In this document: in pieces, positions 1 to 64,000 of the stretch
Numbering within the stretch: the stretch's first letter is position 1
How the letters are laid out: each line of letters opens with the position of its first letter
Assembly: GCF_000812965.1 (NCBI RefSeq)
Contig: NZ_JSYN01000025.1
Location: 62,001 to 126,000, forward strand
Direction of reading: 5' to 3'
Length of the DNA stretch: 64,000 nt
Source: Pedobacter kyungheensis
GTDB taxonomy: Bacteria > Bacteroidota > Bacteroidia > Sphingobacteriales > Sphingobacteriaceae
Made by a program: the position numbers and the translations under genes
The notes under the pieces: generated by a model
Seen by the model: the letters and a program-made list of their open reading frames with translations, nothing else
The model's database searches: none
What the model was told of the DNA's origin: nothing

Positions 1-1464
1 CCGACAGGTTACAAACAAAGTTTGGTTAAACTGTATGCAACTTATGCATTAACCAGTTCAACCGGGTCTGATAACAGCGATATCGGCGGATTAAACTCTG
101 GTTTCGCAGATTTTTTACGCTTATTCTGGACTTCGCAGGAGCTGGTAACCGATGAGGCTATCTGTGCCTGGGGCGATACCGGTATTCCGGAACTGGATTA
201 CGGTACACCAAGTGTAGATAACCAGTTTTTAAGAGGTTTATACTCGAGGAGCATTCTGCAAATCACGGTTTGTAACGAATTTCTTCGCGAAAGCACACCA
301 GAAAAACTGGCCTCGCGCAACATTACCGGCGCAGATGCTACTGCGATTGCAAAATACCGAGCCGAAGCCCGTTTTTTACGTGCTTACCAATATTGGGTAT
401 TGTTAGATGCCTTTGGTAACCCTCCATTCGTTACCGAAAACGATGATATTGGTAAAGTTGCCCCAAAACAAATTCAGAGAGCTGCCCTGTTTTCTTATGT
501 AGAATCAGAGCTTAAAGCCATCGAAGGTGATTTGGCCGATCCGCGTACCAATGAGTATGGCCGTGCCGATAAAGGCGCCGATTGGGCTTTACTGGCCAGG
601 TTATACCTGAATGCACAAGTATATACCGGTACTGCAAAATATACTGAAGCCATTACTTATTCAAGCAAAGTAATTGCAGCCGGTTATAGCTTAAAAGCCA
701 ATTACATGGATCTTTTTAAAGCAGATAACAACATCAACAATACCGAAAATATCCTCACAATTAATTATGATGGGGTAAACGGAACCAATTATGGTGGTAC
801 TACTTTTTTAATCAATGCTGGTATTAATGCCGATATGGGAACAGCATCGTACGGTGTGCCAAACGGTGGCTGGGGCGGTAACAGAACCCGTCAGAATTTG
901 CCTGCGCTATTTCCTGATGCCAATGGCAGCGCCGATAAACGTGGTACTTTCTTTGGAGCAAAAAGTGCAGTAGATGAAATTGGTGTATTTACCGACGGTT
1001 TGCGCGTAACCAAATTCAAAAACGTAACCTCAACTGGTGTAACACCTGCATCATTAAACGGTACTTTCAGCTCGCTTGATTTTGCCTTATTCCGTTTGGC
1101 AGAGCAATATTTAATTTATGGCGAAGCTGTAGCCCGTGGTGGTTCTGGTGGTAATGCTGCTCTGGCATTAACTTATGTAAATGCTTTGCGTCAGCGTGCT
1201 TATGGCAATGCCAATGGCAATGTTACTGCAGCTGCTTTAACGGTAGATTTTTACCTGGATGAGCGTGCCCGTGAGTTATATTGGGAAGGTCACCGCCGTA
1301 CAGATTTGGTACGTTACGGTAAATTTGCCGGTTCTACTTACCTATGGCCATTTAAAGGTGGCGTTAAGGCCGGAACCTCAATTCCAGCCTACCGCAACAT
1401 TTACCCGATTCCGGCAGCAGATTTAATTGCCAATCCGAATCTGGTTCAAAACACAGGTTATTAA
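1..1464 (+). CDS. SusD/RagB-family outer-membrane glycan-binding lipoprotein (5' partial)
   Basis: Surface lipoproteins of this family bind a glycan and cap the SusC channel. The open frame continues to base 1 in phase with the rest of the gene, so the signal peptide and lipobox lie outside the window. What is seen is 487 residues of a typical RagB/SusD protein: alpha-helical TPR-like N-terminal part (GADATAIAKYRAEARFLRAY, then a conserved YWVLLDAFGNPPF), a variable insert, and the conserved C-terminal section with LDERARELYWEGHRRTDLVR and YPIPAADLIANPNL. The matching SusC is presumably just upstream. It is followed after 19 bases by a SusE-like gene, so it belongs to the starch/maltodextrin locus that continues downstream. 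An in-frame TTG at position 22 is not the real start. Family call certain; glycan specificity inferred from neighbours. Confidence 0.95.
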   Translation, partial: PTGYKQSLVKLYATYALTSSTGSDNSDIGGLNSGFADFLRLFWTSQELVTDEAICAWGDTGIPELDYGTPSVDNQFLRGLYSRSILQITVCNEFLRESTPEKLASRNITGADATAIAKYRAEARFLRAYQYWVLLDAFGNPPFVTENDDIGKVAPKQIQRAALFSYVESELKAIEGDLADPRTNEYGRADKGADWALLARLYLNAQVYTGTAKYTEAITYSSKVIAAGYSLKANYMDLFKADNNINNTENILTINYDGVNGTNYGGTTFLINAGINADMGTASYGVPNGGWGGNRTRQNLPALFPDANGSADKRGTFFGAKSAVDEIGVFTDGLRVTKFKNVTSTGVTPASLNGTFSSLDFALFRLAEQYLIYGEAVARGGSGGNAALALTYVNALRQRAYGNANGNVTAAALTVDFYLDERARELYWEGHRRTDLVRYGKFAGSTYLWPFKGGVKAGTSIPAYRNIYPIPAADLIANPNLVQNTGY

Positions 1465-1483
1465 TCTTCATATTTAATAAGAG

Positions 1484-2500
1484 ATGAAATCAATATTTTT
1501 CAAAACCTTAGCCTTTTGCTTCCTGGCTTTATCGCTTTGGTCGTGCAAAAAAGATGAAACCCAAACGGTTTCGGTGGTTGGAGCAGCAGGAACATTAACT
1601 GCTTCTACAACTGCATTGAATTTGGTACAAGCCAATGGTGCGCAGGCAGCGTTAACATTAAGCTACCCTTTGGCTACTTCAACCGGTTATGTGGTGCCGG
1701 TAAATACTACCTTACAGTTTGCTTTAAAGGGTACCAACTTTGCAGCCCCAAAAGAGGTAGTAGTTACCACCAAAACTTATTCGCCAACCGTAACCGAAAT
1801 CAACAACATGATTTTAGCCTTAGGCGGCAAAGTTAAAGAGCCTGCCCAGATAGAAGTACGTTTAAAATCTGGAGCTGCAGTAAACGATTTAACTTATTCG
1901 AATATCATTACCTTAAGTGCTACGCCTTATTTAGCCTCAGCATGGATTTATGTGCCAGGTGCTTATCAGGGCTGGGACCCGGCAACAGCTGATAGCTTAG
2001 TTTCTTTATCCAGTGATGGCGTTTATACTGGCATGATTGCCTATACTGCCGGAAATCTGGAATTTAAAATTACACCAGCCAAGAAATGGGATGTTGCCTA
2101 TGGCGATGCCGGATCGGGGAGTATCAGTGCTTCTGCAGGAGCCAACTTAAAAGCACCTGATGCTGTTGTAAAACAGGTTACTGTTGATCTGAATAAAAAA
2201 ACATTAACTTTTTCTACACCAAAAGAATGGTCAATTATTGGCGATGCAACAGCTGGTGGCTGGGGTAATGATACCGATATGAAAGTAACCAACGATGGTA
2301 AATCTAACTTTTACACCATTAAAGCAACTTTAACTACAGGAGCTTTTAAATTCAGGTTTGGTCACGACTGGACCACAAATCTTGGTGGTAGTTTAACCGC
2401 TTTAACCGCTGGAGGCGATAATATTGCCGTAACAACAGCCGGTACCTATACTATTACTTTAGATGTAGCGGCCAAAAAAGCCACTATGGTTAAAAATTAA
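1484..2500 (+). CDS. SusE/SusF-like outer-membrane starch-binding lipoprotein
   Basis: A 338-residue lipoprotein with a short signal peptide and lipobox LSLWSC (Cys about residue 21). The N-terminal half contains an Ig-like SusE domain (around residues 25-145). The C-terminal half has two related beta-sandwich modules: AWIYVPGAYQGWDPA near residue 152, and EWSIIGDATAGGWGNDTDM near residue 249. That pattern is the carbohydrate-binding repeat of SusE/SusF, where tryptophans contact alpha-glucan. Known SusE/F proteins hold starch at the cell surface without catalysis. The gene follows susD by 19 bases and is closed by a strong terminator, so susD-susE probably end a transcript that begins upstream of the window. 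It could bind another alpha-glucan; the amylases downstream support starch. Confidence 0.88.
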   Translation: MKSIFFKTLAFCFLALSLWSCKKDETQTVSVVGAAGTLTASTTALNLVQANGAQAALTLSYPLATSTGYVVPVNTTLQFALKGTNFAAPKEVVVTTKTYSPTVTEINNMILALGGKVKEPAQIEVRLKSGAAVNDLTYSNIITLSATPYLASAWIYVPGAYQGWDPATADSLVSLSSDGVYTGMIAYTAGNLEFKITPAKKWDVAYGDAGSGSISASAGANLKAPDAVVKQVTVDLNKKTLTFSTPKEWSIIGDATAGGWGNDTDMKVTNDGKSNFYTIKATLTTGAFKFRFGHDWTTNLGGSLTALTAGGDNIAVTTAGTYTITLDVAAKKATMVKN

Positions 2501-2516
2501 TCATTAACTAAAATCG

Positions 2517-2553
2517 CCCTGTGAAGATCGTTTTGATCTTTGCAGGGTTTTTT
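2517..2553 (+). terminator. Rho-independent terminator after the susE-like gene
   Basis: CCCTGTGAAGATC pairs with GATCTTTGCAGGG around a short loop and is followed by six T residues. It separates susD-susE from the first GH13 gene. Confidence 0.85.
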
Positions 2554-2572
2554 AACCTTTTAAAGTTTAAGC

Positions 2573-4513
2573 ATGATCAGATTTCTTACCTCAGCTATTT
2601 TTTCTTCCGTTCTTTCTTTAAATAAAAATGCTCAAACTAAAATCCAGTCTAAAACCAAATCGACCGGATTAAAAAAAATATTCATTATCCTGGTGCTGCT
2701 ATTGTCGGGTACCAGCCTCTTTGCCCAAAAATTAGAACGTATTGAACCCATGTTCTGGTTTACCGGCATGCAAAACCCTAAATTACAATTACTGGTACAT
2801 GGCGATCAGATTGCCCGTTCAACAGTAACCTTAAATTATCCTGGCGTTAAACTCGTTAAGGTAAATAAAGTAGAAAATCCAAATTACCTTTTCCTTGATT
2901 TAAGCCTTTCGGCAACCGTAAAACCGGGAACGTTCCCAATTAATTTTCTCGTAAACGGCAAAAAAATATTCAGTTACAGCTACGAATTAAAAAAACGCGA
3001 TAAAAGCGCAGGCCGGATTCAGGGCGTAACACAAAAAGATTTCATTTACCTGTTAATGCCCGATCGCTTCGCCAATGGCGATAAAAGCAATGATGTGGTG
3101 AAGGGTTTAAATGAAACCGCTTTAAACCGCGATAGCATGTACTACCGCCATGGCGGCGATATACAAGGGGTAATGAACCACCTCGATTACCTGAAAGATT
3201 TAGGCGTAACTACCGTTTGGATGACCCCGGAGGTAGAAAACGACATGGCTCAGGCTTCTTATCATGGCTATGCCGTAACCGATCACTATAAAATCGATCC
3301 GCGTTATGGCACGAATGCGCTTTACAAACAATATGTAGAGGCTGCCCATGCCAAAGGCATGAAAGTGATTAAAGATATTGTACACAACCACATTGGTACC
3401 CAGCACTGGTTTTATAAAGATTTACCGATGAAAAGCTGGTTAAACCAATGGCCAAAATATACCCAAACCAGTTACCGCGATCAAACCGTAATGGATACCC
3501 ATGCCGCTACTGCCGATCGCAAGCAAATGCTGAATGGCTGGTTTGTACCTTCAATGCCTGATTTGAACGAGCAGAATCCTTATGTACAAAATTACCTGAC
3601 CCAAAATCACATCTGGTGGATTGAATATGCAGGTATCGACGGACTGCGTTTAGATACTTATCCTTACAACGACCCGGCTTACATGGCCGATTGGGCAATT
3701 AAAATTAAAGCCGAGTTTCCTAGGCTGTCGATTTTTGGCGAAACCTTTGTAAACGGCGTTGCTAACCAGGCCTTTTTTACACAGGGCAATACCGTAAACC
3801 GTGGTTTCGATACACATTTGCCCGGCATTACCGATATGGCCGTTAAAGATGCCATTTACGAAGCTTTAAACGGCAAAAACGGCTGGACAGATGGCATTAA
3901 CCGTTTATACGATGTAGTTGCGCACGACTTTTTATATCAGGACCCAACCCGCAATTGCATTGCACTCGATAACCACGATATGAGTCGCTTTTACTCGGTA
4001 GTAAACGAAGATTTCGATAAATATAAAATGGGGATGGCCATCTTATTAACCATGCGCGGTATCCCACAGATGTACTATGGCACCGAAATTCTGATGAAAA
4101 ACTTCTCCAATCCGGATGGTCTCGTACGTTCTGATTTTCCAGGTGGATGGGAAGGAGACAAAAAAGATAAGTTCGTGGCCGATGGTCGCACAGCAAAAGA
4201 AAACGAAGCTTTCAATTTTGTTAGAACGCTGGCCAATTTCCGTAAAAATAGCGCAGCCCTGCAAAACGGAAAGCTGATGCAGTTTGTACCACAGGATGAT
4301 GTGTATGTGTATTTCCGCTACAATGCCGAACCAAAAGGCGCTGTAATGGTTATTGTAAACAACACAGAAAAAGAGAAATCATTAAACACCGATCGCTTCG
4401 CCGAAAGAACAACTGGCATTACAACTGCTAAAAATGTAATCTCCGGAGAGAACATCGATTTTAAAAACATTAAAGTGCCTGCCAAGACAACGTTGGTACT
4501 CGAATTAAATTAA
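2573..4513 (+). CDS. Exported GH13 alpha-amylase/neopullulanase-like (SusA-like)
   Basis: Hydrolyses alpha-1,4-glucan or cyclodextrin fragments, probably in the periplasm. The protein has 646 residues. A hydrophobic signal segment ends in GTSLFAQ near residue 52; it is preceded by an unusually long, basic N-region, so the true start may be internal although no better ATG is visible. Next comes an N-terminal beta-sandwich (about 55-145) of the neopullulanase/cyclomaltodextrinase type, then the (beta/alpha)8 barrel. The four GH13 motifs are present: DIVHNH (268-273), GLRLDTY with nucleophile D361, FGETF with acid/base E390, and LDNHDMSRF with D469. The C-terminal beta domain is complete. The order SusD-SusE-GH13-pgmB-GH65 resembles maltodextrin loci of other Bacteroidota. 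Exact product pattern cannot be read from sequence. Confidence 0.9.
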   Translation: MIRFLTSAIFSSVLSLNKNAQTKIQSKTKSTGLKKIFIILVLLLSGTSLFAQKLERIEPMFWFTGMQNPKLQLLVHGDQIARSTVTLNYPGVKLVKVNKVENPNYLFLDLSLSATVKPGTFPINFLVNGKKIFSYSYELKKRDKSAGRIQGVTQKDFIYLLMPDRFANGDKSNDVVKGLNETALNRDSMYYRHGGDIQGVMNHLDYLKDLGVTTVWMTPEVENDMAQASYHGYAVTDHYKIDPRYGTNALYKQYVEAAHAKGMKVIKDIVHNHIGTQHWFYKDLPMKSWLNQWPKYTQTSYRDQTVMDTHAATADRKQMLNGWFVPSMPDLNEQNPYVQNYLTQNHIWWIEYAGIDGLRLDTYPYNDPAYMADWAIKIKAEFPRLSIFGETFVNGVANQAFFTQGNTVNRGFDTHLPGITDMAVKDAIYEALNGKNGWTDGINRLYDVVAHDFLYQDPTRNCIALDNHDMSRFYSVVNEDFDKYKMGMAILLTMRGIPQMYYGTEILMKNFSNPDGLVRSDFPGGWEGDKKDKFVADGRTAKENEAFNFVRTLANFRKNSAALQNGKLMQFVPQDDVYVYFRYNAEPKGAVMVIVNNTEKEKSLNTDRFAERTTGITTAKNVISGENIDFKNIKVPAKTTLVLELN

Positions 4514-4519
4514 TTTATT

Positions 4520-4541
4520 GCCGTCGACTTCAGTCTACGGC
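4520..4541. repeat. Short imperfect palindrome between GH13 and pgmB
   Basis: GCCGTCGACTTCAGTCTACGGC: 5-base and 4-base paired blocks separated by one mismatch, forming a small hairpin in the 41-base gap. No T-run follows, so it is more likely a REP-like repeat than a terminator. Confidence 0.5.
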
Positions 4542-4554
4542 CAGAAATAGAAAG

Positions 4555-5241
4555 ATGCAAGAAAATCTCAAATCTCAAATCTCAGGTCTCAAATCTCAAA
4601 TAAAGGCATGTCTCTTCGACCTTGACGGTGTGTTGGTTGATACCGCTGTTTACCACTATCAGGCCTGGAAACGTTTGGCCAATACCATGGGTTTCGATTT
4701 TACCGAAGCGCAGAACGAACAGTTGAAAGGGGTAAGCAGAGTAGAGAGTTTAAATAAGATTTTAGCCTGGGGTGGAGTAACCAAAACCGATGCCGAGAAA
4801 GAAGAACTGGCTACTTTAAAAAATAGCTGGTATGTAGATATGATCACCAAAATGACTCCATCAGAGGTTTTGCCGGGCACGGTCGAATTCCTTACAGCCA
4901 TCCATGAGACGGGTTATAAACTGGCATTGGGCTCTGCAAGTAAAAACTCCGCAACGATATTAGAAAGAACGCAACTGGCGCATTTCTTTGATGAAATTGT
5001 AGATGGTAATATGGTTACCAAATCCAAACCAGATCCCGAAGTTTTTTTAAAAGGCGCAGCACTTTTAGGTTTCAAACCAGAAGAATGCGTGGTATTTGAA
5101 GATGCCGTAGCTGGTGTAGAAGCTGCCAAAAGAGGAGGAATGAAAGCCATTGGAATTGGTGAAAAAAGCGTGCTTACCGAAGCTGACAAGGTAGTAAGCG
5201 GATTAGACAAATTAACAGTAAAGGATTTAGAAGAATTGTAA
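4555..5241 (+). CDS. pgmB: Beta-phosphoglucomutase (HAD superfamily)
   Basis: Converts beta-D-glucose 1-phosphate, the product of inverting maltose phosphorylase, to glucose 6-phosphate. 228 residues, cytoplasmic. HAD motif I is FDLDGVLVDT with nucleophile D22 and acid/base D24; the cap domain follows; motif II is in LALGSASKNS; motif III/IV is KSKPDPEVF and VFEDAVAGVEAAKRGGM. It lies directly before the GH65 phosphorylase, the expected partner. The first 17 codons are odd: they are made almost entirely of tandem AAATCTC heptamers (positions 4563-4601), so the N-terminus may be repeat-derived. No alternative ATG exists before motif I. Function assignment strong because of the GH65 neighbour. 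Confidence 0.92.
   Translation: MQENLKSQISGLKSQIKACLFDLDGVLVDTAVYHYQAWKRLANTMGFDFTEAQNEQLKGVSRVESLNKILAWGGVTKTDAEKEELATLKNSWYVDMITKMTPSEVLPGTVEFLTAIHETGYKLALGSASKNSATILERTQLAHFFDEIVDGNMVTKSKPDPEVFLKGAALLGFKPEECVVFEDAVAGVEAAKRGGMKAIGIGEKSVLTEADKVVSGLDKLTVKDLEEL
4563..4601. repeat. Heptanucleotide tandem repeat (AAATCTC)n inside the pgmB start
   Basis: Five consecutive 7-base units: AAATCTC three times, AGGTCTC once, AAATCTC once, then a partial unit. The array is translated in the pgmB frame. Confidence 0.8.
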
Positions 5242-5263
5242 AGGAGCAGCAAGTAAGTAGCAA

Positions 5264-5326
5264 GTATCAAGTTGTGGATTTATCTTGATACCTAATACCA
5301 ATTACTTGATACTAACTACTTGATAC
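5264..5326. repeat. CTTGATAC repeats upstream of the GH65 gene
   Basis: CTTGATAC occurs at 5284-5291, 5305-5312 and 5319-5326, with the inverse GTATCAAG at 5264-5271, filling the gap between pgmB and the phosphorylase. The same octamer recurs before rplY at 31872-31886. Confidence 0.7.
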
Positions 5327-5332
5327 TAGAAA

Positions 5333-7651
5333 ATGAAAAATTACATTAAAGCAGATGAGTGGAACATTATCGAAGAAGGTTTTGATCCACATTTAAATAA
5401 AATTTCGGAAAGTATTTTCAGTTTAGGTAATGGCCGCATGGGGCAACGTGCCAACTTTGAAGAAACTTACACCGGCGAAACCCTGTTGGGTAACTATGTA
5501 GCAGGCGTGTATTATCCCGATAAAACCCGCGTGGGCTGGTGGAAAAACGGTTACCCTGAATATTTTGCCAAAGTTTTAAATGCAGCAAACTGGGTAGGTA
5601 TCGAAGTTAAAATCGAGGATGAAGTACTTGATTTGGCTATTGCAGAGGTGAGCGATTTTAAACGGGTATTGAATATGCACGAAGGATACCTGGAGCGTAC
5701 TTTCACTGCTAAATTAAAAAGCGGCAAAACGGTTAAAGTTAAATCTACCCGTTTTTGCAGCATTGCCGATGATGAAGTAGGGGCAATCCGTTACAGCATT
5801 ACACCTTTAAATTTCGATGGAAACTTAACTTTAACTCCCTTTATTGATGGCGATGTTAAAAATCAGGATAGCAATTACGATGAAAAATTCTGGGATGAGG
5901 TAACAACCCAGAGTTCAGCAGTTGAAGCTTATATTCAGCTAAGAACCAAGAAAACCGAATTTGAAGTTTGCACCGGAAGCCATATTCAGGTTTACCAAAA
6001 CGGCAAACCGTTAGCAATTGATACTACAGAAGTACGCAAAGAGAAATTTGTAGGTCAAACTTTTGCAGTAGCGGTTAAAACAAATGAAGAAGTAACGCTG
6101 ATTAAAATCGCGGCGAATTTATCTTCCGAAAATTATCCCAAAGAAGCACTTTTAAAAGAAACCCAATCGGTTATTTCCAGCGCTGTAGCTAAAGGTTTCG
6201 ATACCTTATTGCAGGAGCAAGCCGCGGCATGGGCTACCAAATGGGAAGAAAGCGATATCGTGATTGAAGGCGATGTAGCTGCCCAGCAGGCTATCCGTTT
6301 CAATATTTTTCAATTGTTTCAAACCTATACCGGTAAAGATGACCGGCTAAACATTGGGCCAAAAGGATTTACAGGCGAGAAATACGGAGGCTCTACTTAC
6401 TGGGATACCGAAGCCTACTGCGTGCCTTTTTATCTGGCAACCGCTCCACAGGAAGTGAGCAAAAACCTGTTGGTTTACCGCCACAAGCAATTGGGCAAAG
6501 CCATAGAAAATGCAGCTAAATTAGGTTTCAAAGATGGAGCAGCATTATATCCGATGGTAACCATGAACGGGGAAGAATGCCATAACGAATGGGAAATTAC
6601 CTTCGAAGAAATACACCGCAACGGTGCCATTGCTTTTGCCATTTACAACTACATCCGTTACACCGGTGATGAAAGTTACCTGGCCGATTACGGTTTGGAA
6701 GTACTCATCGGCATTGCCCGTTTCTGGAAACAACGCGTTAACTGGAGCAATGAAAAACAGCAATATGTAATGCTTGGCGTAACCGGACCTAACGAATACG
6801 AGAATAACGTAAACAACAACTGGTACACCAATTTACTGGCTACCTGGTGCATGAAATATGCTACCGAAGCTGCTGAAATTGTACAAAAACAACAACCAGA
6901 AAAATACAATAGCTTGGTTAAAAGCTTAAATTTCGATCAGAAAGAATTTGCCGATTGGGCCGATATTATCGAAAAGATGTACTATCCGGAAGATAAAGCG
7001 CAGGGTATTTTCTTACAGCAGGATGGTTATCTGGATAAAGAGCAGATTTTGGTTAAAGATTTACCGGCAAGCGAGAGACCAATTAACCAGAAATGGAGCT
7101 GGGATCGCATATTACGTTCGTGCTTTATTAAACAGGCCGATGTTTTACAGGGATTGTATTTCTTTGAAGAAGATTACGATTTAGAAACCATTAGGAGAAA
7201 CTTCGATTTCTACGAACCGCGTACCGTTCACGAAAGTTCTTTATCACCTTGTGTGCATAGCATTTTGGCTGCCAAATTAAATGATGAAGCACGTGCTTAC
7301 GAATTTTATCTGCGTACCGCCCGTTTAGATCTCGACGATTATAACAATGATACCGAAGACGGATTGCACATTACCTCTATGGCAGGTACCTGGATGAGTG
7401 TTGTAGAAGGCTTTGCAGGTATGCGTGTACGCAATGGTAAATTGCAGTTTAATCCATTCTTACCTGGCAAATGGAAATCATTTTCGTTTACCATTGGTTT
7501 CAGAGGAGCTACCTTAAAGATTAATATTGCAGCAAACGGCATAAACATTAAAAATAACAGCACTGTAGACTTAGAAATCGGTATCAGAAACCAGTTTTAT
7601 CAATTGGATGGAAATGCCGAAATTGAAGTAAATAACACCGCGTTGGTATGA
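5333..7651 (+). CDS. GH65 family glycoside phosphorylase, probable maltose phosphorylase
   Basis: Cleaves an alpha-linked glucose disaccharide with phosphate, giving glucose and beta-glucose 1-phosphate. 772 residues, no signal peptide, so cytoplasmic. The N-terminal beta-sandwich (about 1-270, with SIFSLGNGRMGQRANFEE) leads to the (alpha/alpha)6 barrel. The barrel has the conserved TYWDTEAYCVPFYLATAP, the catalytic-acid block HNEWEITFEEIHRNGA (about 417-432) and ESSLSPCVHS, where phosphate is bound; a C-terminal beta domain closes it. Kojibiose, nigerose and trehalose phosphorylases share this fold, but pgmB, amylases and a maltose-type permease next door make maltose the best substrate. It overlaps the next GH13 frame by ATGA, although that overlap may be an artefact of a repeat insertion. 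Confidence 0.9.
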   Translation: MKNYIKADEWNIIEEGFDPHLNKISESIFSLGNGRMGQRANFEETYTGETLLGNYVAGVYYPDKTRVGWWKNGYPEYFAKVLNAANWVGIEVKIEDEVLDLAIAEVSDFKRVLNMHEGYLERTFTAKLKSGKTVKVKSTRFCSIADDEVGAIRYSITPLNFDGNLTLTPFIDGDVKNQDSNYDEKFWDEVTTQSSAVEAYIQLRTKKTEFEVCTGSHIQVYQNGKPLAIDTTEVRKEKFVGQTFAVAVKTNEEVTLIKIAANLSSENYPKEALLKETQSVISSAVAKGFDTLLQEQAAAWATKWEESDIVIEGDVAAQQAIRFNIFQLFQTYTGKDDRLNIGPKGFTGEKYGGSTYWDTEAYCVPFYLATAPQEVSKNLLVYRHKQLGKAIENAAKLGFKDGAALYPMVTMNGEECHNEWEITFEEIHRNGAIAFAIYNYIRYTGDESYLADYGLEVLIGIARFWKQRVNWSNEKQQYVMLGVTGPNEYENNVNNNWYTNLLATWCMKYATEAAEIVQKQQPEKYNSLVKSLNFDQKEFADWADIIEKMYYPEDKAQGIFLQQDGYLDKEQILVKDLPASERPINQKWSWDRILRSCFIKQADVLQGLYFFEEDYDLETIRRNFDFYEPRTVHESSLSPCVHSILAAKLNDEARAYEFYLRTARLDLDDYNNDTEDGLHITSMAGTWMSVVEGFAGMRVRNGKLQFNPFLPGKWKSFSFTIGFRGATLKINIAANGINIKNNSTVDLEIGIRNQFYQLDGNAEIEVNNTALV

Positions 7652-9492
7652 TTCTAGCTGTAAAACGTAAAATGGAAAATGTATCTTTCTCAATGATCCG
7701 TCATTGCGAGGAGGAACGACGAAGCAATCTCACTAGGATAGCACGCTTTGTGTCAATTCTATTTTTACTAATTTCATCATCATCCTTTGCACAAAAACAG
7801 CCCCGAAAAATGAACGATAAACAAATCGTTATCTATCAGTTACTGCCCCGTTTATTCGGGAATAAAAATACGACCAATATCCCTTACGGCACCATTCAGC
7901 AAAATGGTTCGGGTAAGTTTAACGATATTACCGATAACGCTTTGGATGGGATTAAAGAACTGCATGTAAACTATATTTGGTATACCGGTGCAATTGCGCA
8001 TGCCAGCTTAACCGATTATTCGGCCTACGGAATCAAGGTAGATGATGCCGATGTGGTGAAAGGAAGGGCAGGGTCGCCTTATGCCATCCGCGATTATTAC
8101 GATGTAGATCCCGATTTGGCTGTCGATGTTAAAAACCGCATGCAGGAGTTTGAAGCGCTGGTAAAAAGAACTCATGCTAAAAACCTGAAAGTGATTATCG
8201 ATTTTGTACCCAACCACGTGGCGCGGAGTTATCATTCGTATGCCAAACCTAAAAATGTGATTGATTTTGGTGAACAGGATGATGTAACACAGGGTTTTAG
8301 TGCGAAAAATGATTTTTACTACATCCCCGGACAAAAATTTCTGGTGCCGCAGCATGAACCTAAACAAACGCCGGTTGCGGCTTTGCAAGATGGAAAGTTT
8401 GATGAAAATCCCGCAAAGGCAACGGGTAACAATGTGTTTGTAGCGCAACCCAAATACGACGATTGGTTCGAAACCATTAAGTTAAATTATGGGGTTGATT
8501 ATCAGAATGGCGAGAAAACTTATTTCGATCCCATCCCACCGGTTTGGTTAAAAATGCGCGATATTTTAATCTATTGGACTCATAAAGGAGTAGATGGTTT
8601 CCGTTGCGATATGGCCGAAATGGTGCCCATTGCTTTCTGGAACTGGGTGATTCCGCAAGTTAAAAAGGAAAATCCTGATTTAATTTTCCTGGGCGAAGCC
8701 TATAATCCACAGGTTTACAAACAATATTTAGACGAAGGTAAATTCGATTACCTTTACGATAAAGTAGGTTTGTACGATGGCTTAAAAAGGTTAATCAGGA
8801 ATGAACCGAACGCTGATGTAAAGGAGATCAGTACCGTATGGCAAAAGGAAAGTGCCGGATTTGGCCATCGTATGTTGCGGTTTTTAGAAAACCACGATGA
8901 AGAGCGTATTGCTTCATCAGGTTTCGCCGGCAAGGCTGAGCTGGCTTTACCCGCCATGGTGGTTTCGGCAACGCTTGGCGCTGGCCCCGTAATGCTTTAT
9001 TTCGGTCAGGAAGTTGGCGAGCCGGGAAAAGGAGAAGAGGGTTTTGGTGGCGACGATAACCGCACTACTATTTTCGATTATTGGGGTGTGCCCAACCATC
9101 AGCAATGGATGAACGGAGGTGCTTTTGATGGAGGGAAATTAACTGATGATCAAAAGCAGTTAAGGGTTTATTACCAGCAACTGTTAAAGGTAACCACCGG
9201 TAGCGACGCTATTGTGCATGGCGATATTTATGAAGTTCCGTTAAGTGGAAATATGAATAACCGCATGTATGCTTTTATCCGTTACTCGGGCAAACAACGT
9301 TTGTTGGTAGTGGCTAATTTCGACAGAAACGAAACTTTAACCGCGAACATCGAAATCCCGGATCAGATTTTAAAGGTAAAATCTTCAGCCCCGGTTACCG
9401 AGCTGCTGACCAATAAAAAATTAAACATCCCTGCAGGAACGGCTATTCCGGTAAAGGTTGGACCAGTTTCGGCGCAGATAATAGCGTTTTAA
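7648..9492 (+). CDS. Exported GH13 alpha-amylase-family glycoside hydrolase
   Basis: 614 residues as drawn. GH13 motifs are complete: DFVPNH (185-190), GFRCDMAEM with nucleophile D321, FLGEAY with acid/base E350, and LENHDEERI with D417. A signal peptide (FVSILFLLISSSSFAQ) ends near residue 49, so the enzyme is periplasmic or surface-associated, acting on alpha-glucan oligomers. The start is uncertain: ATG at 7648 overlaps the previous stop codon, and in-frame ATGs also lie at 7672 and 7693. Codons around 18-28 are translated from a dispersed repeat (7699-7731), giving RHCEEERRSNL before the signal peptide. The ancestral start was probably changed by that insertion. Subfamily and product pattern are not clear. 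Confidence 0.88.
   Translation: MILAVKRKMENVSFSMIRHCEEERRSNLTRIARFVSILFLLISSSSFAQKQPRKMNDKQIVIYQLLPRLFGNKNTTNIPYGTIQQNGSGKFNDITDNALDGIKELHVNYIWYTGAIAHASLTDYSAYGIKVDDADVVKGRAGSPYAIRDYYDVDPDLAVDVKNRMQEFEALVKRTHAKNLKVIIDFVPNHVARSYHSYAKPKNVIDFGEQDDVTQGFSAKNDFYYIPGQKFLVPQHEPKQTPVAALQDGKFDENPAKATGNNVFVAQPKYDDWFETIKLNYGVDYQNGEKTYFDPIPPVWLKMRDILIYWTHKGVDGFRCDMAEMVPIAFWNWVIPQVKKENPDLIFLGEAYNPQVYKQYLDEGKFDYLYDKVGLYDGLKRLIRNEPNADVKEISTVWQKESAGFGHRMLRFLENHDEERIASSGFAGKAELALPAMVVSATLGAGPVMLYFGQEVGEPGKGEEGFGGDDNRTTIFDYWGVPNHQQWMNGGAFDGGKLTDDQKQLRVYYQQLLKVTTGSDAIVHGDIYEVPLSGNMNNRMYAFIRYSGKQRLLVVANFDRNETLTANIEIPDQILKVKSSAPVTELLTNKKLNIPAGTAIPVKVGPVSAQIIAF
7699..7731. repeat. Dispersed CGTCATTGCGAGG-type repeat within a coding frame
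   Basis: The 33-base segment begins CGTCATTGCGAGGAGG and ends GAAGCAATCTC. This wording is common in bacterial interspersed repeats, which translate as RHCEEERRSN. Here it sits upstream of the signal peptide codons of the GH13 gene. Confidence 0.75.
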
Positions 9493-9523
9493 AATAATGA
9501 TGCATTAACCGCTAGAACGTAGA

Positions 9524-9551
9524 GCGCCATGCGCCATGCGCTTAGCGCTTA
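9524..9551. repeat. Tandem heptamers before the sugar permease
   Basis: GCGCCAT twice followed by GCGCTTA twice, in register. An ATG inside the array extends the following frame artificially by nine codons. Confidence 0.75.
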
Positions 9552-9562
9552 GACTAAAGAAA

Positions 9563-10936
9563 ATGAGCTTAAAAACAGTATTTGAGAATCCGAAATTAAC
9601 ACTCGTTCAGATTATCAACATGAGCGTAGGTTTTTTCGGTATCCAGTTTGGTTGGGATCTGCAGCGTGCCAACATGGGCCGTATTTACGAAAACCTTGGT
9701 GCCAATCCAGATCAGGTTCCTTTATTGTTTTTAGCAGCCCCTTTAACCGGGCTGTTGGTGCAACCTGTTATTGGCTACCTGAGTGATCGTACCTGGCACC
9801 CAAGATGGGGCAGGAGAAGGCCATACTTTCTAATCGGTGCCATTGTAAGCAGTATTGCTTTAATTTTTATGCCACATAGCAGTGTATTGTGGATGGCTGC
9901 AGGTTTATTGTGGATTTTGGATGTTTTCGGGAACATTGCCATGGAACCTTTCCGCGCTTTTGTTACCGATAAATTGCCCGATAGCCAGGTTAACCGCGGT
10001 TTCATTATGCAAAGCATGATGATTGGTTTAGGTGGGAGCGTAGCCTCAGCCTTACCATGGATCATGAATAATATTTTCCATTTAACCAACACGGCAGAGC
10101 AGGGCAGCATTCCGGAAAATGTAAAGTTCTCTTTTTATATCGGTGCATTTTTCTTTTTTGCAGCTGTACTTTGGACAGTCTTTACCACCAAAGAATATCC
10201 GCCACAGGATGTTGATTTTAAAGAAAAAGTAAAAGCCAGCAACAAAGGTTTTGGTGGCGGCGCCAAAGAAATTTTTCAGGCCCTGCGCAATATGCCTAAA
10301 AGAATGCAGGTAGTTTCGCTGGTTCAGTTTTTTACCTGGCCAGGCTTGTTTTTAATGTGGTTTTATTATACCACGGCGGTTGCAGTTAATGTTTTCGGTG
10401 GTAAAGATGCAGCCGATCCGGTTTATGCCCATGGTGCCGATTTTGGTAGCTTAACGCTGGCTTATTATAGTGTGGTAACTTTCCTTTTTGCTTTAATCCT
10501 TCCTAAAATAGCTGATGCTTTAGGTCGTAAAACTACGCATGCCCTTTGTTTAATTTGTGGTGCTGTTGGCTTAATCAGTGTGGCCTGGGTGCATGATAAA
10601 AATATGTTGTATTTGTGTATGACGGGGGTTGGTATTGCCTGGGCAAGTATCCTTTCTATGCCTTATGCCATGTTAAGCGGTTCCTTACCAAAAGATAAAA
10701 TTGGTATTTACATGGGTATCTTCAATTTCTTTATTGTACTGCCCGAAATTATAGCATCGCTGGGTTTTGGTTGGCTAATGCGCAATGTGTTAAATAACGA
10801 CAGGTTACTGGCCGTTCAGTTGGGTGGCGGTTTAATGATTCTGGCAGCTGTAATTTGCTATGTGTTTATCCGCGAAAAGAAAACTGACGAAGTATTGGCC
10901 GCTAAACTGGAAGTCGAAGAAAACAGAAGTGTTTAA
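9563..10936 (+). CDS. MFS sugar permease, SLC45/GPH-like (probable maltose transporter)
   Basis: 457 residues with about 12 hydrophobic segments; inner membrane. The loop between helices 2 and 3 carries SDRTWHPRWGRRRPYFLIGA, characteristic of the sucrose/maltose-type SLC45/GPH group. Such carriers move a disaccharide with protons or another cation. Placed after pgmB, GH65 and GH13, it is the likely step that brings maltose into the cytoplasm for phosphorolysis. I chose ATG 9563 (MSLKTVFENPKL) instead of ATG 9536, because the latter lies in a heptamer repeat and adds a peptide (MRLALRLKK) made of that repeat. Substrate is inferred from context; sucrose is the main alternative. Confidence 0.88.
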   Translation: MSLKTVFENPKLTLVQIINMSVGFFGIQFGWDLQRANMGRIYENLGANPDQVPLLFLAAPLTGLLVQPVIGYLSDRTWHPRWGRRRPYFLIGAIVSSIALIFMPHSSVLWMAAGLLWILDVFGNIAMEPFRAFVTDKLPDSQVNRGFIMQSMMIGLGGSVASALPWIMNNIFHLTNTAEQGSIPENVKFSFYIGAFFFFAAVLWTVFTTKEYPPQDVDFKEKVKASNKGFGGGAKEIFQALRNMPKRMQVVSLVQFFTWPGLFLMWFYYTTAVAVNVFGGKDAADPVYAHGADFGSLTLAYYSVVTFLFALILPKIADALGRKTTHALCLICGAVGLISVAWVHDKNMLYLCMTGVGIAWASILSMPYAMLSGSLPKDKIGIYMGIFNFFIVLPEIIASLGFGWLMRNVLNNDRLLAVQLGGGLMILAAVICYVFIREKKTDEVLAAKLEVEENRSV

Positions 10937-10982
10937 TCAGAATTTAATCCAAAAATAGTCACTGACTAAGTGCAAAATATTA

Positions 10983-11071
10983 ACCACAGAGTCCACCAAG
11001 AAAAACACAGAGAAAACGGAGTCCATTTTAAGTCTCAATGTGCTCTGTGAAAACTCTGCGGCCTCGGTGGT
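10983..11071. repeat. Imperfect hairpin repeat, ACCACAGAG family
   Basis: The left arm ACCACAGAGTCCACC (from 10983) is imperfectly complementary to the right arm ending CGGCCTCGGTGGT (to 11071), with ACACAGAG/CTCTGTG pairing inside. It fills most of the 158-base gap between the permease and the next amylase. It is related in style to the CCACAGATT elements at 46.4-49.3 kb. Confidence 0.7.
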
Positions 11072-11094
11072 AAAACCAACGATAATCTAACCAA

Positions 11095-12975
11095 ATGAAA
11101 AAAGTATTTTATCTCTTGCTGTTAGTAGCAGCAACGCATACCGCCTGCAAAAAAGCGGCTACAGATACCCCCGAACCAACACCGGTTAATCAAACAGCCG
11201 ATTTACCGGCAGGTGCCAAAAATGGCGTGGCCTTTATCAATAATGGCACTTCAGCTATTGTAACCTTGTACGCTCCGGGTAAAACTTCGGTTTCGGTTAT
11301 TGGCGATTTTAATAACTGGTCAACTACCGCCTCAGTGATGAAAAAAACACCGGATGGCAATACCTGGTGGGTACAAATTGATAACCTTAACCCTGCCACC
11401 GAATATGCTTATCAGTTTGTTGTAGATGGAAACCTTAAAGTGGCCGATCCCTATTGTGAAAAGGTGCTCGATCCGGATAACGATCAATATATCGCCGCAA
11501 CAGTATATCCTAACTTAAAAGCTTATCCAACAGGTAAAACAACTGGTATTGTGAGTACAATGCAGGCTAATCAACCGGTTTATAACTGGAAAAATACCAG
11601 CTTTACCCGCCCGGATAAAAACAACCTGGTGATTTACGAATTATTGGTACGCGATTTTACTACCGAACACAGTTATGCATCAACGCTTGCAAAATTGGAT
11701 TATTTAATTGGCCTGGGGATAAATGCCATTGAGTTAATGCCCGTTAACGAGTTTGAAGGCAATTTAAGCTGGGGCTATAATCCATCTTTTTATTTCGCAC
11801 CGGATAAATATTATGGTACCAAAACAGCACTGCAAAATTTTATCGATGAGTGCCACGGTCGTGGTATTGCCGTAATTATGGATATGGTTTTAAACCATTC
11901 CTTTGGTCAGTCGCCCATGGTACAACTGTATTTTGATGGCGCTAAGCCCACCACTTCGAGTCCCTGGTTTAATGTAGATGCCAAACATCCTTTTAATGTG
12001 GGTTATGATTTTAACCACGAAAGTCAGGCCACCAAAAAGTTTTCGAAAGATGTAATGAAATTCTGGATGCAGCAATATAAAATAGATGGTTTCCGTTTCG
12101 ATTTATCAAAAGGCTTTACCCAAAAGTCTTCAACAGATGATGCGCAGTTTAGGTTGTATGATGCAGGCCGGGTAGCCATCTGGAAAGATTATAACAGTTA
12201 CATCAAAAGCATCGATCCTAATTTTTATGTGATATTGGAACATTTTGCAGAAGAATCGGAAGAAAAAGTACTGGCGGATGAGGGCATGATGCTTTGGAAT
12301 AACCTGAACCATGATATGAATGAGGCTACCATGGGCTGGTTAGGCAGTTCTAATTTTCAGTGGGGATTTTATACCAACCATGGTTTTACCAAATCAGAAA
12401 ACCTCGTGAGCTATGGCGAAAGTCATGATGAAGAGCGCCTGAATTTCAAAAACATCAGCTATGGCAACGGCTTTGGTAGTTATATGATTAAGGGTAATTT
12501 GGCTACATCGCTAAAAAGGGAAGAATTGATTGCCGCATTTTTATTTGGTATGCCTGGCCCTAAAATGATTTGGCAGTTTGGCGAACTTGGTTACGATGTA
12601 AGCATCGATTTTAACGGACGCACCGGCGATAAACCCATCAAATGGGAATATTTCAGCGATCCAAACCGCAAAGCTTTGTATGATGCTTATGCCAAATTCA
12701 TCAGGCTAAAAAAGAACAACAGCATTTTTAACTCCACTAATTTTACTTACAACCTGGCCGGAGGGATTAAATACATTAAATTAACTGAAGGCAGCAATAC
12801 AGTTGTGGTGGTTGGTAATTTTGATGTGATAAACCAAAGCGCCAATATCGATTTTGGTACAGCAGGTACATGGCTAGATGCAGTAGGCAGCAATGTTAGT
12901 CTGGCTTCGGGCACTTATACCGCAAACCTGGCACCTGGAGAATACCATATTTTCAGCAAAGTTGCTTTAAAGTAA
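11095..12975 (+). CDS. GH13 alpha-amylase-family lipoprotein with N-terminal CBM48-like domain
   Basis: 626 residues. The signal peptide ends at THTAC (Cys 18), so this is probably an outer-membrane lipoprotein, the likely surface amylase (SusG role). An Ig-like E-set/CBM48 domain with VSVIGDFNNWS and NPATEYAYQFVVDG covers about 45-145. The catalytic barrel contains MDMVLNHS, GFRFDLSKG with nucleophile D336, ILEHFAEE with acid/base E382, and GESHDEERL with D445; a C-terminal beta domain ends the protein. The CBM48-barrel arrangement also occurs in branching and debranching enzymes, so alpha-1,6 activity is possible. It is followed by a palindromic repeat that could act as a terminator, closing the maltodextrin locus. 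Confidence 0.88.
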   Translation: MKKVFYLLLLVAATHTACKKAATDTPEPTPVNQTADLPAGAKNGVAFINNGTSAIVTLYAPGKTSVSVIGDFNNWSTTASVMKKTPDGNTWWVQIDNLNPATEYAYQFVVDGNLKVADPYCEKVLDPDNDQYIAATVYPNLKAYPTGKTTGIVSTMQANQPVYNWKNTSFTRPDKNNLVIYELLVRDFTTEHSYASTLAKLDYLIGLGINAIELMPVNEFEGNLSWGYNPSFYFAPDKYYGTKTALQNFIDECHGRGIAVIMDMVLNHSFGQSPMVQLYFDGAKPTTSSPWFNVDAKHPFNVGYDFNHESQATKKFSKDVMKFWMQQYKIDGFRFDLSKGFTQKSSTDDAQFRLYDAGRVAIWKDYNSYIKSIDPNFYVILEHFAEESEEKVLADEGMMLWNNLNHDMNEATMGWLGSSNFQWGFYTNHGFTKSENLVSYGESHDEERLNFKNISYGNGFGSYMIKGNLATSLKREELIAAFLFGMPGPKMIWQFGELGYDVSIDFNGRTGDKPIKWEYFSDPNRKALYDAYAKFIRLKKNNSIFNSTNFTYNLAGGIKYIKLTEGSNTVVVVGNFDVINQSANIDFGTAGTWLDAVGSNVSLASGTYTANLAPGEYHIFSKVALK

Positions 12976-12979
12976 TTAC

Positions 12980-13010
12980 AACCTCGCAGGTTTCTAAAAC
13001 CTGCGAGGTT
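12980..13010. repeat. AACCTCGCAGGTTT palindrome (possible terminator)
   Basis: A perfect 14-base inverted repeat with a 3-base loop, 5 bases after the GH13 stop codon. The same element with a compensated base pair occurs at 24050-24080. No long T-run, so it is a mobile-type repeat that may also stop transcription. Confidence 0.8.
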
Positions 13011-13099
13011 TGATGTTAAAAACCTGCGGATTTATTAAGGCGATTGGTAATAATCTTGTTGTTTTTAGTTAATATTGCTTTAACAACAAAGCATCCTAA

Positions 13100-13654
13100 A
13101 TGAAAGATAAATTAGCGCATCACTTATTATGGGAACGATTACGTGCCGGCGATAAAGATGCGTTTTTTGATTTGTATGCTGAACTTTATTACCCGCTGGT
13201 TAATTTCGGGATTAGGGTCTGTGCCGATGCCGATACCTCAAGCGAAGCTACCGACCAGGTTTTTACCACCATTTGGGAGAAACACGAAACCTTAACCCGG
13301 GTCGACAATGTTGAAGCCTATCTTCGTACTTTTTTAAAACGTAAACTGCTGCGGATTCTGGAAAGAAAACGTAAAATCAGTGATGCGCTTTTTAATGCCG
13401 GTGCCGATGGCGACTGGATGGAAATGAGCTACGAAGAATTTATTGTTAAAGTACAAAGCGACGAACTGGTGAAACATCAACTTAAAAGTGCTTTAGAAAA
13501 ACTTACCTTCCGCCAGAAACAGCTCATCCACCTTAAATTTTTTGATGGTTTCAGCTATGAGCAAATTGCCGAGCAAACCAATCAAACCATTAAAACAGCC
13601 TACAATACCATCTACGATGCATTAAAAATATTAAGGAAAGAGTTTAAAAGCTAA
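13100..13654 (+). CDS. ECF-type RNA polymerase sigma factor
   Basis: 184 residues. Region 2 lies in the N-terminal half (FDLYAELYYPLVNFGIRVC, then TTIWEKHETL) and region 4 in LTFRQKQLIHLKFFDGFSYE with the helix-turn-helix EQIAEQTNQTIKTAYNTI. This matches the Bacteroidota sigma-70 family that partners FecR anti-sigma proteins. A FecR gene, then a SusC receptor with an STN domain, follow on the same strand. The inferred role is trans-envelope induction: substrate binding by SusC releases this factor to transcribe the SusC/SusD genes. Confidence 0.93.
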   Translation: MKDKLAHHLLWERLRAGDKDAFFDLYAELYYPLVNFGIRVCADADTSSEATDQVFTTIWEKHETLTRVDNVEAYLRTFLKRKLLRILERKRKISDALFNAGADGDWMEMSYEEFIVKVQSDELVKHQLKSALEKLTFRQKQLIHLKFFDGFSYEQIAEQTNQTIKTAYNTIYDALKILRKEFKS

Positions 13655-13656
13655 TC

Positions 13657-13727
13657 CCATGGTTGGTGACTCTAATTCCATGGTTGGTGGCCCACCAACC
13701 AGCTAAGACTCTATGCTACCACCATGG
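13657..13727. repeat. Compound CCATGGTTGGTG repeat between sigma factor and fecR
   Basis: CCATGGTTGGTG occurs directly at 13657-13668 and 13678-13689. The second copy is the left arm of a perfect palindrome GGTTGGTGG-C-CCACCAACC (13682-13700), and CCACCATGG follows at 13719-13727. Stem-forming and unlike the AT-rich surroundings. Confidence 0.7.
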
Positions 13728-13850
13728 CGAATTAAATTTCTTCATTTCCTGTACTTCCAGCGCACATATTTGGTTAGGTTAAAAAAAAGTTAAAATTTTC
13801 TTAGGAAAAAGTAAAGCTTTTTGGCACTGTTATATAAAAGGCAAATTAGC

Positions 13851-14915
13851 ATGGTTGATAGAAGTAAATTCAATGCAGAAGACTTCCTTGTGGATAGCAC
13901 TTTTCAGCAGTATTGTGCTGGAACAGATCCACTATGCATTGGATATTGGGAGAAATACATTAATGCACACCCCGAGCAGGCAGCAGTAATAGCTGAAGCG
14001 AAAAGATTATACGTAATACTGAGTGGAAATAAGCGCCCGTTAAACAAACAGCGCGAAAATTTAGCAGAAACCCTGTTTCCGGTAGCAGAAACCGTGAAGC
14101 TTAAAAATTACTTATGGCTTAAAATTGCAGCTGCCGTAGTGCTGGTGTTGGGTTCGGTGTTTTTATATCGTACATACCTCAATAAAAGCACTCAAAGTGT
14201 AGTGCCAGAGATTTACAGTTTTACCACTAAAGGTGGCGAGCGTAAAAAAATTATGTTGCAGGATGGTACCTCGGTTTTGCTCAATGCAAAAAGTAATTTA
14301 ACCATTAGTAAAGATTTTAACGATAAATGTCGTGAAGTAACCTTAACCGGAGAGGCTTTTTTTGATGTAGCACACGATAAAGCTAAACCCTTTAAAGTGC
14401 ACACTACCGATTTTAACATCAATGTACTAGGTACTGCATTTAATGTGAAGGCTTACGCTGATGAAATTACTTCGGAAGCCACCTTGATTCGTGGTTTGAT
14501 TACCATGGAGGCTACGACTGGGAATGGTGGTATCATTACCTTAAAACCAAGTCAGAAGGTAACCTTTTATAAAACAATTGCACAAAAGCAGCCCGCTAAA
14601 CTGGTTAAACCCACTGCACCAAAGCCCGAAATTACCATTAACCATTATACCAAGATTAAGGATAGTACCATTGTAGAAACGGCCTGGACCCAGAACCGCA
14701 TTGAGATTTACGACCAGGACTTCGATGAAATTAAAAACATCCTCGAAAAATGGTACAACGTAGAAATCAGGTTTAAAAATCCAGAGATTGAAAAATACCG
14801 CTTTACGGCAACCATTACCAACGAGACAATAGCTGAAGTTTTACAAGCATTACAACAAACCGAAAACAATTTTAAATATGAGATAAAAGGAAAAAAGATC
14901 ACCATTTCGAAATAG
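13851..14915 (+). CDS. FecR-family anti-sigma factor
   Basis: 354 residues from ATG 13851 (MVDRSKFNAEDFL). An upstream in-frame TTG at 13821 is less likely. The cytoplasmic N-terminal part binds the sigma factor. One membrane span follows (LKIAAAVVLVLGSVFLY, about 84-100), then a periplasmic FecR domain (GTSVLLNAKSNLTI, FDVAHDKAKPFKVHT) and a C-terminal STN-like DUF4974 domain (IEIYDQDFDEIKNILEKWYN). The C-terminal domain is the part that senses the receptor. Encoded between its sigma factor and its SusC partner, as in the many polysaccharide and host-glycan systems of Bacteroides studied this way. Confidence 0.95.
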   Translation: MVDRSKFNAEDFLVDSTFQQYCAGTDPLCIGYWEKYINAHPEQAAVIAEAKRLYVILSGNKRPLNKQRENLAETLFPVAETVKLKNYLWLKIAAAVVLVLGSVFLYRTYLNKSTQSVVPEIYSFTTKGGERKKIMLQDGTSVLLNAKSNLTISKDFNDKCREVTLTGEAFFDVAHDKAKPFKVHTTDFNINVLGTAFNVKAYADEITSEATLIRGLITMEATTGNGGIITLKPSQKVTFYKTIAQKQPAKLVKPTAPKPEITINHYTKIKDSTIVETAWTQNRIEIYDQDFDEIKNILEKWYNVEIRFKNPEIEKYRFTATITNETIAEVLQALQQTENNFKYEIKGKKITISK

Positions 14916-14935
14916 GAACAAAAAAGGACGGTGTT

Positions 14936-14957
14936 GGAGCACCGCCCTTATAGGTTT
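14936..14957 (+). terminator. Hairpin between fecR and susC (possible attenuator)
   Basis: GGACGGTG pairs with CACCGCCC (one mismatch) around a short loop. No strong T-run follows, so it could be a weak terminator or an mRNA end that separates low regulator expression from high receptor expression. Confidence 0.45.
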
Positions 14958-15035
14958 CCTTCTTGATTAATTAATGGCAGTTTATGCGCAAACAGATTGC
15001 TGCCAATAACTTATGCAACCAAAAAAAACAAAAAT

Positions 15036-18000
15036 ATGATTAATTATTACTTACTGCAAGGGCATCCGAGATACCGGAGGCTTTTAAAATTCATTATGCT
15101 AATGAAACTAGCCTGTATTATGGTTTTCATTACCTGCCTTAATGTTTCAGCATCTGTTTTTTCCCAGGAAAAAATTTCATTAGATGTGAAGAAAACAAAG
15201 CTGGCAAAGGTGTTACAAATTATTGAACAGCAAAGCAGTTACCATTTTGTTTACAGCTCTTCTTATGTGCCGGTAAACCGGGATGTAAGCATTACTGTAA
15301 CCAATACTTTGGTTACCGATGTGCTGGCAGCCATTTTAAACAGAACGAACCTGAAATATTCTGTTTCTGATGGCGGTTTAATTGTCATTAGCAAAAATAA
15401 AGAAGTACCAATTACAGGAACCGTTAAAGATGCTCTTGGAGGTGCTTTACCCGGTGCCAGTGTACGTGTAAAAGGAACGGGTATTGGAACTTCTACCGAT
15501 GTAAACGGTAAGTTTGCCTTAAATGCACCCGAAAATGCTATTCTGGTAGTTTCTTATGCAGGTTTTCAAACCAAAGAAATTGCAATCAGTACCAAAACCG
15601 TTATCGATATTGTACTTACCGAAGATACCAAGCAATTAACAGATGTAGTGGTTACGGCTTTAGGTATCAAGAAAGAAAGAAGAGCTTTAGGATATTCGGT
15701 AACACAGGTAGGTGGCGAAACACTTACACAAGCCAGAGAAAACAGCGTACTAAACTCGCTGGTAGGTAAAGTTGCCGGTTTAGATGTGAGTTCAACATCT
15801 GGTGGTGCGGGTGCGGCAACCAGTGTAATTATCCGCGGCGTTTCCAGTTTAGGTCAAAGTAGTCAGCCACTATATGTAATTAATGGTATCCCTATGGAGA
15901 GTGAGCCTGTTGGCCGCTTCAATGCCAATTCTGTTGGTAACAATGGCGGGCAATATGATAATGCTCCCGATCGTGGCGATGCCATCGGTAATTTAAATCC
16001 CGATGATATCGAAAGCATTTCGGTTTTAAAAGGAGCCGCCGCCGCAGCATTGTATGGGTATCGTGCTAAATCAGGAGTAATTTTAATCACCACCAAAAGT
16101 GGCAAAGGCAACAGTATCGAATTTAACAGTAACTATGTGGCTGAGCAGATTATGGACCGCACCAACTGGCAGTATGTTTATGGTCAGGGGGTAAACGGGC
16201 AAAAACCGGCTACACAACTTGCAGCAGCTTCAACAGGTGGTTCCAGCTGGGGTGCACGACTGGATGGTTCGAACGTGGTGCAGTTTGATGGGGTAAGCAG
16301 GCCTTATTCTGCTCAACAAGATAACATCGAAGATTTTTACAAAACCGGTAATAGCTTTACCAATACCCTGGCTTTAAATAAAACCTTTACAGGCGGAGTA
16401 ATCCGCGTTTCAGGCAGCGACTTGCACAACAACTCAGTAGTGCCCAATTCAGGTTTAAACAGACAGAACTTTACTTTGTCGAGTACTTTCGATCCGATAA
16501 AAAACCTCGTAGTTGATGCCCGTTTCAATTACATTTTAGAACAGGCTAAAAACCGGCCGATGGTTTCGGATGGAGCGGGTAATGCCAATTACAATGCTGC
16601 ATTTTTGCCAACCAGTGTAAACATTAACGATTTAAAACCCTGGAAAAATGATAAAGGAAACGAAATCCTGTACAATACAGGTAACCCTTATGCTACTAAT
16701 CCATGGTTTGCAGCTTACGAATTTATCCACAACACCAAAAAAGAGCGTTTGTTAAGCTCGGCCAATGCCAAATATACCTTTGATAACGGACTGTTTTTAC
16801 AGGCAAGGGCTGGGAGAGATGCCTACAATGAAACTTATCTGGGCGTAACCCCTTCCGGAACTGCTTACGATGCAGATGGTGGTTTTACCGAACAATTAAC
16901 AAATTTTTCTGATATTAATGTAGACGGATTGATCGGTAAATCGTTCAAAATTGACGATTTCGCAATTACCCCTAATATTGGTGCCAGTTACCGCCGCACC
17001 AAATTAACGCAAACAACCAATCAGGGTGGCTCTTTCCAGATCCCTGGCATCTATACTTTATCCAATACCGGCGGAAAAACCGTTAGTGTGGTACAAAGTG
17101 ATCAGGAAACACAATCTGTTTACGGTACTTTAGAATTAACCTATAAAGATATCTTCTATTTAACTGCTAGCGGCAGAAGCGACTGGTTTTCTACCCTGGC
17201 CACACCCGGAAAAGACAATAAATTAAGTGTGTTTTATCCGGCCATTAGTGGTTCATTTGTATTCTCTGAACTATGGAAACCATCTTTCTTAAGCTTTGGT
17301 AAATTAAGGGCAGGTTATGCTGTTGTGGGTCAGGGGGCCTTGCCATTTAAAACACAATTGTACTATAACCTGCGTAGCGAAACCGTTAACGGAAGTCCGA
17401 TTGGTAATATTGTAAATCCGTCTATCCCAAATGCTTCATTGTTTGCTTCTAAAGCAAAAGAACTAGAAATTGGTACGGAGATGCGCTTCTTTGGCGACAG
17501 GTTAAATGTTGATTTTACCTGGTACAATAAAAAATCGAGCGATGAAATTCTGGATGTACCCACCTCAACCACTACAGGTTACAATGGCGCTACTTTAAAC
17601 ATTGGCGAACTGCAGAACAAGGGTATTGAAGCTTTAATTTCTGGCGTAGTGCTAAAAAATAAAGATTTTAGCTGGACATCCAGTTTAAACGGATCATACA
17701 ACGATAATAAGGTAATTACACTGGCACCTGGTACGGCTTCACAATTGCTGGCCACTTCAAGAAGTAATGTTGGTTTTTTACAAAACATTGCAGGCTTGCC
17801 TGTAGGCCAGGTAATGGCTTACGATTTTAAATACGATGCCAGCGGAAACATTGTTAAAGATGCCAATGGTGCTCCTGAAAGAGGCGAACTTAAAGCTTAT
17901 GGTTCTGCCTACAGTAAATGGAGTGCAGGCTGGAACAACGAATTTAATTACAAAGGGGTAAACCTTTCATTTTTAATAGATGGTAAATGGGGAGGTAAAA

Positions 18001-18377
18001 TCTTCTCGGCAACCGATTATTATGGCTATGTTTTCGGACTGCACCAGGCTACTTTAGAAAACCGCGATGCCCTGGGTATTAACGCTGCCAATTATTACAC
18101 CACCTATGCCAACAATGTTTCAAAACAATTTGTACAGGATGCCAGCTTTGTAAAATTCAGGCAGGTAATATTGGGCTATAATTTCCCGGCCAAAATGTTT
18201 AACAATAAGATCAAAGGCCTCAATTTAAGTTTTGTTGGGCGTAACTTATTCATCATCATGAAAAAGACAGATAACATCGATCCCGAATCGAGTTACAATG
18301 CCACTTTTCCGGGGATGGAGTTGGGTGGTGTGCCACCCGTACGTACCTATGGTTTAAATTTAAGTGTTAAGTTATAA
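15036..18377 (+). CDS. SusC-family TonB-dependent outer-membrane transporter with STN domain
   Basis: 1113 residues from ATG 15036 (MINYYLLQGHPRYRR); the upstream frame from 14997 adds only a low-complexity leader. Order of parts: signal segment ending ASVFSQ; STN/secretin-like domain (about 32-120, SLDVKKTKLAKVLQIIEQQ) for talking to FecR; carboxypeptidase-regulatory-like domain (ITGTVKDALGGALPGASVRV, about 126-200); plug with the SusC signature GYGYRAKSGVILITTKSGKG-like block (here ALYGYRAKSGVILITTKSGK, about 340-360); then the 22-strand barrel. It imports a nutrient with SusD as lid, powered by TonB. The STN domain is consistent with sigma/FecR control from the genes just upstream. Substrate unknown. 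Confidence 0.96.
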   Translation: MINYYLLQGHPRYRRLLKFIMLMKLACIMVFITCLNVSASVFSQEKISLDVKKTKLAKVLQIIEQQSSYHFVYSSSYVPVNRDVSITVTNTLVTDVLAAILNRTNLKYSVSDGGLIVISKNKEVPITGTVKDALGGALPGASVRVKGTGIGTSTDVNGKFALNAPENAILVVSYAGFQTKEIAISTKTVIDIVLTEDTKQLTDVVVTALGIKKERRALGYSVTQVGGETLTQARENSVLNSLVGKVAGLDVSSTSGGAGAATSVIIRGVSSLGQSSQPLYVINGIPMESEPVGRFNANSVGNNGGQYDNAPDRGDAIGNLNPDDIESISVLKGAAAAALYGYRAKSGVILITTKSGKGNSIEFNSNYVAEQIMDRTNWQYVYGQGVNGQKPATQLAAASTGGSSWGARLDGSNVVQFDGVSRPYSAQQDNIEDFYKTGNSFTNTLALNKTFTGGVIRVSGSDLHNNSVVPNSGLNRQNFTLSSTFDPIKNLVVDARFNYILEQAKNRPMVSDGAGNANYNAAFLPTSVNINDLKPWKNDKGNEILYNTGNPYATNPWFAAYEFIHNTKKERLLSSANAKYTFDNGLFLQARAGRDAYNETYLGVTPSGTAYDADGGFTEQLTNFSDINVDGLIGKSFKIDDFAITPNIGASYRRTKLTQTTNQGGSFQIPGIYTLSNTGGKTVSVVQSDQETQSVYGTLELTYKDIFYLTASGRSDWFSTLATPGKDNKLSVFYPAISGSFVFSELWKPSFLSFGKLRAGYAVVGQGALPFKTQLYYNLRSETVNGSPIGNIVNPSIPNASLFASKAKELEIGTEMRFFGDRLNVDFTWYNKKSSDEILDVPTSTTTGYNGATLNIGELQNKGIEALISGVVLKNKDFSWTSSLNGSYNDNKVITLAPGTASQLLATSRSNVGFLQNIAGLPVGQVMAYDFKYDASGNIVKDANGAPERGELKAYGSAYSKWSAGWNNEFNYKGVNLSFLIDGKWGGKIFSATDYYGYVFGLHQATLENRDALGINAANYYTTYANNVSKQFVQDASFVKFRQVILGYNFPAKMFNNKIKGLNLSFVGRNLFIIMKKTDNIDPESSYNATFPGMELGGVPPVRTYGLNLSVKL

Positions 18378-18396
18378 TCCTTTAAACGAATTGAAA

Positions 18397-19977
18397 ATGA
18401 AAACGATCCTAAAATTATACGTACCACTTATTTTATCCGGATTAACCCTGATAACAGGTTGTACCAAAGACTTCGAAAAAATTAATACAGACCCGGTTTC
18501 GGTCGGACAAGACCAATATAATCCCAATTATTTATTATCAACCGCCCAGTTAAATTATACCGGAAGCATCGATTTTGCTTACGAAACCTGGAGGGGCAAT
18601 TTAATTTATGCCTCTACCATGATGCAGGGCATGTCATCGGTAATTGGTTATTGGGCAGGAGATAAATATCTGCTGAACGAAGGTTACACCGCAGCCTACT
18701 GGGAAAAAGCCTATCCCGATCAGGTAAAATATGCGGCCGATCTGGTAGAATTTACAAAAGGCAAAGCACAATACAATAACGTTTATCAGATGGGCAGGAT
18801 CTGGAAAGCCTTAATTTTTGAACGTTTAACCGATTTATATGGCGATGTACCTTATTTTGATGCAGGTAAAGGCTATTATACCGGCAATTTATATCCGAAA
18901 TACGATGCACAACAAGCCATTTATACCGATTTATTAAAAGAAGTGGATGAAGCCAGCAATGCTTTAAATGCAAGTGGCGATGCGGTAACCGGCGATTTGG
19001 TTTTTGCGGGCGATATTGCTAAATGGAAACGTTTTGGCAACAGCTTAATGTTGCGGATGGCCATGAGGCTAACCAAAGCTGATGCAACCCTTGCGCAAAC
19101 TTACATCAATAAAGCGGTGGGTAAAACCATGACAAGCGATGCTGATAATGCTTTTTTCAAGCATGATGTTAATGGTAGTCGTGTTACCCAGAACAGAAAT
19201 GCCCAGGTATTATTGGGCGATGGCGGTCAGGAGAACTTTTACACCCGCTGGAGCAGTACTTTTATCAACTACCTGAAAACAAATAACGATCCGCGCCTAA
19301 GTAAAGTAGCTGTAACCAAGTTGTATTTAACTGATGCCACTAAAGATCAGAACCCGGCTTACATTACTACAGCAGCTGTGCAAAAAGGAATGCCTAATGG
19401 TAAAGATTTGAGTGGCATTGCCGGCAGGGATGTTCGTCAGGACCCATCATATACCGATTTTACAGATTATTCTTCGCCGAACCCCGGCATGCTGAAAAGG
19501 AATGGGAATACCTTTATTCTTACTTATGCAGAAACCGAACTGCTTTGGGCAGAAGCTGCACAACGTTATGGTATTGGTGGCTCAGCTGCTACGCACTATA
19601 ACGCCGGGGTAACCTCGGCCATGACTTATCTATCCCAATACGATGCAGCCATGGCAGTTAATGCATCCGATGCTGCGGCCTACCTTACTGCACATCCTTA
19701 CGTTCCTGCAAATGGTTTAGATATGATTGCCACTCAATATTGGGCACATACCATTACTATGCTCGATTTTTACGAAACCTGGTCTAACTGGAGAAGAACG
19801 GGATTACCTGTGCTGGTACCTGTTGTATATCCGAATAACAATACGGGTGGCTCCATTCCCCGTCGGTTCCCTTATCCGCTTTTTGAAGGTGTATCTAACG
19901 CTACCAATTATAAAGCTGCATCAGCAGCCGTTCCTGGCGGAGATAAACTGGTAGGTAAGGTATGGTGGGATAAATAA
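18397..19977 (+). CDS. SusD/RagB-family lipoprotein (SusD-like_2 type)
   Basis: 526 residues from ATG 18397; the in-frame codon at 18364 lies inside the end of susC and adds a non-signal peptide. The signal peptide ends in LITGC (Cys about 22), typical SPII. The body has the helical SusD pattern (VYQMGRIWKALIFERLTDLY, YGDVPYFDAGKG, WKRFGNSLMLRMAMRL). It has the C-terminal block WAHTITMLDFYETWSNWRRT followed by PRRFPYP, characteristic of the SusD-like_2/SusD-homolog family and not of classical starch SusD. It is the lid partner of the preceding SusC, 19 bases upstream. These pairs serve varied ligands including peptides and glycans, so the substrate is left open. Confidence 0.94.
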   Translation: MKTILKLYVPLILSGLTLITGCTKDFEKINTDPVSVGQDQYNPNYLLSTAQLNYTGSIDFAYETWRGNLIYASTMMQGMSSVIGYWAGDKYLLNEGYTAAYWEKAYPDQVKYAADLVEFTKGKAQYNNVYQMGRIWKALIFERLTDLYGDVPYFDAGKGYYTGNLYPKYDAQQAIYTDLLKEVDEASNALNASGDAVTGDLVFAGDIAKWKRFGNSLMLRMAMRLTKADATLAQTYINKAVGKTMTSDADNAFFKHDVNGSRVTQNRNAQVLLGDGGQENFYTRWSSTFINYLKTNNDPRLSKVAVTKLYLTDATKDQNPAYITTAAVQKGMPNGKDLSGIAGRDVRQDPSYTDFTDYSSPNPGMLKRNGNTFILTYAETELLWAEAAQRYGIGGSAATHYNAGVTSAMTYLSQYDAAMAVNASDAAAYLTAHPYVPANGLDMIATQYWAHTITMLDFYETWSNWRRTGLPVLVPVVYPNNNTGGSIPRRFPYPLFEGVSNATNYKAASAAVPGGDKLVGKVWWDK

Positions 19978-20000
19978 AACAAATCATCCCTTTTTTACTG

Positions 20001-20033
20001 ACCGGCATTGCTAAAAGCAGTGTCGGTTTTTTT
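20001..20033 (+). terminator. Rho-independent terminator after susCD
   Basis: ACCGGCATTGC pairs imperfectly with GCAGTGTCGGT around TAAAA and is followed by seven T residues. Confidence 0.8.
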
Positions 20034-20098
20034 GTGCCATTGAATTAGATTATACCGGAAACGACTACAGATGCTCAGGAAGGGTTTTAAGAAAATGG

Positions 20099-20113
20099 TC
20101 AAACGTTTGTGCT
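20099..20113. promoter_or_regulatory. LacI-type operator-like palindrome, upstream copy
   Basis: TCAAACGTTTGTGCT, containing the perfect 10-base palindrome CAAACGTTTG centred on CG, the usual form of LacI/PurR-family operators. An identical 15-mer lies 129 bases downstream. No LacI-family gene is in the window. Confidence 0.5.
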
Positions 20114-20197
20114 GTGCCTGTTTCTTTACTCCTTATTTTAGCGTAACCAGAACAGTATTCCTGTAGTATTAAGTAGTGGCGTATATCGGGTTTGGTT

Positions 20198-20205
20198 TAT
20201 TTTTG
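20198..20205 (+). promoter_or_regulatory. Candidate promoter -7 box between the two operator copies
   Basis: TATTTTTG fits the Bacteroidota TAnnTTTG consensus. It lies between the two CAAACGTTTG palindromes and upstream of the small secreted protein gene. A -33 element is not obvious. Confidence 0.45.
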
Positions 20206-20227
20206 CGTGTTTTTATGTTGTTGTTAA

Positions 20228-20242
20228 TCAAACGTTTGTGCT
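20228..20242. promoter_or_regulatory. LacI-type operator-like palindrome, downstream copy
   Basis: Exact second copy of TCAAACGTTTGTGCT, about 23 bases after the candidate -7 box, where a bound repressor would block early elongation. Apart from these three sites and the terminator, the 420-base gap 19978-20396 shows nothing recognisable. Confidence 0.5.
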
Positions 20243-20396
20243 TAATTTGTTGGCGCTACCTCAATGCCAATGTTTTACCTTAGTTTACAGGGCTCAGGTT
20301 AATACTTCAGGTTATTGCATAATAAAAAAAGCAGCTATACTCTTGTACTTCACCTAAACCTTCAATTAAAATCTTAAACTTTAACCCTATTTAAAA

Positions 20397-20798
20397 ATGA
20401 AAAAAGTAATCGGTTTATTGGCTCCCGTACTGGTTTTTACGGTTGGTTTGTTCAGTAGTTTTACCCCCGAAAAGGTAAAAGCTTCAACTCAGAAGTTTAC
20501 GCCGCCGGGAGTAATTACGGTAACCAAGAATTTTACTACAAGTAATGGCTTGCCCGCGGTGGCTACGCTTCAATACACTTCAGGTCAGGTGTATTCGAGT
20601 ATTACCATAACTATTCAGGGCGAAGGTAATGTGCCGTTAACATCGGTATCTCACTCATCTGGACCTATCTACGCTGATCGTTTTGAAGGCTATAAAGCAG
20701 GTAGTTATTACGAATATTTTGCCGATGTACTGGTAACCGGAAACCAAACCATAGGCTGGCAAATTTCAGATGTAAGTGTTGAAGCTGTGGTAATTTAA
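20397..20798 (+). CDS. Small secreted protein of unknown function
   Basis: 133 residues. An N-terminal signal peptide (MKKVIGLLAPVLVFTVGLFS) is followed by a region rich in Thr, Ser, Val and Gly with alternating hydrophobic pattern, so probably an all-beta domain (ITVTKNFTTSNGLPAVATLQ, YSSITITIQGEGNVPLT). It contains no cysteine. I do not recognise a family. It has its own candidate promoter with two LacI-type palindromes and its own terminator, so it looks like a separately controlled unit between the SusCD pair and the S10 peptidase. A role in sugar-responsive surface biology is speculation only. Confidence 0.75.
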   Translation: MKKVIGLLAPVLVFTVGLFSSFTPEKVKASTQKFTPPGVITVTKNFTTSNGLPAVATLQYTSGQVYSSITITIQGEGNVPLTSVSHSSGPIYADRFEGYKAGSYYEYFADVLVTGNQTIGWQISDVSVEAVVI

Positions 20799-20846
20799 TA
20801 TTGCTTTGAATAAAGAACTACTGCTAAACATGGCGGTTTTTTGCGG

Positions 20847-20879
20847 GCCTGCATAGCTTAACGCCATGCAGGCTTTTTT
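20847..20879 (+). terminator. Rho-independent terminator after the small secreted protein
   Basis: GCCTGCATAGC pairs with GCCATGCAGGC around TTAAC, followed by six T residues. Confidence 0.88.
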
Positions 20880-20955
20880 ATTGGTAACATTTCTAATGCG
20901 ATTTTTGATTAACCACACAATAGTTTGATATTTAGAAACCAAACCAACTAACGCA

Positions 20956-22515
20956 ATGAAATTCAGATTTGTACTTACCACCTTATTAATAAGCGGGCTT
21001 ATGGCCCAGGCGCAACAAGGGCCTAAAAAAAATCAATCAAAAGAAACAGTTACTGCGACACAAGTTACGGTAAAAGAAGAAGCGAAACCAGGTACTAACG
21101 AAAGGAATATCAAAGTAGAAAGTGCAGTAGTGAGCAACCATTCGGTAACGATTGATGGCAAGGCCGTTCCGTATAAAGCAACAGCGGGCACCCTTCCTGT
21201 TTGGGATGAGGACGGAAAACCTATTGCAGGATTATTTTATACCTACTACGAGCGAAGCGATGTGCAAAACCGCGATAAAAGGCCATTGGTGATTTCTTTT
21301 AACGGAGGTCCGGGTTCTGCATCAGTTTGGATGCACATTGCCTATACCGGTCCGGTGGTGTTAAATATCGATGATGAGGGCTATCCGGTGCAACCTTACG
21401 GTTATAAAGAAAACCCCTATTCTATTTTAGATGTGGCCGATGTGGTGTATATCGATCCGGTAAACACGGGTTATTCGAGAGCCGTTAGTAAGGATATTCC
21501 TACAAACAAATTTTTTGGCGTTCGGGCCGATATTAAATACCTGGCCGAGTGGATCAATACCTTTGTTACCCGGAATAACCGCTGGGCCTCGCCTAAATTC
21601 TTAATTGGCGAGAGTTATGGTACCACACGCGTTTCTGGCCTAGCGCTTGAGTTGCAAAATAGTCAGTGGATGTATTTAAATGGGGTAGTACTGGTTTCGC
21701 CTACCGAGTTGGGGATTGATAGAAGCGGACCGGTTGATGCTGCTTTGCGCTTGCCTTATTTCGCTGCAACTGCCTGGTATCATAAAGCTTTGGCTGCTGA
21801 TTTACAAGGCAAAGATTTAACAGCAATGTTGCCCGAAGTAGAAACCTTTACCATTAACGAGCTTATCCCGGCCATTTCGCAGGGTGGTATGCTAAGTGCC
21901 GATAAAAAGAAAGCCATTGCAGTTAAAATGGCGCGTTACTCGGGCCTTTCAGAAAAGGTAATTTTAGATTATAACTTTAACGTACCTACCGATTTTTTCT
22001 GGAAAGAACTGTTAAGGGATAAAGGATTTACTGTTGGGCGTTTAGATTCGCGCTATCGTGGCATAGATAAAATGACGGCTGGCGAGGGGCCTGATTATAA
22101 TGCAGAGTTAACCTCATGGCTGCATTCTTTTACCCCCGCTATTAATATGTACCTGCGCAATGAGCTTAACTATAAAACCGATTTAAAGTACAACATGTTT
22201 GGCTCGGTTTACCCATGGGATAAAAGCGGCGATCAGACAGGCGATAACCTGCGCCAGGCCATGGCACAAAACCCTTATTTGCATTTGCTGGTACAATCGG
22301 GCTATTACGATGGAGCATGCGATTATTTCAACGCTAAATACAGCATGTGGCAGTTAGACGCTGCCGGTAAGTTGCAAGACCGCATGAGCTGGGAAGGTTA
22401 CCGTAGCGGACACATGATGTACCTGCGTAAAGACGATTTAAAAACAGCTAATAACCATATCCGCGAGTTTATTAAAAAAGCCTTGCCAAAAGCAGGCGAA
22501 GCTGCTAAGTTTTAA
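20956..22515 (+). CDS. S10 family serine carboxypeptidase-like protein
   Basis: 519 residues with a signal peptide (MKFRFVLTTLLISGLMAQAQ), so exported, likely periplasmic. The oxyanion/substrate motif NGGPGSASVWMH lies near residue 115. The catalytic triad is visible: Ser220 in GESYG, Asp452 in SGYYDGACDYF, His486 in YRSGHMMYL. S10 enzymes remove C-terminal residues at acidic pH in eukaryotes; the bacterial members are less studied but keep the fold. It starts 158 bases after the preceding gene and behind a terminator, so it is probably transcribed alone. It may supply peptides to the neighbouring SusCD pair, which is inference. Confidence 0.9.
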   Translation: MKFRFVLTTLLISGLMAQAQQGPKKNQSKETVTATQVTVKEEAKPGTNERNIKVESAVVSNHSVTIDGKAVPYKATAGTLPVWDEDGKPIAGLFYTYYERSDVQNRDKRPLVISFNGGPGSASVWMHIAYTGPVVLNIDDEGYPVQPYGYKENPYSILDVADVVYIDPVNTGYSRAVSKDIPTNKFFGVRADIKYLAEWINTFVTRNNRWASPKFLIGESYGTTRVSGLALELQNSQWMYLNGVVLVSPTELGIDRSGPVDAALRLPYFAATAWYHKALAADLQGKDLTAMLPEVETFTINELIPAISQGGMLSADKKKAIAVKMARYSGLSEKVILDYNFNVPTDFFWKELLRDKGFTVGRLDSRYRGIDKMTAGEGPDYNAELTSWLHSFTPAINMYLRNELNYKTDLKYNMFGSVYPWDKSGDQTGDNLRQAMAQNPYLHLLVQSGYYDGACDYFNAKYSMWQLDAAGKLQDRMSWEGYRSGHMMYLRKDDLKTANNHIREFIKKALPKAGEAAKF

Positions 22516-22559
22516 TCAGGATTTTAAGGATATACTGATTTTAGGATTCATAAATCGAG

Positions 22560-22608
22560 AGTTGACAAATTTATAGGCAAATTGCCATCGAAGTTGTCAA
22601 CTTTTTTA
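22560..22608 (+). terminator. Terminator-like hairpin after the S10 peptidase
   Basis: AGTTGACAA (22560-22568) pairs with TTGTCAACT (22594-22602) around a 25-base loop and is followed by a T-run. Confidence 0.6.
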
Positions 22609-22664
22609 ATACAACTGACGCCAAGGTCCGTGTCTTCATGGACCTCTTTTTATTGAGCGGCAAT

Positions 22665-22895
22665 GATTATCGTTACTCCTGCTTTCCATTGCTCCCGATG
22701 AAAAACCGGGATTCATTTCATCCGATAGCTATTGGATCAGGGCTAAGTAACCTAAGTCGGTGGCACAGAAAAGCGGCATAGCTGCAGTAGCCCGCATAAA
22801 ATAAACCTGATCGGACGGATGCCGCCGTTCGCGGCAGGAGGGAGAGCAGGACAGGACAAAACCGAAGCAGCACTGCAATTGCTTTTCAAATTATC
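22665..22895. repeat. GC-rich mosaic intergenic element, copy 1
   Basis: This stretch between the S10 gene and accA is richer in G and C than its surroundings and carries no reading frame. It contains CTCCCGATGAAAAACCGGGA, a segment CCTGATCGGA, hairpin GCCGCCGTTCGCGGC, and GCACTGCAATTGCTTTTCAA. Related wording is found at 33640-33765 and 60390-60515. The rest of the 497-base gap shows only the hairpin at 22560 and the accA promoter. Confidence 0.5.
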
Positions 22896-22994
22896 ATAGC
22901 TTTTGTTACATGCATCTGTTAACTTGCTGAGTTAATTTATGCTTGTAAAAAACGCAAACAAAAAACTCATCGCTGCAAACTAAAAATAATTACT

Positions 22995-23002
22995 TATTTT
23001 TG
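22995..23002 (+). promoter_or_regulatory. accA promoter -7 box
   Basis: TATTTTTG, 10 bases before the accA ATG, matching TAnnTTTG. Confidence 0.65.
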
Positions 23003-23012
23003 TGGTTCAATT

Positions 23013-23975
23013 ATGCAGCAGATAAAAACATCATTCGATTTTGAAAAACCTATCGCCGACCTGGTTCAGCAGATAGAGAAAGTTAAGCAAGTTGCCGAAA
23101 AAACTAAGGTAGATATGTCTGCCACTTTAGATGAGCTTGACGGTAAATTAGATGAAACGACCAATAACTTATATAAAAACTTAACCGGTTGGAACAAGGT
23201 TCAAATGAGCCGTCACCCGGACCGCCCTCAAACACTCGATTACATCAACATGATCTGTGATGATTTTATTGAGTTGCACGGCGATAGAACGGTTAAAGAT
23301 GATAAAGCGATTATAGGTGGTTTTGCTTCAATAAACGGCCAAACGGTAATGGTTATTGGTCACCAGAAAGGTAAAAACACCAAAGAGCGCCAGTACCGCA
23401 ATTTCGGTATGGCCAATCCTGAAGGCTACCGCAAAGCTTTGCGTTTAATGCGCTTGGCCGAAAAATTCAACAAACCCGTAATTTCTTTTATTGATACCAT
23501 GGGTGCTTACCCGGGTTTAGAGGCCGAAGAACGCGGACAAGGTGAGGCTATTGCCCGTAACCTGTTAGAAATGTCGATCCTTCGCGTGCCGATTATCTGT
23601 ATCGTGGTAGGAGAGGGTGCTTCTGGTGGAGCTTTAGGTATTGGTATTGGCGATAAAGTTTACATGTTAGAGCATACCTGGTACTCGGTTATTTCGCCTG
23701 AATCTTGTTCATCTATTTTATGGAGAAGCTGGGATTTTAAAGAAAAAGCTGCTGAATGCCTTAAATTAACTTCTGACGATATGTTTGGCAATAAGTTAAT
23801 TGATGGGATCATTCCTGAACCTTTGGGCGGTGCACACCAGGACCCGGAATTAATGGGAAAAACCTTAAAAGAATATATTGTTAAAGATTTGGCTTCATTA
23901 GGCAAGCTAAAAACCGATAAACTGATCGAACAACGGATTGAAAAATTCTGTGAGATGGGTGTGGTTAACGAATAA
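23013..23975 (+). CDS. accA: Acetyl-CoA carboxylase carboxyltransferase subunit alpha
   Basis: Transfers the carboxyl group from carboxybiotin to acetyl-CoA, making malonyl-CoA for fatty-acid synthesis, together with AccD, which is not in this window. 320 residues, the usual length. The family signatures are [40 protein letters not shown], the crotonase-type core [17 protein letters not shown], and [20 protein letters not shown] with the oxyanion-hole glycines. Cytoplasmic. It stands alone with its own promoter and terminator. Confidence 0.98.
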
Positions 23976-23998
23976 TCATCATTAACTAAAATAAATTT

Positions 23999-24035
23999 GA
24001 ATCCTGTTTGGCATTGCCGGGCAGGATTTTTTATT
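23999..24035 (+). terminator. Terminator after accA
   Basis: ATCCTG pairs with CAGGAT, with an inner TGGC/GCCG step, followed by six T residues. Confidence 0.75.
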
Positions 24036-24049
24036 AATCGCTTATTCCA

Positions 24050-24080
24050 AACCTCACAGGTTTTTAAAACCTGTGAGGTT
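24050..24080. repeat. AACCTCACAGGTTT palindrome
   Basis: A perfect 14-base inverted repeat with a 3-base loop. It is identical to the element at 12980-13010 except for one G-C to A-T pair changed on both arms. Confidence 0.8.
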
Positions 24081-24146
24081 TATTTTGCCACAAAAAAAGC
24101 AGCTACAAATTAATGCAGCTGCTTGTAAATTATTTTAAGATCCTTA

Positions 24147-27100
24147 TTACTGTTGCGGACCTTGTGCCGGGAAGAACATCGATAAACGACCCTCCAGGTT
24201 GTTAAATGTTCTCTGAAGCTTATCGCTCAATTTATCCTGACCAGCGGCCTTACTGGTTTTAATCATCCTATCCAGGTAATATAAACCCGTTTGGATATTC
24301 TGCGAGCCTGTTAAACCTTTCGATTGTGAAATATCGGCCAAGTAATTTAATTCTTTATTGATGTAATCGCCTGATTTTTCTAAGATATCATTTGCCCTTG
24401 CAGTTTCGCCAAGTTTGTACAGGTTTTCTGCCATGTAGAATTTCACTACTACGGTACGGATACCGAAGAATTTATCAGGCATTACCTCATAATACTTATC
24501 GATAACTTTTTTAGCTTCAGCTATTTTACCATCTTTAATCAGGCTGCCCGTTAAGCTGCTGAAAATATTGGTGAAGATAAAAGTATCATCTGATGATTGC
24601 GGATCTAAATATTTAGCGGTTTTCATATTACCCCACTTAAATTTAGTCATCACGTTGTTGTATAAAACAGGAGTATTTAACTGCTCCGGACGCTCATCAG
24701 CTGAGGTAGTATCAGCTTTTAATGGCAATAAACGTAAAGCTAAACCTTCGCTGTATAAATACTTGTCTAAACCGTTATATTGCTCAGAAGGTACTGTAGA
24801 AGCGAAGTAAATCGGACGTTTCCAGTTGTTATGCGCAAGGATATCGAACATGGCCAAAGTTCCTTTGGTTACATATCCTTTGTTAAACTTCCAGTCCATT
24901 TCTGTAGTAATTTTCGAAGCATCTGCTGCCGAAACCGTTCCGGTGCTTACTACCTGCTGCGGATCTACTGTAATTTTAAAGTTTTTGGTTGGCAGGAAGT
25001 TAGATTTTGTTCCATCCTGCATCGGAACTTTATCGTTATCATCGTTTGATAATAATAAGTCGACCACGTTTTTCAGCTCAATGTTGCCTGCAAGTTTATA
25101 ATCATCATAAGGCATTACATCACGCTCGCCCTGTACATATTGTTCAGGTTTCATGGTAATTGGCAAAGGTGCCGATTCGTTTTGTTTTTGGCGCAAACCG
25201 TTAATATACCAATCTGTATCGAATAAGCTCAGGTTTACAATACGTACATCCGGACGTACATTCTCTACTTCCTGAATGTACCAAAGCGGATAGGTATCGT
25301 TATCGCCGTAGGTAAATAAAATGGCATTTGGCGCGCAAGATTGCAGGTAATCTAAAGCAATATCATGCGGAACCAGTTTGGTAGAACGATCGTGATCATC
25401 CCAGCCTTGCGCGGCCATAATAACCGGTGCTGCCAATAAACCAATAACAGTGGCACCAATTGCACCTGCCGTTGGGCTTACTTTCTTAAATACCCATTCT
25501 TTAAGCGCTAATGCGCCTAGCCCAATCCATATGGCAAAAGCGTAAAAAGAGCCTACGTAAGCGTAATCCCTTTCACGTGGTTCCAATGGTTTTTGGTTTA
25601 AGTATAACACAATGGCAATACCAGTGAAGAAGAATAACAAACCCACTACACCTGCATCTTTTTGGTTGCGTTTAAAGTGCCATAAAGCACCAATAATGCC
25701 CATAATTAAAGGTAAAAAGAAGAAACGGTTATAAGCTTTGTTATCAATGGTTGATGGTGGCAAATTGGTTTGGTTGCCACGTAACCAGGAGTCGATAGGT
25801 TTAATACCGCTAATCCACTCGCCTTCAAAACCGCTACCCTGGCCTTGTTCATCGTTTTGGCGACCAACAAAATTCCAGAAGAAATAACGCATGTACATGT
25901 AGCCAATCTGATAGCTGGCTAAGAAACCTACGTTATCAACCAGGTTTGGTGTTTTAGCATCATCTAAATGCATCCATTCTTTGTAAAACTGTGCATGTTT
26001 AGGATCGTCGCTATACATGCGTGGCAACAAAGTATTGTTGTTGTACTGGTAATCGGTTTTTTTACCGGCCACTTCGTACTTTTCTTTTCCTTTTCTCCAG
26101 ATGGTTTTTCCTTCGGTTACACCTACTCTTTCTGAATTATAGTTCGGGCCATAAGCCAGTGGTCTGTCGCCATATTGCTCACGGTTCAGGTAACTTAAGA
26201 AAGAGAAAGCATCTTTAGGGGCACTGTTGTTTAAGTTCGGATCTGCTTTAGCCCTGATAATAATCATCGAGAAAGAAGCATAACCGAAAATAATCAGCAC
26301 GGTAGAAATTAATCCTAAGTTTAATAATTTCTTTTGGTGTGTAATCGAATAACGGATACCCCAAACCAAGGCTCCAATTAACAGAACAGCAAAGAATAAA
26401 ACCCCTGTGCCAAAGCCCATACCCAATGTATTTACGAAGAATAAATCGAAATATGCACCGAACGAAACCAGGTATTGGATAATACCATACTGGATTACCG
26501 CCAGAATTAAAATACCAACAAGTAAGGTTTTGAAAATGCCAGCTGTGGTAGCTTTACCAGTTCTTTTGAAATAATAAACAAAAGCCAGTGCAGGGATGGT
26601 TAATAAGTTTAATAAGTGGATACCGATAGATAGACCCATGATATAGGCTATAAACAATAACCAGCGGTCTGCTCTTGGCTCATCGGCATGTGCTTCCCAT
26701 TTAAGGATAGCCCAGAAAACAATCGCAGTAAATAACGACGATTGCGCATAAACCTCCGATTCAACTGCCGAAAACCAGAAACTATCAGAAAAAGTGTAAG
26801 CCAATGCACCAACAGCGCCGGCACCCATAATGCTAATCAGTTTTCCGGTTGTAAGTGCTTCGCCAGCTTTAACAATGGTCTTTTTAGCCAATGCAGTAAT
26901 GGTCCAAAATAAAAACAAGATAGTGGCACCACTGGCAACAGCAGAACCTACGTTCATCCAGTAAGCAATCCGGGTTAAATCGCCGGTAGCAAAAATGGAG
27001 AAGAAACGTTGGATCATTAAGAATAAAGGTGCACCTGGCTGGTGAACTACCTGCATCCTGAATGCCGATGCGATAAATTCGCCGCAATCCCAAAAGCTCG

Positions 27101-27188
27101 CAGAAGGCTCTAAGGTTAAAACGTAAGTTATTGTAGCAATTAAAAAGCAGATCCAGCCTACTATATTATTAACTTTTGAATAATTCAT
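24147..27188 (-). CDS. DUF2723 (GT117-like) integral membrane protein, copy A
   Basis: 1013 residues. The N-terminal half has about a dozen hydrophobic segments; the first extracytoplasmic loop has the family signature FWDCGEFIASAFRMQVVHQP (about 32-51), whose Asp and Glu are the likely catalytic residues of a GT-C fold. A hydrophilic C-terminal half with helical TPR-like repeats follows (FSSLTGSLIKDGKIAEAKKV). DUF2723 is the family of the eukaryotic O-mannosyltransferase TMEM260, so transfer of a sugar from a lipid carrier to an exported protein is a reasonable inference. Bacteroidota do have general protein O-glycosylation. A close paralogue lies directly upstream on the same strand. Confidence 0.85.
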   Translation of the reverse strand: MNYSKVNNIVGWICFLIATITYVLTLEPSASFWDCGEFIASAFRMQVVHQPGAPLFLMIQRFFSIFATGDLTRIAYWMNVGSAVASGATILFLFWTITALAKKTIVKAGEALTTGKLISIMGAGAVGALAYTFSDSFWFSAVESEVYAQSSLFTAIVFWAILKWEAHADEPRADRWLLFIAYIMGLSIGIHLLNLLTIPALAFVYYFKRTGKATTAGIFKTLLVGILILAVIQYGIIQYLVSFGAYFDLFFVNTLGMGFGTGVLFFAVLLIGALVWGIRYSITHQKKLLNLGLISTVLIIFGYASFSMIIIRAKADPNLNNSAPKDAFSFLSYLNREQYGDRPLAYGPNYNSERVGVTEGKTIWRKGKEKYEVAGKKTDYQYNNNTLLPRMYSDDPKHAQFYKEWMHLDDAKTPNLVDNVGFLASYQIGYMYMRYFFWNFVGRQNDEQGQGSGFEGEWISGIKPIDSWLRGNQTNLPPSTIDNKAYNRFFFLPLIMGIIGALWHFKRNQKDAGVVGLLFFFTGIAIVLYLNQKPLEPRERDYAYVGSFYAFAIWIGLGALALKEWVFKKVSPTAGAIGATVIGLLAAPVIMAAQGWDDHDRSTKLVPHDIALDYLQSCAPNAILFTYGDNDTYPLWYIQEVENVRPDVRIVNLSLFDTDWYINGLRQKQNESAPLPITMKPEQYVQGERDVMPYDDYKLAGNIELKNVVDLLLSNDDNDKVPMQDGTKSNFLPTKNFKITVDPQQVVSTGTVSAADASKITTEMDWKFNKGYVTKGTLAMFDILAHNNWKRPIYFASTVPSEQYNGLDKYLYSEGLALRLLPLKADTTSADERPEQLNTPVLYNNVMTKFKWGNMKTAKYLDPQSSDDTFIFTNIFSSLTGSLIKDGKIAEAKKVIDKYYEVMPDKFFGIRTVVVKFYMAENLYKLGETARANDILEKSGDYINKELNYLADISQSKGLTGSQNIQTGLYYLDRMIKTSKAAGQDKLSDKLQRTFNNLEGRLSMFFPAQGPQQ

Positions 27189-27404
27189 TGGTTTGTTTAA
27201 TGATATTAAAAATTGTTTTCACATAAAAATGCTGCCGAAATTAACTATTCTAGTCGATAAAACAGGTAATTTTTTAGATTGATTTAACAAAATTTAACGC
27301 CTTAATCCCATTCACTTCAAGTATTTTGACCAATCCTGAAAATAAGAAACCACGGACTAAAATGTAAAATCTGCCCGTGGGTGAAAAATTAAACTGTTTT
27401 TCGC

Positions 27405-30400
27405 TTAACCTGTAGGAAAAGGGGTAAACCTGGCAATGTGGTTATTGTATTGTTTTTCGAGGCTTTGGCTTAGCTCATTTTGTTTAAAAGCTTCGGTCAG
27501 TTTTACCATCTGACCCAAATAAGCCAGGTAAAAACGTACATCCTGCTCGGCAGCCAGTTGGTTTTTGCTTTCTGAAACATCTGCCAGGTGGGTAAGTTCC
27601 TCGTTTACATAGTCGGCCGTTTTTTTAATCATGGCATTTCCCTGGTTCAGGTCATTTAAGCGGTAAAGGTTTTCGGTAAAATAATAAGTGCTCATTACCT
27701 GGCGCATGCTGTAAAACTTAGCTGGGATTACCTCCAGAAACTTATTAGCTACTTTTTTACTTTCAGTAATTTTACCTTCGTTTAGCAGGCCGGTTAGCAA
27801 ACCATTAAACATGTTCGATAACATAACTACATCATCAGAAGATTGCCTGTCTAAATGGTTGGCGTTTTTAATGTTACCAAACCCGTAAACGTTCATCAGG
27901 TTATTGTACAACGGTTTAATGTTAATGCGATCGAAATCTTGTTCAATTGTTGTATCTGGTTTTAGTGGCAGCAGCCTTTTGTTCAACCCCTCCGAATAAA
28001 GGTATTTATTCAGACCTAAATACTGCTCATCGGGCATTGCACCGGTAAAATAAATCGGACGTTTCCAGTCGTTGTGCACCAATATATCGAATAAAGCCAA
28101 TGTACCCTTGGTTACGTAATTCTGGTTAAATGTCCATTCCATGCTGCCAGCAATTTTGCCGGCATCTTCTTTAGGAACAGTACCAGTATCTAAAACTTGC
28201 CGCGGACTTACTGAAAGTTTCAGGTTTTTGGTTGGCAACACATTGTATTTTGAGCCATCGTTCATGGTTACTTTATCTGCGTCGTTATCCGATAACAGCA
28301 CATCTAAAATTTCTTTCAGTTCAATGCGCTGAGCAATTTTATAATCCTGGTAATACATAATGTCGCGCGTTCCGGCTACGTATTGGTTTGGCGTTATGGT
28401 AAGGGGGAGGGGCTCCGATTGGTTTTGTTTTCTCCGCATGCCATCAATGTACCAGTCGGCTGTAAACAGGCTCAGGTTTACCACGCGTACATCCGGGCGA
28501 ATGTTTTCTACTTCCTGCGCATACCAAACCGGGTAGGTGTCGTTATCCCCGTAGGTAAATAAAATCGCATTGGGTGCACACGATTTCAGGTAATTAACCG
28601 ACATATCGTGGGCTACATGGCTATCAGATCGGTTATGGTCATCCCAGCCTTGCTCTGCCATAATTATGGGGGCAGCAAACAAGGCAATAATCGATGCAAA
28701 AATACTCGCGCGTACTGGCGTTAATTTTTTAAAAGCCCAGTCTTTTAAGCCAAATACCCCCAGGCCAATCCAAATGGCAAAGGCATAGAACGAACCCACA
28801 TAAGCGTAATCCCTTTCGCGGGGTTCAATGGGCACTGAATTAAGATATACTACTATGGCTATTCCGGTGAAAACAAATAGCAAACCTACAACGCCTGCAT
28901 CTTTCTGGTTACGTTTAAAGTGCCAAACCGCGCCAATTAATCCGATAATTAAGGGTAAAAAGAAAAAACGGTTGTAAGCTTTATTTTCTACAATCGAAGG
29001 TGGCAGGTTTTTCTGGTCTCCCAGCCTGATGGCATCTACGGGTTTTACGCCACTTAACCAATTGCCCGCGCGACCGCCAAACTGGCCATCTTCATTATCT
29101 TGCCTGCCCACAAAGTTCCACATAAAGTAGCGCATATACATTTGTCCGGTCTGGAATGAAAACATATATTGCAGGTTATCCATTAAGGTTGGCTTATGCG
29201 TATCGTCAAAACCCATGTAATTTTTATAAAACTTAACATGTTCGGGTTTGTCGCTATACATCCGTGGTGCAAGGGTTTTATCGCCAAAAACATATTCAGA
29301 CCTTGTTCCTGCCGATTCGTATTTTTTTTCACCCTTCCGGTAAAGCTGACCAGTTTCTTTGATGTCGATCTTTTCCGAATTGTAATTTTCGCCGTACAAT
29401 AAAGGCCGGTCGCCATATTGTGCACGGTTAACATAGCTTAAAAAGTTAAATACATTTTCGGGGTCGGTGTTATTTAAATTGGGTTTGGCTTGTGCTCTGA
29501 TAATTAAAAGTGCAAAAGAGCTGTAGCCGAATAAAAGCAATACAGTAAACAACATGATTAAATTTAGTGCCCTTTTATTTTTAAGGATGGAATAACGGAT
29601 GCCATATACCAACCCGCCAATAAGTAAAACAGCAAAGCACAACACGCCGCTGCCAAATCCAAAACCTAAGGTGTTTACAAAAAAATAATCAAATTTGGCT
29701 GCCAACGCTACCACATACTGGATCAGGCCAAACTGTACTACAGCTAATGATAAAATGGATACGAAAAATATTTTCACAACACCTTGCCAGTTGGGCGAAG
29801 GGTTCTTTTTGAAATAATAAACAAATATTAAGGCTGGGATGGTAAGCAGGTTTAAGATGTGCACACCAATGGAAAGCCCCATAATATAGGCTACAAACAA
29901 TAACCAGCGGTCGGCTTTGGGCTCATCCGCCTGCGATTCCCATTTTAAGATACCCCAGAACACAATTGCAGTGCAGAGTGATGATAAGGCGTAAACCTCG
30001 GCCTCTACTGCCGAGAACCAGAAACTATCAGAAAAGGTATAAGCCAGGGCGCCAACCAGGCCTGCACCCATAATGCTAATTGTTTTTTGAGTGCTTACGA
30101 TTTCGTTCTTTTTAACGATGGTTTTTTTAGCGAGTGCGGTAATGGTCCAGAAAAGAAATAAAATGGTGCCTGCGCTGGCCAATGCCGAAGCCACATTCAT
30201 AAAATAGGCGATTTTAGTTTTGTCGCCAAGGGCAAGGGTGGAGAATAATCGCTGGATCATCGATACCATTGGGGCTCCGGGCTGGTGTACAACCTCCATC
30301 CGGAAGGCCGAAGCGATGAATTCGCCACAGTCCCAGAAACTTACAGATTGATCTAAGGTTAAAATGTAGGTGGTTGCGGCAATAATGAAGCATAGCCAGC

Positions 30401-30431
30401 CCCCAATGGTGTTAATCCTTGAGTAATTCAT
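27405..30431 (-). CDS. DUF2723 (GT117-like) integral membrane protein, copy B
   Basis: 1008 residues, co-linear with copy A over its whole length: FWDCGEFIASAFRMEVVHQP, PIEPRERDYAYVGSFYAFAI and CAPNAILFTYGDNDTYPVWY all match with few changes. Same architecture of membrane half plus soluble helical half. The two genes are separated by 216 bases without a clear terminator and could be one transcript, this copy first. Tandem duplication with divergence in the soluble half suggests different acceptor or partner proteins; that is inference. Confidence 0.85.
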   Translation of the reverse strand: MNYSRINTIGGWLCFIIAATTYILTLDQSVSFWDCGEFIASAFRMEVVHQPGAPMVSMIQRLFSTLALGDKTKIAYFMNVASALASAGTILFLFWTITALAKKTIVKKNEIVSTQKTISIMGAGLVGALAYTFSDSFWFSAVEAEVYALSSLCTAIVFWGILKWESQADEPKADRWLLFVAYIMGLSIGVHILNLLTIPALIFVYYFKKNPSPNWQGVVKIFFVSILSLAVVQFGLIQYVVALAAKFDYFFVNTLGFGFGSGVLCFAVLLIGGLVYGIRYSILKNKRALNLIMLFTVLLLFGYSSFALLIIRAQAKPNLNNTDPENVFNFLSYVNRAQYGDRPLLYGENYNSEKIDIKETGQLYRKGEKKYESAGTRSEYVFGDKTLAPRMYSDKPEHVKFYKNYMGFDDTHKPTLMDNLQYMFSFQTGQMYMRYFMWNFVGRQDNEDGQFGGRAGNWLSGVKPVDAIRLGDQKNLPPSIVENKAYNRFFFLPLIIGLIGAVWHFKRNQKDAGVVGLLFVFTGIAIVVYLNSVPIEPRERDYAYVGSFYAFAIWIGLGVFGLKDWAFKKLTPVRASIFASIIALFAAPIIMAEQGWDDHNRSDSHVAHDMSVNYLKSCAPNAILFTYGDNDTYPVWYAQEVENIRPDVRVVNLSLFTADWYIDGMRRKQNQSEPLPLTITPNQYVAGTRDIMYYQDYKIAQRIELKEILDVLLSDNDADKVTMNDGSKYNVLPTKNLKLSVSPRQVLDTGTVPKEDAGKIAGSMEWTFNQNYVTKGTLALFDILVHNDWKRPIYFTGAMPDEQYLGLNKYLYSEGLNKRLLPLKPDTTIEQDFDRINIKPLYNNLMNVYGFGNIKNANHLDRQSSDDVVMLSNMFNGLLTGLLNEGKITESKKVANKFLEVIPAKFYSMRQVMSTYYFTENLYRLNDLNQGNAMIKKTADYVNEELTHLADVSESKNQLAAEQDVRFYLAYLGQMVKLTEAFKQNELSQSLEKQYNNHIARFTPFPTG

Positions 30432-30591
30432 AGTAAAAATTTAGTCTTTGATAATAAATGATTTAAGTGGTTCGCAGTAAAAAAAGTCGCAGAAAAAAAG
30501 AAAATGTTGCACGCTATAAGATGATTTTTTTATCTTTGCATCGCAGTCAGGAAGAGCGAGAAAGAAATTAAAAAATATTTTAAAATCACTC

Positions 30592-30622
30592 TTGCAAATT
30601 TGAAATAAGCTTCCTACATTTG
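30592..30622 (+). promoter_or_regulatory. tRNA-Gln promoter
   Basis: TTG at 30592-30594, 20-base spacer, TACATTTG at 30615-30622: a good match to the Bacteroidota promoter. The tRNA starts 35 bases later. A second -7-like TATCTTTG lies at 30531-30538. Confidence 0.7.
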
Positions 30623-30657
30623 CATTCCCTTTCGAGGAAATATCTTCGAGAAGTTTT

Positions 30658-30728
30658 TGTCCGATAGTATAAGGGTAGTACAACGGTTTTTGGTACCGTT
30701 TGTCTTGGTTCGAATCCAGGTCGGACAA
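30658..30728 (+). tRNA. tRNA-Gln (anticodon TTG)
   Basis: Complete cloverleaf by eye: acceptor TGTCCGA (30658-30664) with TCGGACA (30721-30727) and discriminator A; D stem GTA/TAC; anticodon stem ACGGT/ACCGT with loop TTTTGGT, anticodon TTG at 30690-30692; T stem CTTGG/CCAGG around TTCGAAT. CCA is not encoded. It reads CAA (and CAG by wobble). Confidence 0.95.
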
Positions 30729-30741
30729 CGAAAATTTAACG

Positions 30742-30780
30742 TCGGATCATGTTTTAAATAGACATGATCCGATTTTTTTT
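30742..30780 (+). terminator. Terminator between tRNA-Gln and prs
   Basis: TCGGATCATG and CATGATCCGA form a perfect 10-base stem followed by eight T residues. It shows that the prs frame opening inside the tRNA is not translated from there. Confidence 0.92.
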
Positions 30781-30801
30781 AACAGCAAACTACACGGACC
30801 C

Positions 30802-31743
30802 ATGCCATTGCAGTTCAACCCGGTAAAACTTTTTTCCGGAACAGGTTCTAAGGGATTATCACTTAAGATTGCCGAACACTACGGCAAGCCACTTGGTAAC
30901 GTAACCATTCACAAATTCAGTGATGGCGAATTTCAACCTTCTTTTGATGAATCAGTTCGTGGTAGTGATGTTTTTCTAATCCAGTCTACTTACCAGCCTA
31001 GCGATAACTTAATGGAGCTTTTGTTAATGGTTGATGCCGCTAAAAGAGCATCGGCACATTACATTACTGCTGTAGTTCCTTACTATGGTTTGGCCCGTCA
31101 GGATAGAAAAGATAAACCACGTGTGGCTATTGGTGCCAAATTAGTGGCTAATTTATTAAAGTCGGCAGGTATCCACCGCATCATGACGATGGATTTGCAC
31201 GCTGCACAGATACAGGGTTTCTTCGATATTCCGGTTGATCACTTAGATGGATCGGTTATTTTTGTGCCTTATATCAAAAGCCTTGGCTTAAAAAACTTAA
31301 CTATCGCATCGCCTGATATGGGTGGTTCGTACAGGGCGCGTACATTTGCCAAGTTTTTTAATGCAGAGGTAATTATTTGCGATAAACGCCGTAAACGTGC
31401 CAACGAAATCGAATCGATGTCGATTATTGGAGATGTTCAAGGACAGGATGTTGTGTTAATCGACGATATTTGCGATACTGCCGGAACCCTTTCAAAAGCT
31501 GCTGCTTTGATTATGGAAAATGGTGCTGCAAGTGTAAGAGCGGTTTGTACCCACGCGGTATTATCAGGTAAAGCAATTGAAACGGTAGAAAATTCGGTGT
31601 TAACCGAGCTAATCGTTACCGATACCATTCCTTTAAAACAGGAAAGCCCAAAAATCAGGGTGCTAAGCACAGCAAGTTTGTTTGCAAGGGCAATTGCCAA
31701 TGTAAACGAGCATGGCTCAATTAGCGATCTGTTTAGGGTATAG
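30802..31743 (+). CDS. prs: Ribose-phosphate pyrophosphokinase (PRPP synthetase)
   Basis: Makes 5-phosphoribosyl-1-pyrophosphate from ribose 5-phosphate and ATP for nucleotide, His and Trp synthesis. 313 residues from ATG 30802 (MPLQFNPVKLFSGTG), the usual length. The longer frame starts inside tRNA-Gln and crosses its terminator, so it is rejected. Motifs: VPYYGLARQDRKDKPRVAIG (ATP-side loop), MDLHAAQIQGFFDIPVDHL, and the PRPP-binding loop VVLIDDICDTAGTL. Followed by rplY and pth on the same strand, a common order in Bacteroidota. Confidence 0.97.
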   Translation: MPLQFNPVKLFSGTGSKGLSLKIAEHYGKPLGNVTIHKFSDGEFQPSFDESVRGSDVFLIQSTYQPSDNLMELLLMVDAAKRASAHYITAVVPYYGLARQDRKDKPRVAIGAKLVANLLKSAGIHRIMTMDLHAAQIQGFFDIPVDHLDGSVIFVPYIKSLGLKNLTIASPDMGGSYRARTFAKFFNAEVIICDKRRKRANEIESMSIIGDVQGQDVVLIDDICDTAGTLSKAAALIMENGAASVRAVCTHAVLSGKAIETVENSVLTELIVTDTIPLKQESPKIRVLSTASLFARAIANVNEHGSISDLFRV

Positions 31744-31744
31744 T

Positions 31745-31826
31745 CGGTTAATTGTATAAACTGGTTAATCGGTTAATTGTAGATTTTGCACTCAGTTAAC
31801 CAATTTGAACAATTAACCAGTTAACC
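31745..31826. repeat. GGTTAATTG/CAATTAACC repeat cluster after prs
   Basis: Three GGTTAAT-type words on the left face CAGTTAACC, CAATTAACC-like and AGTTAACC words on the right, giving an imperfect long hairpin. Related words occur at 33278-33313 and 59778-59812. Confidence 0.65.
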
Positions 31827-31871
31827 CAAAAGAGAATAATAAAAGTAGCAGGTAAAAAGCTGTAAATCAGT

Positions 31872-31888
31872 CTTGATACTTGATACTA
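31872..31888. repeat. CTTGATACTTGATACTA repeat before rplY
   Basis: Two overlapping CTTGATAC octamers, the same unit as found three times before the GH65 gene. Confidence 0.6.
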
Positions 31889-31915
31889 AATACTAATAAA
31901 TAAATATAAATAAAA

Positions 31916-32500
31916 ATGAAAACAATCGCAATTAGCGGTTCTCCAAGAGAGAACGTAGGGAAACGCGATGCCAAGGAACTTCGTTACGAAGGTAAAGTTC
32001 CGGCGGTATTGTATGGTGGTAAAGAGCAACAACACTTAGCTGTAGTTATTGCTGATTTAAGAGACGTAATTTATACTCCGGAAGTAAACTTTGTAGAAAT
32101 CGAAGTTAATGGTGCTAAAACTAAAGCTATCGTTAAAGATACTCAGTTTCACCCACTTACCGACGTATTATTACACGTAGATTTTCTTCAGTTATTCGAT
32201 GACAAGGAAATCGTAATGGAAATTCCTGTTAAATTAACCGGAACTTCTCCAGGTGTTAAAATGGGGGGTAAATTAATCCAGAAATTACGTAAACTACGTG
32301 TTAAAGCGTTACCAGCTAACATGCCACAAAACGTAGAAGTAAGCTTAGAGAAATTAGAAGTGGGTAGCTTATTCCGTGTTCGTGACCTTTCAGGTGATAA
32401 ATACGTAATCACTAACACTCCTGAAGATACTATCGTTTCTGTTGCAATGTCAAGAGCATTAAAACAAGCAGAAACTGAAGCTGCTAAAGGTAAAAAGTAG
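31916..32500 (+). CDS. rplY: 50S ribosomal protein L25/general stress protein Ctc
   Basis: Binds 5S rRNA in the large ribosomal subunit. 194 residues, the long Ctc/TL5 form: an N-terminal L25 domain (about 1-95, with RENVGKRDAKELRYEGKVPA and VDFLQLF) plus a C-terminal beta domain (about 100-185, MEIPVKLTGTSPGVKMGGKL) and a Lys/Ala-rich tail. Placed between prs and pth, the classic neighbourhood for ctc. Codon use is biased toward A/T-ending highly expressed codons compared with neighbours. Confidence 0.96.
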   Translation: MKTIAISGSPRENVGKRDAKELRYEGKVPAVLYGGKEQQHLAVVIADLRDVIYTPEVNFVEIEVNGAKTKAIVKDTQFHPLTDVLLHVDFLQLFDDKEIVMEIPVKLTGTSPGVKMGGKLIQKLRKLRVKALPANMPQNVEVSLEKLEVGSLFRVRDLSGDKYVITNTPEDTIVSVAMSRALKQAETEAAKGKK

Positions 32501-32504
32501 TATT

Positions 32505-32535
32505 GATTTCACAGATTAATGTGATTTCACAGATT
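32505..32535. repeat. Direct repeat GATTTCACAGATT
   Basis: Two exact copies, 32505-32517 and 32523-32535, just after rplY; same word family as the CCACAGATTTCACAG elements further on. Confidence 0.6.
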
Positions 32536-32539
32536 CTAG

Positions 32540-32574
32540 AAGCGGTAGAGAAGCAATTCTTTACCGCTTTTTTA
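32540..32574 (+). terminator. Terminator after rplY
   Basis: AGCGGTAGAGAA pairs with TTCTTTACCGCT around GCAA and is followed by a T-run. Confidence 0.88.
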
Positions 32575-32697
32575 TTTACACGAGGTTAATCCGCCAAACG
32601 CTAAACGCCATGCCCTTATGCAGGTACAGACTCAAGACTTCCAACTCCGGACTTCATACTTTTCGCTTTAGTCTTTCTGCTTTTAGCTTTTATCTTC

Positions 32698-32705
32698 TAC
32701 ATTTG
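32698..32705 (+). promoter_or_regulatory. pth promoter -7 box
   Basis: TACATTTG ends 5 bases before the pth ATG, so the transcript should have almost no leader. Confidence 0.6.
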
Positions 32706-32710
32706 CATCC

Positions 32711-33271
32711 ATGAAATATCTTATCGTTGGTTTAGGTAATATTGGTCCGGATTATGCGCATACCAGACATAACATTGGTTTTGATATTGCCGATGAACTG
32801 GTTAAAGGTTTAAACGGAAGTTTCGATAATATCCGCCTGGCTTATTACGCCGAAGTGGGTTTTAAAGGCAAAAAGCTGCACGTAATTAAACCAACCACTT
32901 TTATGAATCTGAGTGGTAAAGCGGTAAACTATTGGATGAAAGAGCTTAAAATAGCGCCAGAGAACGTATTGGTAATTGTTGATGATCTGGCTTTGCCTTT
33001 AGGCAAACTCAGGCTAAAACTGCAGGGATCAAGTGCAGGGCACAATGGGCTTAAGAGTATAGAAGAAGTGTGCGGCGGACAAAACTATGCCCGTTTGCGT
33101 TTCGGTATCGGCAACGATTATCCAAAAGGTCGGCAGGTAGATTTTGTATTGGGTTTATTTGATAAAGAGGAGCAGTTAGAACTTCCTGCCTTAATTGATA
33201 AAAGTGTAGCCCTGATTAAGAGCTTTGTAACTGTTGGCCCGGCCCACACCATGACTGCTTTTAATAAATAG
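32711..33271 (+). CDS. pth: Peptidyl-tRNA hydrolase
   Basis: Releases peptides from peptidyl-tRNA that has dropped off ribosomes. 186 residues, normal size. Signatures: KYLIVGLGNIGPDYAHTRHN with catalytic His20, KPTTFMNLSGKAV, VIVDDLALPLGKLRLK with the supporting Asp, and GSSAGHNGLKSIEE. Cytoplasmic. Own promoter overlapping the start region; no terminator is clear downstream, where a repeat-rich gap begins. Confidence 0.97.
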   Translation: MKYLIVGLGNIGPDYAHTRHNIGFDIADELVKGLNGSFDNIRLAYYAEVGFKGKKLHVIKPTTFMNLSGKAVNYWMKELKIAPENVLVIVDDLALPLGKLRLKLQGSSAGHNGLKSIEEVCGGQNYARLRFGIGNDYPKGRQVDFVLGLFDKEEQLELPALIDKSVALIKSFVTVGPAHTMTAFNK

Positions 33272-33277
33272 TTTTTA

Positions 33278-33313
33278 GTTAATCGGTTAACTGTTTAAAT
33301 TGGTTAATTGTTC
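33278..33313. repeat. GGTTAACTGTTTAAATTGGTTAA repeat after pth
   Basis: Words GGTTAACTG and GGTTAATTG separated by TTTAAAT; the same arrangement is seen at 59778-59812 and in part at 31745. Confidence 0.65.
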
Positions 33314-33379
33314 AGGTTGTCATCCTGAGGTGTAATTTATTGTATAAAATCAATAATAAGTGACAGCCTCTTCCGGGAT

Positions 33380-33480
33380 CGTCATTTCGAGCGGAGTGCA
33401 ACGTAGCCGAGAAATCTGTCTAAATAGATTTCTCCATTCCGCCACCGGTGAAGAACCGGCCGGCTCCAGTCGAAATGACG
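33380..33480. repeat. About 100-base interspersed hairpin, CGTCATTTCGA type
   Basis: CGTCATTTCGA (33380-33390) pairs with TCGAAATGACG (33470-33480), and GAGAAATCT (33409-33417) pairs with AGATTTCTC (33426-33434). Flanking fragments such as GTCATCCTGAGG (33319 on), GCGAAGGATCTC (33512 on), and TTCAGTCGAGATGACG (33870 on) belong to the same repeat style. The gap 33272-33951 holds no gene that I can see, only repeats. Confidence 0.75.
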
Positions 33481-33639
33481 ATTTTTCTATAAGGTATGTC
33501 AATAGTAGCGCAGCGAAGGATCTCATACTATAAAAATATTGAGATTTATATGCTCCTTAAGTGTTTTACACGATGGTAATAATTCGGAGTGTTCCTCGCC
33601 TCCTCACCATGCAACCCCGAATTTACCTGCTTCCCGCGC

Positions 33640-33765
33640 CACCTAAACCCGATCGCAGTGGTTCCGGTGCTTCTCCGCAACTTATATTACAAAGTTAATC
33701 AGCATCGGAAAAAACGGAGAGCGGGGCTGAACCAGGCCAAAAGCATCTGCCGCTGATTTTCAAAT
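33640..33765. repeat. GC-rich mosaic intergenic element, copy 2
   Basis: Contains ACCTAAACCCGATCGCAGTG, GGAGAGCGGGGCTG and CAGGCCAAAAGCA (33733-33745). The last 13-mer is repeated exactly at 60395-60407. Non-coding. Confidence 0.55.
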
Positions 33766-33900
33766 AAAATAAATCAGTTTTTTGGTATTTGGTGAGCCCA
33801 CAGAAATGGAGCGGGATAAGGTACCATGTAGGTGAAAGGTCTGTATATAGATCTCTCCATTTCGCTGTGCTTCAGTCGAGATGACGGGGATACTAAACAA

Positions 33901-33927
33901 AAAAAGACCATCTTTCGATGGTCTTTT
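33901..33927 (-). terminator. Terminator after the TPR gene
   Basis: AAAAGACCATC-TTTC-GATGGTCTTTT, a perfect 11-base stem 25 bases beyond the stop of the minus-strand TPR gene; T-rich on both sides, so it may work in both directions. Confidence 0.88.
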
Positions 33928-33951
33928 CTTTAATGTATAGTTAGTTAATGA

Positions 33952-34617
33952 TTATTTAACTTGTTCTTGTGCTCTTGCAATGTAAGCATCAATTAACTGT
34001 GCTTCTGCGCTTTCAGGATATTGTGTTTTTACCTTAGTATAAGCATCAAGTGCACCTTTAAAATCTTTAAGGTTTTCGTTAACCAATCCTAATTTCTTTA
34101 AAAACATTGGCGAAGTAAATTTACTCGCTTTATCAGCAGCTTTTTTGTAATAAGTAGCAGCTTGTTTATAATCTTTTAATTCGCTGTAAGCATCGCCTAA
34201 CAAACCTAAAGCCAATGGATCTGCAACCGGGCTACCTGTAGCGCTATATTTGCTTAAAGATTCTACCGCTTGTTTAAACTCGCCTTTACGTAAATAAATA
34301 CCACCTAAGTAAAGGTTAGCTAAATTAGCCGATTTGGTGTTATCGTATTCTTTGGCAATTTGCTCAAAGCCCGGGAAACCAGCGTCGCCTTTAACTGCTT
34401 TGTTCGATAATGAATCTACTCCAACATATTGCTCTGCTTTGTACATTTTGCTCGCAGCTTCTTCAGCACGGCCTTTTAAGTACACGCCCTGATACCAAAG
34501 GTAGATGAGAACTAATACAACTACAGCGCCTGCTATAAAAAGTAAGCTCTTGTTATTCTCTTGTAAAAATGAACCTTTTTTAGTCGGTTGAATTGTCTGA
34601 TTATCTGTTGTAGACAT
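33952..34617 (-). CDS. Membrane-anchored tetratricopeptide-repeat protein
   Basis: 221 residues: a short cytoplasmic N-terminus, one transmembrane segment (SLLFIAGAVVVLVLIYLWYQ, about 24-43), then four to five TPR-like helix pairs facing the periplasm (ANLYLGGIYLRKGEFKQAVE, GDAYSELKDYKQAATYYKKA, LGLVNENLKDFKGALDAYTK). The layout resembles YfgM/BamD-like periplasmic scaffold proteins that hold envelope chaperones, but no specific partner can be named. Own promoter (CAAAAATA on this strand at 34641-34648) and own terminator, so a single-gene unit. Confidence 0.85.
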   Translation of the reverse strand: MSTTDNQTIQPTKKGSFLQENNKSLLFIAGAVVVLVLIYLWYQGVYLKGRAEEAASKMYKAEQYVGVDSLSNKAVKGDAGFPGFEQIAKEYDNTKSANLANLYLGGIYLRKGEFKQAVESLSKYSATGSPVADPLALGLLGDAYSELKDYKQAATYYKKAADKASKFTSPMFLKKLGLVNENLKDFKGALDAYTKVKTQYPESAEAQLIDAYIARAQEQVK

Positions 34618-34640
34618 GTTTGTTTAAAAAATTAAGATTG

Positions 34641-34648
34641 CAAAAATA
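34641..34648 (-). promoter_or_regulatory. Promoter -7 box of the TPR gene
   Basis: Reads TATTTTTG on the minus strand, 23 bases before the start codon. Confidence 0.55.
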
Positions 34649-34739
34649 CATTTTTCAATCAAAGTATCAATCTTTATTTTGAAGTATTTAATTAAACATT
34701 AGTTATTTAGGAACCAAAAGTGTAAAATGCCCGCGACAA

Positions 34740-35147
34740 TTAACGGAGCAGGCTAATTAGCGTGTTAAACCAGGTTTGGTTGTCGCTAAAAATACCTGTA
34801 CGGTTAATTACCAGGTAAACGGTTTGGCTTTGGGTGCGGCTAATGGTTGAGCGGATGCGGATAGGCTGCCAGAACAGACCGAAATTTTTAATGGGCGAAG
34901 CCGGAAACAGCTCGTCGAAACCCATGTAAACCTCTTCGATATTTGATAAAGGCACCTCCAGCTGTTCATCGCCCGTAATAAAAATCCCGTTCGAAGCCAG
35001 CAATATATTGCCCTCGTGTTTGTGTATCGGCTTTAAGAATGAAAATAAACCGGCTAATTTTTTAATCCAGCTCGTGCCCTTTTCATTGGTCAGTTCATGA
35101 TCGTAAGACCATAGAACATTTCCCTCTAACATTTTTTGTGCAACCAT
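34740..35147 (-). CDS. Conserved-looking hypothetical protein, possible PH-like beta domain
   Basis: 135 residues from the ATG at 35147 (MVAQKMLEGNVLWSYDHELT); ten upstream codons are in frame but less likely. No signal peptide or membrane segment. The middle part, GNILLASNGIFITGDEQLEV followed by PLSNIEEVYMGFDELFP, alternates strands and turns like PH/GRAM-type domains (membrane-targeting DUFs). The C-terminal VYLVINRTGIFSDNQTWFNT fits a final helix. I cannot assign a function. Divergent from recF, which begins about 110 bases away. Confidence 0.65.
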   Translation of the reverse strand: MVAQKMLEGNVLWSYDHELTNEKGTSWIKKLAGLFSFLKPIHKHEGNILLASNGIFITGDEQLEVPLSNIEEVYMGFDELFPASPIKNFGLFWQPIRIRSTISRTQSQTVYLVINRTGIFSDNQTWFNTLISLLR

Positions 35148-35237
35148 TGAAATTTTTTCCTTGCTATGAAAGTACAATATTTTTAAATGTAATTAACGTT
35201 AATTTTAAACAATGAATGTTAAGCGGCTAAAAAAGGG

Positions 35238-35245
35238 TAAATTTG
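35238..35245 (+). promoter_or_regulatory. recF promoter -7 box
   Basis: TAAATTTG, 10 bases before the recF ATG. Confidence 0.55.
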
Positions 35246-35255
35246 TGACATATTT

Positions 35256-36359
35256 ATGTGGTTAAAGAACATTACCCTGCTCAATTTCAAGAATTATACC
35301 GACGCAGATCTCCGTTTTTCGGATACTGTGAACGTGTTTACGGGTAATAACGGATCGGGTAAAACCAATATGCTCGATGCCATTCACTACCTCTGCCTCT
35401 GTAAAAGCTATTTTAATCCCATCGATACCCAGCAGATCAAAACGGGTGAAGAAGTTTTTATGATCCAGGGAGATTTTGACCGTAGTGAAAAGAATGAAAA
35501 AATTTCCTGTGGCGTAAAGCGCAATCAGAAAAAGCAATTTAAACGCAACAAAAAAGAGTACGATAAACTTGCCGATCATATCGGGCTGTTCCCGGTAGTG
35601 ATGGTTTCGCCTTATGATGTTAACCTGATTATGGAAGGGAGCGAAGAACGCAGGAAATTTATCGACAATGTGATTTCGCAAACAGACGGCCATTACCTCG
35701 ATCAGCTGATTACCTATAACCGCATTCTGGCCAACCGCAATGCGCTGTTAAAGCAGATTGCCATTACGCGTAAATACGATCCTGCCTTGCTCGAGATTTT
35801 AGATGAGCAGCTGGTCATGGCGGGTAATAAAATATTTGGTATCCGTAAGGCTTTTATGGATGAATTCATCCCGATGTTTAACCAGTATTACACTTACCTC
35901 ACCGAAAACAGGGAAGTGGTAGAGTTGAATTATCAATCGCAGCTTAACGAGGCTACTTTTGAAGAATTGTTAAAAAAAACGGTAGAGAAAGACCGTGTAC
36001 TGGAGCGTACCACAACCGGGATACATAAAGATGAGCTGGCTTTTATAATCAGCAATATGCCACTAAAGAAATTCGGTTCGCAAGGTCAGCAGAAATCTTT
36101 TTTAATTGCCTTAAAGCTGGCGCAATATGCTTACCTGGCTAAAAACAAGGGGTTTAAACCTTTGCTTTTGCTGGATGATATATTTGATAAACTGGATGAT
36201 AACCGTGTTCAAAAATTAATGCAAATGGTTTCGCATCATGATTTTGGACAAATATTTATAACCGATACCGGAAAAGAAAGAGTAAAATCGATTTTTGAAA
36301 AGATAGAAGTTGATGTAACTTTGTTTGAAGTTGATAATGGAACTGTAGAAAATGCGTAA
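35256..36359 (+). CDS. recF: DNA replication and repair protein RecF
   Basis: SMC-like ATPase that, with RecO and RecR, loads RecA at single-strand gaps. 367 residues. Walker A GNNGSGKT (30-37) follows the DNA-facing start MWLKNITLLNFKNYTDADL; the ABC signature is KKFGSQGQQKSFLIALKLAQ; Walker B is LLLLDDIFDKLDDNR; the D-loop and His switch (FITDTGKERV) follow. Overlaps the DUF721 gene by 8 bases, so the two are translationally coupled, a frequent pairing in Bacteroidota. Confidence 0.97.
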   Translation: MWLKNITLLNFKNYTDADLRFSDTVNVFTGNNGSGKTNMLDAIHYLCLCKSYFNPIDTQQIKTGEEVFMIQGDFDRSEKNEKISCGVKRNQKKQFKRNKKEYDKLADHIGLFPVVMVSPYDVNLIMEGSEERRKFIDNVISQTDGHYLDQLITYNRILANRNALLKQIAITRKYDPALLEILDEQLVMAGNKIFGIRKAFMDEFIPMFNQYYTYLTENREVVELNYQSQLNEATFEELLKKTVEKDRVLERTTTGIHKDELAFIISNMPLKKFGSQGQQKSFLIALKLAQYAYLAKNKGFKPLLLLDDIFDKLDDNRVQKLMQMVSHHDFGQIFITDTGKERVKSIFEKIEVDVTLFEVDNGTVENA

Positions 36360-36642
36360 ACCTAACGATGTTACTTTAAAAGATGCCATAAGCAAAATGC
36401 TTGATGTGTACCGCATACGCCGTAAGTTCGATGAAACTTCCATTCTATCGGTATGGCCCGAAATTATGGGTACAGCTGTTGCTAACCGCACCAAGCAGAT
36501 TTATATCCACGATAAAAAGCTTTTTTTAAGGATCGAATCGTCGGTAATTAAAAATGAACTGATTTTGGTACGTCAGGGTATTATCGAAAAACTGAATGAA
36601 CATGCCGGAAGCGAAGTCATTACCGAAATGATCTTTTTGTAA
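36352..36642 (+). CDS. DUF721/DciA-like protein
   Basis: 96 residues. The family core is DAISKMLDVYRIRRKFDETS, then VWPEIMGTAVANRTKQIYIH and LFLRIESSVIKNELILVRQG. DUF721 proteins include DciA, the replicative-helicase loader of many bacteria; this short form keeps only the KH-like core. Coupled to recF by an overlap, which supports a role in replication or repair. Assignment to DciA itself is tentative. Confidence 0.88.
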   Translation: MRKPNDVTLKDAISKMLDVYRIRRKFDETSILSVWPEIMGTAVANRTKQIYIHDKKLFLRIESSVIKNELILVRQGIIEKLNEHAGSEVITEMIFL

Positions 36643-36720
36643 ATAAAGGGTATAAACTTTTGCCTATACCCTAAATATTTTACTGAATAAAACTCCAAAC
36701 TAAAAACTCCAAGCTCCCAA

Positions 36721-36897
36721 CTACCCTTTCCCTCCGCCAAATACCTTCGCTAAAATCCAGATCAGTAGCGCAACTACTACGACTACAATAATAATACCCG
36801 ACCATACGCCGGCTTTAAAAATGCCTTCTACCAGCTCGCAGCTACTTAAGGTGGTACACAAAAATGCAATTAATGCTATTGGGAATATCTTTTTCAT
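36721..36897 (-). CDS. Very small lipoprotein with one membrane segment
   Basis: 58 residues: signal peptide with lipobox TLSSC (Cys20), a short linker ELVEGIFKAG, then a hydrophobic stretch (WSGIIIVVVVVALLIWILAK) and a Gly/Lys-rich end. The combination of a lipidated Cys and a following transmembrane helix is unusual but recurrent in small Bacteroidota proteins, some of which carry misleading phosphatidate cytidylyltransferase labels. Function unknown. Frame and start are clean; too short for ordinary gene callers. Confidence 0.72.
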   Translation of the reverse strand: MKKIFPIALIAFLCTTLSSCELVEGIFKAGVWSGIIIVVVVVALLIWILAKVFGGGKG

Positions 36898-36993
36898 ATT
36901 GATGTTGATTTTTTAATAGCAACAGCAGATAATGAATAAAGTTTTGGAGGGTTTAATAATTGATTTGCGGGTAGCGTCAAATCAATAACCGTG

Positions 36994-37016
36994 GCGTCAG
37001 ATGTTACATCTGACGC
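36994..37016. repeat. GCGTCAGATGT palindrome, copy 1
   Basis: Perfect 11-base inverted repeat with a single central T. Confidence 0.8.
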
Positions 37017-37054
37017 GGTAGCTAATTCAAAGTAACAACGGTTTTGAAGGATCA

Positions 37055-37074
37055 GTCAGATGGTAACATCTGAC
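37055..37074. repeat. GTCAGATG-GTAA-CATCTGAC palindrome, copy 2
   Basis: Perfect 8-base arms; same word as copy 1 and as a third copy at 60562-60580. Confidence 0.8.
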
Positions 37075-37192
37075 TACACCGTGTGAGGTAAAAAAAATCC
37101 TCATTTCGATAGCCAGGCGACCATCGAAATAAGGATTACAAAAGATGGATAATGCTTACATGCTCCATCTTCCATTTTTTCCGGAATGGAAA

Positions 37193-37960
37193 TTATTTTC
37201 CGTTTACCTTCAACAACTCAACCTCAAAAATTAAGGTGCTATATGGTGGAATATCTGCACCTGCTCCGCGCTCGCCGTAAGCCAGGTTGTAAGGAATATA
37301 AAATTTGTATTTCGAACCTGCAGGCATTAACTGAACACCTTCTGTCCAACCCGGAATTACACGGTTTAACGGGAAAGAAATCGGCTCACCTCTATCGTAA
37401 GAGCTGTCAAACTGTTTGCCGTTTAATAAAGTACCTTTATAATGTACCAATACCGAATCGGTAGCTGCTGGTTTAACGCCTGTGCCGGCAGTTAAAACCT
37501 CGTATTGCAAGCCACTTGCAGTAGTTTTTACGCCTTCACGTTTTTTGTTTTGTTCTAAAAATTCTTGTCCTTCTTTCATAACTGGTGCGTATTTAATTTT
37601 ATTTGCTTCAATTTCTGCTTTGTTTTTAACAGCCGATGCTTTAGCTAATGCTTCATTGATGCATTGTTGCGCTTGTTGCTGATCTAAAATTACTTTTCCA
37701 CCGGTAAATGCGTCTTTTAAGCCTTTTAATAGAACCTCGTAATTAAGGGTAGATAAACCGGTAGTTTTTAAACCGGCCCCGATTGAGGTTCCAAATGCAT
37801 AGCTGGTAGAATCTAAAGTAGATTTTAATCCCACAACGGTTGTGGTTTTACTTACTGTGGTTGTTTTTTTTGCAACAGGTTTTTTTGCTGCAGTTTTGGT
37901 TTGTGCGTAAGAGGCAGCAGCAATACCCGAAAGGCATGCCACTAAGAAAATTCTTTTCAT
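37193..37960 (-). CDS. Exported FKBP-type peptidyl-prolyl isomerase (FkpA/Mip-like)
   Basis: Assists folding of exported proteins by cis-trans isomerisation of prolyl bonds. 255 residues: signal peptide (MKRIFLVACLSGIAAASYAQ), an Ala/Lys-rich linker, an FKBP_N dimerisation domain (about 45-140, LDSTSYAFGTSIGAGLKTTG), then the catalytic FKBP domain (about 148-255) with VLVHYKGTLLNGKQFDSSYD, VIPGWTEGVQLMPAGSKYKF and IPYNLAYGERG. The two-domain order is that of periplasmic FkpA and Mip. Transcribed alone on the minus strand. Confidence 0.93.
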   Translation of the reverse strand: MKRIFLVACLSGIAAASYAQTKTAAKKPVAKKTTTVSKTTTVVGLKSTLDSTSYAFGTSIGAGLKTTGLSTLNYEVLLKGLKDAFTGGKVILDQQQAQQCINEALAKASAVKNKAEIEANKIKYAPVMKEGQEFLEQNKKREGVKTTASGLQYEVLTAGTGVKPAATDSVLVHYKGTLLNGKQFDSSYDRGEPISFPLNRVIPGWTEGVQLMPAGSKYKFYIPYNLAYGERGAGADIPPYSTLIFEVELLKVNGK

Positions 37961-38046
37961 TGATTATTTATGTAGTAATTGTTTTTAGCAGGTAAATTGA
38001 TAAACCTATTTTTAAAGCACGAAAGATACAAAAATGCTAAAACAAT

Positions 38047-38070
38047 AAAACCCCGAATTTTCGGGGTTTT
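38047..38070 (-). terminator. Terminator after ndk
   Basis: AAAACCCCGAA paired with TTCGGGGTTTT, downstream of the minus-strand ndk gene. Confidence 0.88.
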
Positions 38071-38093
38071 ATTGCAAATATTTTGTTTGTTAC

Positions 38094-38513
38094 TTAGAAA
38101 CGCTCGTCTGCTTTGAAGAAGAAGTTTCCTTCAATTTCTGCATTCTCGTCAGAATCTGAACCGTGAACAGCATTTGCATCGATAGATTTTGCATATTTCT
38201 GACGGATAGTACCTTCTGCAGCTTCAGCAGGGTTGGTAGCACCGATTAATTTTCTGAAATCTTCAATTGCATTGTCTTTTTCTAAAATAGCTGCTACAAT
38301 TGGTCCTGAAGACATGAAGCTAACTAAATCTTTGTAGAAAGGACGCTCAGCGTGTACTGCGTAAAACTGACCAGCAGTTTCTTCTGTTAGTTTAGTATAT
38401 TTTAATGCAATGATTTTAAAACCTGCATTGGTAATGTCGTTGATAATAGATCCGATATGGCCGTTTGCTACTGCATCTGGCTTAATCATGGTAAAAGTTC
38501 TGTTAGTGCTCAT
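38094..38513 (-). CDS. ndk: Nucleoside diphosphate kinase
   Basis: Equalises nucleoside triphosphate pools by phosphate transfer through a phospho-histidine. 139 residues, normal size. N-terminal [19 protein letters not shown], active-site His117 in [20 protein letters not shown], which is the family signature. Own promoter (TATTTTTG on this strand, 38538-38545) and terminator. Confidence 0.98.
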
Positions 38514-38537
38514 TGTGCTTTGATATCATTTTTTTTG

Positions 38538-38545
38538 CAAAAATA
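38538..38545 (-). promoter_or_regulatory. ndk promoter -7 box
   Basis: Reads TATTTTTG on the minus strand, 24 bases before the ndk start. Confidence 0.55.
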
Positions 38546-38697
38546 CGTTTTAATTGATGAATAATCAATAATCATTCTTTTTCAGTCGGGAATGGATATT
38601 AATTAATGTAGTACGGCTGTAAAAAGACAATTTCAGCCCGTTTTTAAAACAATGACGGGCCAAACTTAAAATCTTTCCATCCTATACTAAATTTACT

Positions 38698-38705
38698 TAG
38701 CTTTG
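38698..38705 (+). promoter_or_regulatory. nrnA promoter -7 box
   Basis: TAGCTTTG. A possible TTG start codon at 38703 lies inside this box, which is why ATG 38721 is preferred as the gene start. Confidence 0.65.
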
Positions 38706-38720
38706 CAGCGCAAAAAATAT

Positions 38721-39734
38721 ATGCTTACACTACCCGAATTAAAAACATTACTGGCTTCGCCACAGCACATTGTAATTACCACGCATCATAAACCAGATGG
38801 CGATGCAATGGGTTCATCATTGGGCCTGTATGGCTATTTGATTCAGAAAGGTCATCACGTTAAGGTAATTACGCCTACTGATTATCCTACTTTTTTACAT
38901 TGGATGCCAAACAATGGTGATGTAATTATTTTTACAGAACAACAGGAAGAGGCCGCGAGGTTAGTAGCAGAAGCATCTGTTATTTTTTGTCTTGATTTTA
39001 ACACCTTGAGCCGCATTAACGAACTGGGTGAGTTGGTAAGGGCTGCAAGTGCTAAAAAAATCATGATCGATCACCATTTGGAGCCTGAAGATTTCGACGA
39101 TTACCGCTGTTGGGATATTAATGCCTGTGCTGCTGCGCAACTGGTGTACGAATTTATTGTAAATCAGTTACAGGATGGCGAGTTGATTAACAAAGATGTT
39201 GCCTCTTGCCTGTACACGGGAATTATGACCGATTCGGGATCGTTCCGTTTTTCGTCAGCTACAGCTGAAGTTTACCGCATTGCTGCCAACCTGATTGATT
39301 TAGGCGCCGACCAGGCGAAAATTCACGAACTGGTTTACGATAACTCAAGCGAAAACCGCCTGCGCTTTTTAGGCTATTGCCTGTCTAATAAGCTCGAAGT
39401 TTTAAGAGATTACAATACCGCCATTATTTCGGTTACCAAAGAAGAACTGGCACAATACAATAGCATTACCGGCGATACTGAAGGTGTGGTAAATTATGCG
39501 CTTTCTATTAACGGTATCCGTTTGGCTGCTCTGATTGTGGAGCGTACCGATAAAGTAAAACTATCTGTACGGTCGACAGGAGTTTTTCCTGCCAACGAGA
39601 TCTGTAAAAAGTATTTTAATGGTGGTGGGCACAGAAATGCAGCCGGCGGAGCATCAGAAAAACCATTAAATGATGTAGTTTCGGAATTTAAATCGATATT
39701 AGAAGATTATAAAGAACAATTGCTGGCCGGATAG
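38721..39734 (+). CDS. nrnA: DHH/DHHA1 phosphoesterase, NrnA-like oligoribonuclease/pAp phosphatase
   Basis: 337 residues from ATG 38721. DHH motifs: VITTHHKPDGDAMGSSLGLY (metal and phosphate binding), FCLDFNTLSR, MIDHHLEPEDFDDY, YTGIMTDSGSFRFSSAT; the DHHA1 domain ends with FNGGGHRNAAGGA. NrnA enzymes degrade 2-5 nt RNA ends and 3'-phosphoadenosine 5'-phosphate; some homologues act on cyclic dinucleotide products (pApA, GdpP relatives). Lacks the PAS/GGDEF parts of GdpP. Followed by two FKBP lipoprotein genes. Confidence 0.92.
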   Translation: MLTLPELKTLLASPQHIVITTHHKPDGDAMGSSLGLYGYLIQKGHHVKVITPTDYPTFLHWMPNNGDVIIFTEQQEEAARLVAEASVIFCLDFNTLSRINELGELVRAASAKKIMIDHHLEPEDFDDYRCWDINACAAAQLVYEFIVNQLQDGELINKDVASCLYTGIMTDSGSFRFSSATAEVYRIAANLIDLGADQAKIHELVYDNSSENRLRFLGYCLSNKLEVLRDYNTAIISVTKEELAQYNSITGDTEGVVNYALSINGIRLAALIVERTDKVKLSVRSTGVFPANEICKKYFNGGGHRNAAGGASEKPLNDVVSEFKSILEDYKEQLLAG

Positions 39735-39778
39735 GACAGAATAAAACAATCAAAACTTAAAAAAGTCAAATTAAATTA

Positions 39779-40771
39779 ATGAAAAAGGGAATTATTATTC
39801 TAGCTGCAGCCACTTTAGGTTTAGCTGCATGTAACAAAGAGAAAAAGGGAGCAGGAGGGTTATTGTATACCATTCACCATTCGGCTGGTAACGAAAAAAT
39901 TAAAGAAGGCGATATCGTTAAAATGAACTTCATTCAGAAAAACGATAAAGATTCGGTATTGGCAAGCACATTCGACAGCGAAACTCCGGCAGTTTTCCCT
40001 GCACAGAAAAAAATGTACGCTGGTGATATGAATGATGTGTTAACTTTGTTCGGAGAGGGTGATAGCGCAACTTTTAAAGTGAATTTGGATACTATGGCTT
40101 TCCATAGCAAACAACCAAAACCTGAGCAATTCAAAAACGATAAATACATCACTTTTACTGTAAAAATCGAGAAAGTATTCAAGAAAAAAGCTGGCGAAGC
40201 TGATTCTACTTTCAACAAAAGAGCTTCAGAATTTTTCCAGGCAGATTACAAAGCAACAGCTGATAAAAAGAAAGCTGCTGAGCCTGCTAAATTAAAAGCT
40301 TATATCGACGATAATAAATTAACTACTAAAACTACTGCAAGTGGTTTACAGTACATTATCGAAAATGCAGGTAGTGCAGAAAAAGCAGCTGTTGGCGATA
40401 CTGTATTAATTAATTATACTGGTAGAGTTACCAAAAAGAACAAAGATGGTAAATACAAAATCTTTGATACCAGCGATGAAAAATTAGCAAAAGCTGAAAA
40501 TGAGTTTAAACCAGGTAAACCTTATGGCCCTCAAAAAATGCCTGTAGGTGGTACAATCCCTGGATTTACTGAAGGTTTACAGTTAATTGGTAAAGGTGGT
40601 AAAATCCAGTTAATTATCCCTTCTAACTTAGGTTACGGCGAGCAAGGTGCTCCACAAGTGGGTATTATGCCATTTAGCCCTATTGCTTTCGAAGTAGAAA
40701 TTAAAGATATTATTAAAGGAAAACCAGCTCCGGTACAAGCTCCAATGCCTGCTCCGGTAGTTAAAAAATAA
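39779..40771 (+). CDS. FKBP-type peptidyl-prolyl isomerase lipoprotein, copy 1
   Basis: 330 residues. Lipoprotein signal peptide MKKGIIILAAATLGLAAC (Cys18). A first FKBP-like half (about 25-135, KIKEGDIVKMNFIQKNDKDS) appears degenerate. The C-terminal FKBP domain (about 180-315) has TASGLQYIIENAGSAEKAAV, VLINYTGRV, IPGFTEGLQLIGKGGKIQLI and IPSNLGYGEQGAP. Probably anchored to the outer membrane, aiding folding in the periplasm. Ends with a Pro/Val/Lys tail. A paralogue follows behind a terminator. Confidence 0.92.
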   Translation: MKKGIIILAAATLGLAACNKEKKGAGGLLYTIHHSAGNEKIKEGDIVKMNFIQKNDKDSVLASTFDSETPAVFPAQKKMYAGDMNDVLTLFGEGDSATFKVNLDTMAFHSKQPKPEQFKNDKYITFTVKIEKVFKKKAGEADSTFNKRASEFFQADYKATADKKKAAEPAKLKAYIDDNKLTTKTTASGLQYIIENAGSAEKAAVGDTVLINYTGRVTKKNKDGKYKIFDTSDEKLAKAENEFKPGKPYGPQKMPVGGTIPGFTEGLQLIGKGGKIQLIIPSNLGYGEQGAPQVGIMPFSPIAFEVEIKDIIKGKPAPVQAPMPAPVVKK

Positions 40772-40790
40772 TTTTTAATAACTGATTAAG

Positions 40791-40826
40791 AAAATCCTGC
40801 TTATTTATTTAAGCAGGATTTTTTTT
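40791..40826 (+). terminator. Terminator between the two FKBP lipoprotein genes
   Basis: AAAATCCTGCTTA pairs with TAAGCAGGATTTT, followed by more T residues. Confidence 0.92.
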
Positions 40827-40891
40827 GGTCGTTTTTTTGCGGTAGGAGCGAAATAAAACATTTCTACGATTTATTGAAGCTTATTATAGTC

Positions 40892-40899
40892 TATCTTTG
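40892..40899 (+). promoter_or_regulatory. Promoter -7 box of FKBP copy 2
   Basis: TATCTTTG, 19 bases before the chosen ATG at 40919; an upstream TTG frame start at 40874 would lie before the promoter. Confidence 0.65.
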
Positions 40900-40918
40900 T
40901 AGGGATTTATACGGATTA

Positions 40919-41893
40919 ATGAAAATGAAAAACGGAATTATTATACTATTAGCTGCTGCTTTAGGCCTTTCGGCTTGTAACAGATTTGAAAAAGGCGAAG
41001 GCGATATGACTTACAAAATCTATAAAAGCGATGGTAAGCCAAAAATCCAGGATGGCGACTATGTAAAATTAAATGGTATACAAACAGTAGAAACCAATAC
41101 TAATCCGGATTCGGTGATGGTAAATACTTACGATAATGAGCGCCCGGCATTTTTTGCGATTAGTAAATCAATGTTTAAGGGCGATTTGGCTTCTGGTTTA
41201 AAACTACTGGGTGAGGGTGATAGTGCCGTTTTTAAGCTGAATTTAGATTCGATGGAGAAATATTCGGGACAGCCGAAACCAAAAGGCTTAAAATCGAATA
41301 TTGCTTCGTTTACCATTAAAATTGAGAAGGTATTGCATAAGGGAAAAGATCCGGATTCGATTTTCGATGCTAAAAAACGACTTTTCTTCGAAGCAGAATA
41401 CAAGGCCCTAAACGAAAAGAACAAAGTAGTAGAACCAGCAAAAATTGCCAAATACATTGCTGATAACCAACTTAAAGTTACTACAGCTCCATCCGGACTG
41501 CAGTATGTAATTGCCGCACCGGGTAACGCAGAAAGAGCGGTTTTAACCGATACCGTATTAATCGATTATACAGGTCAGTTCACCAATAAAAAATCGAACG
41601 GAAGCATTAACGTTTTTGATACATCAGATGCTAAAACGGCAAAAGAAGCAGGTGTTTTTTCAGAAAGTGTACAATATGTGCCACGTAAATTGCCTTTAGG
41701 TCAATTGCCTCAAGGGGTAGTGCAAGGCATTCAGTTAATTGGAGTAGGAGGAAAAATTAAAATGATTTTACCATCACGCTTAGGTTTCGGCGAAAATGGT
41801 GGTGGCCCTATTAATCCGTTTACACCATTGGTTTTCGATGTAGAATTAAAAGGTATTATTAAACCCGGAATGGAACAGGTACTGAGTAAGTAA
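40919..41893 (+). CDS. FKBP-type peptidyl-prolyl isomerase lipoprotein, copy 2
   Basis: 324 residues from ATG 40919 (a second ATG at 40925 is equally possible). Signal peptide KNGIIILLAAALGLSAC with lipidated Cys. Same two-half layout as copy 1: GKPKIQDGDYVKLNGIQTVE in the first half, APSGLQYVIAAPGNAERAVL and VQGIQLIGVGGKIKMILPSR in the FKBP domain. The tandem genes are clearly duplicates, but this copy has its own promoter and terminator and differs in the substrate-pocket region (PQGVVQ where copy 1 has PGFTEG), so activity may be reduced. Confidence 0.9.
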   Translation: MKMKNGIIILLAAALGLSACNRFEKGEGDMTYKIYKSDGKPKIQDGDYVKLNGIQTVETNTNPDSVMVNTYDNERPAFFAISKSMFKGDLASGLKLLGEGDSAVFKLNLDSMEKYSGQPKPKGLKSNIASFTIKIEKVLHKGKDPDSIFDAKKRLFFEAEYKALNEKNKVVEPAKIAKYIADNQLKVTTAPSGLQYVIAAPGNAERAVLTDTVLIDYTGQFTNKKSNGSINVFDTSDAKTAKEAGVFSESVQYVPRKLPLGQLPQGVVQGIQLIGVGGKIKMILPSRLGFGENGGGPINPFTPLVFDVELKGIIKPGMEQVLSK

Positions 41894-41915
41894 AAGCATA
41901 AATCAAATACTTAAG

Positions 41916-41946
41916 GCACAAAGTAGTACTACTTTGTGCTTTTTTT
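41916..41946 (+). terminator. Terminator after FKBP copy 2
   Basis: GCACAAAGTAG-TA-CTACTTTGTGC followed by seven T residues. Confidence 0.92.
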
Positions 41947-41987
41947 ATGCTTGCTAAATTGTAAAACTGTAGGAGATAGTTAAATAA

Positions 41988-42019
41988 ATGATTAAATTAG
42001 TTTAGCTAAAACTAATCAT
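41988..42019. other. Imperfect palindrome upstream of the response-regulator gene
   Basis: ATGATT...AATCAT outer arms with AGTTTAGCTAAAACT inside. It could be a protein-binding site. The rest of the 41947-42210 gap is AT-rich and shows no clear promoter. Confidence 0.35.
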
Positions 42020-42210
42020 CCCGCATAGTTCGCTCATTAGTTCATGCGAAAACCTATTTAAAGTCTATCCTATCTGAGAACATAAAATTTATGGCTTTTA
42101 ATAAAACGCGCTTACCCGGGTAAAAAGATGTAAACTAAATTGTAAAGCTTTGGCTAAACCATTACGGAGTAGTGCGGGTTATTAAGAGATAAATAGCTAA
42201 ACTAAACTTT

Positions 42211-42846
42211 ATGCAGAAGATTAAGGTCTTTTTGGTTGATGATACCCCTACGTTGACAAGATGCCTGGAAAAGGTACTAAACAAAGCTACCAATATCATG
42301 GTTGCAGGGAATGCCATTTTCACAGCAGCTAATCAAAAGGTTATTCAGGAAAATGTGCCTGATATTGTCATTATAAATTTAAGTAGTAACGAGAAAAGGG
42401 GGGCTGAGCTGGTGGGGATGATTACCAAAGAATTTATTGCGCTGAAAGTTATTGTGCTATCTACACACGATGATTTTAACAGCATTTCTGCCATGCTAAA
42501 ATCAGGTGTTAAAGGATATTTACTGGCAGATGTAAAGCATTCTGAGTTAAATAAGGCTATTAATAAGGTAATGCAGGATGAGACTTATATTCAAAATACT
42601 GTTGCCGGTAAATTTATTAATGGCTATCAAAAAGAAAACCATGTTAAGGCCATCAATAACCTTTCGCCTCGTGAAGTAGAAATTATCAGACTGATAGCAA
42701 AAGAGCATACTTCTGCAGATATTGGGAAGATGCTTTTCATTTCAGAACATACGGTAGAAACCCATCGTAAAAATATCTGGCGTAAAGCCGGCGTTAAATC
42801 TATTGTTGGTTTGTTGAATTTTGCACGCGAACACCAGTTGATTTAA
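42211..42846 (+). CDS. NarL/LuxR-type response regulator lacking the phospho-acceptor Asp
   Basis: 211 residues. The receiver domain (about 3-120) keeps the acidic pair in FLVDDTP and the conserved Lys in GVKGYLLADVKHSEL. However, the phosphorylated Asp is replaced: the strand that normally reads VLLD-x-MP reads IVIINLSSNEKRG, with Asn56 at that position. The C-terminal LuxR helix-turn-helix is intact (LSPREVEIIRLIAKEHTSAD, ISEHTVETHRKNIWRKAGV). No histidine kinase is adjacent. It is probably a phosphorylation-independent or atypically controlled DNA-binding regulator; its target is not evident. Confidence 0.92.
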   Translation: MQKIKVFLVDDTPTLTRCLEKVLNKATNIMVAGNAIFTAANQKVIQENVPDIVIINLSSNEKRGAELVGMITKEFIALKVIVLSTHDDFNSISAMLKSGVKGYLLADVKHSELNKAINKVMQDETYIQNTVAGKFINGYQKENHVKAINNLSPREVEIIRLIAKEHTSADIGKMLFISEHTVETHRKNIWRKAGVKSIVGLLNFAREHQLI

Positions 42847-42889
42847 ATGATAAGCCCCCAGAGTTTAAAACCATGAGGGCTACTATATT

Positions 42890-43312
42890 TTAGGCCTGTG
42901 CTTCTAAATATTGCGCGTAACAATAGCCTTCTTCACCATCGTTGGTTCTTACCAGCCACCATAAATCGTTACTTCTGTTTACCAGGGTAATGATTTCGCC
43001 ATGCGCGGCTTTACCAACAATGGGCTGGTCGGTGCCAGGCCCCTTGCGGATATTTAAATTGCTGCTTTCTGTAACCACCTTGGCGTGGGTAACGGCAGCA
43101 TCAATGGCTACATTTACATTCAGGACAAGATCGCCTGAAGTGAAATTAGGGTCAATTTGATTGTAAACTTCCCAAAGATGATCTTTAGTGGCCCCATCTG
43201 CTGCGGTACCATCAATGTATAAAATCCCATCCTGTTCCCTTACGGCTAAATCGGTAATACCTGCTGCAGTTGCTGCATCGGTTAGTGCGCTGTATTTATC
43301 TTGTAATGACAT
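42890..43312 (-). CDS. BON-like plus bacterial SH3 domain protein
   Basis: 140 residues without a signal peptide. The N-terminal part (about 1-70, GITDLAVREQDGILYIDGTA) resembles a BON/LysM-linker domain as in LysM-BON proteins; the C-terminal part (about 78-137) is an SH3b fold (SNLNIRKGPGTDQPIVGKAA, LWWLVRTNDGEEGYCYAQYL). SH3b domains often bind peptidoglycan, but no export signal is visible here. Eight bases downstream of the BON lipoprotein gene, so the two are one operon. Confidence 0.78.
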   Translation of the reverse strand: MSLQDKYSALTDAATAAGITDLAVREQDGILYIDGTAADGATKDHLWEVYNQIDPNFTSGDLVLNVNVAIDAAVTHAKVVTESSNLNIRKGPGTDQPIVGKAAHGEIITLVNRSNDLWWLVRTNDGEEGYCYAQYLEAQA

Positions 43313-43320
43313 GGCTGCGG

Positions 43321-43785
43321 TTATTTAATGGTTAGTTTATTGTCGATCTTTTTGGGTTTTAATGCACTTAAATGCTGCATTAAGGTAATTAACGAAGCTT
43401 TTTTAAGCTCGCCTGTTAGCACGATTACACCATCCTTTACTTCGGCTTTTACCGTCGGGAAGTCTTTGGTCGCATCGGCAACATTTTTAATCAGAGCAGA
43501 ATCATCTGCAATTACTACAGGAGCCGCTACGGGTTTAACGGTTAAGTTGTTGATGACAGATTTTACGCCTTTTTCTGCCTTTGCAATTTCTTCTGCTTTA
43601 GCTTTTGTGGCTTCATCATCAACTTCTCCTGTTAAGGTTACATCGCCTTTGGTAACCGCTACCGTAATGCCGGCAGCTTCTTTGGCCTGGATGGCAGCCT
43701 GAATGGCAGCATCTTTGGGTTTGCAACTGGCTAAAAATAGCGTGGCTGCAATCACCGTACTCATTAATAACTTGGTTGTTTTCAT
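43321..43785 (-). CDS. BON-domain lipoprotein
   Basis: 154 residues. Signal peptide with lipobox FLASC (Cys about 21) and two BON domains: about 28-88 (GITVAVTKGDVTLTGEVDDE) and 93-154 (FPTVKAEVKDGVIVLTGELK). BON domains bind phospholipid or bridge envelope layers in OsmY-like proteins, and such lipoproteins often respond to osmotic stress. First gene of a two-gene unit with the SH3 protein. Confidence 0.85.
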   Translation of the reverse strand: MKTTKLLMSTVIAATLFLASCKPKDAAIQAAIQAKEAAGITVAVTKGDVTLTGEVDDEATKAKAEEIAKAEKGVKSVINNLTVKPVAAPVVIADDSALIKNVADATKDFPTVKAEVKDGVIVLTGELKKASLITLMQHLSALKPKKIDNKLTIK

Positions 43786-43924
43786 CCTTTTTGGTTTAAT
43801 ATTGATATGATTTAAAATTTAAAATATTTCAACTGAAATAATAATCTTATCGGCGGGATGAATTCGATTAAACTAATATATGAAATGCGTTTAATTCATT
43901 TATAAATAAAATTTAAATAAACTG

Positions 43925-44395
43925 TTAAATCCAGTCTTTATAGGGACTAAGGGTAAGATTGGAATTATAATATTTTTCTTCTTCGGTAACCTCGTGGCTT
44001 ACCCAATCAGGGAGGCTAAAAGTTTCGGTTTCGCTTTCGAGCTCGATTTCGGCCACGATTAAACCTTCGTTCCGACCCGAAAAAACATCTACTTCCCATA
44101 TTTTGTCTTCGAACACAATTTCATAACGTGTTTTTGAAAGTTCCGATTGTGAAAAATGATCCAAAAGTTCTACAGCTTCGCTAAGCGGAATTTCATACTC
44201 GTATTCCAGGCGTGTAGCACCAATGGTTTGCCCCTTTATGGTTAAAAAGCCTTTGGTTTCTGTTGCCCGTACCCTTACGGTTTTATCTTTATCGGTCAGT
44301 AAATAGCCTTGTCTAAACTGCTTTCCGGCTGGTTTAATCAGGCTATCCCATTTTTGTTGGTTGATCAGGAATTTGCGCTCTATTTCTTTACCCAT
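43925..44395 (-). CDS. CYTH-domain protein (triphosphate tunnel metalloenzyme)
   Basis: 156 residues. The family signature EIERKFLI is at 4-11. Further tunnel residues are in RQGYLLTDKDKTVRVRATET, FLTIKGQ, RLEYEYEIPL, and WEVDVFSGRNEGLIVAEIEL. Enzymes of this size mostly hydrolyse inorganic triphosphate; a few are class IV adenylate cyclases or thiamine-triphosphatases. Its start codon shares one base with the hexosaminidase stop (TAATG), so the genes are coupled, though no functional link is obvious. Confidence 0.9.
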   Translation of the reverse strand: MGKEIERKFLINQQKWDSLIKPAGKQFRQGYLLTDKDKTVRVRATETKGFLTIKGQTIGATRLEYEYEIPLSEAVELLDHFSQSELSKTRYEIVFEDKIWEVDVFSGRNEGLIVAEIELESETETFSLPDWVSHEVTEEEKYYNSNLTLSPYKDWI

Positions 44396-46344
44396 TATTT
44401 AGTTCTTTTCTGTAGGTCAGCAACAGGCATGCTAATTAATCTGCCAATGGGCTGTTTACCACGGTAGGTAATTACACGTAGCATATTGGCATCTTTAGGT
44501 ACCTGTAGTGCTCCGGTATATTTAGGGTAAAAACGATCGGGTGTCGAATTGTCAAAGCTATAGTAAATATCTAAGCCATCTATCTCGGGGGTTAACTCTA
44601 CCATTAATTGTTTATCGGCACTGCGTTTTACCATAAAAATAGGGTCGTAAATGGCTGGTGAATATTTAATTTCGGCAAAATCCAGGCGTTTAAAATGCTG
44701 CTCTGTACGGTCAACAAAATTGGTCCAGTTTTTCTTTTCAATAGGGCTCCATACGGATTCGGAAATGGCAAAGGCACGTGGCCAAAGCATATATTCTACC
44801 TGGCGGAAGGTGAAAACCTGCTCCGTCCAAAGGTTAGCCTGGCCGCCAATAACATACTGCGCATTTACACTTGCCGGTACCGGATTAAATTGGTAAGCTT
44901 TATTTAATCTGAGCGATGCATAAACTTTAGGTTCGGTTATGGCATCGGCCTGCATGTAATCCAGGTAGGCAAAATCAGTTGGACTCATCACCACATTATG
45001 TTTATCGTTCGCAGCCTGTATGCCATATTTCATACCTCTCCAGCTCATTACAGCGGCAGTTGGCGATACACCACCTTCTAAAATCTCATCCCAGCCCATA
45101 AATTTTTTACCTTTTGCCATTACAATCTGCTCCACCCGTTTTTCGAAATAAGCCTGAACCTGCGGAATGGTTTTTAAGCCTTCTCTTTGCATCAGCTGCT
45201 TAATCTGGTCGTTCTTCTCCCAAAAATTATGCGAGGCCTCATCGCCTCCCATGTGGATGTACTCGAAAGGAAAAAGTTTGGCCACCTGGGTAATTACGGT
45301 ATCTAAAAAAGTATAAACTTTTTCGTTGGCAGGACAGAGGGTATTATCTACCAGCGCAATTGGAGGGGCACCACGGCTCCAATCCATTATTTTTTCGCCC
45401 GAGCGTACTTTGTAATTCACGGCATCTGGTGTACATGAAAGCTCGGGATAAGAAGCAATGATGGCTAAACTATGGCCCGGTACATCAATTTCGGGCAGGA
45501 TGTTTACAAAACGTTCCTGCGCATATTGTACCAGCTCTTTAATATCTTCCTGGGTATAAAAGCCCCCATAGGTACGGGGCTCATCTGGCGTAGGAGGAAT
45601 AAAATCGCCAAAGGTTCCTGTTTTTTTAACGCTCCAGGCGCCTATTTCAGTAAGTTTAGGTAAACCTTTAATTTCGATGCGCCAGCCTTCATCATCGGCC
45701 AGGTGCAAATGCAGCAGGTTAAACTTATAGCGCACCATATCATCAATAAACTGCTTTACTTCCTGTTTGGTAAAAAAGTGACGCGCTACATCGAACATTA
45801 AGCCACGCCAGCCCAGTTTAGGGTAATCTACTACATCTACACAAGATGCCTTCCATTTAATATCTTTTACCAGTTCTTTACTTTCAATTTCGGCCGGGAA
45901 GAGTTGTAATAAAGATTGTACGCCATAGAAAATACCTGCAGGTTTATTAGCGGTAATGACTACCTGCGTAGGGTTTACGTTTAATTTGTATCCTTCAGCT
46001 CCTAGTTGGGTGTCATCCTGGGCATTCAGGATCAGTTTTATAGTAGGGTGTGTTGAGCTGGCTAAAGTGCTCACAAACTTTCCGGTAGCGGTTGTAATGC
46101 GGTCTGATAAGTAGGCAATCGACTGCTTAAGTTCGGCGCTTTTGGTTGTCTGTATAATTACATTTTCGGGTAAAGTAAAGGTTCCGGTCTTTTTCATCAA
46201 CGATACAGGCTCCGGAATAATGGCGCAGGGGGTTTGAACAAGGCTACCTTCTGCGTCGCCGCTTTCAGTTTCTGAAATAATATTTTGAGCGAAAGTGCTT
46301 GCTGTAACGAAGCAGCAGGTGATAATCAGGAATAATTTTTTCAT
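44395..46344 (-). CDS. GH20 beta-N-acetylhexosaminidase
   Basis: Removes terminal beta-GlcNAc or GalNAc from glycans, chitooligosaccharides or muropeptides by substrate-assisted catalysis. 649 residues: signal peptide (MKKLFLIITCCFVTASTFAQ), GH20b N-terminal domain (about 40-165), catalytic barrel (about 175-525) with HLHLADDEGWRIEI, EIDVPGHSLA and the catalytic pair Asp368-Glu369 in HMGGDEASH. A short C-terminal beta module with YSFDNSTPDRFYPKYTG (chitobiase-C/CHB_HEX style) follows. Exported, probably periplasmic. Confidence 0.95.
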   Translation of the reverse strand: MKKLFLIITCCFVTASTFAQNIISETESGDAEGSLVQTPCAIIPEPVSLMKKTGTFTLPENVIIQTTKSAELKQSIAYLSDRITTATGKFVSTLASSTHPTIKLILNAQDDTQLGAEGYKLNVNPTQVVITANKPAGIFYGVQSLLQLFPAEIESKELVKDIKWKASCVDVVDYPKLGWRGLMFDVARHFFTKQEVKQFIDDMVRYKFNLLHLHLADDEGWRIEIKGLPKLTEIGAWSVKKTGTFGDFIPPTPDEPRTYGGFYTQEDIKELVQYAQERFVNILPEIDVPGHSLAIIASYPELSCTPDAVNYKVRSGEKIMDWSRGAPPIALVDNTLCPANEKVYTFLDTVITQVAKLFPFEYIHMGGDEASHNFWEKNDQIKQLMQREGLKTIPQVQAYFEKRVEQIVMAKGKKFMGWDEILEGGVSPTAAVMSWRGMKYGIQAANDKHNVVMSPTDFAYLDYMQADAITEPKVYASLRLNKAYQFNPVPASVNAQYVIGGQANLWTEQVFTFRQVEYMLWPRAFAISESVWSPIEKKNWTNFVDRTEQHFKRLDFAEIKYSPAIYDPIFMVKRSADKQLMVELTPEIDGLDIYYSFDNSTPDRFYPKYTGALQVPKDANMLRVITYRGKQPIGRLISMPVADLQKRTK

Positions 46345-46471
46345 TAAATAATTAACTGCGGATTAACCGAATAAGTATTAACCTGCAATTTATTAAAAAG
46401 ATTTTAATCGGAGGTGTTTGTGGGTTGAGAAATGTGTAAAGCATCCAGTTTAGTGCAGGGCAAGATGATAA

Positions 46472-46559
46472 GCATCTGCGTAAATCTGTTTAATCTGCGG
46501 GAAAATAAAGTGCGAAAAATTAAAATGTTGTCCCACAGATTTCGCTGATGAACGCAGAA
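46472..46559. repeat. CCACAGATT-family hairpin element, copy 1
   Basis: Left arm GCATCTGCGTAAATCTGTTT to CTGCGGG faces right arm CCCACAGATTTCGCTGATGA to CGCAGA. It occupies the gap between the operon end and the hexosaminidase promoter region. Confidence 0.7.
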
Positions 46560-46578
46560 CTATATGGCGAAGATTAAA

Positions 46579-46968
46579 TTACAAAAACCGTTTCAACCAT
46601 TCCATAGCCTTTTTATCATCGGTAAACGATTTCATGGGGATGGGAGGGTTTTGAAATTTAAAGAGCAGCTTCATAATGAATTGAGCGAGACCAGGTTTCG
46701 ATACCATAGCCATAGCAGTATAAATGGTAGGCAATTGTGCTGTCGAAAATTTTCGGGTTGCTTTATCCGGTACCGGTGAATTTTTGAGGTAAATTAACAG
46801 GGGTACTTTTTTGTTATGGGTGATTTCTTTTACCAGCGCTACATTGGCGGCGATATTTTCTACCGTACGTAAAATACTTTTACTGTAAGCAACCAGTATG
46901 CCTGTATCGGTAAGCAGGTAATCGGCAATTTCGCCTGCTATAAGCGAGTTGTCTATATTTTTTTCCAT
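46579..46968 (-). CDS. SpoIIAA/STAS-like small protein
   Basis: 129 residues, no signal peptide. Pattern TDTGILVAYSKSILRTVENI, then VALVKEITHNKKVPLLIYLK and a C-terminal FQNPPIPMKSFTDDKKAMEW fits the SpoIIAA-like/STAS fold seen in Bacteroidota proteins often labelled STAS/SEC14 or DUF7793. Role unknown; such proteins may bind lipids or act as anti-anti-sigma relatives. It begins one base after the aldehyde dehydrogenase stop codon, so it is the last gene of the amino-alcohol operon. Confidence 0.68.
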   Translation of the reverse strand: MEKNIDNSLIAGEIADYLLTDTGILVAYSKSILRTVENIAANVALVKEITHNKKVPLLIYLKNSPVPDKATRKFSTAQLPTIYTAMAMVSKPGLAQFIMKLLFKFQNPPIPMKSFTDDKKAMEWLKRFL

Positions 46969-46969
46969 T

Positions 46970-48334
46970 CTAGCCCCTTAAATGATATCCTTTTGGTTTA
47001 GTGAATGCCCGAAGGCCCTGATGTGAAAGGGTTGCCCCAATGCCTGAATATTTCCTACCACTCCATGGAAGGGCAGCGCTTACCCTGTCGCAGCAATTCC
47101 AGTAACCCGAGCCTGCATCCAGCTGCGCGAGTATTTTTTCAGCCCGTGATTGATCAGCAGTATAAATAGCTGCGGTTAAACCATAATCGGTATCCTGCAT
47201 CATTTTTAAAGCCTCGTTATCGTCTTTAACCTTCATGATGCCGATTATTGGGCCAAAGCTTTCTTCCTGCATCACCAGCATATCGTTAGTTACTTCGGTT
47301 AAAACTGTGGGCTCAAAATAATAACCTTTTCCCTGAGGGGCTTTACCGCCTGTTAGGAGTTTAGCTCCTTTGTTCAGGGCATCTTTAATCTGGTTTTCCA
47401 AAATTGCAATCTGCGCTTTTCGGGTTAATGCACCAATATATACGCCATCAGTTGTAGGTAAGCCACTTTTCCAGCTTTTTACTTCATCAACAAAGGCAGA
47501 GAGGTAGGCCTCGTAGTTTTTCTCATGCACATAAATGCGTTCAACTGAGCAGCAGCTCTGTCCGTTATTATAAAAAGCGCCATCGGCAGTGCCGATGGCA
47601 GCGGCAGCAACATCGGCCACATCTTCGGCAATGTACAGCGGATCTTTACCGCCCAGTTCGAGCTGGCAGGGTACCATTTTAGGCGCTACTTTTTCGTAAA
47701 TGTATTTGCCGGTTTGGTAAGAGCCGGTAAAGAAATAGCCATTAAAATCCATTTCCAGTAAAGCTGCACCAGTTTTTTTAGCCCCCACGGCTACCTGAAA
47801 AACCTGTTCGGGTACACCGGCTTGCTTCAATAATTTTTCAATTTGAAGTCCGGTTAGTGTTGCATACTCGGATGGTTTGTACATGACGGCATTTCCGCTT
47901 AACAGGGCAGGGATAAAAACATTTACGCCCACCAGGTAAGGGTAGTTCCAGGCTGAAATATTACATACTACACCCAGTGGTTCGTATCTGATAATCTCTT
48001 TTAGTCCAGGTTCATCAACCATCACTTCATCCGAGAGGTATTTTTCAGCATGATCGAGCATCCATTTAATCCGTGCCCTTGCGCCGTTGATTTCATTGCG
48101 CGATTGCTGCAGGGGTTTACCCACCTCGCTGGTTAATACCGAAGCCAGTTCTTCCATATCCTCAGCCAATAAATCGCTAAACCTGGCGATAACCAAAATC
48201 CTTTCGGCAAGGGATTTACCGGCCCATAGTGGTTGCGCTTTTTTAAGGGCATCCAATTTGGTTTGAAGTGTTAACGGGGTATCTTCATGCAAAGTGCGTA
48301 TTACTTCTTCGGTTGCGGGGTTAATGATCTGCAT
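46970..48334 (-). CDS. NAD(P)-dependent aldehyde dehydrogenase of the gamma-glutamyl amino-alcohol operon
   Basis: 454 residues from the ATG at 48334 (MQIINPATEEVIRTL). A longer frame from 48364 adds MKICGKKIKN, translated from a repeat arm, and is rejected. Catalytic Cys261 in FYNNGQSCCSVERIYV and general base Glu226 in CQLELGGKDPLYIAEDV are present; cofactor-binding GYFFTGSYQTG (about 199-209) is clear. Most similar in outline to succinate-semialdehyde-type ALDHs. In this operon it would oxidise a gamma-glutamylated aminoaldehyde (for ethanolamine, gamma-glutamyl-aminoacetaldehyde) to the acid. Substrate is inferred from context. Confidence 0.93.
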   Translation of the reverse strand: MQIINPATEEVIRTLHEDTPLTLQTKLDALKKAQPLWAGKSLAERILVIARFSDLLAEDMEELASVLTSEVGKPLQQSRNEINGARARIKWMLDHAEKYLSDEVMVDEPGLKEIIRYEPLGVVCNISAWNYPYLVGVNVFIPALLSGNAVMYKPSEYATLTGLQIEKLLKQAGVPEQVFQVAVGAKKTGAALLEMDFNGYFFTGSYQTGKYIYEKVAPKMVPCQLELGGKDPLYIAEDVADVAAAAIGTADGAFYNNGQSCCSVERIYVHEKNYEAYLSAFVDEVKSWKSGLPTTDGVYIGALTRKAQIAILENQIKDALNKGAKLLTGGKAPQGKGYYFEPTVLTEVTNDMLVMQEESFGPIIGIMKVKDDNEALKMMQDTDYGLTAAIYTADQSRAEKILAQLDAGSGYWNCCDRVSAALPWSGRKYSGIGATLSHQGLRAFTKPKGYHLRG

Positions 48335-48349
48335 ATTCTTTATTTTTTT

Positions 48350-48449
48350 ACCACAGATTTTCACAGATGAACACAGATTTTAAATAGGGATTAACGTCCT
48401 CAATTAACCTAAAAATTGCTATCTGTGTTTATCGCTCTTATCTGTTAAT
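48350..48449. repeat. CCACAGATT-family hairpin element, copy 2
   Basis: ACCACAGATTTTCACAGATG... faces ATCTGTGTTTATCGCTCTTATCTGTTAAT. The right arm contains the stop codon of the amidotransferase gene (48438-48440), and the left arm encodes the spurious N-terminus of the aldehyde dehydrogenase. Confidence 0.75.
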
Positions 48450-49148
48450 ATTTAGTTTTATCGCATTAATAAAGGCATTGTGTATATTTTTACTAAAAGG
48501 GCCTTGCTGGTCTTTTAACCTTTCGGGATGCCATTGTACAAACAGGAGAAAGGATTTTCCTTCGGGATGCATGCGCTCCATTGCCTCAACAACGCCATCT
48601 GCTGATATTGCACTGGCTACAAGACCTTTCCCGGTTCTATCGTTACTTTGGTGGTGATTGCTGTTTACCAGACCTTTATCGGTATTTACGATGCCGCTTA
48701 ACCAGGATGAGGGGTTGATGGTAATTTCATGGTAGCGGTCTGATTTGTCGGGCATTTTAGCATGGTCGAATTTGCCCCAGGTAGGGATATCAGGAATCAG
48801 CGTGCCGCCAAAAAATACATTACCCACCTGTATACCCCGGCAAATACCCAGAACAGGGATGGCGTTGGCTTCGGTATAGGCCAAAACCTTAAATTCAAAT
48901 TCGTCGCGGCTTTCGTCGATATCATCTTCATAGCAAAACGGATAATACTCCGGATGCTGGTAAAAACGGGGGTGTACATCTTCACCACCGGTTAATACAA
49001 TACCCTGGCATTTTTTTATCTCGTCGAAATTATTGAGTTTATAACCCAGCTGAATTACTTCAACGGCTTCGTTGTACGATAAGACCCAATTGCGGTAAAT
49101 ATCAAATTTACTGCAATCTGTAACCCCAATTATTATTTTATCAGACAT
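48438..49148 (-). CDS. Class I glutamine amidotransferase / gamma-glutamyl hydrolase (peptidase C26, PuuD-like)
   Basis: 236 residues, cytoplasmic. Nucleophile Cys103 in VLGICRGIQVGNVFFGG and the His207/Glu209 pair in FVQWHPERL; an LTGGEDVHP oxyanion segment near 52-60 is the PuuD hallmark. PuuD hydrolyses gamma-glutamyl-GABA. Here it would release glutamate and the amino acid from the oxidised gamma-glutamyl conjugate (glycine if the substrate is ethanolamine). The final residues and stop codon lie in a hairpin repeat, so the native C-terminus may have been replaced. Confidence 0.93.
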   Translation of the reverse strand: MSDKIIIGVTDCSKFDIYRNWVLSYNEAVEVIQLGYKLNNFDEIKKCQGIVLTGGEDVHPRFYQHPEYYPFCYEDDIDESRDEFEFKVLAYTEANAIPVLGICRGIQVGNVFFGGTLIPDIPTWGKFDHAKMPDKSDRYHEITINPSSWLSGIVNTDKGLVNSNHHQSNDRTGKGLVASAISADGVVEAMERMHPEGKSFLLFVQWHPERLKDQQGPFSKNIHNAFINAIKLNINR

Positions 49149-49163
49149 TACTATTTATTTTTT

Positions 49164-49260
49164 TGCCACAGATTTCACAGATAACACAGATTTGGATTGC
49201 GATTTTTTATTTATGTAATGCCGCCTTTTATCCGTGTTCATCCTCTTTATCTGTGGTTAA
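49164..49260. repeat. CCACAGATT-family hairpin element, copy 3
   Basis: TGCCACAGATTTCACAGATA... faces ATCCGTGTTCATCCTCTTTA TCTGTGGTTAA, filling the gap between the alcohol dehydrogenase and amidotransferase genes. Confidence 0.75.
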
Positions 49261-49268
49261 TGATTACT

Positions 49269-50417
49269 TTAGAGCGCACTTAAGTATAATTGTTTAAAAT
49301 CTTCGCGACTTACTGGTTTTGGATTGTTCGGGTGCGCAAAATCGGCAAAGGCTAAATCGGCAAGTGTTTCTATATGTTCATTTTTAACGCCAATATCACT
49401 TAATTTATGCGGAATATTTACTTTACTGTTTAAATCGAACAGATATTTTACAACGGCATCACCACTTTGCTCCTGAAGGTCTAAAGCAATGGCGATTTTT
49501 TTAAAACGGTCTTCAAAGCCTGCAATGTTAAACTGCATACCGTAAGGAATATTTACTGCATTGGCCAGGCCATGGTGCGTATCTAAAAGTGATGATAACG
49601 GATGTGCCAGCGAGTGCACCACCCCAAGACCCTTCTGAAAAGCAATTGCGCCCATCATCGAGGCCATTAACATTTTACTGCGACTGGCTAAATCAGGATG
49701 GTTTGTTGCCTGCACCAGCGAATCTTTAATCAATGATATTCCCTCCAAAGCAATTCCATCACACATGGGGTGAAAGTTTTTAGCCAGATAAGCCTCCATG
49801 TTGTGTGTTAGCGCATCCATGCCTGTTGCAGCGGTAATAAATGGAGGTAAATCCATGGTTAATTCCGGATCTGCAAAAACAATCTGTGCCATTAATTTAG
49901 GCGAAAACAGGATTTTTTTCTGGTGCGTTTCATCATCGGCAATAATGGCGCTCCGGCCCACTTCGCTACCTGTGCCTGATGTTGTGGGGATAGTAATAAA
50001 ATGAGGCACATCGTTGGTCACATAAATATCGCCACCAATCAGGTCGTCGTATTTAAACAAATCTTCGCGGTGATTTACCCTTAACACAATGGCCCGCGCT
50101 ACATCTAATGCTGCACCACCGCCTATGCCTATAATGCTGTCGCGGTTGGTAGCATCCCAAGCTTCGCAACCTTTATACACATCGCTTTTAACTGGATTTT
50201 TATGGATATCGCTAAATACTTCTACGGCTATGTTTTTTGAGCTTAGATCTGCAATAATGCCCTTAAAAAAAGGAAGCTGTGCTATAGTTGGGTCGGTAAC
50301 AATTAAAGGGGCTTTTAAATTGTTTTTAGCCAGATAGGCCGGCAATTCTTTTACAGCACCTGCACCAAACCGAATGGCAGTAGGGAAGTTAAACTGATGG
50401 ATCTTATCGAATATCAT
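49269..50417 (-). CDS. Iron-containing (group III) alcohol dehydrogenase
   Basis: 382 residues. Nucleotide-binding SIIGIGGGAALDVARAI (about 95-111) and VPHFITIPTTSGTGSEVGRS. Metal ligands sit in AATGMDALTHNMEAYLAKN, HSLAHPLSS and HHGLANAVN. Related enzymes oxidise or reduce short aliphatic and diol alcohols with NAD(P). In this operon it fits the oxidation of the free hydroxyl of a gamma-glutamylated amino-alcohol to the aldehyde, a step for which the putrescine pathway instead uses the FAD oxidase PuuB, absent here. Substrate is inferred. Confidence 0.94.
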   Translation of the reverse strand: MIFDKIHQFNFPTAIRFGAGAVKELPAYLAKNNLKAPLIVTDPTIAQLPFFKGIIADLSSKNIAVEVFSDIHKNPVKSDVYKGCEAWDATNRDSIIGIGGGAALDVARAIVLRVNHREDLFKYDDLIGGDIYVTNDVPHFITIPTTSGTGSEVGRSAIIADDETHQKKILFSPKLMAQIVFADPELTMDLPPFITAATGMDALTHNMEAYLAKNFHPMCDGIALEGISLIKDSLVQATNHPDLASRSKMLMASMMGAIAFQKGLGVVHSLAHPLSSLLDTHHGLANAVNIPYGMQFNIAGFEDRFKKIAIALDLQEQSGDAVVKYLFDLNSKVNIPHKLSDIGVKNEHIETLADLAFADFAHPNNPKPVSREDFKQLYLSAL

Positions 50418-50499
50418 GGTGTTGTTTTTATTTTGTTGTTCATTAGTTCACGTCATGCTGAATTAATTTCAGCATCTCTTCTTTTGGCAAGACGCATCA

Positions 50500-51861
50500 T
50501 TAAATAATTTCTAAATACCTTTTCAGTTCCCAATCGGTTACCACTTTGGCATATTGTTTACATTCCCACTCGCGGGTCATGCTAAAATGGGCAACAAAAT
50601 CGGCTCCCAATAGGGTTTTGGCTAGCTCAGAATTTTTCATCTTTTGGGTAGCTTCGAATAAGTTGCGGGACAAGGTACCGTTTGATAAATCGGTATAACC
50701 ATTCCCTTTGGTGGCAGGCTGCTCCAGTTTGAGTTTATTTTTAACCCCATAAAGCCCTGCAGCCAAACAGGCCGCAACTGCGAGGTAAGGATTGGTATCC
50801 GAGCCTACAATCCGTGTTTCTAAACGGGTAGCTTTTTTGCTGCCAGGTAAGGCGCGCAGTGCAGTGGTGCGGTTGTCTATTCCCCAGGTGAGGGTAGTAG
50901 GCGCCCAGGCACCTTCAACCAAACGTTTATAGCTGTTAATGGTTGGCGCAATCATAGGTAAAATATGCGGCAGGCAATGCAATTGACCAGCAATGTAACT
51001 TTTCATCGTTCCGCTTATTTTATCGGCATCTTTTTCATCGTAGAACAGATTGTTTTGATGCTGATTATCCCACAAACTCTGGTGTACATGACCGCTGCAA
51101 CCGGGCAGGCTTTCGTTAATTTTGGCCATAAAAGTAGCCAGAATACCATGTTTATAAGCAATTTCCTTAACGGCGGTTTTAAACAAAATAGCCTGATCTG
51201 CAGCTTGCAGGGCATCGGCATATTTAATGGCGGCCTCATAAACTCCGGGGCCGGTTTCGGTATGCAGTCCTTCAATAGGAATATCGAATTTGTTCAGTAA
51301 TTCGAACAGATCGCTCATGAATTCATTTTTATAAGTACTGCGCAGAATAGAATAGCCAAACATTCCCGGACTTAATGGCTTTAAATTACTGAAGCTTTTT
51401 TCGTGTGCCGTTTCTGGGGTTTCGGCAAAATTAAACCACTCAAATTCTTGTGCAAAATTGGGCGAGTAACCTTCGTTTTCACACTCGGAGATGATTTTTT
51501 TTAGCAGCTGCCGGGGGCAAACCGAATTGGGTTGGTCGTGCTCATCAATAAAATCGCCCAGAAAGAAGGGTACATCATTTTCCCAGGGGATTTTTCGAAA
51601 GGTATTCAGGTCTATTTTAACCTGGGCATCAGGATAGCCAGTATGCCAGCCGGTGTATTGTCCGTCTTCGTAAGCCAGATCTGCCGCATCCCAGCCAAAG
51701 GTAACATCGCAAAAACCCAAACGGCCTTCAACCAATGAAGCAAATTTTTCAGTAGCTACGTACTTGCCTCGTAAAATGCCATCGATATCGGCAACGGCTA
51801 ATTTTACTTTACCAGAGGGATGGTTTTTAACATAATCCAGAATTTCTTTGCTTGTACTCAT
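50500..51861 (-). CDS. Glutamine synthetase-like gamma-glutamyl ligase (PuuA/GlnA4-like)
   Basis: 453 residues. The N-terminal beta-grasp domain (VKLAVADIDGILRGKYVATE, about 17-36) and C-terminal catalytic domain with Glu-rich metal sites (AQEFEWFNFAETP, GPGVYEAAIKYADAL), ATP loop NESLPGCSGHVHQSLWD and RLEYRI-like ALPGSKKATRLETRIVGSD are present. It lacks the adenylylation Tyr segment and other features of true glutamine synthetase. PuuA-type ligases glutamylate amines at the cost of ATP; the homologue GlnA4 of Streptomyces acts on ethanolamine. Start overlaps the permease stop by four bases (ATGA), implying translational coupling. Confidence 0.93.
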   Translation of the reverse strand: MSTSKEILDYVKNHPSGKVKLAVADIDGILRGKYVATEKFASLVEGRLGFCDVTFGWDAADLAYEDGQYTGWHTGYPDAQVKIDLNTFRKIPWENDVPFFLGDFIDEHDQPNSVCPRQLLKKIISECENEGYSPNFAQEFEWFNFAETPETAHEKSFSNLKPLSPGMFGYSILRSTYKNEFMSDLFELLNKFDIPIEGLHTETGPGVYEAAIKYADALQAADQAILFKTAVKEIAYKHGILATFMAKINESLPGCSGHVHQSLWDNQHQNNLFYDEKDADKISGTMKSYIAGQLHCLPHILPMIAPTINSYKRLVEGAWAPTTLTWGIDNRTTALRALPGSKKATRLETRIVGSDTNPYLAVAACLAAGLYGVKNKLKLEQPATKGNGYTDLSNGTLSRNLFEATQKMKNSELAKTLLGADFVAHFSMTREWECKQYAKVVTDWELKRYLEII

Positions 51862-53174
51862 GCATTAACCTTTTTAAAAAGTTTGTATAAAAGAAAGATG
51901 CCTAAAATAATGCCCGAATAAATTAATCCTAATTTAAGATTATAAATCAGCATTGCGATAAAAGAAACACACGAAATAAACAATGCAACGATCGGAAATA
52001 GCGGGTAAACCGGGGTTTTAAAAGGGCGTGGCATTTCTGGCTTACTTTTCCTCAGTACCATGACTGAAATCATCGAAATGATATAAAGGGTTAAAGCCCC
52101 GAATACCGAAATGATGATAATTTCGGCAGTTTTGCCTGATAGGAGGGCTATAATTCCAATAACCATGTTGCCAATCAGGGCGTTTGCAGGGGTTTGGAAT
52201 TTGGGCGAAATTTTACCCAAAATAGCGGGTATACTTTTTACCCTGCCCATTTCGTAAGTAGAGCGGCCAGCGGCCAGCACCAATCCGTGAAAAGAAGCCA
52301 CCAGACCAAATAAACCGACCGTAATTAACAAGTGGTACATGAGGTGGTTGCTCCCGGTGATCATCGACAGGGCGAGAGGGAGAGGAGAATCGGAAGTTTC
52401 GCCAGATTTTCCATTTTTATACACAATGGCTTCCCAACCACCTATACCAACGGTTGAAATGAAAACGAGTATGCATAAAACCACCAGGGTAAATATTCCC
52501 CAGCCAAAACCTTTGCTGATATCGCGTTGTGGGTTTTTGGTTTCTTCGGCCACATTGGCTACGCCCTCAATGCCCAGAAAAAACCAGATGGCGAAAGGAA
52601 TGGCTGCAAATACACCACTCCAGCCGTTGGGGAAATTATTGTGAATAAGGTTTGCTGACTGGAATTTGGGTAAAGTAATCCCTGAAAACAAAAGCAGCTC
52701 GCCCACAGCAAGCACGGTAACAATAACCTCGAACGAAGCTGCGGCTTTAACGCCATATACATTTAAAGCCGTAAAAATAAAGTAGATGGCAATCGCTGAG
52801 GTAAGTATGGGCACTTGTGGGAAGAAAGCATTAAAGTAGGCGCCAATGGCAAAAGCGATGGCCGGTGGGGCAAATATAAACTCAACCATCTGCGCAATGC
52901 CGGCAATAAAGCCCATGTTTTGGCCTAAAGCGGTATTGGCGTAATCGAAAACGCCGCCCGCTTTTGGGATGGCACAAGCCAGCTCGGCATAACTGAAACT
53001 AAAGGTAACATACATTACCATGATCGCTACTGTGGCAATGGCCATGCCTAGGGTTCCTCCTTTTTCGAGGCCTAAGTTCCAGCCGAAATACATACCCGAA
53101 ATAACATACCCTACACCCAGCCCCCATAGCATAAATGGGGTGAGTGTTTTTTTTAAGCCTGTACTTTGCTCCAT
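51858..53174 (-). CDS. APC-family permease, ethanolamine-permease-like
   Basis: 438 residues, about 12 membrane spans. The first span region reads GVGYVISGMYFGWNLGLEKG, closely resembling the ethanolamine permease group of the APC superfamily, followed by SYAELACAIPKAGGVFDYAN and FIAGIAQMVEFIFAPPAIAF. It would import ethanolamine or a related amino-alcohol or amine across the inner membrane. First gene of the operon; coupled to the glutamyl ligase. An amino acid or polyamine substrate remains possible because the family is broad. Confidence 0.9.
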   Translation of the reverse strand: MEQSTGLKKTLTPFMLWGLGVGYVISGMYFGWNLGLEKGGTLGMAIATVAIMVMYVTFSFSYAELACAIPKAGGVFDYANTALGQNMGFIAGIAQMVEFIFAPPAIAFAIGAYFNAFFPQVPILTSAIAIYFIFTALNVYGVKAAASFEVIVTVLAVGELLLFSGITLPKFQSANLIHNNFPNGWSGVFAAIPFAIWFFLGIEGVANVAEETKNPQRDISKGFGWGIFTLVVLCILVFISTVGIGGWEAIVYKNGKSGETSDSPLPLALSMITGSNHLMYHLLITVGLFGLVASFHGLVLAAGRSTYEMGRVKSIPAILGKISPKFQTPANALIGNMVIGIIALLSGKTAEIIIISVFGALTLYIISMISVMVLRKSKPEMPRPFKTPVYPLFPIVALFISCVSFIAMLIYNLKLGLIYSGIILGIFLLYKLFKKVNA

Positions 53175-53414
53175 AAGTGCCTGTCCTGTTAATTTGGTTT
53201 ACATTAATTTGCTCAAAAATGATAAAACTACTGGCCTCGGTATCTGCTGTTTAAATTAGTGATTTTTTTATTCTTATCTTATAAATTAATGGCGCTTAGG
53301 TTTATACGTTTTTTAATCAATATTCGGTTGATGGATGAAAAGTACCATATAGGTTGAGGATCATTTGATTAGTTCGCGTGATGTGTAGAAGAGCGATTGT
53401 TTGGAAATAAAAAA

Positions 53415-53439
53415 AAGCCAGTAGTTTTGCTACTGGCTT
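53415..53439 (-). terminator. Terminator after the YiaA/B gene
   Basis: AAGCCAGTAG-TTTTG-CTACTGGCTT; on the minus strand it is followed by eight T residues. Confidence 0.92.
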
Positions 53440-53445
53440 AATCTG

Positions 53446-53853
53446 CTATTCCGTATCCCGGTTTTTATTTGCAATCTGGCTATCCCGCGTGTTCTTCTGC
53501 ACCGTTATGGCACCAAAAATGGCGAGTAGAAAAGCAAAGGCATAAAAACCTTTTTCGCTCGGTAGAAGCGTGGCGTTCCACAAACCTATTACCAGTAAGG
53601 TAATGGTTAAGAGTGTCGAAAACCAGCTTAATCCATAATAAATTTCTGTAACCGGAATGCCTTCCAGTTTATCGCGAACAGCTTTTTGTAAAGATATTAC
53701 AGCAAAAAGGCCAAACATCAATACGGTAAAATAATATCCTTTTTCGTTTAGGAGCATATCAGAACGCCACAAGCCTACAATAAAGCCGATCATTCCGATA
53801 CCTAATGCAATCCAGGCGGCTGCCACAAATGCATTTGATGGTTTTTGATTCAT
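53446..53853 (-). CDS. YiaA/YiaB-family inner-membrane protein
   Basis: 135 residues with four membrane segments made of two repeats of a two-helix unit: AWIALGIGMIGFIVGLWRSD with MLLNEKGYYF, and GLSWFSTLLTITLLVIGLWN with LPSEKGFYAF. The repeated NEKG/SEKG-Y/F-A pattern is the yiaAB two-helix domain. Function is not known. Own terminator; upstream of it is a 154-base gap before nnr on the other strand. Confidence 0.85.
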   Translation of the reverse strand: MNQKPSNAFVAAAWIALGIGMIGFIVGLWRSDMLLNEKGYYFTVLMFGLFAVISLQKAVRDKLEGIPVTEIYYGLSWFSTLLTITLLVIGLWNATLLPSEKGFYAFAFLLAIFGAITVQKNTRDSQIANKNRDTE

Positions 53854-54007
53854 TGTTTTAGAGTTAATTTAATTTTTTAGAAAACGTTAAAGCTTAGCAA
53901 AAGGTATAAAAATAGCAATATTAGTTTGGCCTGGGCTAAATACTTTCATTAAATCGGTTGATGGGGAGCCAATAGCAATTTTTAGCTAAAAATATTATAT
54001 TAGTAAT

Positions 54008-55504
54008 ATGCTTACATTGCTTACTTCGGCGCAAATGCGCCATGCCGATCAGTTTACCATAGTTAATAAGCCCATTGCATCCATCGATTTGATGGAGAAA
54101 GCTGCACGCGCATTTGTGCAATGTTTTATCAGAGATGAATTTGATGCCAGCAAGAGCATTGCAATTTTTTGCGGAAAAGGTAACAACGGAGGCGACGGAC
54201 TTGCGATAGCGCATTTGCTTTTGGTTAACGGCTACGAGAACGTGAAAGTTTACATCGTAAATTTTAGTACCAAACAAACTGATGATTTTGCCATTAACCT
54301 GCAACGGCTGGATGAATCGCGCTGTAAAAAAGCCATCATAAACCAGCCTGCTGATTTAAAACACATTAAAACCGATTTAATTATTGATGCGGTTTTAGGT
54401 TCGGGTTTAAATAAACCTTTAACCGGCGATTATGCAGAACTGGCACATGCCATTAATAAGTTAAATAAAAAAGTATATGCAGTTGATGTACCAACAGGTT
54501 TTTTTGCTGAGGGAAGTTTAACCAGCAATTATAATGGTGTAAAGGCTTATAAAACAATCTGTTTTCAACGGCCAAAAATTAATTTTTTCTTCCCGGAATC
54601 GGCTCTGGCAACCGAAAAATATGAAGTAGCAAATATTGAACTGGATGAAGATTTTATCCAAAAACAGGATACTGACTTTTACCTCACCGAAGAGAAAGAC
54701 ATTCAAAAAATACTTAAAAAACGTAAGCTTTTTAGTCATAAAGGCACCTATGGCCACGCGCTCATTATAGCGGGCAATACCAATACCATGGGGGCAGCTT
54801 TACTGGCATCGATGGCTTGTTTACACACAGGCGCCGGATTAACCACGGCCTGTATTCCGGAAAGTGGGCTAACGGCGCTCAATACCGCTTTACCTGAGGT
54901 GATGGCTTTGCCCAGGGCAGAATATATGCGCATAGAGCACCCCGCAAAATACCAGACGATAGCTATAGGCCCCGGCTTAGGCATAGATGCTGAAAATGAA
55001 AGACTTTTAGAAAGTCTGATTATGGCCAATCGCGAATTGGTAATAGATGCAGATGCACTGAATATTTTAGCCGAGCGGCCAGATCTGATAAAAAAACTAC
55101 CAAAGCATTCGATCCTTACCCCGCATGTAAAAGAGTTCGATCGTTTATTTGGCGAGCATGATACCTGGTGGGATCGTGTGCAGACTGCCAAAACGCAAGC
55201 CCACCAACTTCAAATTGTAATTGTGCTTAAAAACCAATACACCTTTGTTTGCCTGCCTGATGGAAAGGTTTACATTAACCCAACAGGAAACCCGGCCATG
55301 GCACAGGGTGGTATGGGCGATGTTTTAACAGGGATTATTTCGGGTTTGGTAGCACAAAATTATCCGGCGGCTGATGCTGCCATTGCAGGCTGTTATATTC
55401 ATGGTCAAACGGGAGATGAGCTGGCAAAGGAACAACACGTGGTTACCGCGTCTCAACTTGCTTTAAATATTGCAAAGGAAATTAAAGTATTGACTACCAG
55501 ATAG
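54008..55504 (+). CDS. nnr: Bifunctional NAD(P)H-hydrate epimerase / ADP-dependent dehydratase
   Basis: Repairs hydrated NADH and NADPH. 498 residues: N-terminal YjeF_N epimerase (about 1-210) with IFCGKGNNGGDGLAIAHLL and VDVPTGF, C-terminal ribokinase-like dehydratase (about 225-495) with HKGTYGHALIIAGNTNTMGA, GPGLG, VIDADALNIL, and NPAMAQGGMGDVLTGIISGL. Fusion of both activities is standard in bacteria. Cytoplasmic. Stands alone. Confidence 0.97.
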   Translation: MLTLLTSAQMRHADQFTIVNKPIASIDLMEKAARAFVQCFIRDEFDASKSIAIFCGKGNNGGDGLAIAHLLLVNGYENVKVYIVNFSTKQTDDFAINLQRLDESRCKKAIINQPADLKHIKTDLIIDAVLGSGLNKPLTGDYAELAHAINKLNKKVYAVDVPTGFFAEGSLTSNYNGVKAYKTICFQRPKINFFFPESALATEKYEVANIELDEDFIQKQDTDFYLTEEKDIQKILKKRKLFSHKGTYGHALIIAGNTNTMGAALLASMACLHTGAGLTTACIPESGLTALNTALPEVMALPRAEYMRIEHPAKYQTIAIGPGLGIDAENERLLESLIMANRELVIDADALNILAERPDLIKKLPKHSILTPHVKEFDRLFGEHDTWWDRVQTAKTQAHQLQIVIVLKNQYTFVCLPDGKVYINPTGNPAMAQGGMGDVLTGIISGLVAQNYPAADAAIAGCYIHGQTGDELAKEQHVVTASQLALNIAKEIKVLTTR

Positions 55505-55597
55505 TTTTTTGAAGTCTTTGATCGGTAAAGGCCAATTGGATGCTTAAGAAAAATAGCAAAACAATGCTCTATTCGGGAGAGGTATTGACTATCTTTC

Positions 55598-56461
55598 TTA
55601 TACACCGCCCATTACAGTCAGCTTATCCATAGTAGGGTTAATACTTCCACCCATTGGTTCTATGGTTACTGCAAAAGCTTGTGCTTCTTGTATGGCCTGC
55701 ATTTTAACCAGTGCTTCGTTTGATGTTGAATCGTTTTTGCCAAACACACCTAAACTTACCGGCTTACCATTTACCATGGCCCATAACTGATATTCGTGCT
55801 GTTGATCGGTTTTTGGTAAATCCATGGCAACATAGTTAACCAATACGCTTTTATCTTTTTTGTTCCAGTAAACTTTCATTTTAGATGCCGGACTAAAAGG
55901 CTGCCCCGTCATATTGATGGTTGCCCATTCCTGGCTATCGGCCATTGCAGCCATATTGCTTAAGCCCTGATTTTCAAACTCCAGTTTGCTTACTACACCT
56001 GCAAATTTTTGTTTATCGAGGTTTAAGCTTGCAATCTGGTCGTGGGCATCGTTTAACTTGCTGTAAGTAATAAACAAAGCCGCGGTACTGATAATTAATA
56101 AGGCTACACAGGCTACCAGTGCATAACGCAGAATTCTTACTTTGCCGGCACTTTCATCAAAAGGTATAACGCTCGCTTCTTGTGCAACAGGTGGGGTAGG
56201 TTTAACAGTTTTCTCAGGTTCAACCTCACTTAGCCCTAATTTTTCGAGTAATCTTGTTTCTACATCTGCAGATGGTTCTACAGCATTTTGCATAGCATAT
56301 TGCTCTATAGCTTGCTCAATGGCGGCTATTTCAGCTTTCACCTCGGGGTGTTGGGCTGCCATTTCCTCAACCTGTAACGCTTCTTCGGGTGATAAATCAC
56401 CTAAAACGTACAGCTCGAGTACTCCAGATTCGATATATGCTTTTAAATTTTCCACGCTCAA
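55598..56461 (-). CDS. RskA-like transmembrane anti-sigma factor
   Basis: 287 residues. The cytoplasmic N-terminal part (LYVLGDLSPEEALQVEEMAA, about 15-36) binds the sigma factor. One membrane span at about 112-134 (YALVACVALLIISTAALFIT) follows, then a coiled linker (LNDAHDQIASLNLDKQKFAG) and a C-terminal anti-sigma-K RskA domain with YQLWAMVNGKPVSLGVFG. No HxxxCxxC zinc motif. Overlaps the sigma gene by four bases, so co-translated. Signal sensed is not evident. Confidence 0.93.
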   Translation of the reverse strand: MSVENLKAYIESGVLELYVLGDLSPEEALQVEEMAAQHPEVKAEIAAIEQAIEQYAMQNAVEPSADVETRLLEKLGLSEVEPEKTVKPTPPVAQEASVIPFDESAGKVRILRYALVACVALLIISTAALFITYSKLNDAHDQIASLNLDKQKFAGVVSKLEFENQGLSNMAAMADSQEWATINMTGQPFSPASKMKVYWNKKDKSVLVNYVAMDLPKTDQQHEYQLWAMVNGKPVSLGVFGKNDSTSNEALVKMQAIQEAQAFAVTIEPMGGSINPTMDKLTVMGGV

Positions 56462-57009
56462 TTAAAATTCCTTCTCAATTCTATAATAGCCAACCTGATA
56501 CGGGTTTTCACCGTGCCCAGTGGCAAATCTAACTTTTCTGCGGCTTCTACATGCGTAAAGCCCTTATAATAAACTAAATCAAGAACGGCCTGTAAGTCTG
56601 GTTTAAGATTGTCTACAAGCTGCTTAACCCCCAAAACATCGGGGTTAAACGTAACCTTGTTTTGTTCATCAACGAAACTTACGTTATTTTCTATATCTTG
56701 GTTTTTGAGTGAATTCTTAAAATCTTTAGAACGGAGTTTGTCGATAGATAAGTTGCGTGCAATATTCATCATCCAGGTAAACAAACGCCCTTTTGTATTG
56801 TCGTAGTGTGCTGCAGACTGCCAGATTTTTACAAAAGTTTCCTGTAAAACATCTTCAGCGAGTTCGGTATGGGTAATAATGCGCGAAATAACACCGTAAA
56901 TTGCCGACGAATACATGCTGTACAGCGTTTTCAATACCGCAGGATCTTTCGATTGCAGTTGCTGAACAAGCTCTGGCTCGGTTAGGGTTAATTTTTTAAA
57001 TGCAGTCAC
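56458..57009 (-). CDS. ECF RNA polymerase sigma factor (SigK-like)
   Basis: 183 residues. Region 2 has DVLQETFVKIWQSAAHYD and LFTWMMNIARNLSIDKLRSK; region 4 has DLVYYKGFTHVEAAEKLDLP LGTVKTRIRLA, a typical helix-turn-helix. Unlike the sigma factor at 13100, it is paired with a transmembrane RskA-like protein, not FecR, so it answers envelope or stress signals and not a TonB receptor. First gene of the pair. Confidence 0.95.
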   Translation of the reverse strand: MTAFKKLTLTEPELVQQLQSKDPAVLKTLYSMYSSAIYGVISRIITHTELAEDVLQETFVKIWQSAAHYDNTKGRLFTWMMNIARNLSIDKLRSKDFKNSLKNQDIENNVSFVDEQNKVTFNPDVLGVKQLVDNLKPDLQAVLDLVYYKGFTHVEAAEKLDLPLGTVKTRIRLAIIELRRNFN

Positions 57010-57188
57010 TATTGGTTACTAAGTTACAATACAGAACAGAAAAAGCAAAAAAATGTTTTATAAATGCATTCCCGAATGGAGTGAAGATTTGTAGCTAGTT
57101 TAGGATGGTTTGGTTACACGATTATCAGGAATAAAATTACCTGAAAAGGTTTAACGATTTTTAACAACGCCTAACGTGTAAATAATTC

Positions 57189-57196
57189 TATTTTTG
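57189..57196 (+). promoter_or_regulatory. Promoter -7 box of the TlpA-like gene
   Basis: TATTTTTG; an in-frame TTG at 57194 lies inside it, favouring ATG 57221 as start. Confidence 0.55.
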
Positions 57197-57220
57197 CTTA
57201 AACGGAAAACAACAGCTCTT

Positions 57221-58762
57221 ATGAAAACAGCTCTCAAATACCTGATACCTTTTGTGGTTTTATTTTTAAGTATCCCAGTACTCGCCCAGACAAATAATAT
57301 AATCAATGAAGCCGATATGTTGGCCAATTTTGGTAAAGCGGGAAGAATTGTGTTAAAAGGTAAAGCGAAAAATTTAAAAGATAAATATTTTGAGTTTGCC
57401 ATGACTAGTTATACGTACAATAATGAAAGCTATTTTGTAGATTTTAACAAAGATGGATCATTTGAAAAATCTTTTCCAATCATCAACAGTCAGCAGCTGT
57501 ATCTCTATTTAAATAATGATGCTATAACCATTACTGTTGCTGACGGTGATACGGTTTTGTTAAACTGGGACGAGAAGAATTTTGACCATACTTTTAATTT
57601 AAGTGCGAATAAAGTTGGCAGAGCAACAACTTTAGAAGTGGAATGGGAGATCTATAAAAAATTCAGAAAGCCAGAAACTGAGTTGAGACAACGGTTATCC
57701 AAAGAACGGGAAACTTTAGATGCCAAAAGAAAATTCGATCTCATAAACGAGCTCTACAACAAAAAGGTAAGGTTGATTTTATCTAAAGATGCACCCAAAG
57801 CCTATAAATATATAGATTACCTGCTTTCGAACAACTATTTTATGTACGTATCATGGCTACGGAGCGCTGGACTGTTGGAAGAGTTTAAATTAAAGGTAAT
57901 AGAAGATAGTACATTTAAGATGCCAATGATTGAAGGGAACGCCACAGAGAAAAGTCCGGAATTTGCCAAGTATAATATCGTTAATGAAAATTATAAAATC
58001 GCTAATGAGTTGTATCTGAAAGATTTACCTGAATATAGAGCATTTATGTTTAACTATTTGCGTTTTACCTCACCAATTAACAGACTTGTGAGGGCAGCCA
58101 AGGGTAGTAGCCCAACTAATTTTATTTTTAATGATTATTATATGGCCAAAGCCTGTCTCCAATCTACATTAATTGAAGATTGGTTTATTACTAATATCAT
58201 TATGTTTGGCTTTGATTTTTCTCAGTTTAAAGATGTTGAAGAAGTTTATAACCATTACCTTCCTGAGGCAAAAACACCATACTTTAAAAAAGCATTAGAA
58301 GAAAAATATGCTTTGGTCAAACAACTGAAACCAGGAGTGCGGGCTCCCAATTTTTCATTAACAGATGATCAAGGGAAAACTATTTCGTTAAGTGATTTTA
58401 ATGGCAAAGTTGTTTATATCGATTTTTGGGGTGTAAACTGCGGTCCTTGTATTTATGATATAGATAATTATGAAGCTAAACTACATAATAAGTATAAAGA
58501 TGTAGTATTTATAAACATTTGTGTAGATAGTGGTAATAAAGTTTGGAAGAATGCAATAAAAGAACATAAACTAACAGGTGTTAATTTAATCGCCGAAGGC
58601 TGGACTAAAAATCCTGTCTGTAAAACGTATGGTATTAATGGCATTCCTCATTACTTGATTATCAATAAAGATGGCAGCATTGCGAACAATAATGCAGCAC
58701 GGATGAACGAACTGGTAGGTATAGGGAAGAATGAATTGGATATTGCGCTGGAGAAGAATTAA
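57221..58762 (+). CDS. TlpA/ResA-like thioredoxin-fold protein with long N-terminal region
   Basis: 513 residues from ATG 57221. Signal peptide ends in SIPVLAQ (about 23). The N-terminal 340 residues form a domain I do not recognise, mostly helical, with a DUF4369-like beta start (GRIVLKGKAKNLKDKYFEFA). The C-terminal AhpC/TSA-type thioredoxin domain (about 375-513) has RAPNFSLTDDQGKTISLSDF and the active site Cys407-Gly-Pro-Cys410 in WGVNCGPCIYD, with cis-Pro in GINGIPHYLI. Such proteins reduce disulfides in the periplasm, for example in cytochrome or metalloprotein maturation. Convergent with lipA. Confidence 0.9.
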   Translation: MKTALKYLIPFVVLFLSIPVLAQTNNIINEADMLANFGKAGRIVLKGKAKNLKDKYFEFAMTSYTYNNESYFVDFNKDGSFEKSFPIINSQQLYLYLNNDAITITVADGDTVLLNWDEKNFDHTFNLSANKVGRATTLEVEWEIYKKFRKPETELRQRLSKERETLDAKRKFDLINELYNKKVRLILSKDAPKAYKYIDYLLSNNYFMYVSWLRSAGLLEEFKLKVIEDSTFKMPMIEGNATEKSPEFAKYNIVNENYKIANELYLKDLPEYRAFMFNYLRFTSPINRLVRAAKGSSPTNFIFNDYYMAKACLQSTLIEDWFITNIIMFGFDFSQFKDVEEVYNHYLPEAKTPYFKKALEEKYALVKQLKPGVRAPNFSLTDDQGKTISLSDFNGKVVYIDFWGVNCGPCIYDIDNYEAKLHNKYKDVVFINICVDSGNKVWKNAIKEHKLTGVNLIAEGWTKNPVCKTYGINGIPHYLIINKDGSIANNNAARMNELVGIGKNELDIALEKN

Positions 58763-58798
58763 ACTCAGGAACATTTCTTTTAAAAGGTTCCTGAGTTT
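58761..58798. terminator. Bidirectional terminator between the TlpA-like gene and lipA
   Basis: AAACTCAGGAAC pairs perfectly with GTTCCTGAGTTT around a 14-base loop between two convergent genes. Confidence 0.75.
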
Positions 58799-58815
58799 AC
58801 TGCTAAATAATTAGC

Positions 58816-59709
58816 TTATGCTATCCCATCAATAGGGAAAAGGTGTTTTTCTGCGTGGTAAGATGAACGTACCAATGGTCCGCTTTCAACATATTTTAAG
58901 CCTTTGGCCAAACCAACCTCTTTGTACATAGCAAAAGTATCAGGGTGTATCCAGTCTACAACCGGGTGGTGGTTGCGTGTAGGTTGTAAATACTGACCCA
59001 AAGTTAAAATATGTACGCCATTGGCAACCAGGTCATCAATGGCTTCAAAAATATCTTCTTCAGTTTCGCCTAAACCCAGCATAATGCCGGTTTTGGTTCT
59101 TAAACCAAATTCCGAAATTCTTTTTAGCGCTTCTAAACTCCTATCGTATTTGGCCTGAATACGTACTTGTCTGGTCAGGCGTTTTACCGTTTCCATGTTA
59201 TGAGATACCACTTCAGGACGTTCTTCCAAAACGCGGTATAAATTATCCCACTGACCTTTAAAATCAGGGATCAAAGTTTCGAGGGTAGTAACAGGGCTTT
59301 CTTTGCGGATGGCCTGTAAAGTTTCGGCCCAGATAATCGATCCGCCATCTTTTAAATCATCGCGGTCAACCGAAGTGATTACGCAATGTTTAACGCCCAT
59401 TAATTTTACCGAATTGGCTACACGGTTTGGCTCATCTACATCAACTGCCAGCGGGCGGCCTGTTGCCACTGCGCAAAAAGAGCAGCTGCGGGTGCAAATG
59501 TTACCCAAAATCATAAAGGTTGCCGTACCTGCGCCCCAGCATTCGCCCATATTGGGGCAATTGCCGCTTTCGCAAATGGTATGTAGCTTATGCGTATCCA
59601 CCAAGCTGCGAACTTGCGCATATTCTTTACCAACAGGTAATTTTACACGTAACCAATCTGGTTTACGTTTAACTTCAGTTACAGCAGGTACTACCGGTAA
59701 ATCAATCAT
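58816..59709 (-). CDS. lipA: Lipoyl synthase
   Basis: Radical-SAM enzyme that inserts two sulfur atoms into protein-bound octanoate. 297 residues. The auxiliary cluster is Cys46, Cys51 and Cys57 ([15 protein letters not shown]); the SAM cluster is Cys72, Cys76 and Cys79 (CTRSCSFC); the C-terminal RSSYHAEK serine is the third auxiliary ligand. Start region overlaps a promoter reading TAACTTTG on this strand (59714-59721), only four bases before the ATG, with a TTG -33 element 21 bases further upstream. Confidence 0.98.
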
Positions 59710-59713
59710 GCCA

Positions 59714-59721
59714 CAAAGTTA
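59714..59721 (-). promoter_or_regulatory. lipA promoter -7 box
   Basis: Reads TAACTTTG on the minus strand, four bases before the start codon, with TTG at a 21-base spacing; predicts a leaderless or near-leaderless mRNA. Confidence 0.65.
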
Positions 59722-59777
59722 ACGAATAGGATTGAATTGTTACAATGCCGAAATGTTTGAGCGTTGTAATAATCGTT

Positions 59778-59812
59778 TGGTTAACTGGTTAATTGTTTAA
59801 ACTGGTTAACCG
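59778..59812. repeat. GGTTAACTGGTTAATTG repeat
   Basis: Third locus of the GGTTAA-word repeat (others at 31745 and 33278). Confidence 0.65.
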
Positions 59813-59874
59813 ATGCACCCTGCGAAGTCTGTTATGAGCGTGAGGCTATGTCGACTTCGTAAGTAGCTCTGGCA

Positions 59875-60306
59875 CTAAACCAATTCTATTTCAAATGCAA
59901 CCTGTCGTTTATTTTCTTTAAAGCCAATTGTTTCGTAAAACTTATGGCTTTCGGTACGTTTGGTATTACACCTTACCTTTAGTTTCTGTACTTCCTGCTT
60001 TTTAGCCCAGTGTTTTACATTTGCTATAAGCTGTTTTCCAATTTGCCGGCCACGGAAATCAGGATCTACAATTAAACCGCCTATTTCTACAAAAGGGTCA
60101 GACTCGATCCGCAAAGTGTAAAAGCCATGAATCCAGCCAACAATTTTATTTTCGGCTACTGCAACAAAAGCACAGTTTTCGTTGCTGTTGTTAATCTGTC
60201 CGATTCTTAAGCGTGTTTGTTCGATGTTGCTTTGGTAGCCCAGCTGTGTGGATAGTTCGGCTACGTTTTCGGCATCTTTATCTGAAATTTCTCTAATCTG
60301 AACCAT
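59875..60306 (-). CDS. GNAT-family N-acetyltransferase
   Basis: 143 residues. Acetyl-CoA-binding motif A is LIVDPDFRGRQIGKQLIANV with the RGRxxG loop; preceding strands carry CAFVAVAENKIVGWIHGFYT. The C-terminal SHKFYETIGFKENKRQ fits motif B. Substrate cannot be named. Stand-alone gene beside lipA with the repeat-rich gap between them. Confidence 0.92.
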   Translation of the reverse strand: MVQIREISDKDAENVAELSTQLGYQSNIEQTRLRIGQINNSNENCAFVAVAENKIVGWIHGFYTLRIESDPFVEIGGLIVDPDFRGRQIGKQLIANVKHWAKKQEVQKLKVRCNTKRTESHKFYETIGFKENKRQVAFEIELV

Positions 60307-60389
60307 TTATTGATGTTTGATAGGTTAACCTAAAATAGGGATATAAATTTGTTTTAAGGTTAGCTGGTAATAATTGGCGACAGCGCGAG

Positions 60390-60515
60390 GTTTACAGGCC
60401 AAAAGCACCGAAATAACCTACCTAAACCCTATTGAAGCGGCAGCTCCCGATTTTTTATCGGGACTATAGCGGAAAGAGGGGCAGCTGTTACCGATAAGCA
60501 GTACAGTACCTTTTC
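60390..60515. repeat. GC-rich mosaic intergenic element, copy 3
   Basis: Contains CAGGCCAAAAGCA (60395-60407), ACCTAAACCCTATTGAAGCG, hairpin CTCCCGATTTTTTATCGGGA, and AGCGGAAAGAGGGGCAGC. Shared words with the elements at 33640 and 22665. Together with the palindrome at 60562 this accounts for most of the 374-base gap 60307-60680, which has no gene. Confidence 0.6.
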
Positions 60516-60561
60516 TAATATTTGAGAAAAATTAATACTGTAAATAAATTTTGTTTTACTG

Positions 60562-60580
60562 CCAGATGGTAACATCTGAC
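60562..60580. repeat. CAGATGGTAACATCTG palindrome, copy 3
   Basis: Same palindromic word as at 36994 and 37055 (CAGATG...CATCTG), 23 kb away. Confidence 0.75.
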
Positions 60581-60668
60581 AGCACGGATAAATGCCTCCT
60601 GTAATGTTAGTTAAAAATCATAAGCTAAACATTGCAACTTTAAAGGTTTCAACTTTCTAAGTAAATCT

Positions 60669-60676
60669 TACATTTG
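60669..60676 (+). promoter_or_regulatory. cysS promoter -7 box
   Basis: TACATTTG, four bases before the cysS ATG. Confidence 0.65.
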
Positions 60677-60680
60677 CAAT

Positions 60681-62141
60681 ATGAATACTGGCTTACAGCT
60701 TTACAACACGCTTTCGCGCAAAAAAGAAGTTTTTCAACCTTTAAACGCACCCAATGTTGGGATGTATGTTTGTGGTCCTACCGTTTATAGCGATGTGCAC
60801 CTGGGCAATTGCCGCACTTTTATTTCTTTCGATTTAATTTTCAGATATCTTAAATACTCAGGATATAAGGTGCGCTATGTGCGTAATATTACCGATGCAG
60901 GTCACTTAGAGGGCGACAGGGATGAGGGCGATGATAAATTTGCAAAACGCGCAAAGTTAGAGCAGCTGGAGCCCATGGAAATTGTACAGAAATATACTTT
61001 AGGTTTCCACGATGTGCTGCGCATGTTTAATACCTTACCACCTAGTATCGAACCAACGGCTACCGGACACATTATCGAGCAAATCGAAATGATTAAGGTA
61101 ATTATGGCCAATGGCTATGCTTACGAAATTGATGGTAATGTGTATTTCGACGTAGAAAAATACAGCAAAGAATACAATTACACCATCTTAACCAACCGCA
61201 ACCTGGAAGATATGCTGAATAACACCCGCGAACTGGGTGGACAGGATGAGAAACGTGGCAGGTTGGATTTTGCCCTGTGGATTAAAGCAAAACCAGAAAC
61301 TTTAATGCAATGGCAATCGCCATGGGGGATGGGTTTCCCGGGCTGGCATATTGAATGCTCGGCCATGAGTGCCAAATACCTGGGATCTGAATTTGATATC
61401 CATGGTGGCGGAATGGATTTGGCTGCCACACACCATACCAACGAAATTGCACAATCGGAAGCATGCAGCCACAAACAGCCTGCACGTTACTGGATGCATA
61501 CCAATATGCTTACCGTTAATGGCACGCGCATGTCGAAATCGGCGGGTAATGGCTTTTTGCCTTTAGAGCTGTTTACCGGCGCGCATCCTTTATTGAAAAA
61601 GGGCTACAGCCCGATGACGGTTAAGTTTTTCATGTTGCAGGCGCATTATCGCAGCACTTTAGATTTTTCTAACGATGCTCTGGATGCCTCGGAGAAAGGA
61701 TTTAGGCGTTTAATGACAGCGGTTAGCCTTTTAGATAAACTGCAGGTATCGGAACAAAATGATTTTGATATCGATGCACTGAGAGAGAAATGCATCCATG
61801 CCATGGACGATGATTTTAACAGTCCGATTTTAATTGCCGAGTTATTTGAGGCGGTTAGGATGATCAATACCGTTTACGATGGCAAAGGAAAAATATCGGC
61901 CGAAGCTTTAGCTAAATTAAAGCAGCTGGTACACGATTTTGTGTTCGATATTTTAGGCTTGAAAGATGAAGACGCCGGCAGTAACGATTTAAATGGTGTT
62001 TTAGAAATGGTAATTGATATAAGAACCGAAGCTAAAGCAAATAAAGATTATGCCACCTCCGATCGTATTCGTATTGGTTTGCAGGCTTTGGGTATTCAGC
62101 TTAAGGATGGTAAAGAGGGTACAACCTGGAGTAAGGCTTAG
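60681..62141 (+). CDS. cysS: Cysteinyl-tRNA synthetase
   Basis: Class I synthetase charging tRNA-Cys. 486 residues. Zinc ligand Cys31 in [16 protein letters not shown], where HLGN (40-43) is the HIGH motif; [14 protein letters not shown] with two further zinc-site residues; RMSKSAGN as the KMSKS loop; a C-terminal DALR helical domain ([20 protein letters not shown]). Complete and of normal length. Confidence 0.98.
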
Positions 62142-62289
62142 GCGCGTAAGCAGTTTGCGGATTGGCCCTGATAGGTTATACTTTAATTTATAAAAAATCC
62201 TGTCCCCCTTTGAAGGGGGCAGGGGGATGAAATAAGCCATTTGTATAGTTACCTTCCTAATAGTGGCAGAATTTTAGATTAAATTAATC

Positions 62290-63264
62290 ATGAACAAAAA
62301 AATATTTATCCTGCCTTTTATTGGCCTGATGGCCTTGCAGGCTTGTAAAAATAAACAAGCTGATACCAGCCAAAGTGAGGAAAAGATAACAACAGTATCG
62401 CCTGATTTTAATGCCGATAGTGCTTATGCCTATACCAAGGCGCAGGTAGATTTTGGGCCGCGTATTCCGGGAACTGCAGCACACCAAAAATGTGCTGATT
62501 ATCTGGTAGCCAAATTAAAATCGTTCGGTGCGGATGTTAAAGTACAGGGTGAAAAAACAAGTACTTACGATGGTAAAAGCTTTCAGCTGAAAAATATTGT
62601 TGCTGTTTTTAATCCCACACAAAAGAACAGGGTTTTAATCACTGCCCATTGGGATGCCCGCCCTTTTTCTGATCAGGATACCGACCCAGCCAATCATACC
62701 AAAGCATTTGACGCTGCAAACGATGGTGCCAGTGGTGTTGCCGTGATTTTAGAAATGGCGCGCCAGATACAGCAGAAACAGCCTAATGTAGGTGTCGATT
62801 TCGTATTGTGGGATTTGGAAGATTATGGCAAAGCCAACGATGAAACACCAGATGAAACCACCTGGTGCCTGGGCTCGCAATATTGGGCTAAACAGGCTGT
62901 GGCTTCGGGTTATAAAGCGCTTTATGGTATTAACCTCGATATGGTAGGCGGTGGCAACGCCCAGTTTACACAAGATGAAATTTCGCGCCAGGCAGCACCT
63001 GATGTGGCTAATAAAGTGTGGGATATTGGTAATGAAATTGGCTATGCCTCTTATTTTACCAAAATTCCAAGTGGAAGATTGGTTGATGATCATTTCTGGA
63101 TGAACAAAGCCGGTGTGCCATCAATCGATATTATTCATTACAATGATAACAGCGGTTTCTATATTAACTGGCATACCCAGCTGGATAATTTGGCCAATAT
63201 TGATAAAAACACGTTAAAAGCTACCGGTCAAACCGTTTTAGAAACCATTTACAGGGAAAAGTAA
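62290..63264 (+). CDS. M28-family zinc peptidase lipoprotein, glutaminyl-cyclase-like
   Basis: 324 residues. Lipoprotein signal peptide ends LMALQAC (Cys about 19). The M28 catalytic site is visible: His and Asp in VLITAHWDARPFSD, bridging Asp in DAANDGASGVAVIL, Glu in VLWDLEDYGKANDE, Asp in INLDMVGGG, and the last His in DIIHYNDNSGFYINWHTQLD. This arrangement, with WDARP, is that of the M28B glutaminyl-peptide cyclotransferase group, which in Bacteroidota (for example Porphyromonas) forms N-terminal pyroglutamate on exported proteins. Aminopeptidase activity is the alternative. Confidence 0.9.
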   Translation: MNKKIFILPFIGLMALQACKNKQADTSQSEEKITTVSPDFNADSAYAYTKAQVDFGPRIPGTAAHQKCADYLVAKLKSFGADVKVQGEKTSTYDGKSFQLKNIVAVFNPTQKNRVLITAHWDARPFSDQDTDPANHTKAFDAANDGASGVAVILEMARQIQQKQPNVGVDFVLWDLEDYGKANDETPDETTWCLGSQYWAKQAVASGYKALYGINLDMVGGGNAQFTQDEISRQAAPDVANKVWDIGNEIGYASYFTKIPSGRLVDDHFWMNKAGVPSIDIIHYNDNSGFYINWHTQLDNLANIDKNTLKATGQTVLETIYREK

Positions 63265-63349
63265 GCCCATAATGTGAAATTGTTAATTACTTTTAAAACC
63301 ATACCCTAAAGAAAATTTTATATTCGCCAAACTATATTTTAAACTGATA

Positions 63350-64000
63350 ATGAAACACCTATTTACAACTGCCATAGCTTCACTTCTAGCACTGAGCACA
63401 TTCGCTCAAAAAAGTGATGGAACAACCAAATCTTTAGTAAATGCTGAGAAAGATTTTGCCAAAGCGGTGGCAAAAAACGGAGACAAAGAGGCTTTTCTTG
63501 AATATTCGCTAGGCAGTGCATTGGTATTCAGACCAAACCCGGTTAACGTTAAAACTTTTTATGCCAATAAAGCAAACAGCGAAAACGGTGTTTCATGGAC
63601 GCCAAATTTAGCTAAAGTATCGCGCAGCGGAGATTTAGGTTTCACTACTGGTCCATACGAAGTTGACGGAACAGATAAAAAATACGGACAGTACCTGTCG
63701 ATCTGGAAATCGGAGAATGGCAAATGGAAACTGGCGATTGATCTGGGTACCGAAAGCAACAAGCCTTTGGCTAAATTTACGCCACAGTTTATTGAGCCAA
63801 AAGACCATGTAGCGCCAAAATTTTTAAATGAAAAAGAGGTTAAAGCTGGTAAAGAAATTATCTTAACTACCGAAAAAACTTTAAATACCTTATTAAAAAC
63901 ACATGGTATTGCAGCTTTTGGCGGCTTTTTAACCAACGATGCACGTTTGCTTTTCCCGGGTAATGAAGCCATTGAAGGAAAAGGTAAAATTGTTGCTTTC
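63350..64000 (+). CDS. Secreted NTF2/SnoaL-like (DUF4440-type) protein, 3' partial
   Basis: ATG at 63350 opens a frame that stays open to the window edge (217 residues seen). Signal peptide MKHLFTTAIASLLALSTFAQ. The first domain (about 28-130, LVNAEKDFAKAVAKNGDKEA then YGQYLSIWKSENGKWKLAID) is an NTF2-like fold as in DUF4440 proteins. A second copy starts near 160 (EIILTTEKTLNTLLKTHGIA and RLLFPGNEAIEGKGKIVAF). Function unknown; the fold is used for small-molecule binding. 85 bases after the M28 gene, so possibly in the same unit. Confidence 0.82.
   Translation, partial: MKHLFTTAIASLLALSTFAQKSDGTTKSLVNAEKDFAKAVAKNGDKEAFLEYSLGSALVFRPNPVNVKTFYANKANSENGVSWTPNLAKVSRSGDLGFTTGPYEVDGTDKKYGQYLSIWKSENGKWKLAIDLGTESNKPLAKFTPQFIEPKDHVAPKFLNEKEVKAGKEIILTTEKTLNTLLKTHGIAAFGGFLTNDARLLFPGNEAIEGKGKIVAF

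Follow-up and report, generated by a model that had tools for sequence, protein, structure and literature searches.

Which substrate is broken down by an operon of Pedobacter kyungheensis in which relatives of the E. coli Puu enzymes stand next to an alcohol dehydrogenase and a permease of the ethanolamine type? Breakdown of membrane lipids commonly releases ethanolamine, the phosphatidylethanolamine headgroup, and work on its use has mostly addressed the cobalamin-dependent Eut route. We analysed a stretch of 64,000 nucleotides (the window, to which all coordinates refer) and suggest that this operon probably serves the assimilation of ethanolamine without need for ethanolamine ammonia-lyase.

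Organization and conservation of the operon

An initial annotation had described a run of six genes on the minus strand, and all six open reading frames are found there, each passing the Pfam gathering score of its family (AA_permease, GS, Fe-ADH, Peptidase_C26, Aldedh and DUF7793). The run begins with an Eat-type APC permease (51858..53174; TIGR00908), predicted to take up ethanolamine, followed by a glutamine synthetase (GS)-like gamma-glutamyl ligase (50500..51861; PF00120, 326.3 bits), the predicted gamma-glutamylethanolamide synthetase. Next come an iron-containing alcohol dehydrogenase (FeADH; 49269..50417; PF00465 and PF25137) as predicted gamma-glutamylethanolamide dehydrogenase, a PuuD-like hydrolase of the peptidase C26 family (48438..49148; PF07722, 145.6 bits) as predicted gamma-glutamylglycine hydrolase, an aldehyde dehydrogenase (ALDH; 46970..48364; PF00171, 427.8 bits) as predicted gamma-glutamyl-aminoacetaldehyde dehydrogenase, and a DUF7793 protein (46579..46968; PF25056, 64 bits). 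Both the 4-base overlap of the permease and GS genes and the single base between the ALDH and DUF7793 genes, which had been noted earlier, are seen in the coordinates; the remaining gaps measure 82 nt (GS-FeADH), 120 nt (FeADH-C26) and 73 nt (C26-ALDH), and the genes are presumably co-transcribed. The ALDH frame opens with GTG and has an in-frame ATG at residue 11, which may be the true start. In the region that separates the permease gene from the YiaA/B gene upstream of it, a consensus scan alone picks out a terminator-like hairpin on the minus strand (53415..53439), with a 10-pair stem and a T run.

The DUF7793 gene is present in 14 of 41 loci of the genus and is thus an optional member; its product falls just short of the gathering score of the SpoIIAA-like (STAS-type) Pfam family (24.5 against 25), and its fold model (mean pLDDT 44.6) is unusable, so that the earlier STAS-like label is unconfirmed. 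The genes for GS, FeADH, C26 hydrolase and ALDH are present in all 41 genus loci, and because they recur there in the same order we regard this order as more than chance; the permease gene accompanies them in 40, the sole exception lying at a contig end. FeADH, ALDH and the gamma-glutamyl hydrolase share one cluster, as judged by profiles for the families and by the genus loci for the clustering. Lack of conservation of the neighbourhood beyond this strain had been named as a refuting outcome; instead, the five core genes are all found again in other genomes, among them members of Pedobacter, Chitinophaga, Solitalea and Parapedobacter. All five are together in 50 of 80 named loci; a further 14 have permease and GS with the other enzymes not within 6 kb, and the rest have GS alone (9/80) or other subsets (7/80), some incomplete loci lying at contig ends. 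We count these incomplete loci against the ethanolamine reading. The genus and named loci overlap, several being the same contig, and are not independent sets; for this reason the residue counts given below include some genomes twice.

A probable route through gamma-glutamylated intermediates

The best-supported reading of the operon, and the one put forward at the outset, leads from ethanolamine, as the presumed substrate, to gamma-glutamylethanolamide, the aldehyde, gamma-glutamylglycine and finally glutamate plus glycine. In this scheme, (i) the permease would bring in ethanolamine, (ii) the ligase would use ATP to join glutamate to the amine of ethanolamine, yielding gamma-glutamylethanolamide, (iii) FeADH and then ALDH would oxidise the protected alcohol to gamma-glutamylglycine, and (iv) the C26 hydrolase would split gamma-glutamylglycine, releasing glycine and regenerating glutamate. 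Glycine may then feed the glycine cleavage system, the P protein of which (GcvP) is found in the genome, a point that we count in favour of ethanolamine. EutB, claimed earlier to be lacking, is indeed absent from the genome in a search with PF06751, which we likewise count in favour.

Conserved active-site residues are seen in all four enzymes. The tested metal and ATP residues of the ligase are kept in 105/105 rows. At the ammonium site, the flap glutamate E327 is replaced by W and Y179 by F, as expected of a glutamylating ligase, and the N264 column holds P, in each case in all 105 GS rows; the D50 column is ambiguous, being mostly D with E in the window GS. A W or F at the flap position is described for PauA7 and GlnA4 (PMC6529630). 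The putative metal ligands of FeADH (D201, H205, H272 and H282) and the ALDH residues E236 and C271 are each conserved in 118/118 rows, and C103, H207 and E209 of the C26 hydrolase in 110/110, some genomes being counted twice. FeADH is the only match of its kind in the genome at E 1e-8, and in a tree of 42 rows from hand-picked loci it groups with the FeADHs of the Ruegeria and Legionella operons, apart from FucO/EutG (94/87, not starred, few outgroups).

The permease points to ethanolamine

The case for ethanolamine as substrate rests mainly on the permease, for which specificity is predicted from family name and context. Its claimed identity as an ethanolamine permease is borne out by the NCBIfam model TIGR00908 (439.9 bits against a cutoff of 381.75), the only cutoff passed by any of the six proteins among the matches listed (for ALDH, 25 of 45). 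Across 395 genomes of the phylum, permease homologues of 44-48% identity have EutB in the same genome in 8 of 8 cases, in 7 of them on the contig of the permease and no more than 730 nt from it; homologues of 58-69% identity have EutB in 0 of 10 genomes, and 7 of these 10 adjoin a GS of the window type. Two others of the ten (in loci L128 and L129), 64% and 61% identical to the window permease, form one run with a GS of a different lineage, an ALDH, an amidotransferase of Legionella-like type and a short-chain dehydrogenase (SDR), enzyme types matching those listed for the Streptomyces GlnA4 cluster (PMC6529630). These permeases nest within the GS-linked permease clade in a tree of 34 rows from hand-picked loci with bootstrap not settled, and their GSs group with the GS of Ruegeria (100*), whose operon follows the gene order of the Phaeobacter ethanolamine operon; we count this for ethanolamine.

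Proteobacterial plasmids carry permease homologues of 42-47% identity, nearly all annotated eat; two of the three such neighbourhoods opened lie beside eutBC, and the third, in Paraburkholderia, lies beside a primary-amine oxidase and counts against the ethanolamine reading. Also in favour of ethanolamine is an arrangement in Thermomicrobium roseum, where a GS, with the Ruegeria GS as its best match among the references used (49%), and an annotated glucose 1-dehydrogenase precede a permease annotated eat. Against ethanolamine we count APC permease-GS pairs in three Streptomyces plasmids, which have no visible link to it; the plasmid GSs of three Streptomyces records led to such pairs and to no GlnA4-like cluster. 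The permease-GS pair of locus L084 (genome G089) is flanked by TRAP genes and was on that account first linked to an ethanolamine system of the TRAP type. We rejected this link: the Ruegeria TRAP binding protein gives no match to that of L084 at E 1e-15, and PDB matches of the latter include ketoacid- and sorbitol/mannitol-binding proteins.

The ligase and its relatives

The window GS falls outside the Ruegeria-type GS lineage (11 rows, 100*) in a quick tree that carries long-branch flags and omits loci L082 and L083 because of their length. PDB entry 5dm3, the second-best structural match, may be Csal_0679 of C. salexigens, an identity that a search did not confirm and that does not enter our evidence. 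A Rhodococcus record holds two GSs, neither with an adjoining permease.

The substrate cannot be read from the GS sequence alone, since relatives of 50-63% identity are found in a different cassette, one that has neither permease nor dehydrogenase. This GS-F2-HAD arrangement is seen in all 20 loci retrieved, which represent 20 of 33 such genomes, and in Emticicia a GS from inside the operon clade is followed by a GntP-type gene (4/4 loci); both count against the ethanolamine reading. Four alignment columns separate the operon GSs from the GS-F2-HAD GSs, none of them among the catalytic columns tested. Downstream of GS in loci L101-L120 lie two genes that had been taken, from their opening residues, for polyamine genes; we discarded this guess after Pfam and NCBIfam searches, in which the first has no match and the second is a HAD-IIA phosphatase. 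By eye only, the first of these genes has a kinase-like look.

Alternative substrates

The same chemistry could act on another amino alcohol (alaninol, 1-amino-2-propanol, 3-aminopropanol or a mixture), with alanine, beta-alanine or the like as product in place of glycine. All of the enzymes would suit primary amino alcohols generally, neither FeADH nor, among the 25 of 45 matches listed, ALDH passes an NCBIfam cutoff, and the window GS is 39% identical to a Paenarthrobacter GS annotated ipuC (gamma-glutamylisopropylamide synthetase). The cluster of the latter shares nearby dehydrogenases, including an SDR, and an amidotransferase with the operon, and differs in its P450, ferredoxin and ferredoxin reductase and, by annotation, in its amine. 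Given that the permease scores above the TIGR00908 cutoff, that its relatives in Bacteroidota adjoin EutB and that close ones pair with the Ruegeria-type GS lineage, we consider another amino alcohol unlikely.

A Puu-type polyamine pathway, with the ligase acting on putrescine and FeADH serving another step or running in reverse, appears highly improbable. Gamma-glutamyl protection is common to both systems, E. coli PuuA, PuuC and PuuD are matched by the ligase (28%), ALDH (33%) and C26 hydrolase (29%), and related GSs lie near polyamine-annotated ABC transporters in two plasmids. However, the six genes include neither a PuuB-type oxidase nor a PuuE-type transaminase and have an alcohol dehydrogenase and an Eat-type permease instead; FeADH is kept in every genus locus, the permease is only 23% identical to PuuP, and the ligase scores 209 against a cutoff of 650 for gamma-glutamylputrescine synthetase. 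That the ligase merely makes glutamine or detoxifies amines, its neighbours being passengers, is the least probable reading of all, since, despite the 14 loci with permease and GS only, the ligase falls under the cutoffs of the GlnA and other glutamine synthetase models, carries Trp for the flap Glu throughout and keeps its gene order across families.

Relation to known pathways

We return to ethanolamine as the favoured substrate. Its glutamylation is already part of published pathways in Streptomyces (PMC6529630) and Phaeobacter (PMC10132767), so that the chemistry has been proposed in other bacteria. The view that an alcohol dehydrogenase stands in for the Puu oxidase holds in so far as FeADH is present and PuuB is lacking among the six genes; the idea itself is not new, as a dehydrogenase was proposed for the step after glutamylation in the GlnA4 work (PMC6529630), a gamma-glutamylethanolamide dehydrogenase is named in Phaeobacter (PMC10132767), and an iron-containing alcohol dehydrogenase fills the dehydrogenase slot of the Ruegeria operon, which has the Phaeobacter gene order. 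By named functions the Phaeobacter operon (MED193_10021-10056), described as closely related to the Chromohalobacter salexigens and Agrobacterium genes of Vetting et al. 2015, resembles that of the window in its ethanolamine gamma-glutamylase, gamma-glutamylethanolamide dehydrogenase, aldehyde dehydrogenase and gamma-glutamylglycine amidohydrolase (PMC10132767). The Phaeobacter/Ruegeria type has a TRAP transporter, an N-formylglutamate amidohydrolase and an RpiR regulator, whereas the window has an Eat permease and a C26 hydrolase; the Ruegeria GS, of the other lineage, is 37% identical to the window GS, and Phaeobacter itself was compared by description. Also compared by description, the Streptomyces GlnA4 cluster shares a gamma-glutamylethanolamide synthetase, a putative ethanolamine permease, an aldehyde dehydrogenase and a glutamine amidotransferase, and has a short-chain dehydrogenase in place of the window's FeADH; the Streptomyces permeases are described as having no similarity to EutH and Eat (PMC6529630). 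Short eut operons (eutBC plus eat) have an Eat-family permease in common with the window operon; they use a lyase, whereas the window operon has a ligase, in a genome without EutB.

Three features look new: the combination of the five genes, the separation of its GS lineage from that of Ruegeria, and the spread in Bacteroidota; among the matches listed in a literature search, none describes such a pathway in this phylum. Flavobacterium is among the genera reported as ethanolamine users, in a passage of a review that names no route for it (PMC9397018). We further propose, as an idea with an even chance of being right, that two GS lineages serve ethanolamine and have been exchanged under one Eat permease clade along with an exchange of FeADH and short-chain dehydrogenase, the window type being a widespread Bacteroidota route without ethanolamine ammonia-lyase and the counterpart of EutBC in the phylum. 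If the ethanolamine reading is true, many Bacteroidota would gain carbon and nitrogen from ethanolamine by a route that bypasses both EutBC and free acetaldehyde, and their ligases could be distinguished from glutamine synthetase by their neighbours and the flap residue.

Composition and conservation of the operon

The six minus-strand genes reported in the initial annotation are all present as open reading frames in the window at the positions it assigned to them, and their Pfam families are amino acid permease, glutamine synthetase (GS) catalytic domain, iron-containing alcohol dehydrogenase (FeADH), Peptidase_C26, Aldedh (ALDH) and DUF7793. The permease scores 439.9 bits against a cutoff of 381.75 in the NCBIfam ethanolamine permease model; apart from it, none of the NCBIfam matches listed for the six proteins clears its cutoff, the ALDH result being based on the best 25 of 45 matches. 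The genome belongs to Pedobacter. Its GS, whose best named match is the GS of P. soli DSM 18609 (98% identity), is unique there at E 0.001, as is the FeADH at E 1e-8. A terminator-like hairpin is located between the permease and the upstream YiaA/B gene, and the GS-FeADH gap (window 50455-50475) contains a palindrome-like hairpin of 8 pairs.

The GS is found at E 1e-60 or better in 55 of 148 related genomes, i.e. its own, 41 further genomes of the genus and 13 from the class, and the neighborhoods of the 54 loci besides the window's were fetched. GS, FeADH, C26 and ALDH are each present in 41/41 genus loci, the permease in 40/41 (the exception, L037, is a contig starting shortly upstream of the GS) and DUF7793 in 14/41. 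The 13 class loci, several of which sit at contig ends, vary from the full five-gene core (L076, L079) to a permease-GS pair; L073 alone has an isolated GS, and the GS of L084 belongs to another lineage. The recurrence in Bacteroidota that the initial annotation proposed to look for is borne out by a set of 80 named loci, overlapping with the genus and class loci: all five core genes lie within 6 kb of the GS in 50, permease and GS only in 14, GS only in nine and other subsets in seven. Full sets occur in Pedobacter, Solitalea, Chitinophaga, Parapedobacter, Olivibacter, Rhodocytophaga and Lacihabitans, among others. In Pedobacter, the C26 slot is occupied by two rather different hydrolases, 79-90% (L031-L051) versus only 35-39% (L052-L071) identical to the window's, both with the catalytic triad; permease, GS, FeADH and ALDH are at least 70% identical across these loci.

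Active-site residues

The putative FeADH ligands and the ALDH Cys/Glu are conserved in 118/118 rows and the C26 triad in 110/110, with residue roles that we take from family knowledge. In the GS alignment (105 rows, every one from outside the GS-F2-HAD cassette described below), every metal and ATP residue tested is conserved, as are the glutamate residues tested with the exception of a P in the N264 column; the Asp50 column is ambiguously aligned. All 105 rows have Trp in place of the glutamine synthetase flap Glu327 and Phe in the Tyr179 column. The flap position is W296 in PauA7 and F331 in GlnA4, according to PMC6529630.

The GS lineage and its relatives

The operon GSs form one clade (106 rows, support 97 in the GS tree). 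In 20/20 loci fetched (L101-L120, drawn from 33 genomes of this kind in the survey), the nearest GSs outside this clade are followed by a family-less protein and a HAD-IIA phosphatase, as in L101 (5888-7009, minus strand), and no permease or dehydrogenase accompanies the GS. The family-less protein is about 370 aa long, and the one tested matches nothing in Pfam or NCBIfam and nothing significantly in PDB. GS-F2-HAD is thus named from one scanned member of each neighbor family, and it is a recurring cassette. Because five of its genomes (G240, G355, G503, G389, G511) also hold the ethanolamine ammonia-lyase subunit EutB (PF06751) and a lower-identity permease (see below), its GS probably does something else.

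Within the operon clade, the gene after the GS encodes a GntP-family permease in four Emticicia loci (L184, L191, L207, L212), near which no permease of the ethanolamine (Eat) family was found. Three Streptomyces plasmids carry APC permease-GS pairs, and such pairing is therefore not specific for ethanolamine. The GS sequence leaves the substrate unsettled.

Clues to the substrate from the permease

At E 1e-80, the permease is found in 18 of 395 genomes of the phylum besides the window's, eight with 44-48% and ten with 58-69% identity to the window's protein. EutB is present in 12/395 phylum genomes: it occurs in 8/8 genomes with the lower-identity permease, in seven of them at most 730 nt away on the same contig, and in 0/10 with the higher-identity permease. 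A split of 18 as clean as this has a probability of 1 in 43,758 by hand calculation, uncorrected for relatedness. The window-type GS adjoins the permease in 7/10 higher-identity genomes; in G331 permease and GS lie on separate contigs, and in G299 and G207 the run of genes that holds the permease includes a different GS, at a distance of about 3 kb. These last two loci (L128, L129) carry, on a single strand, GS, short-chain dehydrogenase, ALDH, amidotransferase and permease, the middle three identified through BLAST matches with Paenarthrobacter and Legionella proteins rather than by Pfam. Their GSs group with the Ruegeria GS (support 100, GS tree), and their permeases nest in the GS-linked permease clade in a group of 11 (98/96, permease tree).

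Beyond the phylum, four records with eat-annotated permeases were opened. Two of them (Thioclava, Azospirillum) have eutBC beside the permease, the Paraburkholderia record has a primary-amine oxidase there, and in Thermomicrobium the neighbors are a GS and a protein annotated as glucose 1-dehydrogenase. In a fifth record, Vescimonas fastidiosa (L235:5851-8299), an iron-containing alcohol dehydrogenase overlaps a 33% identical permease named only amino acid permease; no GS is annotated in this stretch.

Relation to known ethanolamine systems

PMC6529630 describes formation of gamma-glutamylethanolamide by Streptomyces GlnA4 in vitro, with the subsequent steps proposed; the review PMC9397018 treats the same pathway and lists Flavobacterium among genera reported as ethanolamine users. 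In Ruegeria the operon runs RpiR, N-formylglutamate amidohydrolase, TRAP transporter genes, GS, ALDH and iron-containing alcohol dehydrogenase, which is also the published order of the Phaeobacter ethanolamine operon (PMC10132767, in excerpt). Excerpts of that proteome study of the response to PE list five proteins of this operon as raised on PE, state that the TRAP binding protein binds ethanolamine, and credit Vetting et al. 2015 with demonstrating related genes in C. salexigens and A. tumefaciens; PMC5812351 mentions ethanolamine as one of the ligands of TRAP systems in the 2015 study, and PMC5299690 lists Csal0679 as a putative glutamine synthetase. In the window operon, by comparison, an Eat permease and a C26 hydrolase replace the TRAP transporter and the formylglutamate amidohydrolase, and the GS lineage is separate from the Ruegeria type. 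Among the papers listed by literature searches on such a pathway in Bacteroidetes, Pedobacter or Bacteroidota, or with an iron-containing alcohol dehydrogenase, none gives a Bacteroidota account.

A Legionella lytica plasmid (L088:6983-11630) has consecutive genes for GS, ALDH, FeADH and an amidotransferase annotated as GMP synthase, which makes a parallel set without the permease. Two genomes of the phylum of the window (L132, L134) carry GS, ALDH and FeADH 75-81% identical to their Ruegeria operon counterparts, which suggests that the genes were recently transferred or that the contigs are misplaced.

In total, the operon is real, conserved and coherent. The likeliest reading is the pathway of the initial annotation, with ethanolamine as the predicted substrate, in which gamma-glutamylethanolamide would be converted via the aldehyde to gamma-glutamylglycine and then to glutamate and glycine. 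This chemistry is of an already known kind; what seems new is the variant of the gene set, the GS lineage and the wide spread in Bacteroidota.
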